From contig NZ_FNKU01000001.1 in assembly GCF_900100365.1 (NCBI RefSeq), forward strand, positions 2,232,001-2,296,000: a stretch of 64,000 nucleotides of DNA, written 5' to 3'. Every line of letters begins with the position of its first letter. The first letter of the stretch is position 1. Below, piece by piece: positions 1-64,000 of the stretch. The position numbers and the translations under genes were made by a program. Under the pieces are notes generated by a model. The model worked only from the letters and a program-made list of their open reading frames with translations. It was not told the origin of the DNA and searched no databases. The stretch comes from Pseudomonas cannabina (GTDB lineage: Bacteria > Pseudomonadota > Gammaproteobacteria > Pseudomonadales > Pseudomonadaceae).

Positions 1-1
1 C

Positions 2-97
2 GAAATGGTCGGCCCGGCGATCTTTCTGGCCAGTCAGGCCTCTTCATTCTGTACCGGCGTCGACCTGCTGGTGGACGGCGGATTCGTCTGCTGGTGA
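2..97 (+). CDS. SDR family oxidoreductase, 3' end only
   Basis: The window opens inside this gene, so only its last 31 codons are visible. The frame ends in LLVDGGFVCW after an IFLAS...TG segment, which is the usual C-terminal signature of classical short-chain dehydrogenases/reductases. A DGGF-x-W ending is frequent among SDRs that oxidise sugars and polyols (family knowledge). The stop lies 29 bp before the next SDR start, so the two are probably co-transcribed. Substrate cannot be told from this fragment. Confidence 0.75.
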   Translation, partial: EMVGPAIFLASQASSFCTGVDLLVDGGFVCW

Positions 98-126
98 ATC
101 TGCCCTGCCCATCACTGGAGCATCCC

Positions 127-927
127 ATGTATCAACGTTTTAGCGGCAAAACCGTGGTCATCACCGGTGCCTGCCGAGGCATCGGCGCAGGCATTGCCGA
201 GCGCTTCGCTCAGGAAGGCGCCAACCTGGTGCTGGCTTCCAGCGACCTCGAACGCGTGACGTTTACCTCCGAGCAACTGGCCAGCGAATACGCGGTCAAC
301 AGCATCGCGGTGGGCCTGGACGTGACCGACGAAGCCGACATCCAGCGCCTCTACCAGAGCGCCCACGAGCGCTTCGGCAGCATCGATGTGTCAGTGCAAA
401 ACGCCGGCATCATCACCATCGACCATTGCGAAAGCATGCCCCGCGCAGACTTCGACAAGGTCCTGCAGGTCAACACTACCGGCGTCTGGCTCGGCTGCCG
501 AGAAGCCGCCCGCTACATGGTCAAACAAGGCAGCGGGCGGCTGATCAACACCTCGTCAGGCCAGGGCCGCCAGGGCTTCATCTACACTCCACATTACGCC
601 GCGAGCAAGATGGGCGTGATCGGCATCACTCAGAGCCTGGCGCTGGAACTGGCGCGGCATAACATCACGGTGAACGCGTTCTGCCCCGGCATCATCGAAA
701 GTGAAATGTGGGACTACAACGACCGCGTCTGGGGCGAAATCCTCAGCACCGACGAAAAACGCTACGCCAAGGGCGAACTGATGGCCGAGTGGGTGCGCAA
801 CATACCCATGCGCCGCGCCGGCAAACCCTCGGACGTCGCCGGGCTGGTCGCCTTTCTGGCCTCGGACGACGCCGCCTACCTGACCGGCCAGGCGATCAAC
901 ATCGACGGCGGGCTGATCATGTCCTGA
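127..927 (+). CDS. SDR family NAD(P)-dependent oxidoreductase
   Basis: A 266-residue classical SDR, a soluble Rossmann-fold dehydrogenase. The nucleotide-binding motif TGACRGIG is at residues 13-20, QNAG stands in for the NNAG motif, an NTSS segment carries the catalytic Ser, YAASK gives the catalytic Tyr and Lys, and the C-terminus has the ASDDAAYLTGQAINIDGG pattern. I start at ATG 127, preceded by CTGGAG, rather than at the in-frame GTG at 94, which overlaps the stop of the upstream SDR. With a second SDR upstream and a SorC regulator downstream, a role in sugar or polyol catabolism is likely; the substrate is not readable. Confidence 0.88.
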   Translation: MYQRFSGKTVVITGACRGIGAGIAERFAQEGANLVLASSDLERVTFTSEQLASEYAVNSIAVGLDVTDEADIQRLYQSAHERFGSIDVSVQNAGIITIDHCESMPRADFDKVLQVNTTGVWLGCREAARYMVKQGSGRLINTSSGQGRQGFIYTPHYAASKMGVIGITQSLALELARHNITVNAFCPGIIESEMWDYNDRVWGEILSTDEKRYAKGELMAEWVRNIPMRRAGKPSDVAGLVAFLASDDAAYLTGQAINIDGGLIMS

Positions 928-1008
928 CCGCGATGGCAGGCACGACCCGCTGCCAGTTTGGTATCCTCGCCGCCACTTGGGATATCGCTATCATTTTTTG
1001 GGGCCTGC

Positions 1009-1962
1009 ATGAGCCAGATTGAAGAACAACGGCTGATGAGCAAAATCGCCAGCCTCTACTATGAAGAAGGACTCAAACAGTCCGAGATTTCCACCCGGCT
1101 CGATCTTTCACAGTCCTTCATCAGCCGCGCCCTGCGCCGCGCCTTGCAGGAAGGCGTGGTGAAAATCACCGTCATGCGCCCGCAAGGCCTGCACCTGGAG
1201 CTGGAAACCCGGCTACAAAAGATGTACGGCATTCGCCAGGTGATCGTCGTCGAAGCCACCGAGCCGGACGACGAAGAAAGCATTAAACAAGCCATCGGCT
1301 CCGCCGCCGCGCACTACCTGGAAACCAGCCTCAGCGCTCAGGACCACATCGGCATCTCCTCCTGGAGCAGCACCATCCGCGCGATGGTCAGCCACATGCA
1401 CCCGCAACCCGGCAAACAAAGTGCCCAGGAAGTTGTGCAACTGCTCGGCGGCGTCGGCAACAAAGGCGCCTTCGAAGCCACCTTGCTGACCCAACGCCTG
1501 GCCACCCTCCTCAACTGCCCCGCTTTCCTACTGCCATCGCAAAGCATCGAGCAGTCGGTGGAAAGCAAACAGCGCATCGTCGAAATGGAAGAAGTCAAAG
1601 AAGTCCTCCACCGCTTCGACAGCATCACCCTCGCCATCGTCGGCATCGGCGAACTCGAACCCTCACAACTGCTACGCAACAGCGGCAATTACTACACCGA
1701 AGACATGTTGCGCGTGCTGGCTGAGCGGGGAGCGGTTGGGGATATTTGCTTGCGGTACTTTGATGCGCATGGGAAACCGGTGCTTGAGGAGGATGAAGAG
1801 TTTGTGGTGTCGATGGGGTTGGGTAAGTTGCGGTCGATTAATAGGGTGCTGGGGTTGGCTGGGGGGGTGAGGAAGGTGCAGGCGATAAGGGGGGCGCTGT
1901 TGGGGGGGTATCTGGATGTGTTGATTACGGATGTGGGGACTGCGCGGGGGTTGGGGGGGTGA
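1009..1962 (+). CDS. SorC/DeoR-type sugar-binding transcriptional regulator
   Basis: A 317-residue SorC-family protein. The N-terminal helix-turn-helix lies near residues 20-45 (KQSEISTRLDLSQSFISRAL) and is followed by the large SorC effector domain with motifs such as GISSWSST, LLGGVGNKG and LAIVGIGE. Such proteins are tetrameric regulators that respond to phosphorylated sugars (family knowledge), and the adjacent SDR genes are the likely targets (inference). ATG 1009 is preferred over an in-frame start at 958 because the protein then begins like the family. Codon usage changes sharply at about 1725: the last 80 codons are G-rich (many TTG, GGG, GTG) while the earlier part is C-ending. A rho-independent hairpin follows at once. 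Confidence 0.88.
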   Translation: MSQIEEQRLMSKIASLYYEEGLKQSEISTRLDLSQSFISRALRRALQEGVVKITVMRPQGLHLELETRLQKMYGIRQVIVVEATEPDDEESIKQAIGSAAAHYLETSLSAQDHIGISSWSSTIRAMVSHMHPQPGKQSAQEVVQLLGGVGNKGAFEATLLTQRLATLLNCPAFLLPSQSIEQSVESKQRIVEMEEVKEVLHRFDSITLAIVGIGELEPSQLLRNSGNYYTEDMLRVLAERGAVGDICLRYFDAHGKPVLEEDEEFVVSMGLGKLRSINRVLGLAGGVRKVQAIRGALLGGYLDVLITDVGTARGLGG

Positions 1963-1963
1963 A

Positions 1964-1990
1964 GAACCCGCTTCGGCGGGTTCTCTTGGT
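1964..1990 (+). terminator. Intrinsic terminator after the SorC gene
   Basis: A perfect 8-bp stem, GAACCCGC/GCGGGTTC, with a TTCG tetraloop (1964-1983) followed by TCTTGG. It starts 2 bp after the SorC stop and probably ends the SDR-SDR-SorC operon. The U-tract is short. Confidence 0.7.
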
Positions 1991-2100
1991 GCTGAGTGTT
2001 TATGTCACTGCTAAGCTAAGCGCCTGGTCGAGGATGTAAATGACAAGGGACTGCAAAGCCGTCGGTGAAGATTCTGAAGCCCAACGACCCGCCGGGCAGG

Positions 2101-2598
2101 TTAGTCCATTATGACTTGAATCTCGTACCCCTTCCCCGAGGTCCACTCTTCCCGAACAACTTCAACCGCTCCGCTACCTATATTCACCTTGGCGCTACGC
2201 CCCCAGTCAATTGCGGTGACTATGGATTTAGGCAGTTTCGCGCCGAGATATCTCAGCGCAAGCTTCTCTGACGCTGAGATGAGTGCTTTAGTAGCAGCTT
2301 CTGACGCGACTGCGGAGTCAGGTTGATTGTAATTGAGCACCAGCTTTACATTGTTAACAGTCTCTCCTTGACCGTTCGCATAAAACGCTAGATTGTTAGC
2401 CAATGGCAGTCCACCACCTATCTCTTTGTAACTGCTGGCACAACCCGACGTGCCGTCACCATAGTGTGTCCATTTTCTGCCTTTAAGGCCTTGATCCGTG
2501 AGTAATGAGCAGACTTTACCAGGATCGCTAAGCTTCAGATCGGCGAAAGCGGGAGTGGCAAATATTAATACAAGAGGCAACACGAGCGCTTTCAACAT
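2101..2598 (-). CDS. Exported protein of unknown function
   Basis: A 165-residue protein with a clear Sec signal peptide: MLK, then a hydrophobic ALVLPLVLIFATPAFA with AFA as the probable cleavage site. The mature part has two Cys (VCSLL and GCASSY), which could form a disulfide in the periplasm, and no membrane segment. GGAAGA precedes the ATG at a rather long spacing. I do not recognise a family. It is monocistronic, convergent with SorC. Confidence 0.7.
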   Translation of the reverse strand: MLKALVLPLVLIFATPAFADLKLSDPGKVCSLLTDQGLKGRKWTHYGDGTSGCASSYKEIGGGLPLANNLAFYANGQGETVNNVKLVLNYNQPDSAVASEAATKALISASEKLALRYLGAKLPKSIVTAIDWGRSAKVNIGSGAVEVVREEWTSGKGYEIQVIMD

Positions 2599-2939
2599 AT
2601 TGGTGATTCTTCCATGGTTGCCCGGAAAAATGCCGGACTGACTATCAATACCCTATGAATAAAACTAATGCCAGCCAGACGCAGGTTTACCTTGCCCGTA
2701 TTGAGCTTTCCAAGACTGTGGCATTGGGTGCATAGCACGCGATGGATTGCAGCACAGTTTCACGATCTTCACGGCTGATGCAGGACCCCAAGGTTACTGT
2801 AATATGGTTAAGCACCAGGGTATCAATTAAGTATGGGATAGAGTGATGCTCATGCATGCGTACCTGCTCAAAGCAGTTTGCGCACTAACGCCCAAGAGCG
2901 AAACCCGCATTAGCAGCCAATTTTCAGATGTTTTCGCGA
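2599..2939. other. Non-coding stretch
   Basis: About 340 bp with no supportable gene. It lies between the 5' end of the exported protein gene and the original 3' end of the MITE-split gene to the right. I see no clear repeat or RNA in it; the promoter of the 2101-2598 gene should be in its left part. Confidence 0.5.
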
Positions 2940-3519
2940 TCAAGCCAAGGCAGCTATCAGCCTTTGCCACCATGTGGTGTCAATCCGGAACGACGCCAAC
3001 CCCCTCTCAACTACAGAATCGTTGTAAGCAGTTACTCTCAGGGCTTCTATGGCTGGTGCATCAGCTTCTCTAAGGAGGCGCTGATTTATTCGATTTTTCG
3101 TCCCTGCAACGCTCTGGAGGCCTTGATTTATCTGGGGGCAACAGCTGGGTTTTAGAATAAATCAGCGTCTCCCTAAGTCGCCATATATCCTCGTCAAGCT
3201 CCTCAAGTGTGAGCTTCTTGCTTTTTCGATCTAGCTCTGTATAACGCTTGGCAAGCTCCGAACAAATCAAGCGTTTTGAGCCTGGCGACCATACAATGTC
3301 CAGCGCGGTTACTGCGGCCGTCACAAGCCCCGCAACCCCAGCGAGCTGCTGGCTGCCAGTCAGAAAGCCCGCGAAAGAAGAGCTGCCAGCGATTACGTAA
3401 ATCAGTTTGAATAGACCGTCAACTTTCCCAAAAAGCCGGCTTTGGAGATGAAAGTACCTCACGGAGTATCGAATATCTCCGACTGCTTCAAAGTGAGATC
3501 GCTCATCAAATCTGTCCAT
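2940..3519 (-). pseudogene. Two-TM membrane protein (SLATT-like), interrupted by a MITE
   Basis: The intact 5' part (3519 down to 3177) encodes an N-terminal cytoplasmic helix, two hydrophobic segments (LIYVIAGSSSFAGFLTG and VAGLVTAAVTALDIVW) and a charged helical stretch ending IWRL. The 99-bp MITE at 3074-3172 then breaks the frame. Removing the MITE and one CTAA copy restores a frame of 158 codons that continues READAPAIEALRVTAYND and stops at 2940. Two TM helices followed by an E-x-D...R helix and a late A-x-N motif resemble SLATT-type predicted pore-forming effectors, but this family call is tentative. The Pro-rich small ORF is immediately upstream. Confidence 0.75.
3074..3172 (+). mobile_element. 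99-bp MITE, copy 1 (TSD CTAA)
   Basis: A 99-bp element with terminal inverted repeats GGAGGCGCTGATTTATTC (left) and GAATAAATCAGCGTCTCC (right). It is flanked by a 4-bp duplication CTAA (3070-3073, 3173-3176). It is base-for-base identical, in inverse orientation, to the copy at 13057-13155. The first 10 bases of its ends match those of IS-B (4957-6165), so that transposase is the likely mobiliser. It has no gene of its own. Confidence 0.93.
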
Positions 3520-3523
3520 AGGC

Positions 3524-3637
3524 TCAGCGCTTTTCCTGCGAAGGTGCCGGAGAACTTGGCGGTGTCGCCGGAGCTTGGGGAGCCGGAGGAGTTCTTGCTG
3601 GGGGAACGTGGCTTTTAAACAAATCTTCCCTAGTCAT
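3524..3637 (-). CDS. Small Pro-rich peptide
   Basis: A 37-codon ORF, MTREDLFKSHVPPARTPPAP and on, followed by Ala/Pro/Ser-rich sequence and a basic end. A GGAGA ribosome site sits 6 nt before the ATG, and the stop is 4 bp upstream of the next start (3519), so the two are probably translated together. Low sequence complexity gives no function; it may be a partner of the downstream two-TM protein. Confidence 0.6.
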   Translation of the reverse strand: MTREDLFKSHVPPARTPPAPQAPATPPSSPAPSQEKR

Positions 3638-3775
3638 GTTTGTCTCCTGATGCAGATGAGGTAGCAATTTAGCACTACTGCGAAACCTATGCTATAGGCC
3701 TAAGCACCCTATATCCCCCAGGTATGTACTGAGCCGCGCCCTGCAAAACAATCAATACCAAAGGGATTTTCCTAG

Positions 3776-4952
3776 GAGGGTGTAGACAAAATCATGTAGT
3801 GAGTCGGCGCGCGAGTATTCGAGCCTCGGCCAACCAAACCCATGCCTCGCTTACCGCAAAAAGGCGATCATGATGCATGATCAGTCGCCGAGCTCTCTCA
3901 TTCCAGGCATGAGTTCGCTCCACTACCCATCGCTTGGGCATGACCACAAATCCAGTCTGAACAGGCTCCACGGAAAATAGATCGCCTTGTTCAGAGTGCC
4001 ATTGCCCTGTTCTTCTGTTATTCGGGCCACGGATCACTTGAACATCGATAGCGTGCAGTTGATGGGTGCGCTGTGCCCATTTTCCTGCGTACGCACTATC
4101 AACAAAAAGCGTGCTCAGTGACGGATATTTTTCCTTCGAGTACGCCACCGCATCATCCGCCGCGTCACGATCCTGCACGCTTGCAGCACTGATACTGACA
4201 GCCAGCAGCAGGCCCAATGTATCGACAATCAGACTTCGTTTACGCCCCTTCACTTTTTTGCCTGCGTCGTAGCCGCTGTCACCGCCTTGAGGAGAACTGC
4301 GGGTCGACTGTGAATCCAGGATCGCTGCTGACGGGCTGTCAGCGCGTTCTTCCCGCTCACGCCATTGAGCTCGCAAGCGATCATGCATTTGCTCGAACTT
4401 GCCTTGAGCGCTCCACCGGCGGAACGTTTTGTAGACATTGTCCCAATGAGGAAAATCGCGGGGTAGCATTCGCCATGAGCACCCCGTGCGTACGACATAG
4501 CAACAGGCTTCCAGCAACGTGCGCCGAGAGTGAAGCGGTGGCACTCCTCGTCCGCCCTGGCTTTCAAACAGGTCGGCGACCAGTGCCCACTCGGTATCTG
4601 TCAAGCAACTCGGATATAGCTGCTCCGGCAGTTGGCGGCGGTGGGTTTCATTGTAGCCATAGGCTTTATTAGGTTCAGGTGACTGAAAACTTCCCTTGGC
4701 CCGCTGCTTTACACGCGTAATCCCTGCCATTTTCAACGCTTTTGCAAAGGTGTCGGGATGCGCAGTGATACCGGTTTCGGCGAAGAATACGAGCGCCAAT
4801 TCGGCCTGGCTGGAATAGGGCTGTGCATGAGCGAGTTTCACCAGCACGGGATAGTGCTCGGCGGCAATCGAGCGAGGACGTCCGGTTTTAGGCATGGCTT
4901 GAGGGCTATTCAGACAAGGGAGTGAAAGTTTAATTTATTTTGTCTACACCCT
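3776..4952 (-). mobile_element. IS-A copy 1 (IS5-family insertion sequence)
   Basis: A 1177-bp element with near-perfect ends: GAGGGTGTAGACAAAAT on one side and its complement ATTTTGTCTACACCCT on the other. It is bounded by CTAG at 3772-3775 and at 4953-4956. It appears identical to the inverted copy at 6274-7450. Size, single DDE transposase and the CTAG target fit the IS5 family. Confidence 0.93.
3792..4895 (-). CDS. IS-A transposase (IS5 family), copy 1
   Basis: A 367-residue DDE transposase. The N-terminal 90 residues form a DNA-binding region, followed by the IS5-type insertion-sequence domain (LTDTEWALVADLFE, then the RRTLLEACCYVVRTGCSWRM segment). Catalytic residues are Asp in ILDSQSTR, Asp in LFVDSAYAG and Glu in VVERTHAWNERARRL. 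The ORF fills the element and is intact, and the protein is identical to the one at 6331-7434. Confidence 0.93.
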   Translation of the reverse strand: MPKTGRPRSIAAEHYPVLVKLAHAQPYSSQAELALVFFAETGITAHPDTFAKALKMAGITRVKQRAKGSFQSPEPNKAYGYNETHRRQLPEQLYPSCLTDTEWALVADLFESQGGRGVPPLHSRRTLLEACCYVVRTGCSWRMLPRDFPHWDNVYKTFRRWSAQGKFEQMHDRLRAQWREREERADSPSAAILDSQSTRSSPQGGDSGYDAGKKVKGRKRSLIVDTLGLLLAVSISAASVQDRDAADDAVAYSKEKYPSLSTLFVDSAYAGKWAQRTHQLHAIDVQVIRGPNNRRTGQWHSEQGDLFSVEPVQTGFVVMPKRWVVERTHAWNERARRLIMHHDRLFAVSEAWVWLAEARILARRLTT

Positions 4953-4956
4953 CTAG

Positions 4957-6165
4957 GGAGACGCTGAACAATTAACCCGTTCGCACCGTCCCCATTTCCA
5001 AGCCGGTTTTTTTCAACCTGCCGGCCTTATTTTACGTTTCTCGAGCAGATTTCTGCCCTCATTTTGCTGAAAGGCGGGCCAGTCCCGCCTTTCAGACGGA
5101 TTTATCCTGCCGTCTGTTGTAAATACCGCTTGGCCAGCATCAGATTGGCCAACCCAAACAAACTGAACAACTGCGCTGTATTCTTTTCCAGCCCACGGTA
5201 GCGAACCTTGCGATGATTGAAGCGCACCTTGATTACCTGGAAGGGGTGCTCGACCTTGGCACGCAGTTGCGCCTTGGCATATTCAATTTTGCGCTTGACC
5301 CGATACAGCACGCTGCCTTCGCCGTGCTGCTTGTAACTGCTTGGCCGTTCTGCAATCGACCAGATAACGTCCCGTTCAGCATGCTCCGGTCGCTTGGCCG
5401 CACCGGTGTATCCAGCGTCACCCGAAACATAGGTTTCGTCACCGTGAAGCAACTGGCCAACCTGGGTGACATCCGCCACGTTAGCGGCCGTCCCTACTAC
5501 GCTGTGCACCAGCCCCGACGTGGCGTCTACACCAATGTGGGCCTTCATCCCAAAGTGCCATTGATTGCCTTTCCTGGCCTGATGCATCTCAGGATCACGC
5601 TTGCCTTCTCGGTTCTTGACCGAGGGCGGCGCGGCGATCAGAGTAGCGTCGACGATAGTGCCTTCCTTGAGCAGCAGCCCCCGGCTGGCCAGATGCTGGT
5701 TAATCGTTTCAAACAGCAGCCGGGTTAGCTGATGGACTTCCAGCAAGCGGCGAAAACGCAGCAAGGTGGTGGCATCCGGTGCAGACTCGCGACCCAGGTC
5801 GATACCCATAAAACCGCGGATGGCCTGGCTGTCGTAGACGGCATCTTCGCAACCTTCATCGGAGAAACCGAAACACTGCTGCACGACGTACATGCGCAAC
5901 ATGCGCGACACCCCTATCGCAGGGCGTCCGCGCTTGCCTGCGGTGTTGCTATAAAACGGCGCCACTTGCGCCTCCAGCAGGGCCCAGGGCACCAACTGTT
6001 CAAGGTCAGCCAGGAAGCGATCTCGGCGAGTCTGCTTTTTCTTGCCGGTATATTCGAGTTCGGAGAAGGTCTTCTGCACGCGCGTAACGCTCACGGAGAG
6101 GGAGGCTGTTGAAGGAACTTAGTGTGCCAAGGGTGGGGACAGTTGGCTATTTTTGCAGCGCCTCC
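4957..6165 (-). mobile_element. IS-B (IS5-family insertion sequence)
   Basis: A 1209-bp element with ends GGAGACGCTGAACAA and, on the other side, GGAGGCGCTGCAAAAA (read inward), flanked by CTAG on both sides (4953-4956 and 6166-6169). The left CTAG is shared with IS-A copy 1. The end sequence links it to the 99-bp MITEs at 3074 and 13057. Confidence 0.92.
5102..6094 (-). CDS. IS-B transposase (IS5 family)
   Basis: A 330-residue intact transposase of the IS5 group. The N-terminal domain (FSELEY, then LVPWALLEAQVAPFY) and the DDE domain are visible: Asp in GTIVDATLI, Asp in YVSGDAGYTG and Glu in KVEHPFQVIK, with the characteristic Y-x2-R-x3-R region FNHRKVRYRGLEKN after it. Protein and ends differ from IS-A, so two IS5-type elements lie side by side. 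Confidence 0.93.
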   Translation of the reverse strand: MSVTRVQKTFSELEYTGKKKQTRRDRFLADLEQLVPWALLEAQVAPFYSNTAGKRGRPAIGVSRMLRMYVVQQCFGFSDEGCEDAVYDSQAIRGFMGIDLGRESAPDATTLLRFRRLLEVHQLTRLLFETINQHLASRGLLLKEGTIVDATLIAAPPSVKNREGKRDPEMHQARKGNQWHFGMKAHIGVDATSGLVHSVVGTAANVADVTQVGQLLHGDETYVSGDAGYTGAAKRPEHAERDVIWSIAERPSSYKQHGEGSVLYRVKRKIEYAKAQLRAKVEHPFQVIKVRFNHRKVRYRGLEKNTAQLFSLFGLANLMLAKRYLQQTAG

Positions 6166-6169
6166 CTAG

Positions 6170-6269
6170 GTATCCTCTGAAAAAGCCCATTTTTTTGGAG
6201 AGGAACCGGGCTGGAGCGCCTGTATTTACTGGCTTCGACTTTTGAAGAAAAGGCTTTTTCAGACCTTCC
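6170..6269. mobile_element. 100-bp MITE-like element with CTAG flanks
   Basis: This 100-bp stretch sits between CTAG (6166-6169) and CTAG (6270-6273). Its ends contain an inverted repeat: CTCTGAAAAAGCC near the left end and GGCTTTTTCAGACCTTCC at the right end (12 matched bases, with the outermost left bases diverged). It has no ORF. It is probably a non-autonomous element or a remnant of a third IS type; no matching transposase is in the window. Confidence 0.6.
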
Positions 6270-6273
6270 CTAG

Positions 6274-7450
6274 AGGGTGTAGACAAAATAAATTAAACTT
6301 TCACTCCCTTGTCTGAATAGCCCTCAAGCCATGCCTAAAACCGGACGTCCTCGCTCGATTGCCGCCGAGCACTATCCCGTGCTGGTGAAACTCGCTCATG
6401 CACAGCCCTATTCCAGCCAGGCCGAATTGGCGCTCGTATTCTTCGCCGAAACCGGTATCACTGCGCATCCCGACACCTTTGCAAAAGCGTTGAAAATGGC
6501 AGGGATTACGCGTGTAAAGCAGCGGGCCAAGGGAAGTTTTCAGTCACCTGAACCTAATAAAGCCTATGGCTACAATGAAACCCACCGCCGCCAACTGCCG
6601 GAGCAGCTATATCCGAGTTGCTTGACAGATACCGAGTGGGCACTGGTCGCCGACCTGTTTGAAAGCCAGGGCGGACGAGGAGTGCCACCGCTTCACTCTC
6701 GGCGCACGTTGCTGGAAGCCTGTTGCTATGTCGTACGCACGGGGTGCTCATGGCGAATGCTACCCCGCGATTTTCCTCATTGGGACAATGTCTACAAAAC
6801 GTTCCGCCGGTGGAGCGCTCAAGGCAAGTTCGAGCAAATGCATGATCGCTTGCGAGCTCAATGGCGTGAGCGGGAAGAACGCGCTGACAGCCCGTCAGCA
6901 GCGATCCTGGATTCACAGTCGACCCGCAGTTCTCCTCAAGGCGGTGACAGCGGCTACGACGCAGGCAAAAAAGTGAAGGGGCGTAAACGAAGTCTGATTG
7001 TCGATACATTGGGCCTGCTGCTGGCTGTCAGTATCAGTGCTGCAAGCGTGCAGGATCGTGACGCGGCGGATGATGCGGTGGCGTACTCGAAGGAAAAATA
7101 TCCGTCACTGAGCACGCTTTTTGTTGATAGTGCGTACGCAGGAAAATGGGCACAGCGCACCCATCAACTGCACGCTATCGATGTTCAAGTGATCCGTGGC
7201 CCGAATAACAGAAGAACAGGGCAATGGCACTCTGAACAAGGCGATCTATTTTCCGTGGAGCCTGTTCAGACTGGATTTGTGGTCATGCCCAAGCGATGGG
7301 TAGTGGAGCGAACTCATGCCTGGAATGAGAGAGCTCGGCGACTGATCATGCATCATGATCGCCTTTTTGCGGTAAGCGAGGCATGGGTTTGGTTGGCCGA
7401 GGCTCGAATACTCGCGCGCCGACTCACTACATGATTTTGTCTACACCCTC
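6274..7450 (+). mobile_element. IS-A copy 2 (inverted)
   Basis: A second 1177-bp copy, in opposite orientation to copy 1 and bounded by CTAG at 6270-6273 and 7451-7454. With copy 1 it encloses IS-B and the 100-bp element, giving the outline of a composite transposon, although the enclosed DNA is only mobile elements. Confidence 0.93.
6331..7434 (+). CDS. IS-A transposase (IS5 family), copy 2
   Basis: Identical 367-residue protein to that of IS-A copy 1, with the same DDE residues. The identity of the two copies suggests recent transposition or gene conversion. Confidence 0.93.
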   Translation: MPKTGRPRSIAAEHYPVLVKLAHAQPYSSQAELALVFFAETGITAHPDTFAKALKMAGITRVKQRAKGSFQSPEPNKAYGYNETHRRQLPEQLYPSCLTDTEWALVADLFESQGGRGVPPLHSRRTLLEACCYVVRTGCSWRMLPRDFPHWDNVYKTFRRWSAQGKFEQMHDRLRAQWREREERADSPSAAILDSQSTRSSPQGGDSGYDAGKKVKGRKRSLIVDTLGLLLAVSISAASVQDRDAADDAVAYSKEKYPSLSTLFVDSAYAGKWAQRTHQLHAIDVQVIRGPNNRRTGQWHSEQGDLFSVEPVQTGFVVMPKRWVVERTHAWNERARRLIMHHDRLFAVSEAWVWLAEARILARRLTT

Positions 7451-7454
7451 CTAG

Positions 7455-7892
7455 GTAGCTCGGTCGCCTCAACCATCACTAGGTCCCGCGAACAGAAACC
7501 AGCGAGGAAAGCCGTTGAATGGGATTCCTAGCTAGGACCCAAACACGCGTTCGGCTGTGTGTCAAAGTGGCATCTCAAACATCAAATCTAGCTGTCTATC
7601 GGCTGCCCATCCTTTTATCAACATGCGGGCCGGCATAGGCGCAGCTCGGCTCCGACGCCCACCATATACGACATAACGGAAGTGGCGGAGCAATCGAAGT
7701 CGGAAGCAACTGAATATAGATAGTCGCCAGCGCAACTATCCCCGTTCAAAGGTACAGCAATTTACTAAGGTGCGGAGCTTGGCAAGCTGGAGGCTGCGAA
7801 CATGTTATTCACTACCGACTCGCTTGAGCTGATATTGACGATTTTGAAGAGTGAATCGAATGATGTTCCGCGAAAGTACCCACATCCAAAAA
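7455..7892. other. Non-coding chromosomal stretch left of the prophage
   Basis: About 440 bp between the IS stack and the tRNA-Pro terminator, without a supportable gene. Its base composition is mixed and it includes a CCTAGCTAGG palindrome near 7528. The short ORF over 7805-8002 is only the antisense of the att region. Confidence 0.5.
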
Positions 7893-7916
7893 TGAAAAAG
7901 CCACCCGAAGGTGGCT
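7893..7916 (-). terminator. Original terminator of tRNA-Pro (left behind at attL)
   Basis: Read on the minus strand: AGCCACC, loop TTCG, GGTGGCT, then TTTTTCAT. This is the chromosomal terminator that used to follow tRNA-Pro and now lies next to the truncated tRNA 3' end at attL. The phage supplied its own replacement at 57335-57363. Confidence 0.75.
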
Positions 7917-7929
7917 AAATCATTGAAAA

Positions 7930-7979
7930 ATATGGTCGGGACGGAGTGATTCGAACACTCGACCCCTAGCACCCCATGC
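7930..7979. repeat. attL core (3' half of tRNA-Pro)
   Basis: 50 bp identical to 57377-57426, covering the 3' part of tRNA-Pro from the anticodon loop to CCA. It is a tRNA remnant left by integration, not a functional tRNA, because the 5' half is absent. Weaker similarity extends outward (AAATCATTGAA). Confidence 0.93.
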
Positions 7980-8070
7980 CTGTGGCACCCCAGCAAACAC
8001 ACAGCCTATGGCTGTTTTCTATGGCGCTCGCTGCAATCGAATAGCTATAGATCATCATAGGTGTACGAGA

Positions 8071-8089
8071 AGTCACGCAAAAGTCACGC
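8071..8089 (+). promoter_or_regulatory. Candidate integrase arm-type site, left
   Basis: The 19-bp sequence AGTCACGCAAAAGTCACGC is a tandem pair of AGTCACGC. The identical sequence in the same orientation is at 57312-57330, just inside the other prophage end. It lies 92 bp from the att core. The arrangement fits arm-type sites bound by the N-terminal domain of a tyrosine integrase (inference). Confidence 0.6.
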
Positions 8090-8341
8090 ACCCTTCCCCG
8101 GCGTCCTGCCGACGAACAAACCAAACCCCTCAGCTTCAGCCAGTTCTATCTCAACCCAAATCTTGGCGCAGTCGAGCAGCTCGAGCATTTCGCCGAACTC
8201 TTCGCTGCACACCTGGCCGCCGTCCAGTGCAGCTTTAGCCAGGTCGATCAGTCGTTGCCGGTGCTGGTCATGCTCAGCCAGGAACGACCCGCGGTCATCA
8301 ATGCACCGATTCCACTCGGCCAGCGGGTCAGTCTTGTCCAA
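8084..8341 (-). CDS. Phage protein of unknown function
   Basis: Taken from a TTG start at 8341, this encodes 85 residues. The TTG has GGGAGG 6 nt upstream and overlaps the end of the preceding gene by 14 bp, so the upstream in-frame ATG at 8398 is less likely. The protein is acidic, with GEMLELLDCAKIWVEIELAE forming a probable helix. No family is recognised. It is the last gene of the late operon before attL. Confidence 0.55.
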   Translation of the reverse strand: MDKTDPLAEWNRCIDDRGSFLAEHDQHRQRLIDLAKAALDGGQVCSEEFGEMLELLDCAKIWVEIELAEAEGFGLFVGRTPGKGA

Positions 8342-8639
8342 GCACCACCTCCCGGCACCACCACGACTGCCAATAGAAGGCATCACCGACCTGCTCAATA
8401 CCGGTCAGGTTCTTTCCGTTGGTTGCCATGCTGGTGATCGTGACATCGATGAGTGGCGGTATCACGTCCGGCAGATGAGGTGATGACTTGTACAGGAAGG
8501 CGCTGATAGCGATGCGGCCCAGCGCCTCGATCTTGTACTCGGCAATCTGGATATCACCACGGACCGGCTCAATCCGGTGAAGCTCCTTGCGGTCGATGGC
8601 GATGCCAAGATGACGCCGCCTGAGGATGAGATAGTGCAT
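8328..8639 (-). CDS. Phage protein of unknown function
   Basis: 103 residues with a mixed alpha/beta look and a Trp-rich end (YWQSWWCREVV). It ends inside the start region of the next gene, as expected of a packed late operon. The ribosome site is weak (GGTAG). No domain recognised; position after the tail-associated esterase suggests a structural accessory. Confidence 0.55.
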   Translation of the reverse strand: MHYLILRRRHLGIAIDRKELHRIEPVRGDIQIAEYKIEALGRIAISAFLYKSSPHLPDVIPPLIDVTITSMATNGKNLTGIEQVGDAFYWQSWWCREVVLGQD

Positions 8640-8736
8640 TTTACGCTACCGAATTACTGTATATGCAGCCAGTAGAATCGATATGGGGTTTGCCGGGCAA
8701 TACTGTATGAGTAGATTTTCGACAGGTGGCGGCAGC

Positions 8737-9981
8737 CTAAACCTTGCGGATGCCGAACTGCGCGACCTTCACCGTGGTGTTCTGCGCCACGCCGACGGCC
8801 AGGTACAGACCCATGCGCGAGGTGATCACCGTCTCGGTCAGATCAACAGTACCGCGCTGCGTCTCAAGTTGCCCGATGAAGCTGGCGGGTAGCGTGAACG
8901 GTTCCTGGTACTTGTCCATCGACCGAAAGTAGATTGTTGTGGACGTGCCGCTGACGGGCTTGGTGAATGTCAGCTCAGCCTCCCAGCCCAGAATTCCGCG
9001 CGATGAACCAGCAATCTCCACGGCCGATACCATCTCGATGACGTCGCCGGCTGCCAGATTGCCCATTGTGACGTTGGCGATCGGCTGCACATACACATAG
9101 CCACCCGCCGCCGCCAGGGTTCCGCCCAGTTCGATGCACTGCGCCTCGCCGTAGGCGGCAGGCTCCTTGTACCACCGCGTGGTGATACCGGTCAGGCCAG
9201 AGCCAACTGCCTTGTAGCCGTCCGCCAGCACAGACCCAGCCACAGCGCTCACGCCAGCCGGAAGCGTGCCGCCAGTGCCCGTCAGCAACGGGTTGGCATT
9301 GAGGCAGCCATAGGGCCTGATAGTCGAATAAATGTCGCCGGCGTCCGTCGGCAGCGGGATGCCGGGGAATTCGAAGTTGGCATTGATGATCGGCACGATA
9401 CGTGAGCTGAGGAAGTCCGCGCCCAAGATGTTCGGGTGCAGACCCTCCACGGTCATATCTTCGGTGAAGCCGTCCCAGATGTTCACCACTGGTACAAACT
9501 GGCTGACGTAGCTCAACACCCAGTCTTTGTAGGCGATCGCATCAGCCAGCGCCTGCCCGGTCAGCGCCTTGCTGCCGAAGCGCGGAGTTCCGGTGCCCAC
9601 GATCAGGTACTTGCCCGGAGTGTTCAGGAACGCGGTGACGATCTTCATCACGTTGGCTTTGGAGTCCGCCAGCGTCATGCCCGACGTTGTGCTGTCGTTG
9701 GTGCGGGACAGCAGCATCCACAGATCGGCGGTGGACGACGCGATGCAGGCCGGCAGCTTGGCAAGGAACTGGCCGGTGTGGTCACCGACCTTTCCCTGGT
9801 TGTCGAGGTAGCTGGGGAACAGGCCGGTGCGCGCCGCAATCATCGCCGCATAGCCGTAGGCCTCGGTTCCGTAAACGGTCGGGCCTACGGTGTGGCAGTT
9901 GCCGGAGAAGCTGTCACCGAGCAGGCCCAGGCCACGGCGGATTGGCTGACGGCGTGGAGCCGGATTAACCAGAAGGCTCAT
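8737..9981 (-). CDS. Phage SGNH/GDSL hydrolase
   Basis: 414 residues. Block I GDSFSGN near residues 22-28 carries the nucleophilic Ser, and GLHPN further on supplies the Asp/His-type block V; these are hallmarks of SGNH esterases. The C-terminal half (after about residue 215) looks like beta-rich carbohydrate-binding or structural sequence. Its place in the tail/lysis part of the phage suggests an enzyme that de-esterifies host surface polysaccharide, such as acetylated LPS or exopolysaccharide (inference). The gene ends in TAG, showing that TAG is a normal stop here. Confidence 0.8.
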   Translation of the reverse strand: MSLLVNPAPRRQPIRRGLGLLGDSFSGNCHTVGPTVYGTEAYGYAAMIAARTGLFPSYLDNQGKVGDHTGQFLAKLPACIASSTADLWMLLSRTNDSTTSGMTLADSKANVMKIVTAFLNTPGKYLIVGTGTPRFGSKALTGQALADAIAYKDWVLSYVSQFVPVVNIWDGFTEDMTVEGLHPNILGADFLSSRIVPIINANFEFPGIPLPTDAGDIYSTIRPYGCLNANPLLTGTGGTLPAGVSAVAGSVLADGYKAVGSGLTGITTRWYKEPAAYGEAQCIELGGTLAAAGGYVYVQPIANVTMGNLAAGDVIEMVSAVEIAGSSRGILGWEAELTFTKPVSGTSTTIYFRSMDKYQEPFTLPASFIGQLETQRGTVDLTETVITSRMGLYLAVGVAQNTTVKVAQFGIRKV

Positions 9982-10190
9982 CGCGTCACCTCGAAATAAG
10001 CGCCGGCAGTCGGGGTGATCCGGGTATAGGAGCTACCCAGCTCCAGAAGATATCCGCCGTCCTTGGCAAGCGTATCGGTCACAACCCAGTTATCGCCGGC
10101 CTTTTTCTCGACCGTCACCGTGCCGCCGTTTGCTTTGACGATCAGCATCGTCCGCCCCATGTCTCTTTGAATCAGCTGGGTATTTGCCAT
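9978..10190 (-). CDS. Small phage structural protein
   Basis: A 70-residue beta-rich protein (TMLIVKANGGTVTVEKKAGDNW...) that overlaps the esterase start by ATGA, implying coupled translation. It may be a small adaptor or capping protein for the esterase or fibre. No family assigned. Confidence 0.6.
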   Translation of the reverse strand: MANTQLIQRDMGRTMLIVKANGGTVTVEKKAGDNWVVTDTLAKDGGYLLELGSSYTRITPTAGAYFEVTR

Positions 10191-10202
10191 TTTATTGTTC
10201 CG

Positions 10203-10730
10203 TTACTCGGAGGTAATCAGGGGTCTTGGGAGCGCATCAACAAGGCGGTTACACGCCTGCCCTGCTATTTGGGACTGGTCATAAGCCTTAGCCAGCTCTC
10301 TCGCTCGCGCGTCAGCCCTGCCGAGCAGGTCGGAGAGCACCATAGCGGCGCGGGTGGCTGCCTTGCCTCGTTCGGCAGCTCCGGTATCGCTGGGCACGCA
10401 ACTTGCCGTTGCTGCCATTTTTCCGGCTTCGATGCGCATGAGCTCACCAGAAGCATCATCGACAGAGCCATCAGTAAGCGCAGCGGTCTGGTTTTGTCTT
10501 GCATCGTTTGCCACCTGGTTGGCCGCTTTCTGGCGGCGTTGTTCTTCGGTTCGGTAGTCGGTGGTCGTGGTGGCCACCGCTTCGGATTGGGCACTGACCT
10601 GCTTTGCCCACTTCGCCTGCCAGGCCAGATCGGTAACGGTCACGCCGTGCCGGTATGCCCCGTACAACGCACCTGCCAGCGCAAGCAGAATCAGCAGCAA
10701 ACCCACCGCCCTCCACGGCAAGGCCTTCAC
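10203..10730 (-). CDS. Rz: Rz-like inner-membrane spanin
   Basis: 175 residues: a single N-terminal membrane anchor (AVGLLLILLALAGALYGAY) followed by a long Gln/Ala-rich helical periplasmic region, as in i-spanins and DUF2514 proteins. It overlaps the endolysin gene by 4 bp. A lipoprotein frame (Rz1) is embedded inside it, which strongly supports the spanin call. With Rz1 it fuses inner and outer membrane at lysis. Confidence 0.82.
   Translation of the reverse strand: MKALPWRAVGLLLILLALAGALYGAYRHGVTVTDLAWQAKWAKQVSAQSEAVATTTTDYRTEEQRRQKAANQVANDARQNQTAALTDGSVDDASGELMRIEAGKMAATASCVPSDTGAAERGKAATRAAMVLSDLLGRADARARELAKAYDQSQIAGQACNRLVDALPRPLITSE
10265..10504 (-). CDS. Rz1: Rz1-like outer-membrane lipoprotein spanin, embedded in Rz
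   Basis: 79 residues in another frame, entirely inside Rz. MQDKTRPLRLLMALSMMLLV precedes the lipobox LVSSC, and the mature part ASKPEKWQQRQVACPAIPEL is Pro-rich, as in o-spanins. I use the ATG at 10504 (AGGTGG upstream); the reading frame stays open further upstream but without lipoprotein logic. Nested Rz/Rz1 is known in lambda and many other phages. Confidence 0.8.
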   Translation of the reverse strand: MQDKTRPLRLLMALSMMLLVSSCASKPEKWQQRQVACPAIPELPNEARQPPAPLWCSPTCSAGLTRERESWLRLMTSPK

Positions 10731-11272
10731 GCCAGCACCTCAAGCGCTCGGGCGTACAGCGCCTGACGGTCAGCCAGTCCATTGGTGCCGCCGTTGATGC
10801 GTTTGGTGATGGTCAGGAAGTCGCCCTTGTCGGCCAGCGTGTTGAGCGCGGCCCGGTGCCAGAACCAAGCCGCCGACATTGCGGCGTACTGCGGCAGCTC
10901 GAGCAGTTCGGGATGGCTGATCAGGTCCAGCCCCAGCGCTTCGCCGCAAGCCTCGTAGTTCGCCCTTCCGGTCACCTGAATCAGGCCCCGCCCACGGTAG
11001 AGCTGGCCATCGCCGTCCGCCTCTGGCGTGTTGCCCAGGCGTTCAGCCAGCTTGCCGGTGTCGTACTTCGACAGGTACGCGCTGCCGCCCAGTTCGCGCA
11101 CGTAACGCAGTTGGCCGGACTCATGACCGACCTGGGCGATGAAAGCTGCGATGCGCAACGGCGTCACGATCTGGTACTTGCTCATCGCCGTGTTGAGGAC
11201 GGGTGCAAAAACGCCGGCTTTCTGGCCGGCGTTCGGGAGTGTCTGCAGTAGTTGCTGCGCGGTGATCGGCAT
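10727..11272 (-). CDS. GH19-type endolysin
   Basis: 181 residues of the glycoside hydrolase 19 (chitinase-like lysozyme) family. The catalytic Glu is in GHESG (Glu51) with a second Glu in YVREL (Glu60), and the segment YRGRGLIQVTGRANY is typical. It cuts the peptidoglycan glycan strand. ATG 11272 with TGGAGA 9 nt upstream is preferred to an in-frame start at 11290. No signal peptide is seen, so a holin should be needed; no intact holin is obvious. Confidence 0.88.
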   Translation of the reverse strand: MPITAQQLLQTLPNAGQKAGVFAPVLNTAMSKYQIVTPLRIAAFIAQVGHESGQLRYVRELGGSAYLSKYDTGKLAERLGNTPEADGDGQLYRGRGLIQVTGRANYEACGEALGLDLISHPELLELPQYAAMSAAWFWHRAALNTLADKGDFLTITKRINGGTNGLADRQALYARALEVLA

Positions 11273-11288
11273 CGGTGTTTCTCCAGGC

Positions 11289-11315
11289 AAAAAAATACCC
11301 GCTCGATGGCGGGGT
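11289..11315 (-). terminator. Hairpin with U-tract just upstream of the endolysin
   Basis: On the minus strand CCCGC-6 nt loop-GCGGG is followed by TATTTTTTT and then directly by the endolysin ribosome site GGAGAAA. It is one of five such hairpin/U-tract/RBS cassettes in the late operon. Confidence 0.6.
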
Positions 11316-11336
11316 GCGGGTGTTGCTGTGCAGGTG

Positions 11337-12746
11337 TTACGCGGCGGCAGGTTCGGCCGTTGGCTGTGCAGCGGCCTTCAGCGCCATCACTTCGGCGTGA
11401 AGCTCTTTCACGGCCCCCATCAGGTCGGTGATCAAGGCCATCGGGTCGAGCTGCTGGATACGTGCGTTGCCTTGTTCGTCGACGCCGTCCTTCTCGCCAG
11501 TCACGGCCAAGGGGTTAACCGCCTGCGCCTCATGCGCAATCAAACCTTGATAGGTGGTGCCGTCGCCACTAAAAACTGCGCCGAACACCTTGCGCTGGTA
11601 GGTGACGATTCTGTAAGCGTCGATCCGATCAAGGTACGACGACACTTTCGCGTCGCTGATGTACTTTTTGAACCGATAGTCAGAACCGAACAGCGTCATG
11701 GTCCCGACGTAGGTGTTGTCGATCCAGACGTCAACGTTGGAACCGGTCCAGTTGTAGTTGTAAACCGTGCCCCCACGGCCTGCGCTCAGGCCTGCTCTGC
11801 ACCAAGTACCAGCTGAAGATACCCGTCCAGTAATTTCAAGCGCACCCGCGACTGTAAGAATTCCGGGGTTTTGGTTGATGATCCTGACGTCATAGTCTGC
11901 TGCGGTTTTGTTGTAGTGGAAGTCGATGTAGGGACTGGTGTTGCTGAGTTCCAAGCCCGCAAACGTGGGAGCAGAGTCTGGGCCGACACCTAGCGCATTC
12001 CGCGCTGTGCCCTGAGTGTTACCGCCAGTGCCGCCGGAAGCAATTGCGATAGGCGCAGCCGTCACAGTGATTGATGGGACCGACAACAACCCGTCGTAGC
12101 TGTAGCTCATGCTGGGCCCGGTCGCAGTATTGGTCCCGTTGACCGAGCGCCACGTGAATCCACCAGCGCCACCGCCGCGGTTCACGATGAAGTGACCTTC
12201 TCCCAAGCCAGATGAGTTCCACCCCACGTACAGCCCCTGAGATCCATAAAGAGCAGCGGCCTGCTGAACTCCCACCTCAGATAACAGCGCCTTTCCGTCC
12301 GTGCGACCCGTGCCACCCTTCGCGACCGGGACTGTGTTCTCAACGGCCACCGAGCCCAAGCCGAGTCCGGTACGGGCATCCTTTGGGTTAGCTCCGCCAG
12401 TGCCGCCCTTGTCTACAGGAAGCGTGTCGTAGTTGCCAGTGGTGCCGAGTGCGGCCATCTTGTCGCCGAACTGTACTCGCAGCTGGTTGAAAGCGTCGCG
12501 CAGCATTTTATCGTAGCCTTGCACAGGCATGATTGCGTATGCGGCACCGCTGACTGTCGCGCCCTTATAGGGTGGCAGAATCGAGATAACCGTGGGGCTG
12601 GCCACGTTGGCGATCTCGTAATTAAGTCCGTCCGGACCTATGAATGCATCACCCACTCGCGAGTTAGCGTCAAACGCTACGTTCACGCCAGTTACAGCTG
12701 TTGATCCGTTTGTCACCGACACAGTACCGTTTCTAAGCCAAGGCAT
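11337..12746 (-). CDS. Tail fibre with C-terminal S74 intramolecular chaperone
   Basis: 469 residues. Three GGTG repeat units (KGGTGGANPKDARTGLG, KGGTGRTDGKALL, SGGTGGNTQGTARNALG) are the phage fibre repeats seen in many tail fibres. The C-terminal 120 residues start with GSDYRFKKYI and contain YQGLIAHE, matching the peptidase S74 chaperone that trimerises the fibre and then cuts itself off. A helical Ala/Pro-rich tail ends it. This is the probable receptor-binding fibre. Confidence 0.85.
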   Translation of the reverse strand: MPWLRNGTVSVTNGSTAVTGVNVAFDANSRVGDAFIGPDGLNYEIANVASPTVISILPPYKGATVSGAAYAIMPVQGYDKMLRDAFNQLRVQFGDKMAALGTTGNYDTLPVDKGGTGGANPKDARTGLGLGSVAVENTVPVAKGGTGRTDGKALLSEVGVQQAAALYGSQGLYVGWNSSGLGEGHFIVNRGGGAGGFTWRSVNGTNTATGPSMSYSYDGLLSVPSITVTAAPIAIASGGTGGNTQGTARNALGVGPDSAPTFAGLELSNTSPYIDFHYNKTAADYDVRIINQNPGILTVAGALEITGRVSSAGTWCRAGLSAGRGGTVYNYNWTGSNVDVWIDNTYVGTMTLFGSDYRFKKYISDAKVSSYLDRIDAYRIVTYQRKVFGAVFSGDGTTYQGLIAHEAQAVNPLAVTGEKDGVDEQGNARIQQLDPMALITDLMGAVKELHAEVMALKAAAQPTAEPAAA

Positions 12747-12769
12747 ATTTGTTACTCACTAAATGGATT

Positions 12770-13559
12770 TCAGACATTCATCTTTGCGAAGACTGCCGGT
12801 AGGAAAAATGCTGTTGGGTTAGCGGCGGCAATAGTGATTGCGTAAAGTTTGGCGTTCGGAAAGTCCCACCAGCAATACAGTGCCCGCGATATGGCGCTAC
12901 CCGAGTTCAAACCCATACCGAACGAATTGATAAGCAGATATTCATTTTCGGGAAAGTTAAATGGCACTGAGTAGTAACAACGAACCAGATTTTGCGATGA
13001 ATAATCAAATCTCTCGTAGGTCCAATTTTGAAACGCGCGAGTAAAGTTTGCGCTAGGGAGACGCTGATTTATTCTAAAACCCAGCTGTTGCCCCCAGATA
13101 AATCAAGGCCTCCAGAGCGTTGCAGGGACGAAAAATCGAATAAATCAGCGCCTCCCTAGGGGTCCCGGAATCGAAAAGCAAATTGGTCGACCCATCCCAT
13201 AGTCGCATCCCAAAGTCAGCCACCGGCTGGGCAGCAAATTGAGCAACGAAATAGCGGCCGTTGGGTTGAGCAGTGTTCACGTCATACGCCCGCACATAGA
13301 AACCCGTCCAGTTACCGGCCGATCCGACAAGACGCATCATGCAAAGCCCTGCAACCGCATTCACAGTGTCGGGCCGAACAAACACCAAGGGCGGTTCTTG
13401 TGATGTAACAGGCCGAGGAAAGTAGGTGGTTGAGCCAAGGCCGCTTTCCTCGGTGGGCTGATAGCGTCCCGAAGCAATCACCATCAGACGCGCATATTGC
13501 GAATCGAGAATTACCACATTGCTGTTATTGGAAAACTCCAGGCCATATGCTTCCGCCAT
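12770..13559 (-). pseudogene. Phage tail protein split by a MITE
   Basis: The 5' part (13559-13160) encodes MAEAYGLEFSNNSNVVILDS and on to LLFDSGTP; then the 99-bp MITE and a CTAG duplication interrupt it. Without them the frame runs on as SANFTRAFQNWTYERFDYSS and ends at 12770, giving 228 residues. The arithmetic is exact (790 - 103 = 687 nt). As it stands, a truncated protein ending inside the MITE (ALIYLGATAGF) would be made. Position between J and the fibre suggests a tail-tip or fibre adaptor. Confidence 0.88.
13057..13155 (-). mobile_element. 99-bp MITE, copy 2 (TSD CTAG)
   Basis: Same 99-bp sequence as at 3074-3172, in opposite orientation, with no differences. Target duplication CTAG at 13053-13056 and 13156-13159. 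It lies inside a prophage tail gene, so it inserted after (or in) the phage. Confidence 0.93.
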
Positions 13560-13879
13560 TATGAAAACCTCATGACAAGCAGCCGCATGGTGCCGTTTGA
13601 AACCGTGCTTGAGCCGTAAGTTCTGGTGTGGTTGTAAACCCTCGCTATACCGTCAACGAGCTCCGTTTCGTGCTGCCTCTGATTGCCGTCGTAAACGCCT
13701 GCCGGTATCACGATTGCAACACCGTTACCCGGCCCGACACCCGGCACAGCAAAGTCCTGGCTGGTCTTTGTGGTGCCGGAGAAGGTAACGAGCGTCGACA
13801 ACACCACCCGGATCGTGAACGAATTCTCGTCCAGCTGAAGCGCAGCATCTGCGCCCCATACCCTCATTCCGTAGCTCAT
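13559..13879 (-). CDS. Small tail-tip protein downstream of J
   Basis: 106 residues from ATG 13879, which overlaps the J stop by ATGA; the longer upstream frame is a shadow of J. The sequence (MSYGMRVWGADAALQLDENS, ending TMRLLVMRFS) is beta-rich. It also touches the start of the MITE-split gene. Likely part of the tail-tip/fibre network; no named family recognised. Confidence 0.7.
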   Translation of the reverse strand: MSYGMRVWGADAALQLDENSFTIRVVLSTLVTFSGTTKTSQDFAVPGVGPGNGVAIVIPAGVYDGNQRQHETELVDGIARVYNHTRTYGSSTVSNGTMRLLVMRFS

Positions 13880-16800
13880 TCGCTTAGATCTCCAAGCTGC
13901 ACGCGCTTGTTGTTGTTGACGTCGTACACGCGTATCGATCGGTTGGTGACCACCAGCCTGCCGCCAGCAGCGCCTGATCCGTTGATCTCTAGCGTCCCAT
14001 CCTTGCGCAAGATCCATCCACGCTGCCCGGCCACGTAGTCGGTAGAGCTGATGAAGCTGCCGATTTTCGCGTTGGTGATCGTGCCGTCCATGATGAAGGT
14101 CGGACCGAGGAACAGCTGCCCGTTCTGGGCAACGAACGGAGTCGATATCGCGCCGCCCGCCAGCGTGTTTACCAGCGCGAACCGGTCGGCAGTCATGAGG
14201 ATCTGGCTCTGCAGCACCCCGCCAACGTTCTCAATCCCTGCGCCTATCCCCGCCATGACGTACTGGCCGTTGGAGTTGACTTGCAATTTGACGGTGTACA
14301 TCGCTGTGAGCTTGCCGTCCGTGGTCGCCTGGGCCGAGCTGACCGTCTGAACGGCTGCGCTCGCGCCGTTGGCCGTAGCCTGCACTTGGTCCAGCTTTGT
14401 GGACAGCGCACCGTCGGCACTCGCTCTGGCGGTAGCCTCGGACTGAATGGCAGCCTGAACCGTTGACTGGTTTGTGGTAACCGTCGCCGTCAGGTTAGTG
14501 ATCTGCTGGGTGGTAGCCTCCCTGTCCGTGGCTTGAGCAGTTTCAACGATGCTGATTTTCGACTCAGCGCCGCCCACTCGGGCATCCAGCACCGTCGTGC
14601 GCTGCGCCAGTGCAAAGTCCTGCTCCGTCCTGACCTTCACTTCCTGTGCCACACTGGCAGTGCTGTCCCATCCCTTGATAGCGTCCAGCAGATCGCCTTC
14701 TCCGCTGTCAGCCCGGTACTGAGCCTGCACCGCCTGTAGCTGGCTGGCGGTAACGCTGGTCTTGCCGTCCACCGTGGTGATGTCTGCGGTGTTCTTCGTT
14801 ACCTGGGCTGCCAGAGCGTTGGCCGTGCGGATCGACTGACCACTGTTCACCCAGTACGCCGGGTTCGGCGGACCGTTGGAGCCATCGGCAGCCGCAGGAA
14901 CCGCAGCAATGGCCGTCCAGAGGTTGTCGCCCACGCGCACGGTGTTGTCCCGCACGTAGGCATCGGTGGGCACGTAGACCAGCGCGTCGGTGATTTCTCC
15001 GATGTTGGCCTTCAGCTCTTCCAGGCGCTCATTGACTGAGCCAGCTCCGTCGCCATCGATGAGGTCGATCCGGTCCAGCAGCTGCTTGGCCAGCTCCGTC
15101 TCCGAAATCTGGTCGGCAATCATTTCAAGGATCGCTCCAGCATTACTGCTGGTCTGCCCCATGACACCCACGCCGGTCGGATACCACGGACCCACATTGC
15201 CGGTACGATCCACCAGCCGCGCCCAGAAAAAGAACGTCACACCCGCCAGCAGCCCCTGCATGACGTGTTCCGACTGCGGGTAGGCCAGGTCGCTGAGCTT
15301 CGTGGCCTTGGCCAGGTCGGTCGTCGGCCCGTACCAGATTTCCGTGCGCTGTGTGTCCTCCGCACCAAGTGGGAAAGTCCACTTGAGCGCGATCCCAAAT
15401 ATCAGCGAGGTGGCTGTCAGTGAGGTTACGGCAGGCGGCAGGCCCTCTTTACCCTTGAGCTGGGTCAGCATCGAATTCCGCCAGCTCGACGAAATGTCAT
15501 ACGCGCTGACGGCACGCACGCGGGCGAGATAGGCGCCGGCATAGATGCCAGTGATGTCAACGCTGGTGGAGCCGGTACGCTGCACCTTGATCCAGTTGCC
15601 GCTGTCCCTTCTCCATTCGACGTCATAGGCAACCGCGCCGGCCACGGCGGGCCAGCTGATGGTCATTGTTGTAACTGCCAGCCCCTGGGCGATAGCCGTC
15701 GTCGACGTCAGCGAAACGCTGGCAGGCGACGGGACAACGGTGATCGGGATTACACTGATTGGTCGCTCTTCCAGGCGAGCTCCGGTATCAATGAAGGCGA
15801 ACTTGCTCGGGTTGTACTGGAGCGCCGTGATCGCGTACTGACCTTCAGCGCTGCGCTTGGTGCTCAACACCCGGTACAGCGGGATAGACAGGTCGTCCGC
15901 ATCGAGCGCCCACTGCAGCTGGGGGGCTGGCTCCTCACTGTAAGAGGTCGTAACAGTGACTGCTCTGCCCATTACTGATTGGACGGTGCGCCCCTCTGCC
16001 TTACCGCTGGGCAAGTTGATGATCAGTCGGTCGCCAGACTTCGCCAGTGTGTCCCGATCTAGAGTCACAACGCGGCCGGCAGCCGAAGTTATACGGCCAC
16101 CGATCTCGCGACCAGCCAGAAGCGAGTCCGCAATAGGGATGATGTAGCCCGGCATCGGGATAGCGCCTTCAAGGCCGGTCGTGAAGCTGACCGTTCTATC
16201 CTGGCTGTTGCTTAGCACAACCCATTTACCGCGCCGCTGTGCCTCAGATGCCCGAGTGCAACCAATGGCCGTCAGCTCAGTTGGCTTGTCACCGTATCTA
16301 CGCTGTAAATCCAGATCGGCATAAGGTATGACGTCGGTGTCGTAGTTGTTGTCTGGATTGTCGTAGCTGACGATTGCGCGAGTGTACCGGGTCTTTGCCG
16401 AGGCGCTGCCGTAGCTGAACTTCCCGTCAATCACGTTTGCGCGCGTGAAAACGTAGTCGAAGTCTTGAGCGCGCGGCATATCGGCCTGCATCACCAGTTG
16501 GCCTTGAGCCCAATACGTCATGCCCCGGTAAATCCCGGCAATATCGCGCAGCAGGGACCATGCTTCGGCCTTGCCTTGCAGATTTATGTCGCACAGGAAC
16601 CGCGGCTCCATGCCGCCGACACCGTTCGGTACCGCCTGATCGCAGTACTGGGAAATCCGGTAGAGCTCCCATTTGTCAACCATCCACGGCTTGATGCGCT
16701 TACCCAGGCCGAATCTATCCTCAGTGCAGATGCCGAAAGTGATCCAGGCCGGGTTGTTGGTCCACGCCAGCTTCATGGTGCCGTCCCATACGCCTGAGTA

Positions 16801-17598
16801 GGTATGGGCGACCGGGTCGTAGTTGCTCGGCACCTGCCATCTGCGGGCCTTGCACTTCACAGTCACGGCTGGGATGTTTGTGAACTGCTCGGCGTCGAAC
16901 TCGATGTAAAGGAGCGCTGTGTTCGGATAGCGCAGCTTTGCGTCGATGACCTCTGTCAGCCCGGCAATGAACATCGCGTCGGAAATCTTGTTGGTGTTCT
17001 GGTTTGGTGTCAGACGGCGTACGCGTATCTGCCAACCGGACGTGGCGGCCGGCAAGTCGATGCGGCGCGATCGCTCGTACCGGGTGGTAGTCTTGCCGTC
17101 CACGGCTTCGCTCAGCACCTGCTGATAGCTGCCCCCGTCGGTGGACACGTCAATGGCGTACTCAATGCGATAGCCGCCGACGTTGCCCTCGTCGTCCTGT
17201 TGCTGAAGTACGGGCCATGCCAGGCGCACGCGCACAGCTGAAAGCTGGGTGTTCGTGATGGAGCGCACCCAGGGCGAGTCGTTGCGTAGTTCAACGTTGA
17301 CGGTTGTCTCGTTGTCTACTGATGGAATGCCCGGGATGTATGACTGGTCCACAGACCCGGTACGCCACTCCCACTTCACGTTCTCGAAATTGACGTTGCC
17401 GCTCGCATCATTGATTGGCGTGTTGTCGAGATAGATGTCCGCAGCAGTCGGGGTGCCTTCGAATTCACCCTCACCAACCGCGATCAGCAGCTTTGCCAGG
17501 TTGGTCGAGCGCAGGCTGTCTGATGCTTCGGTGGGCGCTTTTGGGCTGGCGCTGCCGCCTTTCTCGCCGTGGATGTCGATCTTGCGTGCTGCGCCCAT
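13876..17598 (-). CDS. J: Tail tip / host specificity protein J
   Basis: 1240 residues, the lambda gpJ homologue that forms the central tail fibre. N-terminal region (TNLAKLLIAVGEGEFEG, then YLDNTPI) and the central region (AWSLLRDIAGIYRGMTYWAQ) are typical, followed by fibronectin-III-like modules (about 630-830) and a helical coiled-coil DUF1983-like part with Ala/Thr-rich repeats (about 950-1130). It is preceded by a GGAGAAA site placed right after a hairpin terminator. Confidence 0.92.
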   Translation of the reverse strand: MGAARKIDIHGEKGGSASPKAPTEASDSLRSTNLAKLLIAVGEGEFEGTPTAADIYLDNTPINDASGNVNFENVKWEWRTGSVDQSYIPGIPSVDNETTVNVELRNDSPWVRSITNTQLSAVRVRLAWPVLQQQDDEGNVGGYRIEYAIDVSTDGGSYQQVLSEAVDGKTTTRYERSRRIDLPAATSGWQIRVRRLTPNQNTNKISDAMFIAGLTEVIDAKLRYPNTALLYIEFDAEQFTNIPAVTVKCKARRWQVPSNYDPVAHTYSGVWDGTMKLAWTNNPAWITFGICTEDRFGLGKRIKPWMVDKWELYRISQYCDQAVPNGVGGMEPRFLCDINLQGKAEAWSLLRDIAGIYRGMTYWAQGQLVMQADMPRAQDFDYVFTRANVIDGKFSYGSASAKTRYTRAIVSYDNPDNNYDTDVIPYADLDLQRRYGDKPTELTAIGCTRASEAQRRGKWVVLSNSQDRTVSFTTGLEGAIPMPGYIIPIADSLLAGREIGGRITSAAGRVVTLDRDTLAKSGDRLIINLPSGKAEGRTVQSVMGRAVTVTTSYSEEPAPQLQWALDADDLSIPLYRVLSTKRSAEGQYAITALQYNPSKFAFIDTGARLEERPISVIPITVVPSPASVSLTSTTAIAQGLAVTTMTISWPAVAGAVAYDVEWRRDSGNWIKVQRTGSTSVDITGIYAGAYLARVRAVSAYDISSSWRNSMLTQLKGKEGLPPAVTSLTATSLIFGIALKWTFPLGAEDTQRTEIWYGPTTDLAKATKLSDLAYPQSEHVMQGLLAGVTFFFWARLVDRTGNVGPWYPTGVGVMGQTSSNAGAILEMIADQISETELAKQLLDRIDLIDGDGAGSVNERLEELKANIGEITDALVYVPTDAYVRDNTVRVGDNLWTAIAAVPAAADGSNGPPNPAYWVNSGQSIRTANALAAQVTKNTADITTVDGKTSVTASQLQAVQAQYRADSGEGDLLDAIKGWDSTASVAQEVKVRTEQDFALAQRTTVLDARVGGAESKISIVETAQATDREATTQQITNLTATVTTNQSTVQAAIQSEATARASADGALSTKLDQVQATANGASAAVQTVSSAQATTDGKLTAMYTVKLQVNSNGQYVMAGIGAGIENVGGVLQSQILMTADRFALVNTLAGGAISTPFVAQNGQLFLGPTFIMDGTITNAKIGSFISSTDYVAGQRGWILRKDGTLEINGSGAAGGRLVVTNRSIRVYDVNNNKRVQLGDLSE

Positions 17599-17613
17599 GC
17601 TTTTCTCCAGGCA

Positions 17614-17638
17614 TAAAAAAACCGCCTCTCGGGCGGCC
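17614..17638 (-). terminator. Hairpin with U-tract just upstream of J
   Basis: Minus strand: CCGCC-5 nt-GGCGG then TTTTTTTATGCC and the J ribosome site. Lies in the 57-bp gap between the I and J genes; read-through would need antitermination. Confidence 0.65.
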
Positions 17639-17655
17639 TGTTGGATTCGTGGTGA

Positions 17656-18234
17656 TTACGTCTTGTCTTCGGCGTAGATTGATGCAGAGATGATCGCCCC
17701 ACCCCAGCGCCGCTCACCGATGCAGATCGGCACTGGGTTGCCGCTGGCAGTGGTGTTCTTGGCGCTGCCGAATGCGTACGACGGCTGGTTCTCTGGCGCT
17801 GCGCTCTGCTTGACACCTGCGGCTTGCGGGCTGAGCATTTGGATCACGCCGCCAGCCAGCAAAGCAATACCAGCGGGCGCCGTGGGGGCTCCGAAGAAGC
17901 TTGCTGCAATCAGGACAACGCCAAGGACAGTCTGTATCAGGCCTCCCCGCTTGCTACCCTGCAACACCGGCACCACCCTGACCTCGCGCGAACCTCCAAG
18001 CCCGAAGCCTTCCTCTCCGACGTTCTGGCCGTTGCGGAATATCGCGAAACGCATGCCCAGCCGATCAAGTCGGCGAATCTCTTCAGCAAACCCTTCCAGA
18101 GTTGCCTTGAGGGCCTTGAATACCTCCCAGGTCTGACCTGAGTCGATCTGCCTGCGATGGACGCGGCCGAACTTTCGGGCCAGCGATCCCGACAGCTTGA
18201 TCGTGGTCATAGGCGAGTATTGAATGGCTGCCAT
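17656..18234 (-). CDS. I: Tail assembly protein I
   Basis: 192 residues, lambda tail assembly protein I family. The beta-grasp-like N-terminal domain (TTIKLSGSLARKFGR) is followed by a Gly/Ala-rich hydrophobic segment (GLIQTVLGVVLIAASFFGAP) characteristic of the family. ATG 18234 has GGAGAAA upstream, preferred over the ATG at 18279. Sits between K and J as expected, apart from an inserted lipoprotein gene. Confidence 0.85.
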   Translation of the reverse strand: MAAIQYSPMTTIKLSGSLARKFGRVHRRQIDSGQTWEVFKALKATLEGFAEEIRRLDRLGMRFAIFRNGQNVGEEGFGLGGSREVRVVPVLQGSKRGGLIQTVLGVVLIAASFFGAPTAPAGIALLAGGVIQMLSPQAAGVKQSAAPENQPSYAFGSAKNTTASGNPVPICIGERRWGGAIISASIYAEDKT

Positions 18235-18252
18235 GGGGTTTCTCCGGGCATG

Positions 18253-18273
18253 AAAAAGCCGCCCGTAGGCGGC
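18253..18273 (-). terminator. Hairpin with U-tract just upstream of I
   Basis: Minus strand: GCCGCC-TACG-GGCGGC followed by TTTTTCATGCCCGGAGAAA, that is, U-tract and ribosome site joined. It closes the lipoprotein gene and precedes I. Confidence 0.65.
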
Positions 18274-18306
18274 ACGCAATTAATTCGACTTTACTGAAAT
18301 TCGTGA

Positions 18307-18699
18307 CTACAGAATCTTCACAGGGATGTTGCTGGTCCCCATATCCCAGCCACCAACTAAGCGGTCGTTCCTAAGCAAAAATCTGTAATTTCTGGCGCCT
18401 ACGTAACCGCCAAAACTATTTCTGGCGTTTACCGCAACCTCAAGCAGATAGCCGCCCTCGACCTTTCTACCCTCAAACACGCTACCAACCACATAGCCCC
18501 TATACACAGAGCCGAAACTGTATCTGGCCGAGTCAGGGTCTTTCAGGTAAACCTGGAAAAAGCTCTTAACAGCTTTCTCTGCGTCAGCTTGATAAACCGA
18601 AGCGCCATAGTCGGCGCTTTGGATCTGCTCAGGCGTGGGTTTTGAAGCGCACCCTGAAAGAGAAAGAACCAGAACAAAGAACATCAATAAAACGCGCAT
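18307..18699 (-). CDS. Lipoprotein inserted in the tail operon (moron candidate)
   Basis: 130 residues with a lipoprotein signal: MRVLLMFFVLVLSLSGC, lipobox LSGC, mature ASKPTPEQ. The mature part is small and mixed alpha/beta (DPDSARYSFGSVYRG) and resembles exported DUF-type proteins. It sits between tail genes K and I, is more AT-rich than they are and has a hairpin terminator after it. Phage lipoproteins near the tail-tip genes, such as Cor or Llp, block receptors against superinfection; that role is possible but not shown. Confidence 0.75.
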   Translation of the reverse strand: MRVLLMFFVLVLSLSGCASKPTPEQIQSADYGASVYQADAEKAVKSFFQVYLKDPDSARYSFGSVYRGYVVGSVFEGRKVEGGYLLEVAVNARNSFGGYVGARNYRFLLRNDRLVGGWDMGTSNIPVKIL

Positions 18700-18804
18700 A
18701 AATTACTCTCCATGTGTAACGCGAGAATATCAATTTTTTTGGTTCTGCATAGGTATTTTGGCCTGGACTTGATCAGCATATATTGAGGCCCATGCCCAAG
18801 GCAT

Positions 18805-19566
18805 TCAAACACCAGCTGGTCTTAGGTGCCTGAGGATCAGCCGCGTTCGATCAAGCCAAGGGCCACCGAACACGATGATCTCCGACTGCCTTCCGTACAG
18901 GTGATGCAACAGGAAAGGACCCGTCCCGAATACCCCGCTTTCTTCACCTGTCAGCGAAGCGTCAGCGCCGAGATAGATGCCAGCGTGGTTCGGATGCTTC
19001 GTCCGGCCGACCTCCATCACGATCATGTCGCCGCGCTGCGGCTGATCAACCCTGAAAAAGCCAGCCGCCTCGTAATTGGTTTCGTAAAGGCTCTCCGCGT
19101 CAGCACTCTCCCACCAGCCATCCTTGCGCTTGAATGCTTCGAACTCCAGGCCGAACTCGCGCGCGTACCAATCGGCGCAGACCTGCCAACAGTCCCAAGC
19201 GCCGTGCACGAACGCTCGCTTCAGAAGCGGCGTGTTGCCAGTAGGCACAATGGTGCGCAAATCACCCTCAGGCCAGCTCAAGATATGCCAGGGCAGCTCC
19301 GTAGCTTCGCACATCGCCAAGTCTCGCGGTGAAGGTCGACTGGTCGCATCAGGGTGCGAGTGGACAACTCCGATCACGGTGCCCGCATCTTCTGCTGCGG
19401 CGTAATCCTCGGGGCTGATGCGAAACTCTTCGTTCGGATCGGTCGCAGTGTTGGAGCATGGAAAGTACTGCTGCTTTCGCCCAACGCTCAGAAGCAGCCC
19501 GCAGCACTCGCGCGGGTACTCAGCCGCCGCATGCGCCTGCACGGCCGCCAGGATGTATTTCAGCAT
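18805..19566 (-). CDS. K: Tail assembly protein K (JAB/NlpC-P60)
   Basis: 253 residues with two domains. Residues 1-110 form a JAB/MPN metalloprotease-like domain: Glu in YPRECCGL, then HSHPDATSRPSPRD with the H-x-H...S...D metal motif. Residues 120-240 form an NlpC/P60 domain with Cys in WDCWQVC, His in NHAGIYLG and a later His pair. Lambda K homologues are needed for tail tip assembly. Confidence 0.9.
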   Translation of the reverse strand: MLKYILAAVQAHAAAEYPRECCGLLLSVGRKQQYFPCSNTATDPNEEFRISPEDYAAAEDAGTVIGVVHSHPDATSRPSPRDLAMCEATELPWHILSWPEGDLRTIVPTGNTPLLKRAFVHGAWDCWQVCADWYAREFGLEFEAFKRKDGWWESADAESLYETNYEAAGFFRVDQPQRGDMIVMEVGRTKHPNHAGIYLGADASLTGEESGVFGTGPFLLHHLYGRQSEIIVFGGPWLDRTRLILRHLRPAGV

Positions 19567-19568
19567 GG

Positions 19569-20324
19569 TCAGCTCCGCGCGATCAGGGATACGGCGGGGA
19601 AACCGCCAAAGGGTACTTCGTTGCCAGCCCCGAAGCGCGGCGTGCAGCCGCGCGTCAACGTGGCATCGCAGACATCAAGTTCAGGGTTATCGGTGGGCTG
19701 CCCGTCCTTGTCGACGTATGGCCCGGTGTAGCCGCAGTTTGGCCCGCGATATCCGCCGGTGAGGCACCAGTGACAAAGCGTGGTCATCTGCCGGCCAATC
19801 GATTCGCCGCCCACGTCTCCCGGGCTGGCCAACTCCCAGCTGACCGTTTCGCCGTCCTCATTGGTTTTCTGGTCCAGATACCAGACTTCAATCGTCTCCT
19901 GCGACGGATCCGCATCAGGATTGCCGCCGGGGAAATTCTGGGCATCCAGGTACTGGCCCAACGTGTGTCGCATGGTCAGCTTGAATTCCAGAAGATCCTC
20001 GAAGGCCAGGCACAGCGCAGTGATGCGACCCGTGACGTTCCCGGCCGAGAACACCGGGCGCACCGCCGTGCCATCGCCATTGGCTTCTATGCCATCAAGC
20101 TGGATAGGCCAAGCGCTGTATTCATTGCCCTGCCACCAGATTGACTTGGCAGGGATCTGGTCAGCGTTCAAGCCATCCGCGATCAGCTCGGCAGGGCTAT
20201 GTGGGATAGCGTGCCCGTGAAAGCGCAGCACTTCCGCCCCATAGTCCGATCCGTCCAGCTCGAATAGCAGCAATTCACTGCCAGGCTCAAGAGCCTGGAT
20301 GTCAGCAATCAGGGGCATGATCAA
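19569..20324 (-). CDS. L: Minor tail protein L
   Basis: 251 residues, lambda gpL family. The C-terminal third carries the conserved Cys set (LCHWCLTGGYRGPNCGYTG, then VCDATLTRGC) that binds an iron-sulphur cluster in gpL. Located between M and K as in lambda. A second ATG lies two codons downstream of the start. Confidence 0.92.
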   Translation of the reverse strand: MIMPLIADIQALEPGSELLLFELDGSDYGAEVLRFHGHAIPHSPAELIADGLNADQIPAKSIWWQGNEYSAWPIQLDGIEANGDGTAVRPVFSAGNVTGRITALCLAFEDLLEFKLTMRHTLGQYLDAQNFPGGNPDADPSQETIEVWYLDQKTNEDGETVSWELASPGDVGGESIGRQMTTLCHWCLTGGYRGPNCGYTGPYVDKDGQPTDNPELDVCDATLTRGCTPRFGAGNEVPFGGFPAVSLIARS

Positions 20325-20327
20325 TCC

Positions 20328-20666
20328 TTATGAATGAAAAGCCCGCTCGAACGTGGCCGTCAGTTTGAATATTCGTCCGCCCATTGGGGTTGGAACTGGG
20401 TTTTTGCAGGTGAACAGGCCTACTTGGCCAAGGGGAGTAGCCCACAGAAACGCCTTGGCACCCGCATGCCTATCGAGGAATGCCATGATCGCCAAAACCC
20501 TTTCCTGGTTGCCGCTGAACGTGACCGGGTAGGAGTCAAGCTTGTTGTTCAAGCCATCACCGACCTGCTGCTTATAGCCGTCCCCAAACTGGGAGGTGCG
20601 CACCCGATAACTGATATCAGGCGCGTCTCCGTGCTGGGTAGGCCAAGTGAAGGTTTCAATCGCCAT
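20328..20666 (-). CDS. M: Minor tail protein M
   Basis: 112 residues, lambda gpM family (FGDGYKQQVGDGLNN is the diagnostic segment, with FLWATPLGQ later). Starts on the last base of the tape measure stop. A tail-tip hub component. Confidence 0.9.
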   Translation of the reverse strand: MAIETFTWPTQHGDAPDISYRVRTSQFGDGYKQQVGDGLNNKLDSYPVTFSGNQERVLAIMAFLDRHAGAKAFLWATPLGQVGLFTCKNPVPTPMGGRIFKLTATFERAFHS

Positions 20667-23600
20667 TACTGCCTGCCATTTGTGAGCCGCCAGATTGACC
20701 CGCCCGGCTGCACCGCGCGGGCAATAGCCGTTTCAGCCTCAACTTTCGCTGCACGCTGTATGCCTTTGCCAAGCTCCGTTGATACCTGCTGAGATTCACC
20801 AGCAGATTCACCGGATGTCTGCACCGAGACGGAGACAGGGAAGTTGTAGGTGTTGCTGGAGCCGCCACCGCCGCCCAGCGCGCGAACGCCAAGCTGACCG
20901 CCTGCGGTTCTGGTTAGAGGCATGATAGCCTCATCCCCTGCCTCACCCATGACACCGTAACCACCCCCAGCGATACCAAATGCAGTGGGCTTGCTGACGA
21001 TGCTGTTGGTGAATGCGCCACCATTGGCGAACATCTGCACACCGCCAGACCACGCCCCGCCTTTGGCCTGTCCAATTCCAGACCATCCGCTTAGAGCTGC
21101 ATCGCTGTAGCCAGCGGCTGTAGAGCCCGCGGTAGAACCAAAGGAGGTAGCTGCTGATGCTCCACCGCCAAAGTAGCTTGTAGCTGCCCCGAAAAGGCTT
21201 CCGAGCAGAGCGGAACTTGCCTGGCGCGTTGCGATTCGAGCCATGTCGGACAAAACGGACTTTGTGAAATCAGAAAACGAAAATTTCCCCGATATTACAA
21301 AATTCGCCAAAGAGTCATCCATGCTGTCAAAGGCATTCGTGAATAGCGTTTTTGTTTGTCCAGCGACATCTCTGGCCTGTTCTAGATAGTCCTGAAACGC
21401 AGACGATGCTCCCGAACTCCAGCCGTTTTGGGCGGTGGTCATGTCGTCGTAATTGGCCTGAACCGTGTCGCGCAGATCCTGCTGGTTCTTATTGAGCGCT
21501 GCCAGTTTCAGGTTGTACTCGTCAAGGCTCATACCCCGAGAGCCATCACCGTATTGGTTGGCAAGCTCGACCTTCTGCTGGTTGATCCTGTCATCTACGG
21601 AGTTCTGCTGGTCCGTCAGTCCGCGCTGGCGATCACCCATGCCGAGAGTGGCCGCAGAGCGCTGCCCTTGCTGGCGCAGCGTTTTGACCTGCTGCTCAAG
21701 TGCACTGGTGTATGTCGATACAGCCAGCTCCTGCTTCTTGAGCCTACCGGCCTCACTGGTGGCTAAAACAGAAAGCTCGCTGTCAGCCTTTTTCTGCGCC
21801 TCCACCATAGAGGTGCGAGCGTCAGCGATCTTCTGATCAAGCTGGATGCGCTGCTCGGCGCTGGTAGAAGCCTTTGCGCGCGCAGCCTCAAGTGCCGCTA
21901 TCTCTGCCTCATAGGCGGATGTCACATCCCCCTTCTGCTGCTCAATGATCGCCGCGCGCTGACTGGCATAGGACTCTGCAGATACCAGCCCAGCTTTCTG
22001 CGATGCCTCCAGCTCCTTCTGGACGCCGTCGTAATAACCGGTAATCGACTTCAGTTGGTTTTGTGCGGCGTTAAATGCTGTGAGGTCAACTGCTCCAGGC
22101 GATGCAGCTTTAGGATCCTTGTATTTGTCCTTGATGTTCTGAATGTCTTGAGCAATCTTCTTTTCATCAAGCAATGCGCTTTGGGAATTGTTTTTCCTCA
22201 GCTCATCTACATTCCTCCGGTAATCAGCGATCTCCTTCTCTCGCTTTTGTTCGTTGCTCTGGAATTCCGCTCGCACCTTGCCGATGTGCTCTGCGGCAGA
22301 CAAAGCCTTCTGCTGGGACTCTTGCGCCGCTCCTCTTGCGGCCGCTCGACGGTCTTGCTCTCCTTTTTCAATGAGCAGCTGCGTCTTCTCTGCCTCCAAC
22401 TTGGCGATCGCATTGCTCGACAAAGATGCGCCGAACGATCCGCCAATTGATTCGCCCTGAGCTTTGAAATCAGCAATTCGGAGCTCAAGGTCTGACATTT
22501 TATCGGCGAAAGATTTCTCTCTGCCGACGTTGAGCATCGCATCCCAGGCACCTTTTGCTCCGTCCGCAACGTCCTTCCATGCGGATTCGATAGTCCCGAG
22601 ATTGGCTTTCACCTTGGCGGATACTGAGTTCAGTGATTCAGCGTAAGCCGTGCTCGCAACAGTAGCTGCTTCCTGGGTTTTACCCTGACGCTCCAGCGAC
22701 GTGATCTGCTCATATGTGCTGGCAGTAAGAAAGTTGAGAGAGTCATTAAGCGCGAGCGTTGCCTTTACAGGGTCCTTGGCTATTTTCTCGAAGTTTGAGA
22801 CAGTTTCTGACGTGGCTTTGTTGGTAGCATCCTCGAAATTTGCCGCAGCTTTCGCAATCATCTCGAAGGACGTGACCGGGATGCGCGTCGATGCCGAGAG
22901 CTGCGCCAAGCTCGCAGAGGCTTCGTGAATCGTACCGTTTGATCCGGATACGGCTTTCGCCATTACGCTCAGTTGGGCGGCCGTTGTCCCTGCGGTGTTA
23001 CCCGTCATGGCAAGAGAAGTATTGTAGGCGGTCGTCTCTGAGCTTCCCTGCTTGTAGGCGATACCTAGAGCTACTAGGGCCGCGGTAGTTGCAACGACGC
23101 CGCCAAGGATAAGGCCAAAACCAGCAGCCGTGGCGGGCGCCGCTGATCTCAAGGCATCAGCAGCTTCTTTTGCGTTCTTGCCTGCATCAGCAGCCGTATT
23201 AGCACCCTCTGCGAGACTACCTATGCCAGCACCTGCGGCTTCTGCCCCCTCTGCGGCGGCTTTGCCTCCGCTCCCAACTGCTTGCAGGGCATCACCAAGA
23301 GACCCAATCCCGCCGCCAATCCCAAGAATCGACTTTACTTTGTTGCCAAAAACATCAAGCGTCGGACCGATACCGCCGAACGAGTCCTTGATCTGTCCGC
23401 CCTGCTGGATCAAAACCAGCAGTGGGTTCTGCCCGCCGGCAAGGCTGGTGAAGATGTCCGAAAACTGCGCGGGCAATTGGCGCAGCGCCGCCTGGGTCTG
23501 GGCAGTCGATACGCCGGTGCTTTTTACAGTGTCACTGAATTCGCCCAGCTTCTGCCGGGAGGCATCAATGCGCGTGGAATATTCGCGGAACGTCTCGGCA

Positions 23601-24148
23601 TCGATCAGTCCCGAATTTTTGTACTTCTGAAGCTCGGCCTGCTGCTGGTCCAACTTGTCGAGCGCGGCAACGGCCGGGTTGATCCTGCCGAGAAGCGCCG
23701 ACAATCCTTCAGCCTGGACGCCAGTAGCGGCGGCAGCCTGCTTGGTGGATGTGGTCAGCTGGTCAGTGGAGCCTACCAGCGCATCAGATTCAGCCTGAAG
23801 ACGACGCCGAAGCGCTGCAAGGCTTTCTGCCGAAGACGCGGAACCGTCCACAGCAGCAGTATTGGCGGTGACGCTGGTGGTCAGTCGCTGGTAGTACTCG
23901 CTGGAGTCCAGAGAGGCCTTTGCCATTGCCGTAAGGCGTGCGATAGCCTGATCCGTTGTCTCGTTGAGCTTGCTCTCGGCCGAATTCAGTCCCGACGCGG
24001 AGCCGGACGCCTTTTCAAATCCTGCCGATACCGCGTCTGCTGCCTTCTCGGCCCGCCCGCCCGCTGCGGCGAGCTTGTCCAGTTCCGTGGTCGCTTGTGC
24101 GGCATCGCTGGAATCAACCTTGATGCCGAGTTCAGCAATGTTCGTCAT
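20666..24148 (-). CDS. H: Tape measure protein H
   Basis: 1160 residues, tail length tape measure of the lambda H type. N-terminal helical repeats, a hydrophobic central segment near 340-365 (GFGLILGGVVATTAALVALG), long Gln/Lys/Glu-rich coiled coils from 560 to 900 and a Gly/Ala-rich C-terminal domain. Upstream G/GT chaperones coat it during assembly. Confidence 0.93.
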   Translation of the reverse strand: MTNIAELGIKVDSSDAAQATTELDKLAAAGGRAEKAADAVSAGFEKASGSASGLNSAESKLNETTDQAIARLTAMAKASLDSSEYYQRLTTSVTANTAAVDGSASSAESLAALRRRLQAESDALVGSTDQLTTSTKQAAAATGVQAEGLSALLGRINPAVAALDKLDQQQAELQKYKNSGLIDAETFREYSTRIDASRQKLGEFSDTVKSTGVSTAQTQAALRQLPAQFSDIFTSLAGGQNPLLVLIQQGGQIKDSFGGIGPTLDVFGNKVKSILGIGGGIGSLGDALQAVGSGGKAAAEGAEAAGAGIGSLAEGANTAADAGKNAKEAADALRSAAPATAAGFGLILGGVVATTAALVALGIAYKQGSSETTAYNTSLAMTGNTAGTTAAQLSVMAKAVSGSNGTIHEASASLAQLSASTRIPVTSFEMIAKAAANFEDATNKATSETVSNFEKIAKDPVKATLALNDSLNFLTASTYEQITSLERQGKTQEAATVASTAYAESLNSVSAKVKANLGTIESAWKDVADGAKGAWDAMLNVGREKSFADKMSDLELRIADFKAQGESIGGSFGASLSSNAIAKLEAEKTQLLIEKGEQDRRAAARGAAQESQQKALSAAEHIGKVRAEFQSNEQKREKEIADYRRNVDELRKNNSQSALLDEKKIAQDIQNIKDKYKDPKAASPGAVDLTAFNAAQNQLKSITGYYDGVQKELEASQKAGLVSAESYASQRAAIIEQQKGDVTSAYEAEIAALEAARAKASTSAEQRIQLDQKIADARTSMVEAQKKADSELSVLATSEAGRLKKQELAVSTYTSALEQQVKTLRQQGQRSAATLGMGDRQRGLTDQQNSVDDRINQQKVELANQYGDGSRGMSLDEYNLKLAALNKNQQDLRDTVQANYDDMTTAQNGWSSGASSAFQDYLEQARDVAGQTKTLFTNAFDSMDDSLANFVISGKFSFSDFTKSVLSDMARIATRQASSALLGSLFGAATSYFGGGASAATSFGSTAGSTAAGYSDAALSGWSGIGQAKGGAWSGGVQMFANGGAFTNSIVSKPTAFGIAGGGYGVMGEAGDEAIMPLTRTAGGQLGVRALGGGGGSSNTYNFPVSVSVQTSGESAGESQQVSTELGKGIQRAAKVEAETAIARAVQPGGSIWRLTNGRQ

Positions 24149-24158
24149 GAGCGCTCCG

Positions 24159-24853
24159 TTATTTCGATTCGCTCATCACGAGCAGTGCTTCGACTTCCAG
24201 CGTGCGGAGGTCGGAAAAGATGCCAGGCAGTTCGCTGCGTTTCATGCCGGTCATCTGGGCGGTTGCTGGGATGGCGGCGTAATCAAGCCCGGACGCGCCG
24301 CCCGGACCTGTGCGCCACTGAGTAGACAGAGACTCGAACAGTCGGAAGGCACGCCATGCATCCGGCCATACCTCGACCTCCTCATCGGGGATGTCGGCCT
24401 TGGTCATCCCGAAGGCCGCAAGCTGCTGATCGGACGGCCCAGGCTCGTACAGCGCCCGAGCCGCCGCCCTCAGTTTCCCAGGCGGGCCGGATCGTACGCG
24501 CCCTGGTATGCCTCGATGACTGCCTGAGGCGCTCCGACGCAGGTGGTGACCAGTGCAGTGATTGACTCGTCGCTGAACTTGTCGTCGAAGCCCCAGCCCG
24601 TCACCACGTCTTTGATCTGCTGAACCTGCAGCAGGATCTCGGCCGCCGTCACTTCTTGCCAGGTCATGCCGTCTTCGTTGGTTTTGGCGTTCAAGTCCTT
24701 GCGGCCCTTGTTCCACGACTCGAACATCTCGGCCAGGGCCTTGCGGTCCATGTACTTGAATTCGAAGTCGACCTTCACCGGCGACTCACCGATGCGAGGG
24801 ATCATCACCGGCGCTTTGAAAGTCGGGTTGTGAGCGATCTTGATCTTGGCCAT
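24159..24853 (-). CDS. GT: Tail assembly chaperone GT, made by -1 frameshift
   Basis: Translation of G slips back one base on the heptamer GGGAAAC (minus strand, 24479-24473), directly before the G stop, and continues for 104 codons (CTGAGGGCG... to LLVMSESK). The fusion has 127 + 104 residues. The T part (DEEVEVWPDAWRAFRLFES) is clearly coding, and its frame has no good start of its own. In lambda the analogous site is GGGAAAG and a few percent of ribosomes shift. Confidence 0.88.
24470..24853 (-). CDS. G: Tail assembly chaperone G
   Basis: 127 residues (MAKIKIAHNPTFKAPVMIPR...), zero-frame product ending RLGN just after the slippery heptamer. G and GT bind the tape measure and recruit tail tube protein. 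It lies between the tube protein and the tape measure, the universal position of this pair. Confidence 0.88.
   Translation of the reverse strand: MAKIKIAHNPTFKAPVMIPRIGESPVKVDFEFKYMDRKALAEMFESWNKGRKDLNAKTNEDGMTWQEVTAAEILLQVQQIKDVVTGWGFDDKFSDESITALVTTCVGAPQAVIEAYQGAYDPARLGN
24473..24479 (-). promoter_or_regulatory. Slippery heptamer GGGAAAC
   Basis: In the G frame the heptamer reads G GGA AAC, followed immediately by TGA. It obeys the X XXY YYZ rule, and both tRNAs can re-pair after a -1 slip (GGG AAA). The stop codon one base further may help pausing. A GC-rich stretch follows (GGGCGGCGGCTCGGGCG), which may fold as a stimulator. Confidence 0.85.
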
Positions 24854-24856
24854 GAG

Positions 24857-25513
24857 TTACGCCACCACTGCCGAGTAACGGGTTGGGCGGCCTGCCAGAG
24901 ACAGCGTGATGACGCGGGTCATCAGGTTGTTGCGGGACAGGGCGGGGGTGGACGTGATGGTCACGTACGCGTTGTAGAGGATGCTGTCGCCGTTTGGCAG
25001 GTTCAGGCGCAATACGCGCGCGACCTTGTCCTCGTCGGCAGCCTCAACCACAGCCACGTACGGCAGATCAGGGTCGTCTGCGACCGTCACCGCCATGCTG
25101 ATCGGGTTCTTGGTGGTCGGCAGCTGTCGATCGTCATCGTCGGCCAAGAAGCCGAAGGTCAGAAACTGCTGGTCGCCGCCGCTTGTGGCCACATCGGTGA
25201 TCTGCGAGATTTCGGTGAATGCTGTCACCTCGCGCACCGAGCCAGCGCCCGAACCTACCGGGTAAGGCTGGATATTCAGGGTATTGATGCGCTCCAGTGC
25301 GAACGTGCCAGTCAGGCTGTTCGCCACGCGTGCGGCGCGATCATTTAGTCGAGTCCAGCCGGAGGTTACGGCAATGATGTCGCCGTCACTCAGGCCGTGC
25401 GCAGCGGCAGTCGCCACCGCGGGGTTTGCATTGCTCAGCGCCGTCACCGGGATGGCCGCGCCGTAGGCGGAAGCGATCTGGAGGGTTGCGCCGTTGGGGA
25501 GTCTGAAGCCCAT
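24857..25513 (-). CDS. Major tail tube protein
   Basis: 218 residues, lambda gpV-like tube protein. Beta-rich with an N-terminal segment MGFRLPNGATLQIASAYGAA and a hypervariable C-terminal part. Placed just upstream of G/GT. A strong Shine-Dalgarno (AGAGGAAAATTAA before ATG) is preceded by a hairpin terminator. Confidence 0.82.
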   Translation of the reverse strand: MGFRLPNGATLQIASAYGAAIPVTALSNANPAVATAAAHGLSDGDIIAVTSGWTRLNDRAARVANSLTGTFALERINTLNIQPYPVGSGAGSVREVTAFTEISQITDVATSGGDQQFLTFGFLADDDDRQLPTTKNPISMAVTVADDPDLPYVAVVEAADEDKVARVLRLNLPNGDSILYNAYVTITSTPALSRNNLMTRVITLSLAGRPTRYSAVVA

Positions 25514-25540
25514 TTAATTTTCCTCTTTGCAGAAATGACA

Positions 25541-25562
25541 AAACCCGCTCACTGGCGGGTTC
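25541..25562 (-). terminator. Hairpin with U-tract upstream of the tail tube gene
   Basis: Minus strand: ACCCGC-6 nt-GCGGGT followed by TTTGTC. Fits the recurring pattern of a terminator just 5' of a highly expressed late gene. Confidence 0.6.
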
Positions 25563-25583
25563 TGAGTTTGCCCAGCGGGCGAA

Positions 25584-26000
25584 TCAGTTGGTGTCGGACC
25601 GGTACTGGAAGGAAGCCGGTATGGTGAATGCGTTTTCGTCTTGGATGCCGGGGCCTGGTGCAACGGGCGTCATGACCAGAGCAACCAGCCCTGCCCGAGG
25701 TATGCGCAGGTTAAGGGCGAACAGCGCCGCCAGTTCGTCCACGATGCCGCTGGCTTCGGTCCGGTATTTACCGGACGCGGTGATGATATTGACCTGAAAC
25801 ACGCCGACGTAGACCCGGTGGTCGCCGCTGAGCGTATTGCTGCCGGTCACCGCTGGAAGCGTGAAGGCCCGCAGGTACGTCTCTCCTGTCGCCGGGCTGT
25901 AGGTTTCGTTTTCGACGACCACTTTCAGCGGTTTGGCGCGAGCCTTTGCCTAGGCCAGCAGGCGCGACTCGAAGGCCGCCGAAATTATGTTGTGGCTCAT
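25584..26000 (-). pseudogene. Tail terminator protein with in-frame amber at codon 17
   Basis: The natural start is ATG 26000, overlapped by the previous gene's stop (ATGA). The frame reads MSHNIISAAFESRLLA, then TAG at 25952-25950, then AKARAKPLKVVVENETYSPA to the end (139 codons in all). The pattern L-x-W-A near this point is usual in tail terminator/DUF4128 proteins, so the TAG is probably a TGG to TAG change. A downstream ATG or GTG could still start a shortened protein (ATG-less; GTG near 25922), but it would lack the first helix. Confidence 0.8.
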
Positions 26001-26434
26001 GCCTGAGTATTCCTGATGGCTTCTTCGACGATCTGCTGGAAGCGTGCCAGGGTGATCTGCACCATTCCCGCAGGAGCCTGATCCGAGTGGCCGTACTCCA
26101 GCGGGATGCCGTAGACGAGGTTGTTCACGATGTACGCTACCTGCCCCGCCTCCAGCTGGTTTGCTTGGGCGACCAATTCAGCGATGGTTTCGTGGCCCGC
26201 CTTGTCGTACTTATCCAGGCTTTGCGATGAAGGCTGGTCAATGGTGAGCTGCCAGTTGCCCTTGAATCGCCCTGTATCCACCGGTGAAAGGACCACAACG
26301 GACGTGCCGATCTCGATTACGACTGAACGAAACACCTCGTCGATCACTGCCTTGGTGCTCTCGGAGAACGCGGCAAGGGTCTCAGCGAAGCTGCCCTCCT
26401 GGCCCCCGTAGCGGCTGGTCATGTGATTGGCCAT
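25997..26434 (-). CDS. Neck / minor tail protein (HK97 gp10-like)
   Basis: 145 residues from ATG 26434 (TAATG overlap with the upstream gene; the longer frame is a shadow). Contains VLSPVDTGRFKGNW, the PVDTG-x-(F/L)-(R/K) signature of gp10-like neck and tail completion proteins, and YGIPLEYGHS. Confidence 0.85.
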   Translation of the reverse strand: MANHMTSRYGGQEGSFAETLAAFSESTKAVIDEVFRSVVIEIGTSVVVLSPVDTGRFKGNWQLTIDQPSSQSLDKYDKAGHETIAELVAQANQLEAGQVAYIVNNLVYGIPLEYGHSDQAPAGMVQITLARFQQIVEEAIRNTQA

Positions 26435-26820
26435 TACTTGCGCACCTGCAGTTCGTAGCCAACCGCCAGGCCGGCGTAATTCCATGGGCCGACAGCAATA
26501 ACGGTATAGGTGGTGCCGTCGAACCCGATTCGGTCATTGCTCAGCGGTAGGGGCATATCCGATCCGTCGAGCTGCACAGGAGAAACAAGCAGCTTCACGT
26601 CGCCTCTGATGATCAGCGTCCCGTCGATATACTTGCTTTCGTACTCTTCGCGAAAGCCAGAGCCATTCACAACCAATTCGGTCGGAACTGAAGGTGCATC
26701 TGGGTCGTAATCGCCAACAGTTTCTCGGCGCAGAACCAGTTCAAGCCCCTTCCCGCCCTTGCTGCGCGGCGAAAGCATCCGAGTGGCCAGGGCTTTTGCG
26801 CGATCGTAGATATCTGGCAT
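26434..26820 (-). CDS. Head-tail joining protein
   Basis: 128 residues from ATG 26820 (TGATG overlap). MPDIYDRAKALATRMLSPRS, then a beta-barrel-like part (TYTVIAVGPWNYAGLAVGYE). Position and size match lambda FII-like connectors or gp9/stopper proteins. Specific family not certain. Confidence 0.7.
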   Translation of the reverse strand: MPDIYDRAKALATRMLSPRSKGGKGLELVLRRETVGDYDPDAPSVPTELVVNGSGFREEYESKYIDGTLIIRGDVKLLVSPVQLDGSDMPLPLSNDRIGFDGTTYTVIAVGPWNYAGLAVGYELQVRK

Positions 26821-27878
26821 CACTTGCGCCTTATTCGGTAGATGGCTGAACACCGGCACCCAGCTCGGTCACTCCAGCCAGCGCCCATCGATGAGTCGCC
26901 CGGATATCGAAGCAATGCACCGGTAGGGCTTTGGAATGGCTGATCCTTCTGAACCACCTGGCCGCCAAGAACAACGTGTGCGTGTCGCACCTTGTTGTCA
27001 CGACGATCACGCCACTCTTTCTCGACCAGATTCCGGTCCAGGCCTTTGGCAATCATTTGCTCGTAGACCTGGTCACGGCCAGCCCCGAATGACTCCAGCG
27101 CCTCGGCCTTGGCGAGCATCTCCGCATAGGTCTTCATGAGTCGCTCAGCGTATCGCCCTGCGATCTTGTCGACGTCTTCCTTGGCTACCGGCTTTCCGGC
27201 CTTGATCGCGCGGTTCACGATGCCGTCGAAGCGACGGTCACGCCGGATGCGCTGCAGATACTTGCGCATCTCATCAGGGTTGCCGCCAAGCAACTGCTCG
27301 CGAGCATTGATGACGAACTGCGCATAATTTCCAGGAAGGCCGACAACGCCGCCAGATCGCGCGCCGGTTTGTGCGCTTTTTCGTCCAATAAGGTCGAGAG
27401 CAGCCTGCCGAGTAGTGCGTACCATCGGAGTGGCAGTTACCTCGACACCTACACCCACCTGCGAAGGGGTCCCGCCAACCGGGTAAACCCTGCGGCGACT
27501 GGCAACCACTTCTCGGATGGCTGCGCGCACATCGATCTCTGACTTGGCCCGGATCTCTTCGGCCTTCGCCGATACCCAGCGCTCTGCGACCGGCTCGCGC
27601 GCATCGAACTCGAATCGTCCGATATTACGTGGGATAACGATCGCCTTGATTTCAAACTTGGCACCAGCGAGGAATGCTGAGCGTGCCAGCTCCAGGAATA
27701 CGGAAAGCGCACCCAAGCTCAGCAGCGCCACAAGACCATCCTCGTCCTCTTCGGTGATGAGTCGCTCAACTTCCGCTACCGTAACGGTGCCAACAACAGA
27801 CTCAACCTGTGCCAGATAGGCCTGCTGCATCGATGGCTCCAATCCTTCAATGGCTTGGATGATCTGCTCGGGCGTCAT
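26820..27878 (-). CDS. Minor head protein with Mu F-like domain
   Basis: 352 residues. The C-terminal part has the MuF pattern: EWRDRRDNKVRHAHVVLGGQ, PFQSPTG, YPGD and a final CRCSA motif. It is a portal-associated head morphogenesis protein packaged in the capsid in many phages (SPP1 gp7, Mu gpF). It overlaps the next gene's start by 4 bp upstream and downstream. Confidence 0.82.
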   Translation of the reverse strand: MTPEQIIQAIEGLEPSMQQAYLAQVESVVGTVTVAEVERLITEEDEDGLVALLSLGALSVFLELARSAFLAGAKFEIKAIVIPRNIGRFEFDAREPVAERWVSAKAEEIRAKSEIDVRAAIREVVASRRRVYPVGGTPSQVGVGVEVTATPMVRTTRQAALDLIGRKSAQTGARSGGVVGLPGNYAQFVINAREQLLGGNPDEMRKYLQRIRRDRRFDGIVNRAIKAGKPVAKEDVDKIAGRYAERLMKTYAEMLAKAEALESFGAGRDQVYEQMIAKGLDRNLVEKEWRDRRDNKVRHAHVVLGGQVVQKDQPFQSPTGALLRYPGDSSMGAGWSDRAGCRCSAIYRIRRK

Positions 27879-28396
27879 ACCGTAAACACCGCTGGCAGCG
27901 TGTAACGAGCCGCCAGAACCGGTGCAATCATCTCGTCGATGACGCTGATCACCGGTCGGACAGAGCTGGCGGCGTCTGCGCCCACCGACACGGCGAACTC
28001 AGTTTCAAGCGGCCCGACCTTCTCGCGCTTGACCATTGAGGCGGAGACGAAGTCAGGGCTGAGGCTGCCGGGATCGACAAGCTCACGCAGCGCGGCTTCG
28101 TAAGTAGCCTGCTCAACCTCGACGGGCACCTGGTCAGCTGGTATTGGGTTGCCTTCATAATCATAGGCGCCTGTGCGCGGCCATTCCCTGGCTTGCCCTC
28201 TGCCCTCGGTCTTCACGCCGGGGAACAATGACTGCCACACGCCAGACGCAAGAAGCTTCCGGTAGCGGCCGTCGATGTAGACCGATGCCCGGATCAGCGC
28301 GGCCTGCTTCGCCATGTCTTCGCCAGTCCAGGCGGTGTTCGCGCGGACCTCATGGTATTGGTCTGCTTCTGATATTGAGCCGTAGAATTCAGGCAT
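27875..28396 (-). CDS. Head-tail connector, DnaT-like ssDNA-binding family
   Basis: 173 residues (ISEADQYHEVRANTAWTG..., AALIRASVYIDGRYR). The motif of a Tyr/Trp-rich N-terminus followed by helices is that of the phage family annotated as DnaT-like, which by context acts as head-tail adaptor (HK97 gp6-like). DNA binding is not shown here. Confidence 0.72.
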   Translation of the reverse strand: MPEFYGSISEADQYHEVRANTAWTGEDMAKQAALIRASVYIDGRYRKLLASGVWQSLFPGVKTEGRGQAREWPRTGAYDYEGNPIPADQVPVEVEQATYEAALRELVDPGSLSPDFVSASMVKREKVGPLETEFAVSVGADAASSVRPVISVIDEMIAPVLAARYTLPAVFTV

Positions 28397-28975
28397 TTAT
28401 GCCACCTTTACGGCTCGTCGCCGCCCATTTTTTATGTCGCTGACCAGTGATGCGCTGATACCGAAACTTCTGGCCACTTCTACTCCCGAAACGCCTGATG
28501 ACAGCATCGCGCGAAGCTCTTCGGTTTGTAGATCGCTCAGCTTTGACTGGCTATTGCGCTCTCCAGATCGAGCCAGATGCTTTATGGCTCCACGCGGACG
28601 AAGGCCAGTACTGTAGCTGTGCAGGCAGTTCTCGCTTCCAGTACACCACTCAAGATTGCCAGCTGCGTTGTTGCTCTTGTCGCCATCAATGTGATTGACC
28701 TGAGCTCCATCGAAGTAGCCTTTAACAAATGCGCCAGCCACCAGCCTATGGACGTTCGAGCACTTTTGTTCCGCGGCCCGATAAAGCATGACGAACTTGT
28801 ATCCGGCGGGCTTGGTACCCTGCCGCAACACGATGCCACCGCATTGCCGAGTGGACGATCCAAATTCCACCACTCTAGGCAATGAGCGAACGCGACCAAG
28901 ACTGGAAACCTCATAGATTCCCTCGTAATCGGGCACGGCTCTCCACTGCTCGGCAATTGCAGTACTGTCTGGCAT
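28397..28975 (-). CDS. HNH homing endonuclease (NUMOD4)
   Basis: 192 residues: NUMOD4 domain (WRAVPDYEGIYEVSSLGRVR), HNH nuclease (VHRLVAGAF, then VNHIDGDKSNNAAGNLEW with the H-N-H zinc/metal residues) and a C-terminal helix-turn-helix of the NUMOD1 type (GVEVARSFGISASLVSDIKN). A free-standing selfish nuclease inserted between the connector and capsid genes without breaking them. Confidence 0.88.
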   Translation of the reverse strand: MPDSTAIAEQWRAVPDYEGIYEVSSLGRVRSLPRVVEFGSSTRQCGGIVLRQGTKPAGYKFVMLYRAAEQKCSNVHRLVAGAFVKGYFDGAQVNHIDGDKSNNAAGNLEWCTGSENCLHSYSTGLRPRGAIKHLARSGERNSQSKLSDLQTEELRAMLSSGVSGVEVARSFGISASLVSDIKNGRRRAVKVA

Positions 28976-29025
28976 CGGGATTTCTCAAATAGGTGGAGCG
29001 ACGTGCGCTCCGGGTTTTGCGGGGG

Positions 29026-29421
29026 TTACGCTTTGGCTGCAGCCAGTGCGGCCTGCAGGGCTTCCAGGTTCGCTTCCTTGTCGAACTCGACTTGCAGTTC
29101 GGTCAGCTCGTCGATGACCTTCTGCTTTTCAGCAGCGTCCTCGGCTTCTGCCAGACGCTTCTGCAGGGTCTCGATGCCAGAGTTCTTGCCGGCTTCGATA
29201 CCCAGTGCTTTGAGGCGCGCCAGAAGCTCTTCCTTGCTCGGTTGCGGCTGCTCGTCGTCGCCTTCAACTACGAGCACACCAGTATCGACGTAGAACGCCA
29301 GATTCTGGCGATCACGGTAGTCAGCCCAATGTGGGACATCCAGTTCGCCGCGCGGAGGAACAACAGAGCCGTCAGGAAGGCCAATCGGGGTCTTTCTGTG
29401 CGTGTTTTTTACCAGAGCCAT
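29026..29421 (-). CDS. Phage protein with helical C-terminus
   Basis: 131 residues: a short beta N-terminal part (LPDGSVVPPRGELDVPHWAD) and a LEM/HeH-like helical segment (SKEELLARLKALGIEAGKNS) ending in Glu/Ala-rich helices. Lies just after the capsid gene; probably a capsid-associated or connector component. Function unknown. Confidence 0.65.
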   Translation of the reverse strand: MALVKNTHRKTPIGLPDGSVVPPRGELDVPHWADYRDRQNLAFYVDTGVLVVEGDDEQPQPSKEELLARLKALGIEAGKNSGIETLQKRLAEAEDAAEKQKVIDELTELQVEFDKEANLEALQAALAAAKA

Positions 29422-29430
29422 GCGACCCCC

Positions 29431-30360
29431 TTAGATGCCGTCGGTGTAGCGGACTTCGGCCGGGCGACGGATGTCAACGCCACCCAAACGGAAGATGCCA
29501 GGAACTTCCCAGCGAATCGGACCAGCCTGATACACCGGCAGGAATCGATGCGGCATCGGAATGTGCATTTTCAGCACGCTTGGATCGCGGCGATAGCTGA
29601 TCATGCGAGCGGTGTTGCCAGCGCCTGCGGCATCCAGTCCGTTCAGGCCTTTCAGCAGCAGAGGGCGACCGGTGGTTGCTGTGTAAACGTTGTTCTTTTG
29701 CAGATAGGTCAGGATCGATTCCAGACCTTGGTCGTTCACCTTGCGCGTTGCCAGCAGCAGGAACTTGCTGTAAGGCAGCAAAAGAGTGTCGGAGAATGCG
29801 GTGAACATCGTTCCTGCCGCTTGCACGGTCAGCGAGGTGTTCACGTCGGCCAGGATCTGGTCGGCAGAAGCAGTCGACCAGTTGCCAGTAACTGCGCTGC
29901 CCGCAGTAACGCCCGGGAAGCTAAAAAGTCCCGAGAAGCCTTTCGATGCGTCGCCCGCCAGCGCTACACGGTCGACCATTTCTTCGTAGGCACGACGAGC
30001 GGCGTTCGCATCGTCAGCGGTCAGTGCAATACCCATAATCTGGGCCTGACTGATCTCTTCCAGACCGTAGCCGTAACCGATACCTGCCATATGCACGGAG
30101 GTCTCAAACCTCGAGCGCTCAGTGCTTGCAAGGGGGATGTCGTCGGAGTTGCCGTTGATCCAGTCAGCCTTGCCAATCTTGTCCGAAGAGTAGTAGGTGA
30201 CGCTCTTGATCCATTCAGGAGCGGACGTGTCTACCGGGATGAGGCCGGGATACTGGATGTCTGGGTAGACAACCTCGTTCACCTGACGCTCGATGTACGA
30301 GGTCTGCGAGGTGACGAAACCCAACGCCGCTTGAGCGTCGAGAAGTTGAAGGTGGCGCAT
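29431..30360 (-). CDS. Major capsid protein (DUF2184 type)
   Basis: 309 residues with HK97-like capsid features: N-arm, IERQVNEVVYPDIQYPGLIP, then YSSDKIGKADWINGN and SYRRDPSVLKMHIPMPHRFL. This is the DUF2184 major capsid group found with DUF1073 portals. Immediately downstream of the cement and protease genes. Confidence 0.85.
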   Translation of the reverse strand: MRHLQLLDAQAALGFVTSQTSYIERQVNEVVYPDIQYPGLIPVDTSAPEWIKSVTYYSSDKIGKADWINGNSDDIPLASTERSRFETSVHMAGIGYGYGLEEISQAQIMGIALTADDANAARRAYEEMVDRVALAGDASKGFSGLFSFPGVTAGSAVTGNWSTASADQILADVNTSLTVQAAGTMFTAFSDTLLLPYSKFLLLATRKVNDQGLESILTYLQKNNVYTATTGRPLLLKGLNGLDAAGAGNTARMISYRRDPSVLKMHIPMPHRFLPVYQAGPIRWEVPGIFRLGGVDIRRPAEVRYTDGI

Positions 30361-30369
30361 GTGTTCTCC

Positions 30370-30822
30370 TTAGCCCAGGCGGACTTGAGCGATTTGATTG
30401 GTGCCTGCGGTACTGGTGTCAAAACGAGCACCAGCTACCAGCACGTTGTCCGTAGCGACGTTGGTCCACAGCCCTGTCGCCGGAACGAAGTAGACCGAAT
30501 CACCGGCTGCGACCTGCACAGAAGCAGTGACCCAGATCGCGCCCTTGGTCATGACGCGAGCCGATTCGTATTGGCTGTAGGCATTCCCCTCAGCTTTCAC
30601 TGAGCGGTCACGAACGCTGATGCCGACGAACTTTGCCGCGGTATCGCCTGCTGCCGAAGCGCGGCCAGCCTTGTCGGCAGTGCCTTGGATGACCGGGACA
30701 CCGAACGCCAAGCCAGCGGCCGCCTGAACGGTGCGGGAGATCAGCGTTTTGGGGATCATGTCGACAATCATGCCCGGCAGTCCGGCGCGAATGTTTGCGC
30801 TGTAGCTGGATTGAATAGCCAT
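30370..30822 (-). CDS. Structural cement (decoration) protein
   Basis: 150 residues from ATG 30822 (TGATG overlap with the protease stop). MAIQSSYSANIRAGLPGMIV, Ala/Gly-rich, with SVRDRSVKAEGNAYSQYESA in the middle: the pattern of Gp24-like structural cement proteins that lie between scaffold and capsid genes. Confidence 0.78.
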   Translation of the reverse strand: MAIQSSYSANIRAGLPGMIVDMIPKTLISRTVQAAAGLAFGVPVIQGTADKAGRASAAGDTAAKFVGISVRDRSVKAEGNAYSQYESARVMTKGAIWVTASVQVAAGDSVYFVPATGLWTNVATDNVLVAGARFDTSTAGTNQIAQVRLG

Positions 30823-31358
30823 CAGTTGGTCACCCCTTTCCAAGCATCATTGAGACGCTGCTCGTAGGCCTGCTGGCCGTTATCGTTCGGGTTCTTTGGC
30901 TTGCCGTCCTGAGCCTGGAAATGCTTGCGCACAGGATCTTTGGCGGCATCCTCGACGAGGATCTCGAAGCGCGCGTCGATATATGCGTCTGCCTTGCCAA
31001 CTACAGCAGCATCGCCCAATTTCGCGACGACGACGGCCTTGCGAATGTCGGCATCGGTCTTACCGGTGTAGTCGGCGTCGGCGATGGATTTGGCTTTGCT
31101 GATCAGATCAGCGCGCGCGGTGACGCGCTTGTCGATGTCCGAATCATTGAGCTGCTTGCCCTTCAGATCGTCGATCTCGGCATCTTTCTTCGCCAGTTCG
31201 GTGTCTTTCGAGGCAATAGCGGCAAGGTGCGCGGCGGCGCTGTCGGTCAGCTGCTTGCCGGAATCGACCAAGCGCTGTTGCAGGGTGGCAATGACAATGG
31301 CGCCCTGGTCGGTTACTTCAACCGGGATGCCGTCGACGGTAACCGTCTTCAGGGTCAT
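30822..31358 (-). CDS. Possible separate scaffold from an internal start
   Basis: Inside the protease/scaffold gene, ATG 31358 is preceded by AAGGA at 7 nt. Starting there gives 178 residues (MTLKTVTVDGIPVEVTDQGA...) that are almost wholly coiled coil. Lambda makes its scaffold (Nu3) from an internal start in C in just this way; here it is an inference from the ribosome site and domain boundary. Confidence 0.5.
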   Translation of the reverse strand: MTLKTVTVDGIPVEVTDQGAIVIATLQQRLVDSGKQLTDSAAAHLAAIASKDTELAKKDAEIDDLKGKQLNDSDIDKRVTARADLISKAKSIADADYTGKTDADIRKAVVVAKLGDAAVVGKADAYIDARFEILVEDAAKDPVRKHFQAQDGKPKNPNDNGQQAYEQRLNDAWKGVTN

Positions 31359-31931
31359 GTGATTTTCCTTCGTGGGTTTGTGGTCAGTGATCGGGGCTGC
31401 GCCCCAAGCGTCGCCGATGCGCGCTTTCGTTCCGGCCCGGCCGCGCTGCACGATCGCAACATGGTCAGCCGTGATTTCGGTCTGCTTGGCCTGATAGGCC
31501 GTACCGTCTGGTGCGATACCGTCTTCCCATACCAGTGAGCAGCTGTAACCAACGCTCAGCTCGCGCTTGCCGTCGTTCACAGCCTTGACTGCGTTTGCAT
31601 CAGTGATCTTGATGCCGATCTTCAGGTACTCACCGTCACGCAGAACATCGTCGCCCGTGGTGCCAACGGCGACGTCTTTCCAGTTCTCGGCGGTAACCGG
31701 CTGCCCCGGGTGATCGTTCGTGACAGGTATCTTTGAGAAGGTCTGCAGCGATCGCTTAGAGAAAACGTCAGCTTGGTCGCGGTAGACATTCACCACGGCG
31801 AGATCGGGACGGCCAAGCTCGGAGCCAAGGTATTGCTGGATACCTGTTCTTGCTGTCCGGGCAAATGCCTCCAGATAGCCGGACTCACTCAGCGAGGTAT
31901 CGCTGAGTACGACTGAATCAGTAATTTTCAT
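30822..31931 (-). CDS. Prohead protease with scaffold domain (DUF2213)
   Basis: 369 residues from ATG 31931 (GAGG upstream; the longer frame overlaps the portal gene). Residues 1-190 are the DUF2213 protease-like domain (YRDQADVFSKRSLQTFSKIP, VTNDHPG, ELSVGYSC, with His and Ser as likely catalytic residues). Residues 220-369 are a coiled-coil scaffold. Self-cleaving scaffold protease is the expected role. Confidence 0.82.
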   Translation of the reverse strand: MKITDSVVLSDTSLSESGYLEAFARTARTGIQQYLGSELGRPDLAVVNVYRDQADVFSKRSLQTFSKIPVTNDHPGQPVTAENWKDVAVGTTGDDVLRDGEYLKIGIKITDANAVKAVNDGKRELSVGYSCSLVWEDGIAPDGTAYQAKQTEITADHVAIVQRGRAGTKARIGDAWGAAPITDHKPTKENHMTLKTVTVDGIPVEVTDQGAIVIATLQQRLVDSGKQLTDSAAAHLAAIASKDTELAKKDAEIDDLKGKQLNDSDIDKRVTARADLISKAKSIADADYTGKTDADIRKAVVVAKLGDAAVVGKADAYIDARFEILVEDAAKDPVRKHFQAQDGKPKNPNDNGQQAYEQRLNDAWKGVTN

Positions 31932-31938
31932 GGATACC

Positions 31939-33279
31939 TCAGATGGGCGGGTCTTTCTGATCTGGATCAGCCAGAGGATCGATGTCCTCGTCCTCTTCAT
32001 CCAGCCCTGCGCCGAACTCATCAATGGCTGCTTCGAGACCGGGCATGATGCTCAGCTCGACCAACAGGTTCACCGAGGCCTTGGAAAGGGCATCAGGCGG
32101 GAACAGGCCGGAATCCTTCAGCGACTTGATGGTGTCAGCCGTTGTCTTGCCGATGTCGGCTTTGTCCTTGGCCGTGGCCTGCCACAGTGGCGACCAGGCG
32201 TAATGGACTTCCTTTGGCCTGCTGCCCAGCGCGGAACGAATCAGGCACTCGTCCAGCACGCTCATTGCTGGCTTGATCTCCAGCTTCTGGCGCGATGCGA
32301 CATTGTCGTAGTAGTTGCGGGTGTTCTCTTCGCCGTTGGCACCCAGACCGGTCGAGGACTGGCCGAACATGCGCGTACCGGGGATATCGAACGCGCCACA
32401 GACACCCTGCTCGGTCTTGGCGATCACGTCTGGTAGGGTGCCGAAGCTGGCAGATTTGGACGAGTGAGTTTCGGTGCCGTCGAGGATCAGTGTTCCGTTG
32501 ATGCCCTTGGCGGTCGCTGCCAGCCTCAGGCGCTCCAGTAGGTTCTTCTCGTAATTCTTGTCCTGCAGGCTGGTCATCAGGTTGGGGATGTTGATGACGT
32601 CGATCTTGGCCTCGTAGACCAGGCTCACGACGTTGGCTACGGTCTCGTCGTAGTGCTTGACCGCGGGCATGGCCGACAGCAGCACAGAGTCGCCCCAGCC
32701 GAAAGCCGTGCCCATGGCCAGCTCAGGATCGGGGTGACGCACGCCGATGAAGATCACCAAGCGAGATGGGTGAATCTCTACAGTTGAGCCTGGCAGCCGG
32801 TAAGCCTTGGGCCATCCGAATCGATCGCTCTGAGGGTCCTGTTCGATCTCAGTGGCAGCAAGCTGACGGCGAGTCATCACAGTCAGGTACTTGATGCCAC
32901 CCTTACCCAAGCGATCAGGGTTCAGCGCAGACGACGTGTCCCGCTCACCAGTACCGATGAACACAGCAGCACCACCGAACAGACGGGCCTTCAATAGGGC
33001 CTCAAGAATCTTGCCTTGTACGTTCAGGCGGGCCTCTTCGGCCTCTATTAGCTCGATTTCACTCTTGGAGGCCTGCCAGGCTCGCCAGTTGCGACACGCG
33101 TCCACAGCAGGGATTGTGACGCCCTTCTGGGCTGTCCATGAGCTGCGGAAGGCGTTCAGCAGCTGCTGGTCGTCAAGTTCAGTGGCGATGTAGTGCGAGT
33201 GTGAAGCCTTGTCGCGCGCAGTACCCAGTCCAGCGACGAGGTTCTGCAGGCTGTCCTTTAGGTAGCTTATTGCGCTCAT
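31939..33279 (-). CDS. Portal protein (DUF1073)
   Basis: 446 residues of the DUF1073 portal family (YIATELDDQQLLNAFRSSWT..., RLFGGAAVFIG..., RMFGQSSTGLGANGEENTRN). Some database entries of this family carry a fused Acb1 anti-CBASS domain; this one ends in an acidic tail (DEEDEDIDPLADPDQKD) and is too short for it. It overlaps terminase by 4 bp. Confidence 0.88.
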   Translation of the reverse strand: MSAISYLKDSLQNLVAGLGTARDKASHSHYIATELDDQQLLNAFRSSWTAQKGVTIPAVDACRNWRAWQASKSEIELIEAEEARLNVQGKILEALLKARLFGGAAVFIGTGERDTSSALNPDRLGKGGIKYLTVMTRRQLAATEIEQDPQSDRFGWPKAYRLPGSTVEIHPSRLVIFIGVRHPDPELAMGTAFGWGDSVLLSAMPAVKHYDETVANVVSLVYEAKIDVINIPNLMTSLQDKNYEKNLLERLRLAATAKGINGTLILDGTETHSSKSASFGTLPDVIAKTEQGVCGAFDIPGTRMFGQSSTGLGANGEENTRNYYDNVASRQKLEIKPAMSVLDECLIRSALGSRPKEVHYAWSPLWQATAKDKADIGKTTADTIKSLKDSGLFPPDALSKASVNLLVELSIMPGLEAAIDEFGAGLDEEDEDIDPLADPDQKDPPI

Positions 33280-34556
33280 GAGTCGCTCACGTTTGCGAGT
33301 GTGTAGCCGCCCGCAATCGGGAAGCGCTGGACAATGAAGTATCCCAATGAGTCGATTGGGTCTTCAGTGCCGTCTTTGTTGGGCTGGCCTTTGTCGTCAT
33401 AGGCCTGCTGCTCGAGCACCTGGGTGGTGATCGGGCAGTTGTCGGTGTTGATCCGGTATCGGCGCTGACCCTCGCCATTCAGGAGCATGGCGTTCACGGC
33501 CAGCACCCGGTCACGCACTTCGGGGTTGGATGGGTTGACCATCACCATGAAGCCCGCAGCCCGAAGCAGGCTGTGATCTGATTCGCTGCCGTTGACCGAC
33601 TTGCGGTTCTTGCCGCTGGCGTCCGGATAGACAGTGATGCTGTGGCCAGGGAATCGGCGCTTCAGCTCGATGATCATGGCCGGCGTATCGAACAGTGATG
33701 TCGCCTCCTCCAGCAGTCGAGGCAGGCCGTCGCGGATAACGTGAATCGTTGCTGCCATCCGGTTGATGTTGAAGTCCATGCCGATGTGCAGCTGCTCGCC
33801 CGGGCGGATCGTCTCGTCCGTGTGGCATAGGCGTCGGTCGAAGTTCGGATACACGCTGCCGGACGTCAGGTTGACGAACAGGCCGTCGATGTATGCATCC
33901 ACCAGGTTGGCCGGGTAGGACTTGCGCAGTGACGGTATGTAGTCCTTTGGCAGGTTCTTGGCGTTCTGCCGCGTGGAAGCGTGCACGATGCCGTAAAACT
34001 GGCGTTGCGTAGGATCGGATGCCAGCTCCTTGACGAACTTGCGATAGACCCAGTTGAAGCCCTCGGGCGTTGTGGTCACGTCGATGGTGTTCATGTCGCG
34101 GCCAGGCCAAACCGTGGACATCCGCGCAATGATCTTCTTCCAGGCGCTGTCTGCCTTTTTGATCGGCATACAGTCGATTTCGTCGACCAGTGCGTGCGCG
34201 ATGTTGAAGCCGACGATGCGGTGCGGGTGCTCCATGCTCTTGCAGATAATCGTCGAAAGGCACCTACCCTTCTTGTCTCGCAGGTACACGCGCTTGTTGC
34301 TGGCAACGATATCGGCGAACAGACCGAACGCCTCAGCGACCCCTGGCAGGGTGTCGTAGAAGATGTCAGTGATCTGCGGGTAGGTCGGAGCGAAATAGCC
34401 CTGAGGTATGCCGGGGAACTCCAGCGCGTTGATGCACATCCGCACACAGCCAACGAAGGTCTTGCCGCTGCGGTAGCCCCCGACGAAGGCCATGAACTTG
34501 TTGTGGCTTTTGATGAACTCGAATTGAGGCTTATTCAGCATCAGGATCGGTTGCAT
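33276..34556 (-). CDS. terL: Terminase large subunit
   Basis: 426 residues. ATPase: Walker A GGYRSGKT at 26-33, Walker B ALVDEID near 122-128. RNase H-like nuclease: Asp in GMDFN, a middle Asp in VYPDAS and the terminal DPIDSLGYF. It packages DNA through the portal. The start may be the second ATG (MLNKPQ), five codons in. Confidence 0.93.
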   Translation of the reverse strand: MQPILMLNKPQFEFIKSHNKFMAFVGGYRSGKTFVGCVRMCINALEFPGIPQGYFAPTYPQITDIFYDTLPGVAEAFGLFADIVASNKRVYLRDKKGRCLSTIICKSMEHPHRIVGFNIAHALVDEIDCMPIKKADSAWKKIIARMSTVWPGRDMNTIDVTTTPEGFNWVYRKFVKELASDPTQRQFYGIVHASTRQNAKNLPKDYIPSLRKSYPANLVDAYIDGLFVNLTSGSVYPNFDRRLCHTDETIRPGEQLHIGMDFNINRMAATIHVIRDGLPRLLEEATSLFDTPAMIIELKRRFPGHSITVYPDASGKNRKSVNGSESDHSLLRAAGFMVMVNPSNPEVRDRVLAVNAMLLNGEGQRRYRINTDNCPITTQVLEQQAYDDKGQPNKDGTEDPIDSLGYFIVQRFPIAGGYTLANVSDS

Positions 34557-35052
34557 CTTCCACCCCGATGATCACTTGTTTCGGCTCGGGGAGCCCCTTG
34601 TCCGGGTCTTCCAGTTCGCGCTGAAGCTTTTGAATGTTGAGGCGCTTGATCTCGTCGTCCAGCGACTTATCAGGCTCTACGCGACGATTCACGTATGCGT
34701 CGCCAGTTTCCTTTGCCGCCTGCTCAAGCACCTGTAGTGCGAGAGACAGGTTCTTCATGCTCTCGGCCTTCTCGATGATCCTCCCCATAGCCCGAAGCCT
34801 GTAGGCCCGGTTAGCAATGGGGATGTCAATCGTCTGGTGGCGGAACCTCTCTCGCGCGTCGTGGAACATGTCCACCCAACGCTTGGCCAGGGTTTTACTG
34901 CATCGCTTGGTGGGGTCGTGTGACTCCACCTGCTGACGGCTCACCTCGATGTTGAATTCTCGCTTGACGGCCTCTGCCACCTGTGAGGGTGTATCGAAGC
35001 AGGCAAGAGCCTGAACGATGAAGGCCTTCACCTCGCTGCTCAGGGCTGCCAT
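34531..35052 (-). CDS. terS: Terminase small subunit (DUF2280)
   Basis: 173 residues. N-terminal DNA-binding region (VKAFIVQALACFDTPSQVAE, VSRQQVESHDPTKR) and helical oligomerisation part; this is the DUF2280 family that pairs with this type of terL. It overlaps terL by 26 bp. Confidence 0.85.
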   Translation of the reverse strand: MAALSSEVKAFIVQALACFDTPSQVAEAVKREFNIEVSRQQVESHDPTKRCSKTLAKRWVDMFHDARERFRHQTIDIPIANRAYRLRAMGRIIEKAESMKNLSLALQVLEQAAKETGDAYVNRRVEPDKSLDDEIKRLNIQKLQRELEDPDKGLPEPKQVIIGVEDATDPDAE

Positions 35053-35083
35053 AGGGTAGGGTTCCGTCTATTGCTGTCTATCC

Positions 35084-35707
35084 TCAGGCCAGCTTGAGAA
35101 GACAGGTTCCGCAAGCCCTTGAAATATTGAGTTTGCCGACTTCGGCAGGTTTGTTTGCAGCGTCGACCAGTCTCTGAACGTCTGGGCTTGCCCCATAGCG
35201 ACGGACCACACCGACGAACTCTTCGACGTCATGGCCGCGCATCTCAAGCTTTGGTAATCCGTCTTGCGTGAACTTGGGCGCGCCGTACTGATCGGCTGCC
35301 TGGGCGATGTGGTAGAGCTCATGTTCAACCAGTGCGCAGAAGTCTGCATCGCTGCACTGTGAGCAGTAATCGGCGGCCAAGGTGATGATGTAACTCGGCA
35401 CATAACCGAACCAGTCACGCATCTGCTGTTCCATCCGTGCCTTCTGCCAACCACCGGCACGGAACGCTACCTGTTCGGCTTGGCCCAGCACTGTGCGCCC
35501 TTGCTTCGTGAAGGCAGATGAGGCCCACATGATGCAGATGTCAGCATCGATCAAATGGGCATGGTCTTCGTTGTGGATGCTGCCGGTATCGGCAAGGATC
35601 TCGCTTTGAATCCATCCCCAGACGTCCTTGGCGGGCACCAGGCGCATGAACACATATGACTCTTCCGACTCCATCAGCAGTTCGGCTGGCGGCGTCGGAC
35701 GAATCAT
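35084..35707 (-). CDS. Putative phage metallopeptidase
   Basis: 207 residues from ATG 35707 (GGAG at 7 nt; the longer frame overlaps the upstream gene). VEHELYHIAQAADQ is an H-E-x2-H zinc site, with a later acidic HDVEEFVG as possible third ligand, and Cys pairs at the end (CGTCLL). Family of phage putative metallopeptidases next to terminase; target unknown. Confidence 0.75.
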   Translation of the reverse strand: MIRPTPPAELLMESEESYVFMRLVPAKDVWGWIQSEILADTGSIHNEDHAHLIDADICIMWASSAFTKQGRTVLGQAEQVAFRAGGWQKARMEQQMRDWFGYVPSYIITLAADYCSQCSDADFCALVEHELYHIAQAADQYGAPKFTQDGLPKLEMRGHDVEEFVGVVRRYGASPDVQRLVDAANKPAEVGKLNISRACGTCLLKLA

Positions 35708-35711
35708 TGCT

Positions 35712-35846
35712 CTACTCCACTGTGCAGCGCGGCCAGATGGACCGGGCAAAGGTAAGTGCACCATCGTGATCGAGGGCGCACTCAAGAAGGATCATCGGGA
35801 AGGGTTTGTAGCCGGGCGTGGTAACCATCCAGTTCTTTTTGGTCAC
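35712..35846 (-). CDS. 44-residue phage protein
   Basis: GTG start at 35846 shares GTGA with the stop of the upstream gene, and the TAG stop is 4 bp before the next start. Sequence MTKKNWMVTTPGYKPFPMIL and on, ending WPRCTVE. The tight packing on both sides supports it as real. Function unknown. Confidence 0.6.
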   Translation of the reverse strand: MTKKNWMVTTPGYKPFPMILLECALDHDGALTFARSIWPRCTVE

Positions 35847-36091
35847 ATGTTCTCCATGCCCCGGAAGGCCTCTTGAACTCGCGCTGACCATTCAGGCTTC
35901 GGGAACGAGTGCGCATAAAGGAAAGCAATCAGCTCGCCCGAGCCAAAACCGCCGCGACACCCACCAGTGACCATTGCCTCCTGGCCGCCATACATGTGGC
36001 AATAGACCTCATATGCACGCATGGTCACCGACTTAGGAGCGCGGGCCTTTCCCTTGCAGCTCGTCTGTACGGGATGAGTTTCGACTTCCAT
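35843..36091 (-). CDS. Phage protein of unknown function
   Basis: 82 residues with four Cys/His positions (TSCKGKARAPK, YCHMYGG, GGCRGGFGSGEL), a possible small zinc or nucleic-acid binding protein. Ends with ATGTGA coupling to the 44-residue gene. Confidence 0.6.
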   Translation of the reverse strand: MEVETHPVQTSCKGKARAPKSVTMRAYEVYCHMYGGQEAMVTGGCRGGFGSGELIAFLYAHSFPKPEWSARVQEAFRGMENM

Positions 36092-36137
36092 TGCTGACCC
36101 CGCGCCACAAAATGGCAGTGCCTGAATATGTGGCGCG

Positions 36138-36476
36138 TTACGGCGTCTGCCGCTCTACCGCCTCGTTGACCTTGTCGGCGGCCTTGCTGGCTGCCTCTGC
36201 CGCTTCGGTGGCCTTTCCGGCTGCGCCCTCAACCTTTACAGCTGCATCGGTCGCGGTCTTGGCCAGCTTGTTCAGGCGCATGTCGCGCTGCACGGTGGCC
36301 TCGTCATAACCACGGCGTACTTCGGCGACCTGGGCGCTATACCAGCTTGCCAGCGACCACTGAGAAGCACCGAAGCCCAGCGCGAACGAGCCAGTAACCA
36401 GCAGCGAGGCAATAACCCACACCTCGACTCGACGCCACCAACGGCGTGCAATGAAATCAATTGCGCATCTTTCCAT
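36138..36476 (-). CDS. Membrane-anchored coiled-coil protein
   Basis: 112 residues: basic N-terminus (FIARRWWRRVEV), one TM helix (WVIASLLVTGSFALGFGAS) and an Ala/Lys/Glu-rich helix to the end. Together with the next gene upstream it could form the phage's holin-like or membrane module, but the topology also fits a moron. Confidence 0.65.
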   Translation of the reverse strand: MERCAIDFIARRWWRRVEVWVIASLLVTGSFALGFGASQWSLASWYSAQVAEVRRGYDEATVQRDMRLNKLAKTATDAAVKVEGAAGKATEAAEAASKAADKVNEAVERQTP

Positions 36477-36847
36477 CAGTTGAGCCCTCCCAACTTGGTG
36501 CGCAGGCGGGCAATCTCTGCGCTCTGCGATGTGACCTTGTCAGTGAGTTGAGTGATCTGGCTGGTCAGGGCTTCGATCTTCCCCTCCATCCGACCGACAG
36601 CAGCAGCGAGTTCGTTGCGCTCTTTAGCGAACTGATCAGATCGGGCCTCGGCCTCTTTGCGAGCCAGGCGCTCAGAGTCGAGCAGTTCGTTGAGCCGTCG
36701 GACGGTGCCGATATCGGCGTTGTCCATAGCGCGGTCGGTCGCGTCCCTGGAGAGGAATTTCCTCAACCACAGGAAGCCACCCAGCAGGATTGTGCCCGTA
36801 CCGCCCAGCTAGGTAGCTGTGCCTGGGCCGAGGTCGGTTGGGTCCAT
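36476..36847 (-). pseudogene. Small membrane/coiled-coil protein with amber at codon 13
   Basis: A strong GGAGTAAAG precedes ATG 36847; the frame reads MDPTDLGPGTAT, TAG (36811-36809), then LGGTGTILLGGFLWLRKFLS and a coiled coil to 36476 (124 codons). The TAG falls at the edge of the TM helix, where Trp would fit. A downstream ATG at 36766 would give only the soluble coiled coil of 96 residues. Holin-like role possible before mutation. Confidence 0.75.
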
Positions 36848-36861
36848 CTTTACTCCGGAAT

Positions 36862-36883
36862 AAAAAGGGCCGTCAGGGCGGCC
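36862..36883 (-). terminator. Hairpin with U-tract before the membrane gene
   Basis: Minus strand: GGCCG-6 nt-CGGCC, then CTTTTTATT and the GGAGTAAAG ribosome site of the gene at 36847. Fifth member of the terminator/RBS pattern. Confidence 0.6.
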
Positions 36884-36954
36884 AATGAGGAACGAGGTAC
36901 GAATGAGGCCCTCGCTGAACTTGGCGATCAGAGGTTCCGAGGGGTTTGGGTAAC

Positions 36955-37030
36955 TGGTTGCGAGGGGTGGATTCGAACCACCGACCTTCGGGATATGAGC
37001 CCGACGAGCTGACCGCTGCTCCACCACGCA
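36955..37030 (-). tRNA. Phage tRNA-Met(CAT), initiator-like
   Basis: 76 nt with encoded CCA. D-stem GAGC/GCTC, anticodon stem TCGGG/CCCGA with loop CTCATAT (anticodon CAT), T-stem GGTGG/CCACC with TTCGAAT. The three G-C pairs of the anticodon stem and the D/anticodon sequence are those of bacterial initiator tRNA. The acceptor stem TGCGTGG/CCTCGCA has one T-T mismatch, and position 1-72 is a weak T-A pair. Lies at the start of the late operon. Confidence 0.85.
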
Positions 37031-37042
37031 AATTTCAGGCAC

Positions 37043-37074
37043 AAAAAAAGCCCGACGGTTAAGCCGGGCTTTTT
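37043..37074 (-). terminator. Bidirectional terminator between the Q-like gene and the tRNA
   Basis: AGCCCG/CGGGCT stem with an A-tract on the left and a T-tract on the right, so it can stop transcripts in either direction. Separates early from late genes; a Q-type antiterminator would be needed to read through. Confidence 0.75.
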
Positions 37075-37116
37075 GTGGTCAATCCCCTATGTGCGCAGGA
37101 ATGACAGGATGGGTGA

Positions 37117-37146
37117 ATAATGCGACATGGCGACATGACATTGCAA
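37117..37146 (-). promoter_or_regulatory. Candidate late promoter
   Basis: Minus strand: TTGCAA (37146-37141), 18-bp spacer, CATTAT (37122-37117). The spacer holds a near repeat CATGTCGCCATGTCGC. It lies right after the Q-like gene and ahead of the terminator and tRNA, where lambda has PR'. Weak evidence by sequence alone. Confidence 0.35.
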
Positions 37147-37165
37147 GCACTTTTGAGGGACTATT

Positions 37166-37849
37166 TCAGGCCGCCTCGTTTTCCAGCACTCCAGCCACCT
37201 CAAGCAGGTGCTGAGCCTCTGTCAGCGCCTCGTTTACAATGCCTTCCAGTCCATCCCTGATTGCCTTGTTCCAGCGCTGATAAGTCCGCTCGGTCAGGCC
37301 CTGGCTGTCCCAACTGGTCATGTCGTAGTTGGACGCAGCCAGCACGATCATTTCACCCGATCGCGTTTCGGCGATTGACCTGGCGTGTCGGTTGGCGCGC
37401 TCTGTTGAGTCCTGTGCTGCCTTGTTTCGCCAATCCCACTTACCGGTGCCCTCCTCGTCGGTACGCGACTCTGGTGCGGCAACCTCGCGCACCTGGCGCT
37501 GGATACCCTTCGACTGCTGTGGCACTGCCCAGACCAGAACCGCTTGCTGGGTGAACCGCTGGGGTGCTGAACTCTTCACCACAGCAACCAGCCGACCGAT
37601 CGAATCGATCTTGCGCCCCTTGTGGGTGCTGTACTTGGCCACCAGTGCGTTCCACTGACGCGGGCTGAGCTGTGCGTGCAACAGCTTGTGCACGATGCAG
37701 TCAGCCAGCAATGCAGCCTCCTTGCCGACGATCTCGCCCTTCTGCTTGGCGCATTGGACCTTGGGTTCAAAATCGCACCCGCCCGCCGAATTGATGGTCT
37801 CCGCGGCCAGAGCCCGGACCACTGCTGCTACAACGTTCCGATACATCAT
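37166..37849 (-). CDS. Possible late regulator (Q-like position)
   Basis: 227 residues, MMYRNVVAAVVRALAAETIN... with LSPRQWNALVAKYSTHKGRK in the middle and a C-terminal helix-turn-helix-like part (LTERTYQRWNKAIRDGLEG). It is the last gene of the early operon, overlaps ninG by ATGA and precedes the early/late terminator, exactly where antiterminator Q sits. The family is not recognised from sequence, so Q function is inferred from place. Confidence 0.55.
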   Translation of the reverse strand: MMYRNVVAAVVRALAAETINSAGGCDFEPKVQCAKQKGEIVGKEAALLADCIVHKLLHAQLSPRQWNALVAKYSTHKGRKIDSIGRLVAVVKSSAPQRFTQQAVLVWAVPQQSKGIQRQVREVAAPESRTDEEGTGKWDWRNKAAQDSTERANRHARSIAETRSGEMIVLAASNYDMTSWDSQGLTERTYQRWNKAIRDGLEGIVNEALTEAQHLLEVAGVLENEAA

Positions 37850-38442
37850 GCCGCTTCTCCTTTCTTCAATTCTCTGGTCAGTGCCCGGTACTTGGCTGTC
37901 AGGGCTTTCAGTTCTTCGATGGTGTACTTCTGGGGCTCATGCGGTCCTTCGAGCCATTCCACATTCGCAATGCCGATGCGACGTACAAGCTCGGCCCGGT
38001 AATTCACCAGATCGCCGGACTTGTGCGTGTTGCACGGAGCGCACTGCCTCCACACGTTGAGCGGTTCGAATCTCAGGGCCGGGTGCCCACCGACGGACCG
38101 GTAGTGCCCAGCGTGCCACTGACCGTTGTGATGCCGTCCGCAGCTCACGCATGGCTCGCCCATGTCACGATGACGGACCCACTCGTTGAAAGCTTGCTGG
38201 GTATCCTTCATGTGTTCGCTGCGGGACTTCAGCTTCTCCTTGCGAACCTTGATCTCGGAGCGTTCAGCCTGGACCAGCGCCTTGCGGGCCTTGGCCTGAT
38301 TCCTCGGCGCGTCTTTGATTGCGCAGGCAGGGCTGCATACGGCCTGCCCGAGCTTCTGCGGGACGAATGAGGCCCCGCACTCAGGTACGCGGCATTTCTT
38401 CGCCCGTGGAGCTTTTGCGGGGCTTGGGGCTGAACGTTTCAA
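37846..38442 (-). CDS. ninG: NinG recombination protein
   Basis: 198 residues. The Cys-rich N-terminus (CRVPECGASFVP, VCSPACAIKD), the helical middle and the C-terminal zinc region (CVSCGRHHNGQWHAGHYRSV, CAPCNTHKSGD) are diagnostic of NinG/Rap. I start at TTG 38442: GGAGGG lies 6 nt upstream and the TTG overlaps the ninB stop as TTGA. Acts in phage recombination. Confidence 0.88.
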   Translation of the reverse strand: MKRSAPSPAKAPRAKKCRVPECGASFVPQKLGQAVCSPACAIKDAPRNQAKARKALVQAERSEIKVRKEKLKSRSEHMKDTQQAFNEWVRHRDMGEPCVSCGRHHNGQWHAGHYRSVGGHPALRFEPLNVWRQCAPCNTHKSGDLVNYRAELVRRIGIANVEWLEGPHEPQKYTIEELKALTAKYRALTRELKKGEAA

Positions 38443-38855
38443 TATCTGCCCTCCCACAAATCTTTCTGGCTCCACCGAACATCGTGCTCAGCGCCAAACG
38501 CGGCGATCCATTCCAGCAGGCTTGCGCACTGCGCAACGGTTAGCTTGCTTGTGCGCTCGTACACGACGTCAAAGCCGTGGCCGTCTACCGCTGGTATCAG
38601 TTGCGGCTGATCGCCAGCCTCACGAAGCCACGCAGCGGTCAGCAGGCGTTTCCAGATGAGCACGTCCCACTTTCGTCCTGCGTGCTCGACCTGATTGGCG
38701 ATATCGGTCAGCGAGGCGTGGAGTTTCTTGTTCTGCTCCCCGCTTCGGTCCTGATCCTTGATCACGATCTTTTTCGGCTTGGTGAAGTCGGTGCCGTGGA
38801 GGATTCCGAGCAGCCGGCTGGTGTCGTCGAGGCTACGCATGATCATTTCAGTCAT
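38439..38855 (-). CDS. ninB: NinB recombination mediator
   Basis: 138 residues from ATG 38855. NKKLHASLTDIANQVEHAGR, WDVLIWKRLLTAAWLREAG and the end ERTSKLTVAQCASLLEWIAA are the NinB pattern. NinB binds ssDNA and replaces RecFOR functions in lambda. Confidence 0.88.
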   Translation of the reverse strand: MTEMIMRSLDDTSRLLGILHGTDFTKPKKIVIKDQDRSGEQNKKLHASLTDIANQVEHAGRKWDVLIWKRLLTAAWLREAGDQPQLIPAVDGHGFDVVYERTSKLTVAQCASLLEWIAAFGAEHDVRWSQKDLWEGRY

Positions 38856-38949
38856 GAACCACCCCCAAGAACGAATACGCTTCACGGCCGTTATGCAGAA
38901 CCTTGGCGGTGTTGAGCAGGGTTAGGAGTTGCTCCCAGGTGAGGATCAT
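38848..38949 (-). CDS. 33-residue phage protein
   Basis: ATG 38949 overlaps the preceding stop (ATGA), and its own stop overlaps the start of ninB by 8 bp. MILTWEQLLTLLNTAKVLHN and on; Shine-Dalgarno is inside the upstream gene. The double overlap in a chain of overlapping genes supports it. Function unknown. Confidence 0.55.
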   Translation of the reverse strand: MILTWEQLLTLLNTAKVLHNGREAYSFLGVVHD

Positions 38950-39590
38950 TGGGTGGCCTCCTTGCTCATTTCCAAAGCCACTTCTAGAGCTTCTGATACT
39001 TGCTCGCCGAGATGCCCCTCTCCACTTAACTCGTGCTCACAACCATCGCCGTCCAAAAGCGATACCCAACCAGCATGGCGCTCTACGGATACGTCGATGC
39101 TCCATGAGTCCGGCAGCTCACCTGCAGCCCGCTGGAGATTTGTGTGAAGGGAAGCATCCTTGCGCAGCGCCTCGCACTCGGCCTTGAGCTGCTTGTCAGC
39201 TTCATGGGCGAGCCTCAGCATTTCGCTTTGTCGCTCTACTTGGCCCTTCCACATGTCGCGGTTACGCTTGAGCTGATCGCACTCAGCCCTCAACTCAGCA
39301 TTCACCCGCTCGTAAGCTTCGTAGCCGGTCTTGAGGCCTGCGTTCTCGGCTTTTAGGTCGCGCATCTCGCGCGCTTCAGTCTGCTTGTGCATCTGGTACA
39401 GGCCGCGCAATGCTTCGTTGTCGCTGCACAGTTCCAGCAGCACGGCAGGCGTGGCGAACTCGTACAGTTCAACCAGCATGCCCTCAGCCGTGTACATGCG
39501 CTCGGTGTCGATATTCAGATCCGACCACTCTGCACCACCTGATTTTGCGGCTTTAGCCAGCGCTTCCAGCTTTTCGATATCGACGGTCAT
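38946..39590 (-). CDS. Ead/Ea22-like coiled-coil protein
   Basis: 214 residues from ATG 39590 (GGAGG at 6 nt). N-terminal Ead/Ea22-type segment (IEKLEALAKAAKSGGAEWSD, ERMYTAEGMLVELYEFATPA), then a long coiled coil with Glu/Arg/Lys heptads (about 75-160) and a small C-terminal part. Accessory early gene. Confidence 0.7.
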   Translation of the reverse strand: MTVDIEKLEALAKAAKSGGAEWSDLNIDTERMYTAEGMLVELYEFATPAVLLELCSDNEALRGLYQMHKQTEAREMRDLKAENAGLKTGYEAYERVNAELRAECDQLKRNRDMWKGQVERQSEMLRLAHEADKQLKAECEALRKDASLHTNLQRAAGELPDSWSIDVSVERHAGWVSLLDGDGCEHELSGEGHLGEQVSEALEVALEMSKEATQ

Positions 39591-39823
39591 ACCGAAGCCT
39601 CCATTACCACAATAGGGTCGTACCACTCGGCGCAGAACAGGACACGGGCGCGCTTGAAATCGCCGACCATGTTTTGAGCGGCAGCACCCTGAGCGCGATG
39701 CTTGTCCTTGAAATCTCCGCCGACCTGAGTCCAGCGGCGCTCGAACAGGCGGCGCACCTGGGCGATATAAATGCCCTTCGGCGCGTGGATATGCAGCACT
39801 ACTCCGTTAGGAAGGATGCTCAT
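39587..39823 (-). CDS. Phage protein of unknown function
   Basis: 78 residues (MSILPNGVVLHIHAPKGIYI..., ending WYDPIVVMEASV), linked by ATGA overlaps on both sides. Basic centre. No family recognised. Confidence 0.6.
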   Translation of the reverse strand: MSILPNGVVLHIHAPKGIYIAQVRRLFERRWTQVGGDFKDKHRAQGAAAQNMVGDFKRARVLFCAEWYDPIVVMEASV

Positions 39824-40008
39824 GCCAGTCTCTCCGCTGATTCCGCGATCAATGCTATGCGCTCAAGGCGCTGCTGGGCCTGACTGTTCAGGTTCATGCC
39901 GTCTGCCTCGTCTACCACTGGCATGCATACGAATCGGATGCCGGCCTTGGTGTAGGTGTTGGCCAGTTCGAGCGCCTGGCGCAGTTGTGCTGGTTTGGCG
40001 CGGTTCAT
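39820..40008 (-). CDS. Phage protein of unknown function
   Basis: 62 residues from ATG 40008, which overlaps the upstream stop (ATGA). MNRAKPAQLRQALELANTYT is helical; later DLN/LNSQAQQRLERIALI. The longer frame back to 40179 is a shadow of the small membrane gene. Confidence 0.6.
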   Translation of the reverse strand: MNRAKPAQLRQALELANTYTKAGIRFVCMPVVDEADGMNLNSQAQQRLERIALIAESAERLA

Positions 40009-40160
40009 GGCTTCACCATCCGGCAGACCAGCTGCATGTCGTTGAATTGAGCGTGGAACTGGCGGGCCTTGTCTCGCTGCTCGAACGTGAACTGCAGCAG
40101 GATGAACATCGCCCAGAAGCCGATACCGAATACCCAAAGCATTAGTCTTTCCGTTTTCAT
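40005..40160 (-). CDS. Small membrane protein
   Basis: 51 residues: MKTERLMLWVFGIGFWAMFI then LLQFTFEQRDK and a basic tail; one TM helix. Starts inside the stop of the P-like gene (ATGA), with GGAGGG upstream at a somewhat long spacing. A small inner-membrane early protein of unknown role. Confidence 0.62.
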   Translation of the reverse strand: MKTERLMLWVFGIGFWAMFILLQFTFEQRDKARQFHAQFNDMQLVCRMVKP

Positions 40161-40888
40161 TGCCCCGCCCTCCTGCCAATTCTCGCCAACAGCAGAGCGC
40201 GCGCTGAGGCTGCGTCTACCGGGATTCCTTGTTGAATGATTCGTGCCTGTACCGCCTGCTCGGCCTGCTCTTCGGCGAGTTCCAGCTCGGTCTTCTGGCT
40301 GTCATGGCCAATGCCGGTCAGGATCTTTCCGTCCAGCGGCTGCCCGGACTGGGCGCGGCGGATCACGATCGTGTAGTTGTGGTCGAAGCGCTGGCGCAGG
40401 CCCTTGTCTTCCTGCTTGGCTGAACGCAGGTCGAACAGGCCAGTGGCAATGGCCGCGATCTTCACGCCTTCGTGGCTGTACAAGCCCATCAATGCCTCCA
40501 TCCATGCGTCAGCGCTCGCTGGCAGGCCAAACGCCTCTGGCCCAGGCGTACACCAGCCTATGAACTGGCCGACGCTTGGAGCGAATGGTGAGCCGCTCTT
40601 GCGGCACTGCTCGATTCCGAAACGGATCTGCTCAAGCGTGCGGATGCCAGCGGCCATGAAGCCCATCGTCCAGTTGCGCATTGCGGCAGCCTTGGCCTTA
40701 TCGTCCGGCCATGCCTGTTTGTGCGCCGGGAATATGGCCTGCAGTTGGCGGAACAGGCGCTCAACGACTTCGCCAGTGGCGTCATCCACAACGCCCAGCT
40801 GCGTGCCGGCCTGCGCCGGGGCCTGATAAGGGGCGGCGGTGCCCAGCGCCCGTGCAGCACCGGGGATCATCTGAGTGACGTCCTTCAT
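40157..40888 (-). CDS. Replication protein P-like
   Basis: 243 residues with the lambda P pattern (FRQLQAIFPAHKQAWPDDKA, AMRNWTMGFMAAGIRTLEQI, SGSPFAPSVGQFIGWC). P proteins load the host DnaB helicase at the phage origin. It follows the O-like gene with an ATGA overlap. Confidence 0.8.
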   Translation of the reverse strand: MKDVTQMIPGAARALGTAAPYQAPAQAGTQLGVVDDATGEVVERLFRQLQAIFPAHKQAWPDDKAKAAAMRNWTMGFMAAGIRTLEQIRFGIEQCRKSGSPFAPSVGQFIGWCTPGPEAFGLPASADAWMEALMGLYSHEGVKIAAIATGLFDLRSAKQEDKGLRQRFDHNYTIVIRRAQSGQPLDGKILTGIGHDSQKTELELAEEQAEQAVQARIIQQGIPVDAASARALLLARIGRRAGQ

Positions 40889-41598
40889 AGGTCGTCACTC
40901 GTATCGGTGCGCCACGACTTGTCGTAGAAGTCAGGGCCGGTCTGACGCTGGGCAGACGCCTTGGTGCCCGGCAGGACCTTCTCAGGGAACAGGCCGGTCC
41001 AGCCGTTGCTGATGGACTGGTTGATCACTGCGTCAGCGTCGTGGTGGCCTGCAAGGGTCTTGGCTTGGCGTGCGCACGTAGTGGCGGTCAGGGTCTTGCG
41101 GATCTCCTTGCGGTGCTGACACCAGTCCGCCCATGCAGCGGAGCTGACATTGGCTGGCTTGGCAGTCATCGGGTCGAACTTCACAGCCTTCGCTTTTTTG
41201 CGAGAGGGAGCGTCAGCGACCGGCTCTTTTACTGGTTCAATGACTGGTTCAAAAGAGTGACTGGTTCTGGGGGCAGCTCCTGCCCCACCCCCTGGGTTAT
41301 CTCCTGCCCCAGGTAGGGCAGCTCCTGCCCCACTATTCAAAGAAAGATGGAAGAGATTCGACTGATTCAATTCACCCCTGCGACGGAACTCACGGCGCAG
41401 CAGTCCGCACCTTTCCAGCTCCCGGATGTGAACCTTCACAGTGGAACGACCGATCTCGCACTGATCAGCGATGTGTTGGTATGAAGGCCAGCATTCGCCC
41501 ATATCGTTAGCGTTGTCGGCCAGCTTGATCAGGACGAGCTTGCGCAATGGGTTGCCCACTCTGGTCTTCATGGCCTTGACCATCAGTTCCATGCTCAT
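40885..41598 (-). CDS. Replication initiator O-like (winged HTH)
   Basis: 237 residues from ATG 41598 (ATGA overlap). N-terminal winged helix: NPLRKLVLIKLADNANDMGE, CWPSYQHIADQCEIGRSTVK, then a Gly/Ala/Pro-rich linker encoded by the iteron repeats, and a C-terminal part (SSAAWADWCQHRKEIRKTLT) seen in phage replication proteins. As in lambda, the origin seems to lie within the gene. Confidence 0.8.
   Translation of the reverse strand: MSMELMVKAMKTRVGNPLRKLVLIKLADNANDMGECWPSYQHIADQCEIGRSTVKVHIRELERCGLLRREFRRRGELNQSNLFHLSLNSGAGAALPGAGDNPGGGAGAAPRTSHSFEPVIEPVKEPVADAPSRKKAKAVKFDPMTAKPANVSSAAWADWCQHRKEIRKTLTATTCARQAKTLAGHHDADAVINQSISNGWTGLFPEKVLPGTKASAQRQTGPDFYDKSWRTDTSDDL
41229..41337. other. Candidate phage replication origin (iterons in the O-like gene)
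   Basis: Three direct repeats with the core CTCCTGCCCCA (ends at 41269-41291, 41294-41315 and 41316-41337), two of them the palindrome-like GGGCAGCTCCTGCCCC. Beside them are three copies of ACTGGTTC (41231, 41243, 41260), the first two enclosed by CTCTTTT/AAAAGAG. An A-rich stretch (ATTCAAAGAAAGATGGAAGA) follows. Layout matches lambda ori. Confidence 0.6.
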
Positions 41599-42353
41599 TG
41601 CCGCAGCTCCAGCTGGTACTGAGCCCACAGGCCGGCAATCCAGGTGACTCCCTTGGCGGTGAATTTGGCTTGATTGAATGCATGGCCCGCGTCACTGGTT
41701 CCGGTCTTAACCTGGAAGCGGCCAGCGTCGACGTGGCTCTGGTAGGCCTGCCATTCGCCGCCCATGCGGTACATGATCCGGCGATCAAGCAGGAACTCTC
41801 GGAACCGGGCCTCATTAGCACCCAGCAGCTTTGCGGTTTGGCGGAAGCCCTTTAGGCCGGTGGACTCGACGTACTTGTCGACGAACTCGACCTTAGGCGC
41901 AGCGATGGCGAGGGCCTGATTGGCTGCCTGCTGGAGTTCGAACTGTTCCGCCCAGGCGCGCGCAGCTGCTGCGGGGTTGGAGAAGTCGGGTAGCGTGGCA
42001 ATGACGCGCGGGCCTTCAATGTCCTTCAGTTTTTGCAGGACAGATCGGCGCACCGCCTTGGACTCTCGCATCCCTACGAGCATGCATTGGTCAATGGTAA
42101 GGTCGTAGGAATCCATCGGCACGCGGGTTTGGGGGTGTGCAATTTTTTTGCACCTCCCCAGCTCTTCGCCGATCTCATCCTCGACCCTGGCGATGAACTG
42201 ATCATTGCGTACTTTTGATTCGCCTGCGGCTTCACGCTCACCATTTATGATTTCGCGCAGATCGATGCTGGACATCGTGCGCGCCACGTTTTGCGAAGGT
42301 GCAATTTCGTGGCGCGGACGGTCAGAGTTGACGACGTGTTGGGAAATGGGCAT
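41595..42353 (-). CDS. Rha/KilAC-type phage regulatory protein
   Basis: 252 residues. The C-terminal 120 residues (KFVDKYVESTGLKGFRQTAK-like region, LLGANEARFREFLLDRRIMY) are a KilAC antirepressor domain; the N-terminal part has a Rha-like look (DLTIDQCMLVGMRESKAVRR). Such proteins act as antirepressors or early regulators. First large gene downstream of cro. Confidence 0.78.
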   Translation of the reverse strand: MPISQHVVNSDRPRHEIAPSQNVARTMSSIDLREIINGEREAAGESKVRNDQFIARVEDEIGEELGRCKKIAHPQTRVPMDSYDLTIDQCMLVGMRESKAVRRSVLQKLKDIEGPRVIATLPDFSNPAAAARAWAEQFELQQAANQALAIAAPKVEFVDKYVESTGLKGFRQTAKLLGANEARFREFLLDRRIMYRMGGEWQAYQSHVDAGRFQVKTGTSDAGHAFNQAKFTAKGVTWIAGLWAQYQLELRQ

Positions 42354-42391
42354 TATTCGCTCCAGAACGTTGTGTTGAATGCAGTTGAAAG

Positions 42392-42417
42392 AGCCGGGAT
42401 TGCGCCCCGGCTTTTTT
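42392..42417 (+). terminator. Hairpin with T-tract in the gap before the KilAC gene
   Basis: AGCCGGG-6 nt-(C)CCCGGCT followed by TTTTTT, oriented to stop plus-strand transcripts; on the minus strand it would be a weaker terminator (CTTTCAA). The surrounding genes run on the minus strand, so it may act on antisense RNA or as a partial block in the early operon. Confidence 0.45.
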
Positions 42418-42440
42418 GTGCCTGCGATTTGGGGTTGCTG

Positions 42441-42644
42441 TTAGTCACGTTTGAGGCCCTCTTTAGGGGCTAATTGGTACACTTTCGCTTTCGGTCGCCC
42501 CATCTGAGACGGGCCTCCCATGGCCAAGAACTCAATGGCAATTGCCTCGAGTGCCTCGGCAATGCTCAGGCCCTTGCTCAATGCAAAGGCCGAAACCTGC
42601 CGTTTCGCACCATCACTCAGGTGCTCGTAATCAATTTCAGTCAC
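42441..42644 (-). CDS. Small early phage protein
   Basis: 67 residues, MTEIDYEHLSDGAKRQVSAF and on, helical with LSIAEALEAIAIEFLAMGG; ends in a basic tail. Could be a ribbon-helix-helix-like or regulatory protein; unassigned. Confidence 0.6.
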   Translation of the reverse strand: MTEIDYEHLSDGAKRQVSAFALSKGLSIAEALEAIAIEFLAMGGPSQMGRPKAKVYQLAPKEGLKRD

Positions 42645-42664
42645 CAGTCACCTCCAAAGGGCCT

Positions 42665-42865
42665 CTATGCGGCGCTAGACTTCTTGTCTTCCTTGCTCAG
42701 CGCTTCGATTGCCCCGTTTTCAACAGCCCACTCAATCATTTCGTAGAGATAGGTGGCGTGCTGCATCTCGGCCCGCTCGGCAGCGCGATGCAGGATTCGG
42801 TCAAGGGTTTTGTTGAAACGCACCTTCCGTGGTGTGTCGCGTTTGTGGGATTGATCGGCGTACAT
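42665..42865 (-). CDS. Small DNA-binding-like early protein
   Basis: 66 residues: RKVRFNKTLDRILHRAAERA has the look of an Arc/CopG ribbon-helix-helix strand and helix, followed by YLYEMIEWAVENGAI. GGAGAAA precedes the ATG. Possibly a second early repressor, just downstream of cro. Confidence 0.62.
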   Translation of the reverse strand: MYADQSHKRDTPRKVRFNKTLDRILHRAAERAEMQHATYLYEMIEWAVENGAIEALSKEDKKSSAA

Positions 42866-42893
42866 GTTTTTCTCCAGTGGCTGATGAATGGGT

Positions 42894-43118
42894 TTAAGCG
42901 GCGGTTAACGTTTCTGTTTCCGGGGGGAATGCGTCATCCAGAGCGCAAGCCGCGCCCAGCTGATTAAGCGCAAGGACAATAAGTCGCGCTTCGCTAAGGC
43001 CTGGGCTGCGAAGACCTGACTCGTAGTTCGCGAGACGTGATTGATTCCAGCCGAGCGCCCGACGCAGCGCTGCCTGGGTCACGCCAGCTTTCTCTCGGAT
43101 CATTCGGACGTGGTTCAT
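42894..43118 (-). CDS. Cro-like repressor
   Basis: 74 residues from ATG 43118, with GGAGGAAA upstream; the frame back to 43295 runs over the operators and is not used. XRE helix-turn-helix (VTQAALRRALGWNQSRLANY). Divergent from cI, with the operators between them. Confidence 0.85.
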   Translation of the reverse strand: MNHVRMIREKAGVTQAALRRALGWNQSRLANYESGLRSPGLSEARLIVLALNQLGAACALDDAFPPETETLTAA

Positions 43119-43142
43119 CGGGTTTCCTCCATAATTGACCGA

Positions 43143-43171
43143 AGGATAAACACGTATCGTGTTAAAGGCAA
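43143..43171 (-). promoter_or_regulatory. PR-like promoter of the cro operon
   Basis: Minus strand: TTGCCT (43171-43166), 17-bp spacer, TATCCT (43148-43143). The spacer contains the whole operator AACACGTATCGTGTT, so repressor binding would directly block polymerase. Confidence 0.65.
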
Positions 43172-43207
43172 ACACAATAAGTGAGAACGGGCATTTCATA
43201 TCGTGAT
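43149..43207. promoter_or_regulatory. Operator array OR-like (three sites at 22-bp spacing)
   Basis: Site 1 AACACGTATCGTGTT (43149-43163) is a perfect 6-bp inverted repeat; site 2 AACACAATAAGTGAG (43171-43185); site 3 has only a good right half (ATATCGTGAT, up to 43207). Starts are 22 bp apart, that is, two helical turns, suiting cooperative repressor binding. The same motif occurs at 45669 and 45693. Confidence 0.7.
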
Positions 43208-43221
43208 TAGAATTCCACGCT

Positions 43222-43887
43222 ATGAATGAATCTCTCGGACAAAGGCTGCAGCGCTTGCGCAATGCGGCAGGAAAATCGCAAGCCGCGCTGGCCAAGCTGT
43301 GCGGCTGGAGCTCTCAATCACGCGTGGGTAACTACGAATCAGGCACGCGCGAGCCGACGCTCGGCGACATCGAGTTGATGGCTAAGGCGCTGGGAGTTCC
43401 TTACGGGGTTTTACTTATCGGAGAAGATTTCGAGGCATCTAAAGCTCAAATACCAGAACCATCCAACGTAGCGATGATCGCCCAGCAAGAGCGGATGTAC
43501 CGTTACCCGGTCCTGAGCTGGGTTGCTGCTGGAGATTGGTCCGAGGCGATCGAGCCTGGTGGCTCTGAGGAATACGAGCTCACGGACTACAAGGCCAAAG
43601 GCCCGGCGTTCTGGCTGGCGGTCAAGGGAGACTCAATGACGGCACCTACGGCCCCATCAGTTCCAGAGGGCTCGCTCATCCTTGTTGATACTCGCGCAGA
43701 TGTGCGCCCAGGCAAGCTTGTTATTGCGAAGCTGGCCGGCAGCAATGAGGCGACGTTCAAGAAGCTGGTAGAAGACGGCGGGGTCAGATACCTGAAGCCG
43801 CTGAACCCGGCATACCCCACTGTGCAGTGCTCGGATGACTGCAAGATCATTGGTGTGGTGGTCAGGTCGCTAACGAAATTTGCATGA
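43222..43887 (+). CDS. CI-type repressor (XRE + S24 peptidase)
   Basis: 221 residues. XRE helix-turn-helix at 15-60 (KSQAALAKLCGWSSQSRVGN), linker, then LexA-like S24 domain: cleavage site Ala103-Gly104 in VAAGDW, catalytic Ser138 in GDSMT and Lys near 180 (EATFKKL). It holds lysogeny and should be inactivated by RecA-ssDNA. First gene of the immunity operon with three genes after it. Confidence 0.9.
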   Translation: MNESLGQRLQRLRNAAGKSQAALAKLCGWSSQSRVGNYESGTREPTLGDIELMAKALGVPYGVLLIGEDFEASKAQIPEPSNVAMIAQQERMYRYPVLSWVAAGDWSEAIEPGGSEEYELTDYKAKGPAFWLAVKGDSMTAPTAPSVPEGSLILVDTRADVRPGKLVIAKLAGSNEATFKKLVEDGGVRYLKPLNPAYPTVQCSDDCKIIGVVVRSLTKFA

Positions 43888-43896
43888 AAGCCGAGC

Positions 43897-43928
43897 CATA
43901 TGGCGCGGCGGGAATTTGTAGGAGTACC
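43897..43928 (+). repeat. Intergenic direct repeat, copy 1
   Basis: A 32-bp stretch CATATGGCGCGGCGGGAATT and onward to TGTAGGAGTACC, right after cI and carrying the ribosome site of the next gene. It matches the stretch at 44178 in about 28 of 32 positions. Confidence 0.7.
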
Positions 43929-43932
43929 AGTC

Positions 43933-44172
43933 ATGGGATTGACGAAGCCGAATCAACAACTCGCACGCGACCTACAGGGCCTCGCCTCTGACTTGAAGTG
44001 GTCGGCCGTGGAGTTGCTGCGGATCGTCGAGCGATTGAGCCTAGCGGGTAACGAGCCTGATGCTCAGGCCATCCTGAAGATGATCATTCTGTTCCAAGCC
44101 GACGAGGACAAGCTGGCTGGGTATGTAGATGAGGTAAGGGCAGGAAGGATTGTACGGGAACGATCTGAGTAG
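43933..44172 (+). CDS. Small helical protein in the immunity operon
   Basis: 79 residues from ATG 43933 (GTAGGAG upstream). MGLTKPNQQLARDLQGLASD, all helical and amphipathic, with NEPDAQAILKMIILFQADED. Stop is TAG. It is expressed with cI in the lysogen by position; no family recognised. Confidence 0.62.
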   Translation: MGLTKPNQQLARDLQGLASDLKWSAVELLRIVERLSLAGNEPDAQAILKMIILFQADEDKLAGYVDEVRAGRIVRERSE

Positions 44173-44177
44173 CCGTA

Positions 44178-44209
44178 TCATCTGGCGCGGCGGGGATTTG
44201 TAGGAATGA
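44178..44209 (+). repeat. Intergenic direct repeat, copy 2
   Basis: CATCTGGCGCGGCGGGGATT and on to TGTAGGAATGAC. Here the ribosome site is followed by an ATG with only eight codons before TGA. A GC-rich inverted repeat (GCCCGCACCGGC...GCCGG...GCGGG) follows at 44213-44262. Confidence 0.65.
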
Positions 44210-44300
44210 CAAAGCCCGCACCGGCAGGGTGACGGCCGGAATATTGTGCGGTAGCGGGAGTTAGTCGGCATCAGTTTTCGGCATCTAAAGGAATGACTTC

Positions 44301-44798
44301 GTGATTTTCAGTGAAGAGTTGATATGTGAATTGCTTTCGATGCCGAAGGTGGTGATGAACCCGAATGCGAAAGCCAAGGTCCAAAAGAAATCCGAGCGCA
44401 TCACGTATCAAATTGAGTCTGCTGACGGCGAAAAGTCATTTGAGATGTACACCCGACAGAACCAGATAGACCCTGATGCTTATTCCTGCGGACTGATCTA
44501 CCACCCAAAGCGCGGCGAAAAGGTGACGCTGGTTCGCTACAACGGAAGCAACCATGTTCACTTGAACCCGCTGGAGGATGGTGAGCTTATCGTGAATCGG
44601 TGCCACATTCACCGAGCTACTCAGCGATACATGGAGATGGGAGAGAAGGCAGAAAAATATGCTGAGACCACGGATCGCTACGATCACCTATCTGGGGCTA
44701 TGCTATGTATGCTAGAGGACTGCAATATTACCGGCCTCGACCTACCGAACGACGATCCTGCCCCCCCCTATGAACCACAAATGAGCCTTGGACTGTGA
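44301..44798 (+). CDS. DUF6978-like protein (rexA position)
   Basis: 165 residues from GTG 44301. MIFSEELICELLSMPKVVMN..., with RITYQIESADGEKSFEMYTR, VRYNGSNHVHLNPLEDGEL and IVNRCHIHRATQRYM; looks like the DUF6978 family, which is a small alpha/beta protein. Its stop shares GTGA with the next start, so the pair is translationally coupled. Less GC-rich than the phage core. Lies between cI and the terminators, where lambda carries rexA. Confidence 0.72.
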   Translation: MIFSEELICELLSMPKVVMNPNAKAKVQKKSERITYQIESADGEKSFEMYTRQNQIDPDAYSCGLIYHPKRGEKVTLVRYNGSNHVHLNPLEDGELIVNRCHIHRATQRYMEMGEKAEKYAETTDRYDHLSGAMLCMLEDCNITGLDLPNDDPAPPYEPQMSLGL

Positions 44799-45565
44799 AT
44801 GAGGTTGCTGCAATTAAAGAGACCCTATGTGCCGCATTCTGTGAGGATGTGGCTGTCTCTGTGCGCGGTAATTTACTGACTGTTTCGCTGCCTATGGTGG
44901 CAAGGGATGGTGACTCGTTCACGACATATCTCAGCAGGGTTTCTGGCGGCTGGAGGATATCCGACGCCGCCAACACCATGATGCGGCTTAGCTATGAAAA
45001 TGACCTGGCCAAGCTGCTGACCGGCCCAAGGGCAAGACTTTTTGAAACGATACTTTCTGAGAACGGACTTCAGGAGGATGACGGAGAGATATTTCTGGAA
45101 GTCCCTGCCGATCGCCTTGTGCGCGGAATATTTCAGCTGGGACAGGGCCTAAGCCGCGTAGAGGATATATCTCTGTGGTCTAGAACCCGGGTCGAGTCGA
45201 CTTTCTATCACGACCTCCGCGAGGTGCTTTATGCGACCCTTCCAGCGGATCGCATCGAGGAATCGTATGCTCCCGAAATACCTTCAGGAGAAGACTATTC
45301 GATTGATTACCGAATAAAGACGGACGCTCGCCGCCCCTTATTCATCTTCGGGGTTAACGGTAAGGATAAGGCTCGCCTTACCACCATCACCCTTCTGCAC
45401 TTGAAACATCAAGGGCTGAAGTTTGATTCAATGGTGGTGTGCAGCGACTTTAACGAACTGCCAAAGCAGGACGCCTCCCGCCTGATGACCGCGGCGAATG
45501 ACATTGTGCCAAATGTTGCAGATATTCAGACCATCCGAGACAAAATACTCGACAGAGTATCCTGA
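44795..45565 (+). CDS. DUF1828/DUF1829 protein (rexB position)
   Basis: 256 residues from a GTG at 44795. The N-terminal 90 residues (DGDSFTTYLSRVSGGWRISD, then TMMRL, LFETILSENGLQEDDGEIF) match the DUF1828 pattern, the C-terminal part (YSIDYRIKTDARRPLFIFGV) the DUF1829 pattern, which is nuclease- or ligand-binding-like in fold by appearance only. Known from prophages and mobile islands. Likely works with the upstream gene; tandem terminators follow. Confidence 0.75.
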   Translation: MNEVAAIKETLCAAFCEDVAVSVRGNLLTVSLPMVARDGDSFTTYLSRVSGGWRISDAANTMMRLSYENDLAKLLTGPRARLFETILSENGLQEDDGEIFLEVPADRLVRGIFQLGQGLSRVEDISLWSRTRVESTFYHDLREVLYATLPADRIEESYAPEIPSGEDYSIDYRIKTDARRPLFIFGVNGKDKARLTTITLLHLKHQGLKFDSMVVCSDFNELPKQDASRLMTAANDIVPNVADIQTIRDKILDRVS

Positions 45566-45568
45566 CCC

Positions 45569-45595
45569 AAGCCCGGCCCAGCGCCGGGCTTTTTC
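45569..45595 (+). terminator. Intrinsic terminator 1 of the immunity operon
   Basis: AAGCCCGGC-5 nt-GCCGGGCTT and TTTT: strong 9-bp stem 3 bp after the DUF1828 stop. Confidence 0.85.
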
Positions 45596-45625
45596 GTTCC
45601 TGGACACCCCCTCCCGACCTGACAC

Positions 45626-45650
45626 AGCCCGCCACTGAGCGGGCTTTTTT
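45626..45650 (+). terminator. Intrinsic terminator 2 of the immunity operon
   Basis: AGCCCGC-6 nt-GCGGGCT followed by TTTTT. A tandem back-up that isolates the immunity operon from the PL-like early promoter just downstream. Confidence 0.82.
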
Positions 45651-45668
45651 GTGGGTGCGTGAAAATAA

Positions 45669-45709
45669 ATCACAAAACGTGTTGACTGAATAAACACAAT
45701 ACGTGATAG
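45669..45709 (+). promoter_or_regulatory. PL-like early promoter with two repressor operators
   Basis: -35 TTGACT (45682-45687), 16 to 17 bp, -10 TGATAG (45704-45709). Operators ATCACAAAACGTGTT (45669-45683) and AACACAATACGTGAT (45693-45707) overlap the -35 and fill the spacer. They share the AWCAC...CGTGWT pattern of the OR sites. This should be the repressed promoter of the recombination/integration operon. Confidence 0.75.
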
Positions 45710-45760
45710 CTCACCCATCGAGACGCGAAACAGCCCCTCAACAGGCCCAGCGGATCGAAC

Positions 45761-45772
45761 CGCTCTTTAACA
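45761..45772 (+). promoter_or_regulatory. boxA antitermination element
   Basis: CGCTCTTTAACA is identical to the boxA consensus of lambda nut (CGCTCTTTA) and of rrn operons, about 50 nt into the early transcript. It binds NusB/S10 (NusE) on the RNA. A GTCTG/CAGAC hairpin follows at once. No N-like protein gene is seen nearby. Confidence 0.8.
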
Positions 45773-46069
45773 GTCTGCGCAACAAACAACAGACCGCATT
45801 GCCTCTACCGGCGACCGGCGATCAGACAGCCCCGAAAGGCTGCCCACGACAGGGAGAACCCTGTACGGCTGACGATGGTGAAACGCCAGAACCGAGTGAA
45901 TGACCCGGCAAGCAATGCGCACCGCGAATCCCAGCGGCAGAAGGGAGAGACAACTACCGCTTACGCAGCAAGCCGCGACCGACGCCAGTAGCGGGTCGCG
46001 GTGCAACACCAGATTTCACTGGCTGGCCTTGGCGACAGGGCCAGACGGGAAATCAACCGGAGAAACACA
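45773..46069 (+). ncRNA. Structured early leader RNA (candidate)
   Basis: About 300 nt without an ORF. Stems visible: CGCATTGC (45795-45802) with GCAATGCG (45912-45919); CAGCC/GGCTG with loop CCGAAA (45827-45842); ACAGGG-AGAA-CCCTGT (45849-45864); CCGCGACC (45973-45980) with GGTCGCGG (45994-46001); CTGGCC...GGCCAG (46022-46043). Together with boxA this looks like an RNA that modifies transcription, as nut or HK022 put sites do. Function is inference. Confidence 0.6.
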
Positions 46070-46261
46070 ATGGAAACCGAATTCGTGGACCTTGAGCCAG
46101 AAGATCAAGAAGTCATCAGCGATGCATTGGGTCGAGCGATCGCCACCTTTCAGGATGTGGGATTGCCTGTTGAAAACCTTGATCACGATGAACTGCTGAC
46201 CGCACTGGTCAACTTGTATATGCAGGCGAGCGGTGAACAACCAGCGCCAGCGTCAGCCTGA
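46070..46261 (+). CDS. Small acidic early protein
   Basis: 63 residues from ATG 46070 with GGAGAAA upstream. METEFVDLEPEDQEVISDAL and LENLDHDELLTALVNLYMQA-like helices; strongly acidic. First gene of the PL-like operon and thus in the place of N or cIII, but N proteins are basic, so it is not an N. Unknown. Confidence 0.65.
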   Translation: METEFVDLEPEDQEVISDALGRAIATFQDVGLPVENLDHDELLTALVNLYMQASGEQPAPASA

Positions 46262-46290
46262 CGAAAACTGCCCGATCCCTGTCATAGCGC

Positions 46291-46660
46291 CAGGCTGCAT
46301 CGGAGTGTGATTTGTTTGCCCTGCAATGGACGGCCCCCGTGATGGGAACCGGAGCGGCGGAATGTGGGAGGCGAAAGCCAGTAAGCCGGGCAGCCCAGAC
46401 CGGACGACAGATCACACCCCGATGCGGATGAGTACATACCGCGAAAGCGGCCCCCTGCATCACCGCAACAAATGCAGAAGCGGCGTGGGAAGCCAGACAC
46501 GCTAACGTGGCACGGGTGTCCCGGCTAAATGTCCGGGCGGTAAGGGTGAGAGTCCCTTTGGGCAGCGTCAGCCGATGATTGGCCTCGTCTCAATCGCACC
46601 GTGTATCGACCGTATGGCCGGGGTAGCGTCCGGCCTTCTGCACCGGCTGACGAGACTCTC
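46291..46660 (+). ncRNA. Second structured RNA block (candidate)
   Basis: No ORF but many stems. Long-range helix GCATCGG/CCGATGC plus GTGTGAT/ATCACAC (46297-46311 with 46411-46425, one mismatch). Inside it GGC-GAAA-GCC. Then CCGC-GAAA-GCGG (46439-46450), CTGCAT/ATGCAG (46455-46477), CCCGG/CCGGG (46520-46537), AAGGG/CCCTT (46542-46558), CGTCAGCCG/CGGCTGACG (46566-46574 with 46644-46652) enclosing GGCCGG/CCGGCC (46616-46635). Two GAAA tetraloops suggest tertiary contacts. Type unknown. Confidence 0.6.
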
Positions 46661-46692
46661 TCGCAGCTTAAACGTAACTCGGAGATATAGCC

Positions 46693-46800
46693 ATGTAGTA
46701 CGACAGCGCGCCGGGGCCTTCCAACTGCGGCACCGCCTCAGATGCACCCACAAAGCCCGACACGTTCGGGCTTTTCTACGCCCCGAACCTCTCCGACTGA
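46693..46800 (+). pseudogene. ATG-TAG mini-ORF / small gene with amber at codon 2
   Basis: GGAGATATAGCC is followed by ATG and immediately TAG; the same frame then stays open for 33 codons (YDSAPGPSNCGTASDAPTKP...) to TGA at 46800. Either a small gene whose second codon mutated, or a deliberate start-stop site. The terminator at 46752 lies within the frame, which speaks against a long ORF. Confidence 0.4.
46752..46776 (+). terminator. Intrinsic terminator inside the early operon
   Basis: AAAGCCCGA-5 nt-TCGGGCTTT and TTC. A 9-bp stem. It would separate the structured RNAs from the recombination genes unless RNA polymerase is antiterminated at the leader, or would define the 3' end of a small RNA. 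Confidence 0.7.
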
Positions 46801-46887
46801 ACCCTCTCTGGTGCCTGTATGGCCTCTATCCGTTCTTGAGTGTTCAGTCGAAGGGGTTCACCAACACCATCCGCCTCGGAGGCGAAC

Positions 46888-47094
46888 ATGAACTTTCAGC
46901 CACCAGATCCTCCAGAGTTCGGGCACTGCCTGAGCTGCAAGCGTCACATTCACCTCAATGACGAGCGCGGCGACCAATGCATGGACTGCTGCGAAACAGA
47001 ATCCACCGCTGGTGCTGACGAAAACGGGATTCGACCCGCAATCTCTGAGGATGGCGCCTATCGGTTCAACCCGTGGACCGGGCAACACGAATAA
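46888..47094 (+). CDS. Small zinc-ribbon protein
   Basis: 68 residues from ATG 46888 (GGAGG upstream). CLSC and CMDCC pairs (GHCLSCKRHIHLNDERGDQC) form a likely zinc site. Phage early accessory, unknown role. Confidence 0.65.
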   Translation: MNFQPPDPPEFGHCLSCKRHIHLNDERGDQCMDCCETESTAGADENGIRPAISEDGAYRFNPWTGQHE

Positions 47095-47113
47095 CCCTGC
47101 CCTGGAGGCAATC

Positions 47114-47515
47114 ATGAACGCAGCAGCAAAGGTGTTGCCTCCTACAGGCACGCCGAATATCCCGCTTACCAATCCCCAGCGACTCTGGATCGAGAACAGT
47201 TCAGACCTGCTGATTCAGGGTGCTGACATCAAGTTCAAGCGACGCGGACACCCCGAGCGGTCGGTGACTCACGCAGAGTACCTGACCGCCCTGCAAGACC
47301 ATCTGAACCAACGCCAGATCGACGGTGAGGACCGGGAAGACCTGTTTGCACAGTTGGTGCTGGGCAACTTCTTCGGCAGGGCCAGCGGCTCTCTGGCGGG
47401 CTACCTGATCGGCACCAGGCATCCGCGCGGCAAGCTTTTTGAGATTGCAGAGGGCCTTTTGCGGCCCCTTGCTGCAGACGGTGTCATTGCTGACTTCGAG
47501 GACGCCGAACTGTGA
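47114..47515 (+). CDS. Phage protein of unknown function
   Basis: 133 residues from ATG 47114 (TGGAGG at 7 nt; the longer frame overlaps the zinc ribbon gene). MNAAAKVLPPTGTPNIPLTN, then KFKRRGHPERSVTHAEYLTA and a helical C-terminus. GTGA overlap with the next gene. Confidence 0.65.
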   Translation: MNAAAKVLPPTGTPNIPLTNPQRLWIENSSDLLIQGADIKFKRRGHPERSVTHAEYLTALQDHLNQRQIDGEDREDLFAQLVLGNFFGRASGSLAGYLIGTRHPRGKLFEIAEGLLRPLAADGVIADFEDAEL

Positions 47516-47712
47516 CCATCAGCGCGCACGTCCTCATCGACAAGTTCATTGATGTCATCGGTGATTACGACAGCCCCGATCCTCTCGGTATTGAAGCGCT
47601 GCGCCGGATCACTGCTTTCTGGCTCGACAACGCCATCACCCTCGAAGAATTCAACCATTACTGCGCCCGTCAGCGGAAAGCTGTTCTGTGTGCGCCAAGG
47701 AGAGCGGCATGA
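47512..47712 (+). CDS. Small phage protein
   Basis: 66 residues from GTG 47512, coupled to the previous stop. MTISAHVLIDKFIDVIGDYD, helical. Its stop overlaps the following ATG (ATGA). Unknown function. Confidence 0.6.
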   Translation: MTISAHVLIDKFIDVIGDYDSPDPLGIEALRRITAFWLDNAITLEEFNHYCARQRKAVLCAPRRAA

Positions 47713-47897
47713 GCACACCGATTGTTCCGTCGTTGATCGACGAGCAGCTGGCCGAGGTCGCTGGAACTGATCCTGCTGATGTGATTAAGCGCGCCGAACG
47801 GTTGGGATTTATTGGCTGGCCGATAAAGTCATACCGTGAGCCACGGGGCCTGTGGGTCCATCGCTACTGTAAGGATCAACGCAATGCGAATTCCTGA
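47709..47897 (+). CDS. Small HTH-like phage protein
   Basis: 62 residues from ATG 47709. IDEQLAEVAGTDPADVIKRA resembles a helix-turn-helix, followed by SYREPRGLWVHRYC. Overlaps the next gene by 14 bp. Confidence 0.58.
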   Translation: MSTPIVPSLIDEQLAEVAGTDPADVIKRAERLGFIGWPIKSYREPRGLWVHRYCKDQRNANS

Positions 47898-48075
47898 CCC
47901 GATACAAATTTCCATGAGTCGCGCAGACCGACTGGCTGATCAGTACGTCGACGAGAACACCTGTATGGAGTGTGGCAAGAAGGTCGACTACGAGCTGCTA
48001 TGCCCGTCACAAACCGGCGATGGACCAGCCGTCTGCGTCGAATGTCTTGGTTTCGACCCTTTCGCACAGCAGTAA
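47884..48075 (+). CDS. Small zinc-ribbon protein
   Basis: 63 residues from ATG 47884 (AAGGA upstream). Two Cys pairs: CMECGKKVDYELLC and CVECLGFDPF. Second zinc ribbon of this operon; unknown partner. Confidence 0.62.
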   Translation: MRIPDPIQISMSRADRLADQYVDENTCMECGKKVDYELLCPSQTGDGPAVCVECLGFDPFAQQ

Positions 48076-48130
48076 CCCCTTCCCTATTCAATCGTAGCGC
48101 CCCGGCAACGTCATGGCGCAAGGAGCAACT

Positions 48131-49288
48131 ATGTCCGCTACTCAGAAAGTCGTCACTATTGACGACATCAGCGCCGACAACGCCCCGGTTATCTATGTCA
48201 CTGGCGGCCTGAACCAGTTCCTCAAGGCTGTTACCGCAGAGGTCACTGCCGAAGTACCGGACCTGACCACCCGCAAAGGTCGTGACCGCATCGCCTCGCT
48301 GGCAGCCAAGGTCAGCAAGTCGAAAACCGCCGTCGAGAAGCCGGGCCGAGATTACCTGAAGCGCCTGAAGGAAATGCCCAAGGTCGTCGAGACCGAGCTG
48401 CGAGAGTTCGTCACCAAAATGGATGCGCTGCGTGACGCTACTCGCAAGCCCCTGACCGACTGGGAAGAGGCGAACGACAGGCGGATTGACTCCCACAACG
48501 ACGGCATCCAGCGCATCAAGGACCTGGCGGTGTTCGCCGAGACGCCGACCGCCGCGCACGTCGCCCAGATCATTGCCGATCTGGAGCTGGTAGTGATCGA
48601 CGAAAGCTGGGAAGAGTTTTTGGCAGAAGCGGCGCAAGCCAAAGACCGGTCGCTGGCAGTCCTACGCGCCCTTTTGTCTGACCGCACCAAGCACGAAGCA
48701 GAGCTGGCAGAGATTGCCAAGTTCAACGCGGAGAAGGCCGAGCGCGAGCAGAAAGAGCGTGACGCCGAGATCGCCCGCCAAGCCGTTGAGCGTGCGCAGC
48801 GTGAAGCCGAACAGAAAGCACAGGCCGAACGCGAAGCCGCTGCACGCCGTGAGCAGGAATTGAAAGATCAGGCCGAAACCCAAAAGCGCGCCGCCGATCA
48901 GAAGCTCCGCGATGCTGAGGCAGAAGCCGAGCGCCAGCGCTTACAGATAAAGCTGCAGGCAGAGCAGGCTGAGCGCCAGAAGCTTCAGGCCGAACAGGAT
49001 CGGATTGCAGACCTTCAGCGTGCCGAGAGCGAGCGCGTCGCCGCCGAGCAGCGTCAGGCCGAAGCTGTAGAGCGTGCGCGCCTGGCCGAGGTGCAGCGGC
49101 AAGAAGACGCCAAAGCCGAAGAGATGCGCCAGCAGAAAGCGCGCGAAGACGACAAGGCGCACAAAGGTGCGATCTACAAGGCCGCAAAGGAAGCGTTCAT
49201 GGATAACAACATGACCGAAGAATGTGCTCGCCTCGCTGTGAAGTTAATCGCCAGCGGCATGATCCCGAACATCAAAGTCACTTACTGA
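48131..49288 (+). CDS. Long coiled-coil early protein
   Basis: 385 residues from ATG 48131 (AAGGAGC upstream). The N-terminal 200 residues are a globular helical domain (DRIASLAAKVSKSKTAVEKP); 205-345 is an uninterrupted coiled coil of Ala/Glu/Gln/Arg (TolA-like composition only); the end returns to a globular motif (KEAFMDNNMTEECARLAVKL). Lies directly before the ERF recombinase and may assist it. Confidence 0.68.
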   Translation: MSATQKVVTIDDISADNAPVIYVTGGLNQFLKAVTAEVTAEVPDLTTRKGRDRIASLAAKVSKSKTAVEKPGRDYLKRLKEMPKVVETELREFVTKMDALRDATRKPLTDWEEANDRRIDSHNDGIQRIKDLAVFAETPTAAHVAQIIADLELVVIDESWEEFLAEAAQAKDRSLAVLRALLSDRTKHEAELAEIAKFNAEKAEREQKERDAEIARQAVERAQREAEQKAQAEREAAARREQELKDQAETQKRAADQKLRDAEAEAERQRLQIKLQAEQAERQKLQAEQDRIADLQRAESERVAAEQRQAEAVERARLAEVQRQEDAKAEEMRQQKAREDDKAHKGAIYKAAKEAFMDNNMTEECARLAVKLIASGMIPNIKVTY

Positions 49289-49298
49289 GGCGGACCTC

Positions 49299-50081
49299 AT
49301 GTCTACCGAAATCATCATGCCCGAGCAGCGTCGCCAAGCAGTGACGCCGATCAGTTCGGACACAAGCATCATGGCGGTGATCAGTCGCGCAGCCTCCGAC
49401 CCAGCCTGCGACATCAACAAGCTTGAGCGACTGATGGAAATGCATGAGCGCATGCAGGCTCAGACAGCAAAACAGCTGTACGACGAAGCGCTGTCGCAGA
49501 TGCAGGAAGAAATGCCGATGATCGGCGAGCGCGGCGGGATCAAAGACAAAAACGGCCGAATTCAAAGCACCTACGCGCTTTGGGAGGACGTTAACGAAAT
49601 GATCAAGCCGGTGATGGCCAAGCATGGTTTCGCCATCACCTTCCGCACGCCGCGTAACGAGCGAGGCATCGAAGTCGAAGGCGTGCTGAGTCATCGCGCC
49701 GGACACCGAGAGAGCACGTCCATCGTTCTGCCTGTAGATGCGACTGGCAGCAAGAACGGCGTTCAAGCTGTTGCATCGAGCGTCAGTTACGGCAAGCGCT
49801 ACACCGCCGGGCTTCTACTGAACATCACCACCACCGGAGAGGATGATGACGGCAATGGCCCGGCCGCCCAGCTCACTCCGCGAGTCACATCCGTTCAGGC
49901 TGCCCAGCTGGCAACTCTGCTGGAAAAGTGCAGCGAAAAGGCCAAGGAAGCGTTCAAAAAAATCCACGGTGCTCCGGCCTCTGTCGAGAAAGCGGTATTC
50001 GACAACGTGCTGGGCATGCTGACCAAGTCAGCTGCACAAAACTCCGCAGCACAAGGGGGCGCTGATGAAAATAATCACTGA
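49299..50081 (+). CDS. ERF-type single-strand annealing protein
   Basis: 260 residues. The ERF core is clear: YALWEDVNEMIKPVMAKHGF, ITFRTPR, then QAVASSVSYGKRYTAGLLLN, which is the signature of the family. Works with the exonuclease below in recombination and circularisation. Overlaps the exonuclease gene by 17 bp. Confidence 0.9.
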   Translation: MSTEIIMPEQRRQAVTPISSDTSIMAVISRAASDPACDINKLERLMEMHERMQAQTAKQLYDEALSQMQEEMPMIGERGGIKDKNGRIQSTYALWEDVNEMIKPVMAKHGFAITFRTPRNERGIEVEGVLSHRAGHRESTSIVLPVDATGSKNGVQAVASSVSYGKRYTAGLLLNITTTGEDDDGNGPAAQLTPRVTSVQAAQLATLLEKCSEKAKEAFKKIHGAPASVEKAVFDNVLGMLTKSAAQNSAAQGGADENNH

Positions 50082-50682
50082 TATCGAGCAAGGCACGACG
50101 GAATGGCTGGCATTGCGCCTGGGCATCATCACCGCGTCGGAGTTGGAATGCTTGCTGGTCAACGGCAAGGGTCAGGCCGGTTTCGGGGTGGCGGCATTCA
50201 CCTACATGGACCAGCTGATTGGTGAGCGCATAACCGAGGAGGCGGCAGAGCTGCCTTTCCAGACCAAGGCGACAATTCGCGGCCATGAGCAGGAGCAGAC
50301 AGCTCGAAGCCTGTATGAGGCTCGCGAGGAAGTCACCAGTCGCGAGGTCGGCATCATCCTCAACCACGGCATCGGGTATTCGCCGGACGCGTTGATCGGC
50401 GATTCTGGGCTGATCGAGATCAAGACGAAGCTTCCAAAGTTTCAGGTGGGCGTGATCCTGTCCGGCGAGGTCCCGAAAGAACACGTCGCCCAGTGCCAGG
50501 GCGGCCTGTGGGTGTCCGAGCGCGAGTGGATCGACTTCATCAGCTACTGGCCGGGCATGCCACTGTTCGTCAAGCGCCTGTACCGGGACGAGGCGCTGAT
50601 TCGGAAGATCAGTGAGCGCGTCCAAACCTTTTACGAAATCCTCGACGAGCGCATGAATCGTGTTCTCGGCATCGCCGCATAG
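50065..50682 (+). CDS. YqaJ/lambda-type exonuclease
   Basis: 205 residues. Motifs: [18 protein letters not shown], a Glu in [28 protein letters not shown] with Asp and E-x-K of the PD-(D/E)XK core, and [10 protein letters not shown]. It resects dsDNA 5'-3' to give ssDNA for ERF. Confidence 0.9.
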
Positions 50683-50690
50683 GAGGGCTC

Positions 50691-51185
50691 ATGGCTCGCG
50701 GAGTAAACAAAGTCATATTGGTCGGCACATGCGGCCAAGACCCAGAAGTTCGCTACCTGCCCAACGGCAACGCGGTAACCAACCTGAGTCTGGCCACCAG
50801 CGAACAGTGGACCGACAAGCAGACCGGCCAAAAGGTCGAAAAAACCGAATGGCATAGGGTTTCGCTTTTCGGGAAAGTGGCGGAAATCGCCGGGGAGTAC
50901 CTGCGCAAGGGCTCGCAGGTCTACATCGAAGGCAAACTGCAAACCCGCGAATGGGAGAAGGACGGCATCAAGCGCTACACCACTGAGATTGTAGTGGATA
51001 TGCAGGGCACGATGCAGCTCTTGGGCGGAAGGCCCCAGGAAGGCCAGCAGCAGGGCCAGCGCCCAGCGCAGCAATCACGGCCAGGCAATCAGGACAGCGC
51101 GGCGCGGCAACAGCCACGGCAGCAGCAGGCGGCGCCGCAGCCTGCCGCCGACTTCGATAGCTTTGATACCGATATACCATTCTGA
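50691..51185 (+). CDS. ssb: Single-stranded DNA-binding protein
   Basis: 164 residues: OB fold 1-110 ([40 protein letters not shown]), a Gln-rich linker and the acidic end FDTDIPF that recruits host repair proteins. Third of the ERF-exo-SSB set. Confidence 0.93.
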
Positions 51186-51195
51186 GGGGTAACCC

Positions 51196-51876
51196 ATGAT
51201 TTCACTGGAACTGAGCATGGTGCGGCACAACAGCGCCGCATCCGCCCGCCTAGCTGAAGCGACCGAGGCGTACATGCGCAGCGGTGGTGTGATTCACGAA
51301 CTGAGCATCACCCGCGGCGTGTCCCTCACCTTCAATGCCGAGACAATCGCCTACGGATACAAGGCCAGCACGGCCGATCACGAACGCAAGGCTCGGGAAG
51401 CGCTGGAACTTGAGCTTCGAACCGCAGAAAGGTTGAGGGCCTATGTAGGGCTCGGCTTGAAGCAGGCGTCGGCCGATCTGGGTATCAGCGCCAAGCGACT
51501 GGGGCATATCGCGGCGGATCACGGAATTGTCTTTGCCGTCGCCAAACCTTCATCAGCTCTGGCAGAAAAGCGAGCGGCCGAGGCATTGATTGCGCCGGAT
51601 ATCGTCCGTCGATTTGCCGAGAAAGCAACTCAGCAGGATGTCATCCGGGAGTTCGGGCTGTCGCCTGATCGGCTGCGCAGGATCGCCAAGGAACACTCTA
51701 TTGCACTGCCTGGAGCAGTGAGCGTGGAGGCTGACCGACAGCTGATTCCGCGCATTGAAGCGTTCCGGGATCTGGGCATCCCGCGCACGACATGCGCCAA
51801 ACGACTCGGGATCAACCAGAAGACCCTGCTGCGAATCCTCGATACCTACGGCGTCAGCTATCCGGTGCGCTCTTGA
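51196..51876 (+). CDS. HTH-repeat phage protein
   Basis: 226 residues with three probable helix-turn-helix units: GLKQASADLGISAKRLGHIA, TQQDVIREFGLSPDRLRRIA and PRTTCAKRLGINQKTLLRIL. Likely DNA-binding, regulator or replication accessory. No named family. Confidence 0.68.
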   Translation: MISLELSMVRHNSAASARLAEATEAYMRSGGVIHELSITRGVSLTFNAETIAYGYKASTADHERKAREALELELRTAERLRAYVGLGLKQASADLGISAKRLGHIAADHGIVFAVAKPSSALAEKRAAEALIAPDIVRRFAEKATQQDVIREFGLSPDRLRRIAKEHSIALPGAVSVEADRQLIPRIEAFRDLGIPRTTCAKRLGINQKTLLRILDTYGVSYPVRS

Positions 51877-51960
51877 TCAGGCGGCTGTCTGCAAAGGTCC
51901 GCCGCAACAGGCGCGCCGAACAATTTCACTTGCCGCCCAGCGGCTACACGGAGCTGATAA

Positions 51961-52272
51961 ATGGCCCTTAACCAGAAACAGCGGAACGAGCGGACGGCGC
52001 TCAAGCGGCAGAAGGCCGGGGAAGAGGAATTGCGGCTCAGAGTGCGGCCCGGCACGAAGCAGGCACTGAGTGAGCTGATGGCATGGGCTGGCATCGAGGA
52101 ACAGGGCGAGGCGCTGACTCTGATGATTCACCACCTGCACAACCTCGGACCGGGCGGAGCGCTGCCGATGCTTGAAATCCCGCGCCACGAAATCACCGTA
52201 TCGCCAACTGTGGAGCACAAGCTTCAGCTCGCCTACAACCGCGAAGCGCTGCGCATCTGCAGCGACGATTGA
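51961..52272 (+). CDS. Small basic phage protein (RHH-like)
   Basis: 103 residues; EEELRLRVRPGTKQALSELM then WAGIEEQGEALTLMIHHLHN looks like a ribbon-helix-helix domain. ATG follows the gap 51877-51960, in which I see nothing else. Confidence 0.65.
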   Translation: MALNQKQRNERTALKRQKAGEEELRLRVRPGTKQALSELMAWAGIEEQGEALTLMIHHLHNLGPGGALPMLEIPRHEITVSPTVEHKLQLAYNREALRICSDD

Positions 52273-52367
52273 ACCCCAACCCTCACCTATTGCGCTGAAC
52301 GCCTCGGCAGGCGGGCGGCGGTCCTTACCCAATTAAACGACTCACGCCACCCCGGCGAGGATGAACC

Positions 52368-53140
52368 ATGCATTCGAAAAATATCGCCATCTTCCTTTGC
52401 GACCTCACCGGCGTGATGGCCAAGCCGTGGGTTGAGGCTGGATACCATGCCATCTTGGTGGATCCACAGCACCCGGCCGGCGTTAATACCGAGGGGCTGA
52501 TAACTCGGGTTGGTCACATCATCGATCACCCGGAAACATGGCTGGTACTGAGAGATGCGATTTCGTCGGGCTGCGTCCGCTTCGTGGCCGGGTTCCCGCC
52601 ATGTACTGATGTCGCGGTGTCCGGAACGCCTCATTTTGCAGCCAAGGCTGCCAAAGACAAGTTCTTCCAGGCTAAGGCCGCGCTGATCGCTGAGCAGTGC
52701 CGGGTGATCGGTCAGCTGTCAGGTGCGCCATGGTTTTTTGAGAATCCAGTGAGCGTCTTCAGTTCGATTTTCGGAAAGCCAAATCACACCTTTCACCCGT
52801 ACCACTTTACCGAGCTCAACATCGACGACAACTATACGAAGAACACTTGTCTTTGGTCAGGGGGGGGTTCGTGATGCCCGAGCGCAGCATTGATGATCGG
52901 GTGTTGGCGTCGATCGAGCACTGCAAGGAATGGCTGGGCAAGTTCATGCCAAAGCCAAAGGCCATGGCCCTGATGCCGATGCATGCAGCGGAGCTGAAGT
53001 GGCTTCCTGACGACAGGATTCACAAAGCCCCGCCCGGCCCTGACAGGGCGAACTTTCGCAGCACTACTCCCGAGGGCTTTGCCCGCGCTGTATTTGCTAC
53101 CAACCACCGGCACTCGGAAAAGATGGTGAAGGCAGCATGA
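52368..53140 (+). pseudogene. C5-like DNA methyltransferase split at a G8 tract
   Basis: The first frame (52368-52874) has VAGFPPCTDVAVSG with the catalytic Cys of the C5 motif IV (PPC), ENPVSVFSSIFGKPNHTFHP with motif VI (ENP), and ends NTCLWSGGGS. After eight G (52860-52867) the continuation lies in another frame: GGFVMPERSIDDRVLASIEH ... to 53140. Nine G would join them as SGGGFVMPE, a protein of about 257 residues. So it is off in this sequence; the homopolymer suggests reversible switching. Confidence 0.8.
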
Positions 53141-53307
53141 CCTCAGCCCACCAACCCACAACGCTACAGCCCACCCCTGCCCCGTGGTTCGCCGCAAAGA
53201 GTGGCGGCGATATCTGCGGCAAGTGCCGCTCCCACGGAAACCACAAGGCCTGCTCCAAAGCGCGTCAGGCCCGTTATGCGCAGAGCGCGAAGGAATCGAA
53301 ATCATGA
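53137..53307 (+). CDS. Small zinc-finger-like protein
   Basis: 56 residues, coupled by ATGA on both sides. MTSAHQPTTLQPTPAPWFAA then DICGKCRSHGNHKACSKARQ, giving a C-x2-C...H...H-x3-C arrangement that could bind zinc. Unknown role. Confidence 0.6.
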   Translation: MTSAHQPTTLQPTPAPWFAAKSGGDICGKCRSHGNHKACSKARQARYAQSAKESKS

Positions 53308-53858
53308 AAACCGAATTCAAGCTGGTGCCGGTTGAGCCGACCGATGAAATGACGATCGCAGGAGGGATGGCTTGCCAATACGTGCCGGATTGGGAGGCGT
53401 CACTGGTCTACGAGGCAATGCTCGCCGCAGCCCCTCAGCCTCCAGCGCTCGGCGGGGAGCTTGGAGCTTTACTTGACCAATTGGATGACTACATCGCCCG
53501 TATCAACGGTGACGATAGAGGCTCAGACGGCTCCGTGAACGAGTTACGCGCCCTACTCGCCCAGCCAGCCGATCAGCAGGGCGAGCCTTTTGGGTACTGG
53601 TGCGAACCGCATGGCCTGCCGCTTCTTGGCATATTCAATAAAACGGTAGAGCCGAACAGTGGTTCGCACTGCAATGTAATCGCACTATACCGCCACGCCC
53701 AGCCCGCCACGGCGAAGGTGGTGCTGCCGGAGCGCCTTGACCTACCGCATCGTGACGAGTTTGAAAGCGCCGACCAGCATGCAGCTGCGACTGGCGAGAC
53801 CAAGGTTTGGAACGCCTGCCTCGATGAAGTCGCCAAGCTGAACGGCGGCCAGACATGA
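53304..53858 (+). CDS. Phage protein of unknown function
   Basis: 184 residues from ATG 53304 (GAAGGA upstream). MKTEFKLVPVEPTDEMTIAG is the start of a widespread phage hypothetical; the rest is low in recognisable motifs (FGYWCEPHGLPLLG). Accessory early gene. Confidence 0.65.
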   Translation: MKTEFKLVPVEPTDEMTIAGGMACQYVPDWEASLVYEAMLAAAPQPPALGGELGALLDQLDDYIARINGDDRGSDGSVNELRALLAQPADQQGEPFGYWCEPHGLPLLGIFNKTVEPNSGSHCNVIALYRHAQPATAKVVLPERLDLPHRDEFESADQHAAATGETKVWNACLDEVAKLNGGQT

Positions 53859-54013
53859 CCCGCCAGACAATCTGCTGGCGCGCAGCGGCCCAGGCGGTGC
53901 CGAAACAACCGAGTATCACCGCCGAAAGGCCGATACTTGAACTCATAAAGCGCTTCTCCAAGGGTTTGACAGGGCCTCACTTTTGCCCGGTGCGACCGAA
54001 CACCCCGCAGTAA
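53855..54013 (+). CDS. Small basic phage protein
   Basis: 52 residues starting in the previous stop (ATGA). MTRQTICWRAAAQAVPKQPS, then LELIKRFSKGLTGPHFCPVR. Short, basic, with Cys/His at the end; only the coupling supports it. Confidence 0.5.
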   Translation: MTRQTICWRAAAQAVPKQPSITAERPILELIKRFSKGLTGPHFCPVRPNTPQ

Positions 54014-54067
54014 CCACCCCCTCTCAATCAATTCAATGTCAGCCGCGTGTGCGGCAAGGACGAAGTC

Positions 54068-54505
54068 ATGCCCGAAGAAAAGCAAAAGCTTGGCCCGGAC
54101 CACTACCGATATGTCGATGAGCTTGACCCAAAAGGCCTGGAGGTTACCTGCAAGCGCTACGTGGTCATCGGTGAGACTGATCAGTGCTGGTACATCATCT
54201 CCGAATTCCACGACAAACTTTTCGGCGGGTCGCAACGCGAATCCCTGCTGAAACAGTATCGCAAGCGAGTGCTCAAGGATGGCGGCGAACACGGCCGGCG
54301 ATTCGCTTACATCACCAAGGAATTGGCTCTGCGCTCTTACAAGCAACGCAAGTCCTGGCAGGTTCGCCATGCCCAGCTTTCCCTTGAGCGCGCCAAGGCC
54401 GCAATTGCATATTTCGGCGATGTAAGGACCGAAAGCACCACACCACCCGACAGCTTGTTGATCCCCTGCGAATACATCCAGGACATGAACTGGAGCGAGT
54501 ACTGA
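54068..54505 (+). CDS. Phage protein of unknown function
   Basis: 145 residues from ATG 54068 (AAGGA at 7 nt). MPEEKQKLGPDHYRYVDELD, CKRYVVIGETDQCWYIISEF; C-terminal helical KSWQVRHAQLSLERAKAAIA. TGATG link to the next gene. Confidence 0.65.
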   Translation: MPEEKQKLGPDHYRYVDELDPKGLEVTCKRYVVIGETDQCWYIISEFHDKLFGGSQRESLLKQYRKRVLKDGGEHGRRFAYITKELALRSYKQRKSWQVRHAQLSLERAKAAIAYFGDVRTESTTPPDSLLIPCEYIQDMNWSEY

Positions 54506-54843
54506 TGATCAGCCACACCAAGGAAAAATGGCTCGTAGACCGTCAGGACTACTGCATCTGCGTCGAGCGCGACGGTGAGCCGCTGGAAATCGCCACTATC
54601 GGCGCGATGGACCATAACGGCATCAAGCATGTGATCGGCGACGAAAGCTGGGCGAACGCATATCTGATGCGCACCGCACCAGAGCTCTTGAAGGCTCTCG
54701 AAGCGATGCTCGCCAAAGCCTACAAGCAGAACTGGAACGATCAGTACCCGGAGCTGCTTGAGCAGGCAGAAAAAGTAATTGCGCTCGCGAAGGCTGGATC
54801 AGCGCCCGGCGATGGCGGTGAGTCAGAGGATATGGAGCTTTGA
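54505..54843 (+). CDS. Phage protein of unknown function
   Basis: 112 residues: a beta-rich N-half (WLVDRQDYCICVERDGEPLE) and a helical C-half with NAYLMRTAPELLKALEAMLA, a pattern common in small phage accessory proteins. Coupled on both sides. Confidence 0.65.
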   Translation: MISHTKEKWLVDRQDYCICVERDGEPLEIATIGAMDHNGIKHVIGDESWANAYLMRTAPELLKALEAMLAKAYKQNWNDQYPELLEQAEKVIALAKAGSAPGDGGESEDMEL

Positions 54844-55028
54844 TTTTTCGTAAAGGCTGGCTGCGCAGAAAGCTGGAGGCAGGGCTGATCCGGATCGCAG
54901 CCCGAATCCTTGAAGGCCGCAATGTCGCCCGCTCTGCTGTTGTCTCACGCCGAGACAATAACGACATGAGTTACATGGCCGAGAAGCTGGAAGCCATCGC
55001 CGACCGAATCTCCCGCCAGTACCCATAA
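54840..55028 (+). CDS. Small basic phage protein
   Basis: 62 residues from a TTG overlapping the previous stop (TTGA). MIFRKGWLRRKLEAGLIRIA is strongly basic and helical; MAEKLEAIADRISRQYP ends it. Start codon uncertain. Confidence 0.5.
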   Translation: MIFRKGWLRRKLEAGLIRIAARILEGRNVARSAVVSRRDNNDMSYMAEKLEAIADRISRQYP

Positions 55029-55076
55029 CCCCCTTCCCTACAGAGCCTGCCGGTGATCGGCGGGCGAGGTGTGCTC

Positions 55077-55811
55077 ATGCTCGAAACAATAGAGGTGGTG
55101 CGCATTAAGCGCTTCGCCGAAAACACGGCTGGCCGCGATTTCGCGGTTGGCGACATACATGGGCACTTCACTCGGCTGCAGGCCGCGCTAGATGCTGCCG
55201 GTTTCAACCCTGCCGTAGATCGGTTGTTCAGTGTTGGCGATCTGGTTGACCGTGGGCCGGAGTGCGAAGACGTGATCAAGTGGCTGAACAGGCCCTGGTT
55301 TCACCCGGTGCGCGGCAACCATGACGATTATGTCTGCCGTTTCGATACCTGCGACATCGGCAACTGGATGTACAACGGCGGCACCTGGTTCGTGGGCCTA
55401 CCACTTGACGAACAGAAAAACTATCAAGTCATGTTCGACGAGCTGCCAATCGCCATTGAGGTGGAGGCCGCGGACGGCTTGGTCGGCATCGTCCACGCTG
55501 ATTGCCCCTTCCCGTCATGGGATGAGCTGCGCGCGGAGCTGGAGAGTCCGCTGACGCGAAAGCGCCTGAAGCTGGTTCACAACACCTGCATGTGGTCGCG
55601 CAACCGGATTCAAGATGCTGACGCCTCTGGCGTGTCAGGCATCAAGGCGCTGGTCGTGGGTCATACCCCGCTTCGGCAGCCGGCCATCTTGGGAAACGTT
55701 TACCACATCGATACAGCAGGCTGGATGGATGGTCATTTCACGCTGCTGGACCTGGCAACGCTTCAGTGCAACCCGCCGATCAACCCTTTGCTCAGTCACG
55801 ACTGGGAATAA
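55077..55811 (+). CDS. Lambda-type metallophosphoesterase (protein phosphatase)
   Basis: 244 residues from ATG 55077. The motifs GDIHGH (25-30), GDLVDRG (54-60), RGNHDD (about 81-86), VHADCP and GHTPL form the di-metal site of the PPP family. Related to lambda NinI/phosphatase; substrates in the host are unclear. Confidence 0.88.
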   Translation: MLETIEVVRIKRFAENTAGRDFAVGDIHGHFTRLQAALDAAGFNPAVDRLFSVGDLVDRGPECEDVIKWLNRPWFHPVRGNHDDYVCRFDTCDIGNWMYNGGTWFVGLPLDEQKNYQVMFDELPIAIEVEAADGLVGIVHADCPFPSWDELRAELESPLTRKRLKLVHNTCMWSRNRIQDADASGVSGIKALVVGHTPLRQPAILGNVYHIDTAGWMDGHFTLLDLATLQCNPPINPLLSHDWE

Positions 55812-55850
55812 CCCCTTCCGCCGCCCAGCGCGGCCCGGAGCAGTACCTCT

Positions 55851-56252
55851 ATGGCAAATAAATCTGCCGCCAAGCTCCCGCTCGCGCCGCGCTTCATTCG
55901 AGCGGGAGAAGCACCCGCTTACCTGAGCATGAACCTTGCCCTTTTCAACACAATCGTCCGGCCCTTCGTGAACGAGTTCCCTATCGGTGAGCGCGGTGTC
56001 GGCTTCGACCGGCAGGAGCTTGATGAATGGGCATCGTCCTACGTGGCAGCCAAAGCGATTGATAAAAAAGGCGCGCCGGAGCAACAATTGCCCCGCAGCG
56101 AGCGCCAGAAAGGAGATACACAATGGCGCGAAAAACGATCACCGGGCTCTCCCAAAGGAAAGGGCTCTGGCATATCGATAAGAAAATCAACGGCGAGCGA
56201 CTTTACGAATCTACTGGCACAGCTGACCGACAAGAAGCAGAACGCTACCTGA
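55851..56252 (+). CDS. Excisionase-like protein
   Basis: 133 residues. The N-terminal 75 (FIRAGEAPAYLSMNLALFNT, FPIGERGVGFDRQELDEWAS) have a winged-helix/AlpA-like layout as in many Pseudomonas excisionases preceding int. The C-terminal 43 residues overlap the integrase start in another frame (130 bp) and are basic. Probably directionality factor for excision. Confidence 0.6.
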   Translation: MANKSAAKLPLAPRFIRAGEAPAYLSMNLALFNTIVRPFVNEFPIGERGVGFDRQELDEWASSYVAAKAIDKKGAPEQQLPRSERQKGDTQWREKRSPGSPKGKGSGISIRKSTASDFTNLLAQLTDKKQNAT

Positions 56253-57301
56253 TTCACCGACTTGAGCAGATCCGGCAGCAGAAGGTCTACGGGGTTCGCC
56301 AAGTTAGGACCTGGCGTGATGCTGCAATGAAATTTCTGGTGGAGATCAAGGACCAGCCGTCTTTCAAGTTGTCAGCGCATCACCTCTCTCAGCTTGATCC
56401 ATTCATTGGCGACATGCCGTTGACCCATATCGATGATCAGGCTCTTGAGCCATTCATCAAGGATCGGCTGGCGACCAAGAAGCTTGCGGACGGCAAGGTG
56501 AAAAAGGGAGTGAGCAATCGCACGGTGAACATCTCGATTGAGCGCGTGGTTCGGGTTTTGTCGTTGTGTGCCAGGAAGTGGCGAGACAGTGAGCGAAGGC
56601 CATGGCTGGATAGCGTGCCGATGCTCTCGAAGCTGGAAGAGAGGAAATCAAGCCGAAAGCCCTACCCGATGTCATGGGAAGAGCAGTCGATTCTTTTCGG
56701 GGAATTGCCAGCTCACCTGCAGACGATGGCTTTATTCAAAGTGAACACTGGCTGTCGCGAGCAGGAGGTCTGCAAATTGAGATGGGAGTGGGAGATCGCG
56801 GTGCCGGAACTCAACACCAGCGTATTTCTAATCCCGGCCGACTTCGGCGGACGTCATGCGAGATCAGGCGTGAAGAATGGCGACGAACGCTTGGTGGTGC
56901 TCAATAGCGTGGCAAAGTCGATCATCGAGAAGCAGCGCGGCGTGAGCAAGGACTGGGTGTTCCCATTCAATGACACGGCAATGCATCGGATGAACGATTC
57001 TGCCTGGAAAAAGGCACGGGTTCGCGCGGCGAAACTCTGGCAGGAGAAAAACCTTCGCCCCGCACACCCAGGCTACCTATCGATCAGGATTCACGATTTG
57101 AAGCATACCTTCGGCCGTCGCCTGCGCGCGGCAGGCGTTACCGAGGAAGATAGGAAGGCCTTGCTCGGCCACAAGAACGGCAGCATCACCAGTCATTACT
57201 CAGGCGCTGAGCTTGGGCATCTGATTGAAGCTGCGAACATGGTATCAGCTACCGATTCACGCGGACCGGTGCTGACTATTTTGAAGAGGAGGCAGGCATG
57301 A
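56123..57301 (+). CDS. int: Tyrosine-type integrase
   Basis: 392 residues. Arm-binding N-terminus (SQRKGLWHIDKKINGERLYE), core-binding part, and catalytic part with Arg in NTGCREQEVCKLRW, H-x2-R-type HDLKHTFGRRLRAAG, LGHKNG and the Tyr in HYSGAE. A strong AAGGAGA site precedes ATG 56123. Adjacent to tRNA-Pro and att, as expected for an integrase of tRNA-targeting phages. Confidence 0.93.
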   Translation: MARKTITGLSQRKGLWHIDKKINGERLYESTGTADRQEAERYLIHRLEQIRQQKVYGVRQVRTWRDAAMKFLVEIKDQPSFKLSAHHLSQLDPFIGDMPLTHIDDQALEPFIKDRLATKKLADGKVKKGVSNRTVNISIERVVRVLSLCARKWRDSERRPWLDSVPMLSKLEERKSSRKPYPMSWEEQSILFGELPAHLQTMALFKVNTGCREQEVCKLRWEWEIAVPELNTSVFLIPADFGGRHARSGVKNGDERLVVLNSVAKSIIEKQRGVSKDWVFPFNDTAMHRMNDSAWKKARVRAAKLWQEKNLRPAHPGYLSIRIHDLKHTFGRRLRAAGVTEEDRKALLGHKNGSITSHYSGAELGHLIEAANMVSATDSRGPVLTILKRRQA

Positions 57302-57311
57302 AAAACCAACG

Positions 57312-57330
57312 AGTCACGCAAAAGTCACGC
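57312..57330 (+). promoter_or_regulatory. Candidate integrase arm-type site, right
   Basis: AGTCACGCAAAAGTCACGC, identical to 8071-8089, 46 bp from the att core. Confidence 0.6.
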
Positions 57331-57334
57331 GCAT

Positions 57335-57363
57335 GAAAAAGCCCAACCTTCTCAGATTGGGCT
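57335..57363 (-). terminator. Phage-borne replacement terminator for tRNA-Pro
   Basis: Minus strand: AGCCCAA-loop-TTGGGCT then TTTTTCATG, placed at the same distance from the tRNA 3' end as the host terminator at 7893. The phage thus restores both tRNA end and termination. Confidence 0.75.
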
Positions 57364-57376
57364 AAATCATTGAATT

Positions 57377-57426
57377 ATATGGTCGGGACGGAGTGATTCG
57401 AACACTCGACCCCTAGCACCCCATGC
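57377..57426. repeat. attR core in the intact tRNA-Pro
   Basis: 50 bp identical to 7930-7979. The phage copy completes the tRNA 3' half. Confidence 0.93.
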
Positions 57427-57456
57427 TAGTGCGCTACCGGACTGCGCTACGCCCCG
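57380..57456 (-). tRNA. tRNA-Pro(GGG), phage attachment target
   Basis: 77 nt with CCA. Acceptor CGGGGCG/CGTCCCG, anticodon arm CTAGC-ATGGGGT-GCTAG giving anticodon GGG, T-arm with TTCGAAT. The 5' 30 nt are host DNA and the rest came with the phage. Confidence 0.93.
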
Positions 57457-57540
57457 ACTAGGCGTGTATCTGTTTTGCAACCTGCGAAAACGTTGAGAAA
57501 TATACCCTAAGCATTTGAATTTTGGAAGTATCTTGCTCGA

Positions 57541-57897
57541 TTACGCCTTGAGCATGACCAGTACGTCTTCCAGTTCGGCAATCATCTCCCGAATCATTTG
57601 CTTGTACTGCTGGGTATCGTCCTTCGGTTCGCCGGCGGTGAGACGCAGGCGGGCTCCGCCGATGGTGAAGCCCTGATCGTAGAGCAAACCGCGGATCTGG
57701 CGGATCATCAGCACGTCAAGGCGCTGATAATACCGGCGGTTTCCGCGTCGCTTGACGGGGTTGAGCTGAGGAAATTCCTGTTCCCAATAACGCAGAACGT
57801 GCGGTTTTACCGCGCAGAGCTCGCTGACCTCACCGATGGTGAAGTAGCGTTTGCCAGGGATCGGCGGCAGCTCGTCGTTATGACTTGGTTCCAGCAT
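57541..57897 (-). CDS. MerR family regulator
   Basis: 118 residues from ATG 57897, overlapping the end of ihfA by 20 bp. Typical MerR start ([40 protein letters not shown]), C-terminal coiled coil, no metal-binding Cys set. This gene follows ihfA in Pseudomonas. Confidence 0.88.
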
Positions 57898-58180
57898 ATG
57901 CCTCAACTCGGGCCTTCAACTTCTGCCCTGGACGAAAGGTGACAACACGGCGCGCCGTGATCGGAATTTCTTCTCCGGTCTTGGGATTTCTCCCAGGCCG
58001 TTGGCGCTTGTCTCGCAGATCAAAGTTGCCGAAACCTGACAACTTCACCTGCTCGTTATCTTCCAGAGCGTGCCTGATTTCTTCAAAAAACAGTTCGACC
58101 AGTTCCTTGGCTTCCCGTTTGTTCAGGCCCAGCTCTTCGTACAGACGTTCGGCCATCTCAGCTTTCGTCAGAGCCCCCAT
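57878..58180 (-). CDS. ihfA: Integration host factor subunit alpha
   Basis: 100 residues, full length. [40 protein letters not shown] and [19 protein letters not shown] with the DNA-intercalating Pro. Histone-like dimer with IhfB; also used by phage integrases. Confidence 0.95.
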
Positions 58181-58183
58181 ACG

Positions 58184-60562
58184 CTACTTCCTTAACGTGG
58201 CGTTTAACCTCTCCTCAAGCGAGGTGAGGATAGCAAGTGTCGTTGCGTTTACCTCATCGTCATTAAGAGTGCGCGATGGATGCTGCCAGGTCAAGCCGAC
58301 TGCAAGGCTTTTTCTATGTGGATCAATGCCTTTACCCTGGTAAACATCAAATAACCTGAGGTCCGTGAGCCACTCGCCTGCATTTTCACGGATTACGTCC
58401 AGAACGGCACTGGCTGAAACGTCACGATCGGCCAGCAACGCCAGGTCGCGGCGCACTTCAGGAAAGCGCGACAGCTCGTGGAATTTCGGCAAACGACCTG
58501 TAGCAACTTCGGCCAGCACCAGCTCGAAAACGAACACCGGACGATCCAGACCCAGGGTTTTCGACAATTCCGGATGGATGGCGCCCAGAAAGCCGACTTC
58601 ACGACCGTCGCGCAAAATGCGCGCAGTCTGGCCAGGGTGCAAGGCTGGATGCTGACCCGGCGTGAAGGTGAATTCACCCAACGCACCGGCAAAACCCAGA
58701 ACCGCTTCGACATCGGCTTTGACGTCGAAGAAGTCGACGGCATCGCGACCTTGCGCCCAGCCTTCCGGCAGGCGGCTGCCGCATACCACGCCGGCGAGCA
58801 TCGGCTCTTGCTTCAAACCATCGAGTTGGCCGACGAAGCGCAGGCCGCTTTCGAACATGCGCACGCGATCCTGCTGACGGTTGAGGTTGTGCTGCAAGGC
58901 TTTGACCAGCCCCGGCCACAACGAGGCGCGCATGGCGGCCATGTCGTTGGAGATCGGGTTGGCCAGCAGCAGTGGCTTGGCGCCCGGCGTGAACAGTTCG
59001 AACCACTTCGGGTCGATGAAGCTGTAAGTGATGGCTTCCTGATAACCGCGCGCAACCAGCAGACGACGCAGCTCTGGCAGATCGCCTTTGGCTTCGGCCT
59101 TGGCTTGTGGAGCGAGACGTGCTTGCGGGTAACGAACCGGCAGACGGTTGTAGCCGTATAGACGCGCCAGCTCTTCGATCAGATCGACTTCAAGGCTGAT
59201 GTCGAAACGATGACTTGGCACGTCTACACGCCACTGGCCGTCGGCTTCGGCAGACACTGTCAGGCCAAGGCCTGTCAGCAGACGCTCGATCTCGGCGTTC
59301 TCGATGACCAGACCGAGCATTTGCTCGACACGGCTGGCACGCAGCGTAACCGGCGCAATCGACGGCAGGTGCTGCTCGCTGACCACTTCTATGACCGGAC
59401 CGGCTTCGCCACCGGTGATTTCCAACAACAAGCCAGTGGCCCGCTCCATCGCTTCACGGGCCAATTGCCAGTCCACACCACGCTCGAAACGGTGTGAGGC
59501 ATCTGTGTGCAGGCCGTAGGAGCGAGCCTTGCCCGCCACCGAGATGGTGTCGAAGAACGCGCTTTCGAGGAAGATATCGCGAGTACCAGCCGTGACGCCG
59601 CTGTGCTCGCCGCCTATCACGCCGGCGATGGCCAGTGCGCGCTGGTGGTCGGCGATGACCAGTGTGTCGGCACGCAGGCTGACTTCCTGGCCGTCGAGCA
59701 GAACGAGCTTCTCGCCCTCCTCGGCCATGCGCACACGGATGCCGCCGTTGATTTCGGACAGATCGAACGCATGCAGTGGTTGACCCAGCTCGAGCATCAC
59801 GTAGTTGGTGATGTCGACAGCGGCATCGATGCTGCGCACATCGGACCGACGCAGGCGCTCGACCATCCACAGCGGAGTCGGACGCGACAGGTCGACATTG
59901 CGGATTACGCGGCCCAGGTAACGCGGGCACGCCGCAGGAGCCAGCACTTCAACCGGACGCACTTCGTCGTGCACCGCGCTGACCGCTGCAATCTGCGGGC
60001 GGGTGACTTCGGCGGCATACAGCGCGCCGACTTCACGGGCAAGACCAGCCACTGACAGGCAATCGCCACGGTTCGGGGTCAGGTCGACCTCGATGCTGGC
60101 GTCGTCCAGGCCCAGATAGACACGAATGTCCTGACCGACCGGCGCATCAGCCGCCAGCTCCATCAGGCCATCGTTGCCCTCACCGGCCTGTAGTTCGGCA
60201 GCGGAACACAGCATGCCGTTGGACTCGACGCCGCGCAGTTTGGCTTTCTTGATCTTGAAGTCGCCCGGCAGCTCGGCACCGATCATGGCGAACGGAATTT
60301 TCAGGCCCGGACGCACATTCGGCGCACCGCAGACGACCTGAAAGGTCTCGCTGCCATTGCTGACCTGGCACACACGAAGCTTGTCGGCATCAGGGTGTTG
60401 CTCGGTGCTCAGCACCTCGCCCACCACGACACCGGTGAAAACGCCGGCGGCCAGCGTCACGCTGTCAACCTCAAGACCGGCCATCGACAGACGAGCAACC
60501 AGCTCGTCGCGGGAAACCTGCGGGCTTACCCAGCCACGCAGCCATTGTTCACTGAATTTCAT
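58184..60562 (-). CDS. pheT: Phenylalanyl-tRNA synthetase beta subunit
   Basis: 792 residues. N-terminal tRNA-binding (EMAP-like) domain (FTGVVVGEVLSTEQHPDADK), B3/B4 editing domain, B5 domains and C-terminal anticodon-binding FDX-ACB domain (LPKFHELSRFPEVRRDLALL). 3 bp before ihfA. Confidence 0.96.
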   Translation of the reverse strand: MKFSEQWLRGWVSPQVSRDELVARLSMAGLEVDSVTLAAGVFTGVVVGEVLSTEQHPDADKLRVCQVSNGSETFQVVCGAPNVRPGLKIPFAMIGAELPGDFKIKKAKLRGVESNGMLCSAAELQAGEGNDGLMELAADAPVGQDIRVYLGLDDASIEVDLTPNRGDCLSVAGLAREVGALYAAEVTRPQIAAVSAVHDEVRPVEVLAPAACPRYLGRVIRNVDLSRPTPLWMVERLRRSDVRSIDAAVDITNYVMLELGQPLHAFDLSEINGGIRVRMAEEGEKLVLLDGQEVSLRADTLVIADHQRALAIAGVIGGEHSGVTAGTRDIFLESAFFDTISVAGKARSYGLHTDASHRFERGVDWQLAREAMERATGLLLEITGGEAGPVIEVVSEQHLPSIAPVTLRASRVEQMLGLVIENAEIERLLTGLGLTVSAEADGQWRVDVPSHRFDISLEVDLIEELARLYGYNRLPVRYPQARLAPQAKAEAKGDLPELRRLLVARGYQEAITYSFIDPKWFELFTPGAKPLLLANPISNDMAAMRASLWPGLVKALQHNLNRQQDRVRMFESGLRFVGQLDGLKQEPMLAGVVCGSRLPEGWAQGRDAVDFFDVKADVEAVLGFAGALGEFTFTPGQHPALHPGQTARILRDGREVGFLGAIHPELSKTLGLDRPVFVFELVLAEVATGRLPKFHELSRFPEVRRDLALLADRDVSASAVLDVIRENAGEWLTDLRLFDVYQGKGIDPHRKSLAVGLTWQHPSRTLNDDEVNATTLAILTSLEERLNATLRK

Positions 60563-60590
60563 CCTGCTCTCCTGAAAGGTTCGTTACGAC

Positions 60591-61658
<1,068 letters not shown>

Positions 61659-61711
61659 TTATGACGTTTAACACCGACCCCGGAAAACCGGGGCCAGTGA
61701 TTGTCGGGGAC

Positions 61712-62068
61712 TTAGGCCAAAGTGGCTTTAGCTTTCTCGACAATCGCAGCAAACGCCGCTTTTTCGTTCACTGCCAGATCAGCCAGAACCTTACGGTCGA
61801 TCTCGATGGACGCTTTTTTCAGGCCGGCAATGAAACGGCTGTAGGACAGACCGTTAACACGAGCACCAGCGTTGATACGAGCGATCCACAGAGCGCGGAA
61901 CTGACGTTTTTTCTGACGACGGTCACGGTAGGCGTATTGGCCTGCCTTGATTACCGCTTGCTTGGCAACACGGAATACGCGTGAACGCGCGCCGTAGTAG
62001 CCTTTTGCAAGTTTCAGAATTTTTTTGTGACGCTTACGGGCAATGACGCCACGCTTTACACGAGCCAT
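61712..62068 (-). CDS. rplT: 50S ribosomal protein L20
   Basis: 118 residues, [20 protein letters not shown] and the rest typical of L20. Also an autoregulator of rpmI-rplT in other bacteria. Confidence 0.97.
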
Positions 62069-62097
62069 GAGTTACTTCCTCTATATCTTGATCAAAA

Positions 62098-62292
62098 TTA
62101 ACGAAGGCGCAGCATGCGCTCGACTTTTGCCACGTCAGACGGATGCAGCAAGCTGCTACCGCGCAGTTGACGCTTACGCTTTGTCGACATTTTGGTCAGG
62201 ATGTGGCTCTTGAAAGCGTGTTTGTGCTTGATGCCGTTAGCAGTTTTCAAAAACCGCTTAGCTGCACCACTTTTAGTCTTCATCTTTGGCAT
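62098..62292 (-). CDS. rpmI: 50S ribosomal protein L35
   Basis: 64 residues, [20 protein letters not shown]. The 60-bp gap to infC has an inverted repeat AACCAC/GTGGTT. Confidence 0.97.
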
Positions 62293-62352
62293 GTTCGGAT
62301 ACTCCGCATTCAGTTGATAAATATAACCACAAGGCCTGCCGTGCCCTGGTGG

Positions 62353-62901
62353 TTATTTCTTCTTTTTCGGGGCGATGACCATGATCAGCTGGCGTCCTTC
62401 CATCTTAGGATGCTGTTCGACGGAACCGTATTCGAGCAGGTCACCTTCAACCCGCTTCAACAGCTCCATACCCAGCTCCTGGTGGGCCATCTCACGACCG
62501 CGGAATCTCAACGATACCTTGGCCCTGTCCCCGTCACTCAGGAAACGTACCAGGTTGCGTAGTTTTACCTGGTAATCCCCTTCCTCCGTCCCTGGACGAA
62601 ACTTGATTTCTTTAACCTGGATCTGCTTCTGGTTTTTCTTCGCTGCAGCAACCTGTTTCTTCTTCTCGAAGATCGATTTGCCGTAATCCATCACACGGCA
62701 GACCGGAGGTACTGCGTCGGCAGAAATCTCTACCAGATCCAGCTTCGCCTCTTCGGCTATACGAAGCGCTTCATCAATCGAGACGATGCCAATCTGCTCG
62801 CCGTCAGCGCCAATTAAACGAACCTCGCGGGCCGAGATATTCTCATTGATCGGGGCCTTGGGTGCAGCTCGTTTATCTTGTCTCATTTCACGCTTAATAA
62901 T
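62353..62901 (-). CDS. infC: Translation initiation factor IF-3
   Basis: 182 residues if it starts at the ATT at 62901 (or the next ATT): the sequence GGAGTAATT ATT ATT AAG places a strong Shine-Dalgarno there, while ATG 62886 has none. An AUU start is known for infC and lets IF-3 repress its own synthesis. Body typical ([40 protein letters not shown]). Confidence 0.93.
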
Positions 62902-62903
62902 AA

Positions 62904-64000
62904 TTACTCCGTATCTTGGCGACCACGCCGGGAAACCGCTTGTGCGAGGAATTCAGCGAACTGGGCGACCGGCATCGAGCCAAGGTCAGCGCCTTCACGT
63001 GTACGCACAGCGACAGTTTGCATTTCAACTTCCCGATCTCCGATGACGAGGAGATAAGGAACCTTGAGCAAAGTATGCTCGCGGATTTTAAAGCCGATCT
63101 TTTCATTTCTCAAGTTGGACTTGGCACGAAACCCGCTTTCGGCCAGAGTTTTTTCCACTTCAAGGGCAAAATCGGCCTGTTTGTCAGTGATATTCATGAT
63201 CACAGCCTGCGTCGGCGCCAGCCAGGCTGGAAACGCGCCTTCGTAATGCTCGATCAGAATTCCGATGAAACGCTCGAACGACCCAAGAATGGCACGATGC
63301 AACATGACCGGATTCTTGCGACTGTTGTCTTCCGAAACGTACTCGGCACTCAAACGGATCGGCAGATTGAAGTCCAGCTGCAAAGTGCCGCACTGCCATA
63401 CCCGGCCGAGACAGTCCTTGAGGGAAAACTCGATTTTCGGCCCGTAAAACGCGCCTTCGCCCGGCTGCAGATCATAAGGCAGACCTGCGCTGTCGAGCGC
63501 CGAGGCCAGTGCCGATTCGGCACGATCCCAAAGCTCGTCGGAGCCTACACGCTTTTCAGGGCGAGTGGACAATTTGAGTTCGATATCCTTGAAACCGAAA
63601 TCGGCGTAGACAGCCAGCGTCAGCTTGATGAACGCGGCGGACTCGGCCTGCATCTGATCTTCGGTGCAGAAGATATGCGCGTCATCCTGCGTGAAACCAC
63701 GTACACGCATGATGCCGTGCAGCGCACCCGACGGCTCGTTACGGTGGCAGGCGCCGAACTCGGCCAGACGCATCGGCAGCTCGCGGTAGCTTTTAAGGCC
63801 CTGATTGAACACCTGCACGTGGCACGGGCAGTTCATCGGCTTGATGGCGTAGTCGCGACTTTCGGACTCGGTGGTGAACATGTTGTCAGCGTAGTTGGCC
63901 CAGTGCCCGGATTTTTCCCACAGCGAGCGATCGACCACTTGCGGGGTCTTGATCTCAAGGTAGCCGTTTTCACGCTGCACTTTGCGCATGTACTGCTCGA
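62904..64000 (-). CDS. thrS: Threonyl-tRNA synthetase, C-terminal two-thirds
   Basis: The gene runs off the right end of the window; 365 codons are visible. Class II motifs: [30 protein letters not shown] (motif 2) and [20 protein letters not shown] (motif 3), then the anticodon-binding domain. Its stop overlaps the infC start region by a few bases. Confidence 0.95.

Follow-up and report, generated by a model that had tools for sequence, protein, structure and literature searches.

A DUF6978-DUF1828 gene pair in the rex slot of a Pseudomonas cannabina prophage: a candidate exclusion module with a predicted sliding-clamp motif

Two overlapping genes downstream of the cI-like repressor of a Pseudomonas cannabina prophage encode a DUF6978 protein (hereafter A) and a DUF1828 protein (hereafter B). 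In lambda, rexAB lies between cI and N, and the pair described here occupies the corresponding slot. Its predicted function is defence against phages, which we regard as probable on the strength of three kinds of context: the slot itself, the restriction-modification (R-M) genes that adjoin related pairs, and the other cargo found in the slot. Taken together, the features of the two proteins suggest an exclusion module in which A would dock on the host sliding clamp DnaN and B would restrain or position A. This joint reading is preferred here, and is advanced tentatively, with slightly under even confidence. The DNA analysed is a stretch of 64,000 nucleotides (hereafter the window; NZ_FNKU01000001.1, positions 2,232,001 to 2,296,000).

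A preliminary description had presented the pair as undescribed. As a candidate it is not, since PADLOC-DB already holds it as PDC-M24A/B: both window proteins match the two models, adjacent and in the same order. PDC stands for phage defence candidate (PMC11514479), and such candidates are described as unvalidated and found by "guilt by embedding" (PMC12988326). Literature searches found neither a paper naming PDC-M24 nor a published mechanism for it, and the papers that mention DUF6978 or DUF1828 bear titles on other subjects. New relative to the listing are the placement in the rex slot, the clamp-motif tail of A and two diverged subfamilies, A' and A''.

Layout of the immunity region

The features of the region are as follows.

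42894..43118, minus strand: cro-like HTH gene (Pfam HTH_3/HTH_31)
43149..43185, no strand: two OR-like repressor operators in the cI/cro gap (sites at 43149 and 43171)
43222..43887, plus strand: cI-like repressor, HTH plus Peptidase_S24, 221 aa (PF00717, 2.3e-28; phrog_4)
43900..44172, plus strand: small phrog_6388 gene (PHROG match from residue 12)
44301..44798, plus strand: gene A, DUF6978, PDC-M24A, 165 aa, GTG start (Pfam, PADLOC)
44778..44795, plus strand: QMSLGL, the disordered C-terminal end of A, with a predicted motif for binding the sliding clamp DnaN (motif, pLDDT)
44795..45565, plus strand: gene B, DUF1828, PDC-M24B, 256 aa, GTG start (Pfam, PADLOC)
45569..45591, plus strand: intrinsic terminator 1, hairpin then T-rich run (terminator scan)
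45626..45645, plus strand: intrinsic terminator 2, hairpin then T-rich run (terminator scan)
45669..45707, no strand: two OL-like repressor operators marking the presumed PL region (sites at 45669 and 45693)

Gene, Pfam, PHROG and terminator scans bear out the order given in the preliminary description (cI, small gene, A, B, two terminators), and the end of A and the start of B do share GTGA at 44795-44798. We infer a fixed A:B stoichiometry and expression of both genes in the lysogen. The preliminary description had called the pair less GC-rich than the phage core; measured against the whole window, the cassette has a GC content of 51.2% vs 57.9% for the window, and only 2% of equal-sized segments are as low. 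The true start of the phrog_6388 gene is probably the ATG at 43933, because the PHROG match begins only at residue 12.

An operator weight matrix trained only on the two sites of the cI/cro gap (43149 and 43171) was scanned across the 64 kb. The sites at 45669 and 45693 score 17.5-17.6 bits, compared with 12.2 for the best site outside both clusters. As these post-terminator sites outrank everything outside the two clusters, a lambda-type two-cluster layout with OR and OL is present. Unlike lambda, the region has one additional small gene between cI and the pair. The PL-like promoter of the preliminary description is represented by two operators behind the terminators; scanning for sigma-70 promoters gave no consensus match at 45.68 kb, and the position of PL is thus taken from the operators.

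Several further features were observed in the region. An 18-nt inverted repeat (89% complementary, 44277-44347) flanks the ribosome-binding site and GTG start of A, and this stretch folds better than shuffled sequences (z -2.95, 1/200 as good). The hairpin is kept in the near-identical relative L083; folding of L003 and L084 favours other structures. A 35-nt direct repeat (86%) lies at 43889-43923, before the phrog_6388 gene, and at 44171-44205, between that gene and A, and related loci L009 and L207 have two phrog_6388-like genes at this stretch. The repeat and the doubled genes form a pattern as if the slot had grown by duplication. A tRNA-Met gene (36955-37030, minus strand) apparently lies within the prophage. 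Further to the right, open reading frames at 49.3-51.2 kb, with ERF-like, YqaJ-like and SSB-like products, resemble a recombination operon.

Pairing and distribution

Searches with A, with B and through phage records gathered 168 loci, the genome loci among them being the best 80 of 101 confirmed (79 distinct). Both genes were recognised in 164. The other four comprise L046, in which A is cut at a contig end, L165, in which B lies at a contig end, L164, where a partial B match has 1.7 kb of sequence before it but A is not recognised, and L168, with an A-sized gene that the A profile missed. After dereplication there were 117 pairs, of which genome contigs contributed 78 and viral contigs 37, the other two being that of a phage record (L167) and the window's own. 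B begins no more than 15 nt behind A, or overlaps it, in 114 of 116 dereplicated pairs, with a 4-nt overlap in 34. Two adjacent, usually overlapping genes are also the usual arrangement of type II toxin-antitoxin systems, and A and B share it. Gene calls came from a simple custom caller checked by eye against one annotated phage.

Within the genus, A occurs in 3 of 298 genomes, the window's own included, whereas DNA with some similarity to the cI region occurs in 137 of the 298. The pair is therefore accessory cargo. In the sewage phage PACT201 of Pseudomonas (L167, 5490-6740), the matches to A and to B are each spread over several frames and the pair looks broken; the B match is likewise split over two frames in L092/L154.

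Protein A

A matches Pfam DUF6978 (PF22398) at 4e-10 (40.5 bits, cut-off 29.6) and PADLOC PDC-M24A at 2.3e-7 over residues 3-112. Conservation was measured in 112 A proteins, a set without six broken or cut loci (L034, L038, L053, L058, L109, L167) and with L168 added. R79, H102 and H104 are invariant (112/112). They are accompanied by H87 and N89 (111/112), R52 and N81 (110/112), H85 and S62 (108/112) and K16 (107/112). This cluster of K, R, N and H residues looks like an active or metal site, whose reaction would most likely be of phosphodiesterase or nuclease type, acting on nucleic acid. The predicted structure is of high confidence (pLDDT 92.3) and has many strands together with one helix and another at the end; its comparison with known folds gave no convincing match. 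The enzymatic role proposed for A consequently draws on conservation and on a weak PADLOC match to PtuB (0.0039, 14.7 bits, residues 57-126).

Protein B

The preliminary description had assigned the two proteins to DUF6978 and to DUF1828/1829. Pfam supports the first for A and DUF1828 for B (PF08861, 1.2e-16), and its scan of B gave no match to DUF1829. B also matches PDC-M24B at 1.1e-13 over residues 23-147; the best-matching stretches of PDC-M24A and PDC-M24B each cover part of the model. The E. coli genome used as a control also scores above the DUF1828 cut-off, so that a well-studied strain of this species seems to have a gene of the family.

B has two domains and many invariant residues. 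In the predicted structure the N-terminal domain resembles type III secretion chaperones and the C-terminal domain resembles PD-(D/E)XK nucleases, with response-regulator folds scoring nearly as well. In the family alignment the catalytic (D/E)xK is absent, D171 is kept and the third strand reads PLFIFGVN. B thus differs from PD-(D/E)XK nucleases such as PspGI, Can2/Cdn1 and BsoBI, and is probably not an active nuclease, because there is no ExK on the third strand. Neither protein has a transmembrane-like segment by hydropathy (19-residue maxima of 1.17 for A and 1.16 for B; family maxima 1.53 and 1.71).

The C-terminal tail of A

Residues 151-165 of the window's A are predicted with a pLDDT of about 55 and end in QMSLGL. 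Other members of the family end in QLSLF, QISLF, QIPLF, QLPLL, QTSLF and similar sequences. Bacterial sliding-clamp binding motifs have the consensus QL[S/D]LF or QxxLF, and QLSLPL is described as binding tightly to DnaN from E. coli (PMC12309361). In transposases the clamp motif is almost always C-terminal (PMC4549789). The window tail QMSLGL conforms to an accessible QxxL[F/L] or QxxLx[L] motif.

The pattern counted was Qxx[L/M/F] with a hydrophobic residue either immediately after it or after one intervening position, and only the final 12 residues of each protein were considered. Of the 112 A proteins 73 have it, as against none of the 112 B proteins and 31 of the 1536 remaining proteins from the same loci; the motif had been spotted before these counts were planned, the sequences counted are related, and the figure for A is lowered by a few proteins cut at contig ends. 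Of the 73 matching tails, 65 have L at position 4 and 37 have F at position 5. Read forward, 54/112 A proteins show the five-residue form; read in reverse, 4/112 do. The 39 A proteins in which the pattern is absent include 12 from the phage/repressor set of 51, and some of them have acidic tails with DMW or DMF instead.

The tail recurs in the diverged subfamilies. The ending Q-[IML]-G-[LFI]-x-[LI] is shared by all 18 A'' proteins of full length (three short ones of the 21 A'' relatives were left out); in the 11 A' proteins, QMDL or QMG[LF] is followed by two final residues. When A, A' and A'' are aligned in 11 rows, nine columns reach 90% conservation or more, and the Q of the tail is among them. 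From these sequences we predict that the tail of A docks on host DnaN, a prediction that we favour by a modest degree over its opposite.

Could the tail instead belong to B? The strongest rival keeps the defence module and leaves DnaN uninvolved, the tail being held by the chaperone-like N-terminal domain of B, to which a short hydrophobic segment could bind. Against this, the tails follow the clamp consensus position by position, including hexapeptides such as QIGLPL and QMSLGL, and a private motif need not do so. We consider binding to B unlikely.

Diverged subfamilies in other phages

The A' subfamily is exemplified by L214, where A' (172 aa) has no Pfam match and its partner B' matches DUF1828 at 6e-7 and PDC-M24B at 1.4e-6. 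A' likewise gave no match to the PADLOC models. This divergent Pseudomonas version was found in 11 viral contigs (8 distinct proteins). In all 11, B' starts directly where A' ends, and the distance from A' back to the end of a CI-like repressor is less than 0.9 kb.

A search with B' reached the coliphages ev207, ev017, PhiR63_2 and PhiR57_1. Records were opened for two of these, ev207 and PhiR63_2, and both have the order cI-A''-DUF1828-N-sieB, so that in these lambda-like phages the pair stands where lambda has rexAB. In L250 the A''-DUF1828 genes lie at 6447-7753, and A'' is annotated only as a hypothetical protein. Of 5426 complete E. coli genomes, 239 carry the coliphage version with an identity of at least 99%; one of them is Nissle 1917, where it lies beside an incomplete integrase gene. 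In Rhizobium phage RHph_N28_2 an S24 repressor, an A-sized gene missed by the A profile and a DUF1828 gene follow in the same order.

Profile comparisons indicate how these proteins relate. A' and A'' match each other at 3.7e-9, and A matches the combined A'+A'' profile with an hhalign E of 4.8e-4 (0/60 shuffles as good; reversed control E 0.85). Taken singly, A matches A' at E 0.008 (0/100 shuffles as good), and its match to A'' alone is weak (E 0.014, 1/60 shuffles better). Across the 11 rows of A, A' and A'', H87, N89, H102 and H104 are the only invariant columns.

The rex slot and its cargo

The rex-slot reading of the preliminary description is strengthened by the wider survey. Among viral loci with at least 2.4 kb of upstream sequence (35 of 38), 28 of 35 are preceded on the same strand, at a distance of no more than 1.6 kb, by a CI-like repressor, compared with 16 of 218 other same-strand genes there, and the same placement is seen in the A' loci and in both coliphage records opened. 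P. aeruginosa phage 5371 repeats the order cro-cI-small gene-A-B. As in RexAB-type systems, the genes lie between cI and the PL/N region both in the window and in coliphage ev207.

An independent parallel that supports this reading is the P. putida prophage P1, in which four genes lie just downstream of a repressor and a RexAB-type pair among them protects against phages (PMC12894663). What else occupies this position? From 18 stretches behind similar repressors in related Pseudomonas prophages (L202-L219), of which L207 and L208 had been chosen for carrying the pair, ten products of six stretches were selected by eye and scanned. They include RhuM (PDC-S05), HipA_2 with DUF3037 (PDC-M66A/B) and a Bro-N protein (PDC-S13), as well as an IrrE-like protein with DUF4411, a P63C protein with no PADLOC match and the divergent pair in L214. 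On these scanned products, the position behind the repressor serves as a cargo slot, and listed defence candidates turn up there repeatedly. In L202 the RhuM gene is on the opposite strand to cI, so not all slot genes can be co-transcribed with the repressor.

Loci outside phages

The preliminary description took a mostly non-phage distribution with a housekeeping link as the sign that its defence reading was mistaken. The first half of this is seen, in that 52 of the 62 usable genome loci (of 78, by the same 2.4 kb rule) have no CI-like repressor within 1.6 kb upstream. As to the second half, the lists shown point to no single housekeeping pathway, and the non-phage neighbours are enriched in R-M genes. 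Neighbours were scanned at the 65 loci without a CI-like match, counting same-strand genes that lie no more than 400 nt away and encode 150 aa or more. The 33 upstream neighbours include eight N6_N4_Mtase and two ResIII genes, with single MmeI, DUF6079, HerA-like and HSDR_N genes. The 30 downstream neighbours include seven ResIII and three N6_N4_Mtase genes. Distal control genes of the same loci gave 1/66 for N6_N4_Mtase and at most 1/66 for ResIII, the latter bound being taken from the first 25 families listed. PADLOC identified a Type II/III methylase, a Type III enzyme and two PglX matches among the neighbours. The others are mixed, many of them metabolic, and no pathway is repeated in the lists shown.

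Comparison with known systems

PDC-M24 is the nearest known system, and its B model is also matched by the divergent B'. A and B resemble RexAB in being two genes behind a repressor and presumably expressed in the lysogen. They differ from it in composition: RexBpp is described as a four-helix membrane protein and RexApp as DNA-binding (PMC12894663), whereas A and B are free of transmembrane-like segments, and hydropathy revealed no RexB-like membrane protein in the window pair. With regard to RexA, a Pfam scan of the pair gives only DUF6978 and DUF1828 above cut-off.

SocB of the Caulobacter SocAB module is a toxin that binds the sliding clamp (PMC9690074), and it offers a precedent for a clamp-motif protein encoded in a toxin-antitoxin module. 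A differs in having a large conserved K/R/H core besides the motif. TumE-TumA (DUF6516; PMC10584680) shares the bicistronic layout, and TumE has a local look-alike of the RY[D/N]N...HxH stretch. Homology of A to TumE found no support when profiles were compared (hhalign E 0.14, 16/100 column shuffles as good, with a TumE profile of 9 sequences; E 0.033 with a profile of 5).

Proposed mechanism and alternatives

How might such a pair act? In the exclusion module that we prefer, A and B would be transcribed together with the CI repressor in the lysogen, and B would hold A in check in uninfected cells. A would dock on the host sliding clamp DnaN through its C-terminal tail. Infection by a phage that uses the host replisome would free A, which might then attack or stall the replication forks of the phage, or those of the cell. 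The latter would amount to abortive infection, by a logic analogous to that of the clamp-binding toxin SocB.

A different use of the same two genes would be addiction. As a type II toxin-antitoxin system serving prophage maintenance, A would be the toxin (a SocB-like clamp inhibitor, or an RNase or DNase) and B the antitoxin. The small, overlapping genes, their near-obligate pairing, the patchy spread over 3 of 298 genus genomes and the presence of HipA_2-DUF3037 and IrrE-DUF4411 pairs among the slot neighbours are all in keeping with this. B, however, is a large two-domain protein with many invariant residues and is unlike the typical small DNA-binding antitoxin, and adjacency to R-M genes fits defence better than addiction. 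We judge this reading improbable to much the same extent as docking of the tail on B, and if anything slightly more so.

A third alternative is that A travels with the clamp for the benefit of the phage itself, promoting or limiting replication of prophage DNA or tuning lysogeny, with defence a side effect or absent. In its favour, a role of lambda RexA in modulating the CI switch is reported (PMC12894663), and clamp-binding motifs do occur in ordinary replication proteins (PMC12309361) and transposases (PMC4549789). Against it, the pair is also found far from phages and beside R-M genes, and few genomes of the genus have it even though many have related repressor regions, which is not what a core function of the phage would lead one to expect. 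We regard this alternative as very unlikely.

Implications for phage exclusion

The exclusion module set out above may represent a wider class that rides the replisome, with an effector bearing a K/R/H site on the clamp and a DUF1828 partner governing it. Such a class would comprise at least three diverged subfamilies, placed in the rex slot in phages of Pseudomonas, of enterobacteria and possibly of Rhizobium, and would also be found among R-M genes across phyla. We hold this generalisation as a possibility, with more doubt than the mechanism proposed for the window pair itself. If the mechanism is correct, a widespread candidate defence pair would gain a concrete mode of action, docking on the replication clamp, that is testable by changing single residues of the tail. 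Lambda's own rex slot would then be one instance of a general cargo slot behind the repressor, in which unrelated exclusion systems replace each other.
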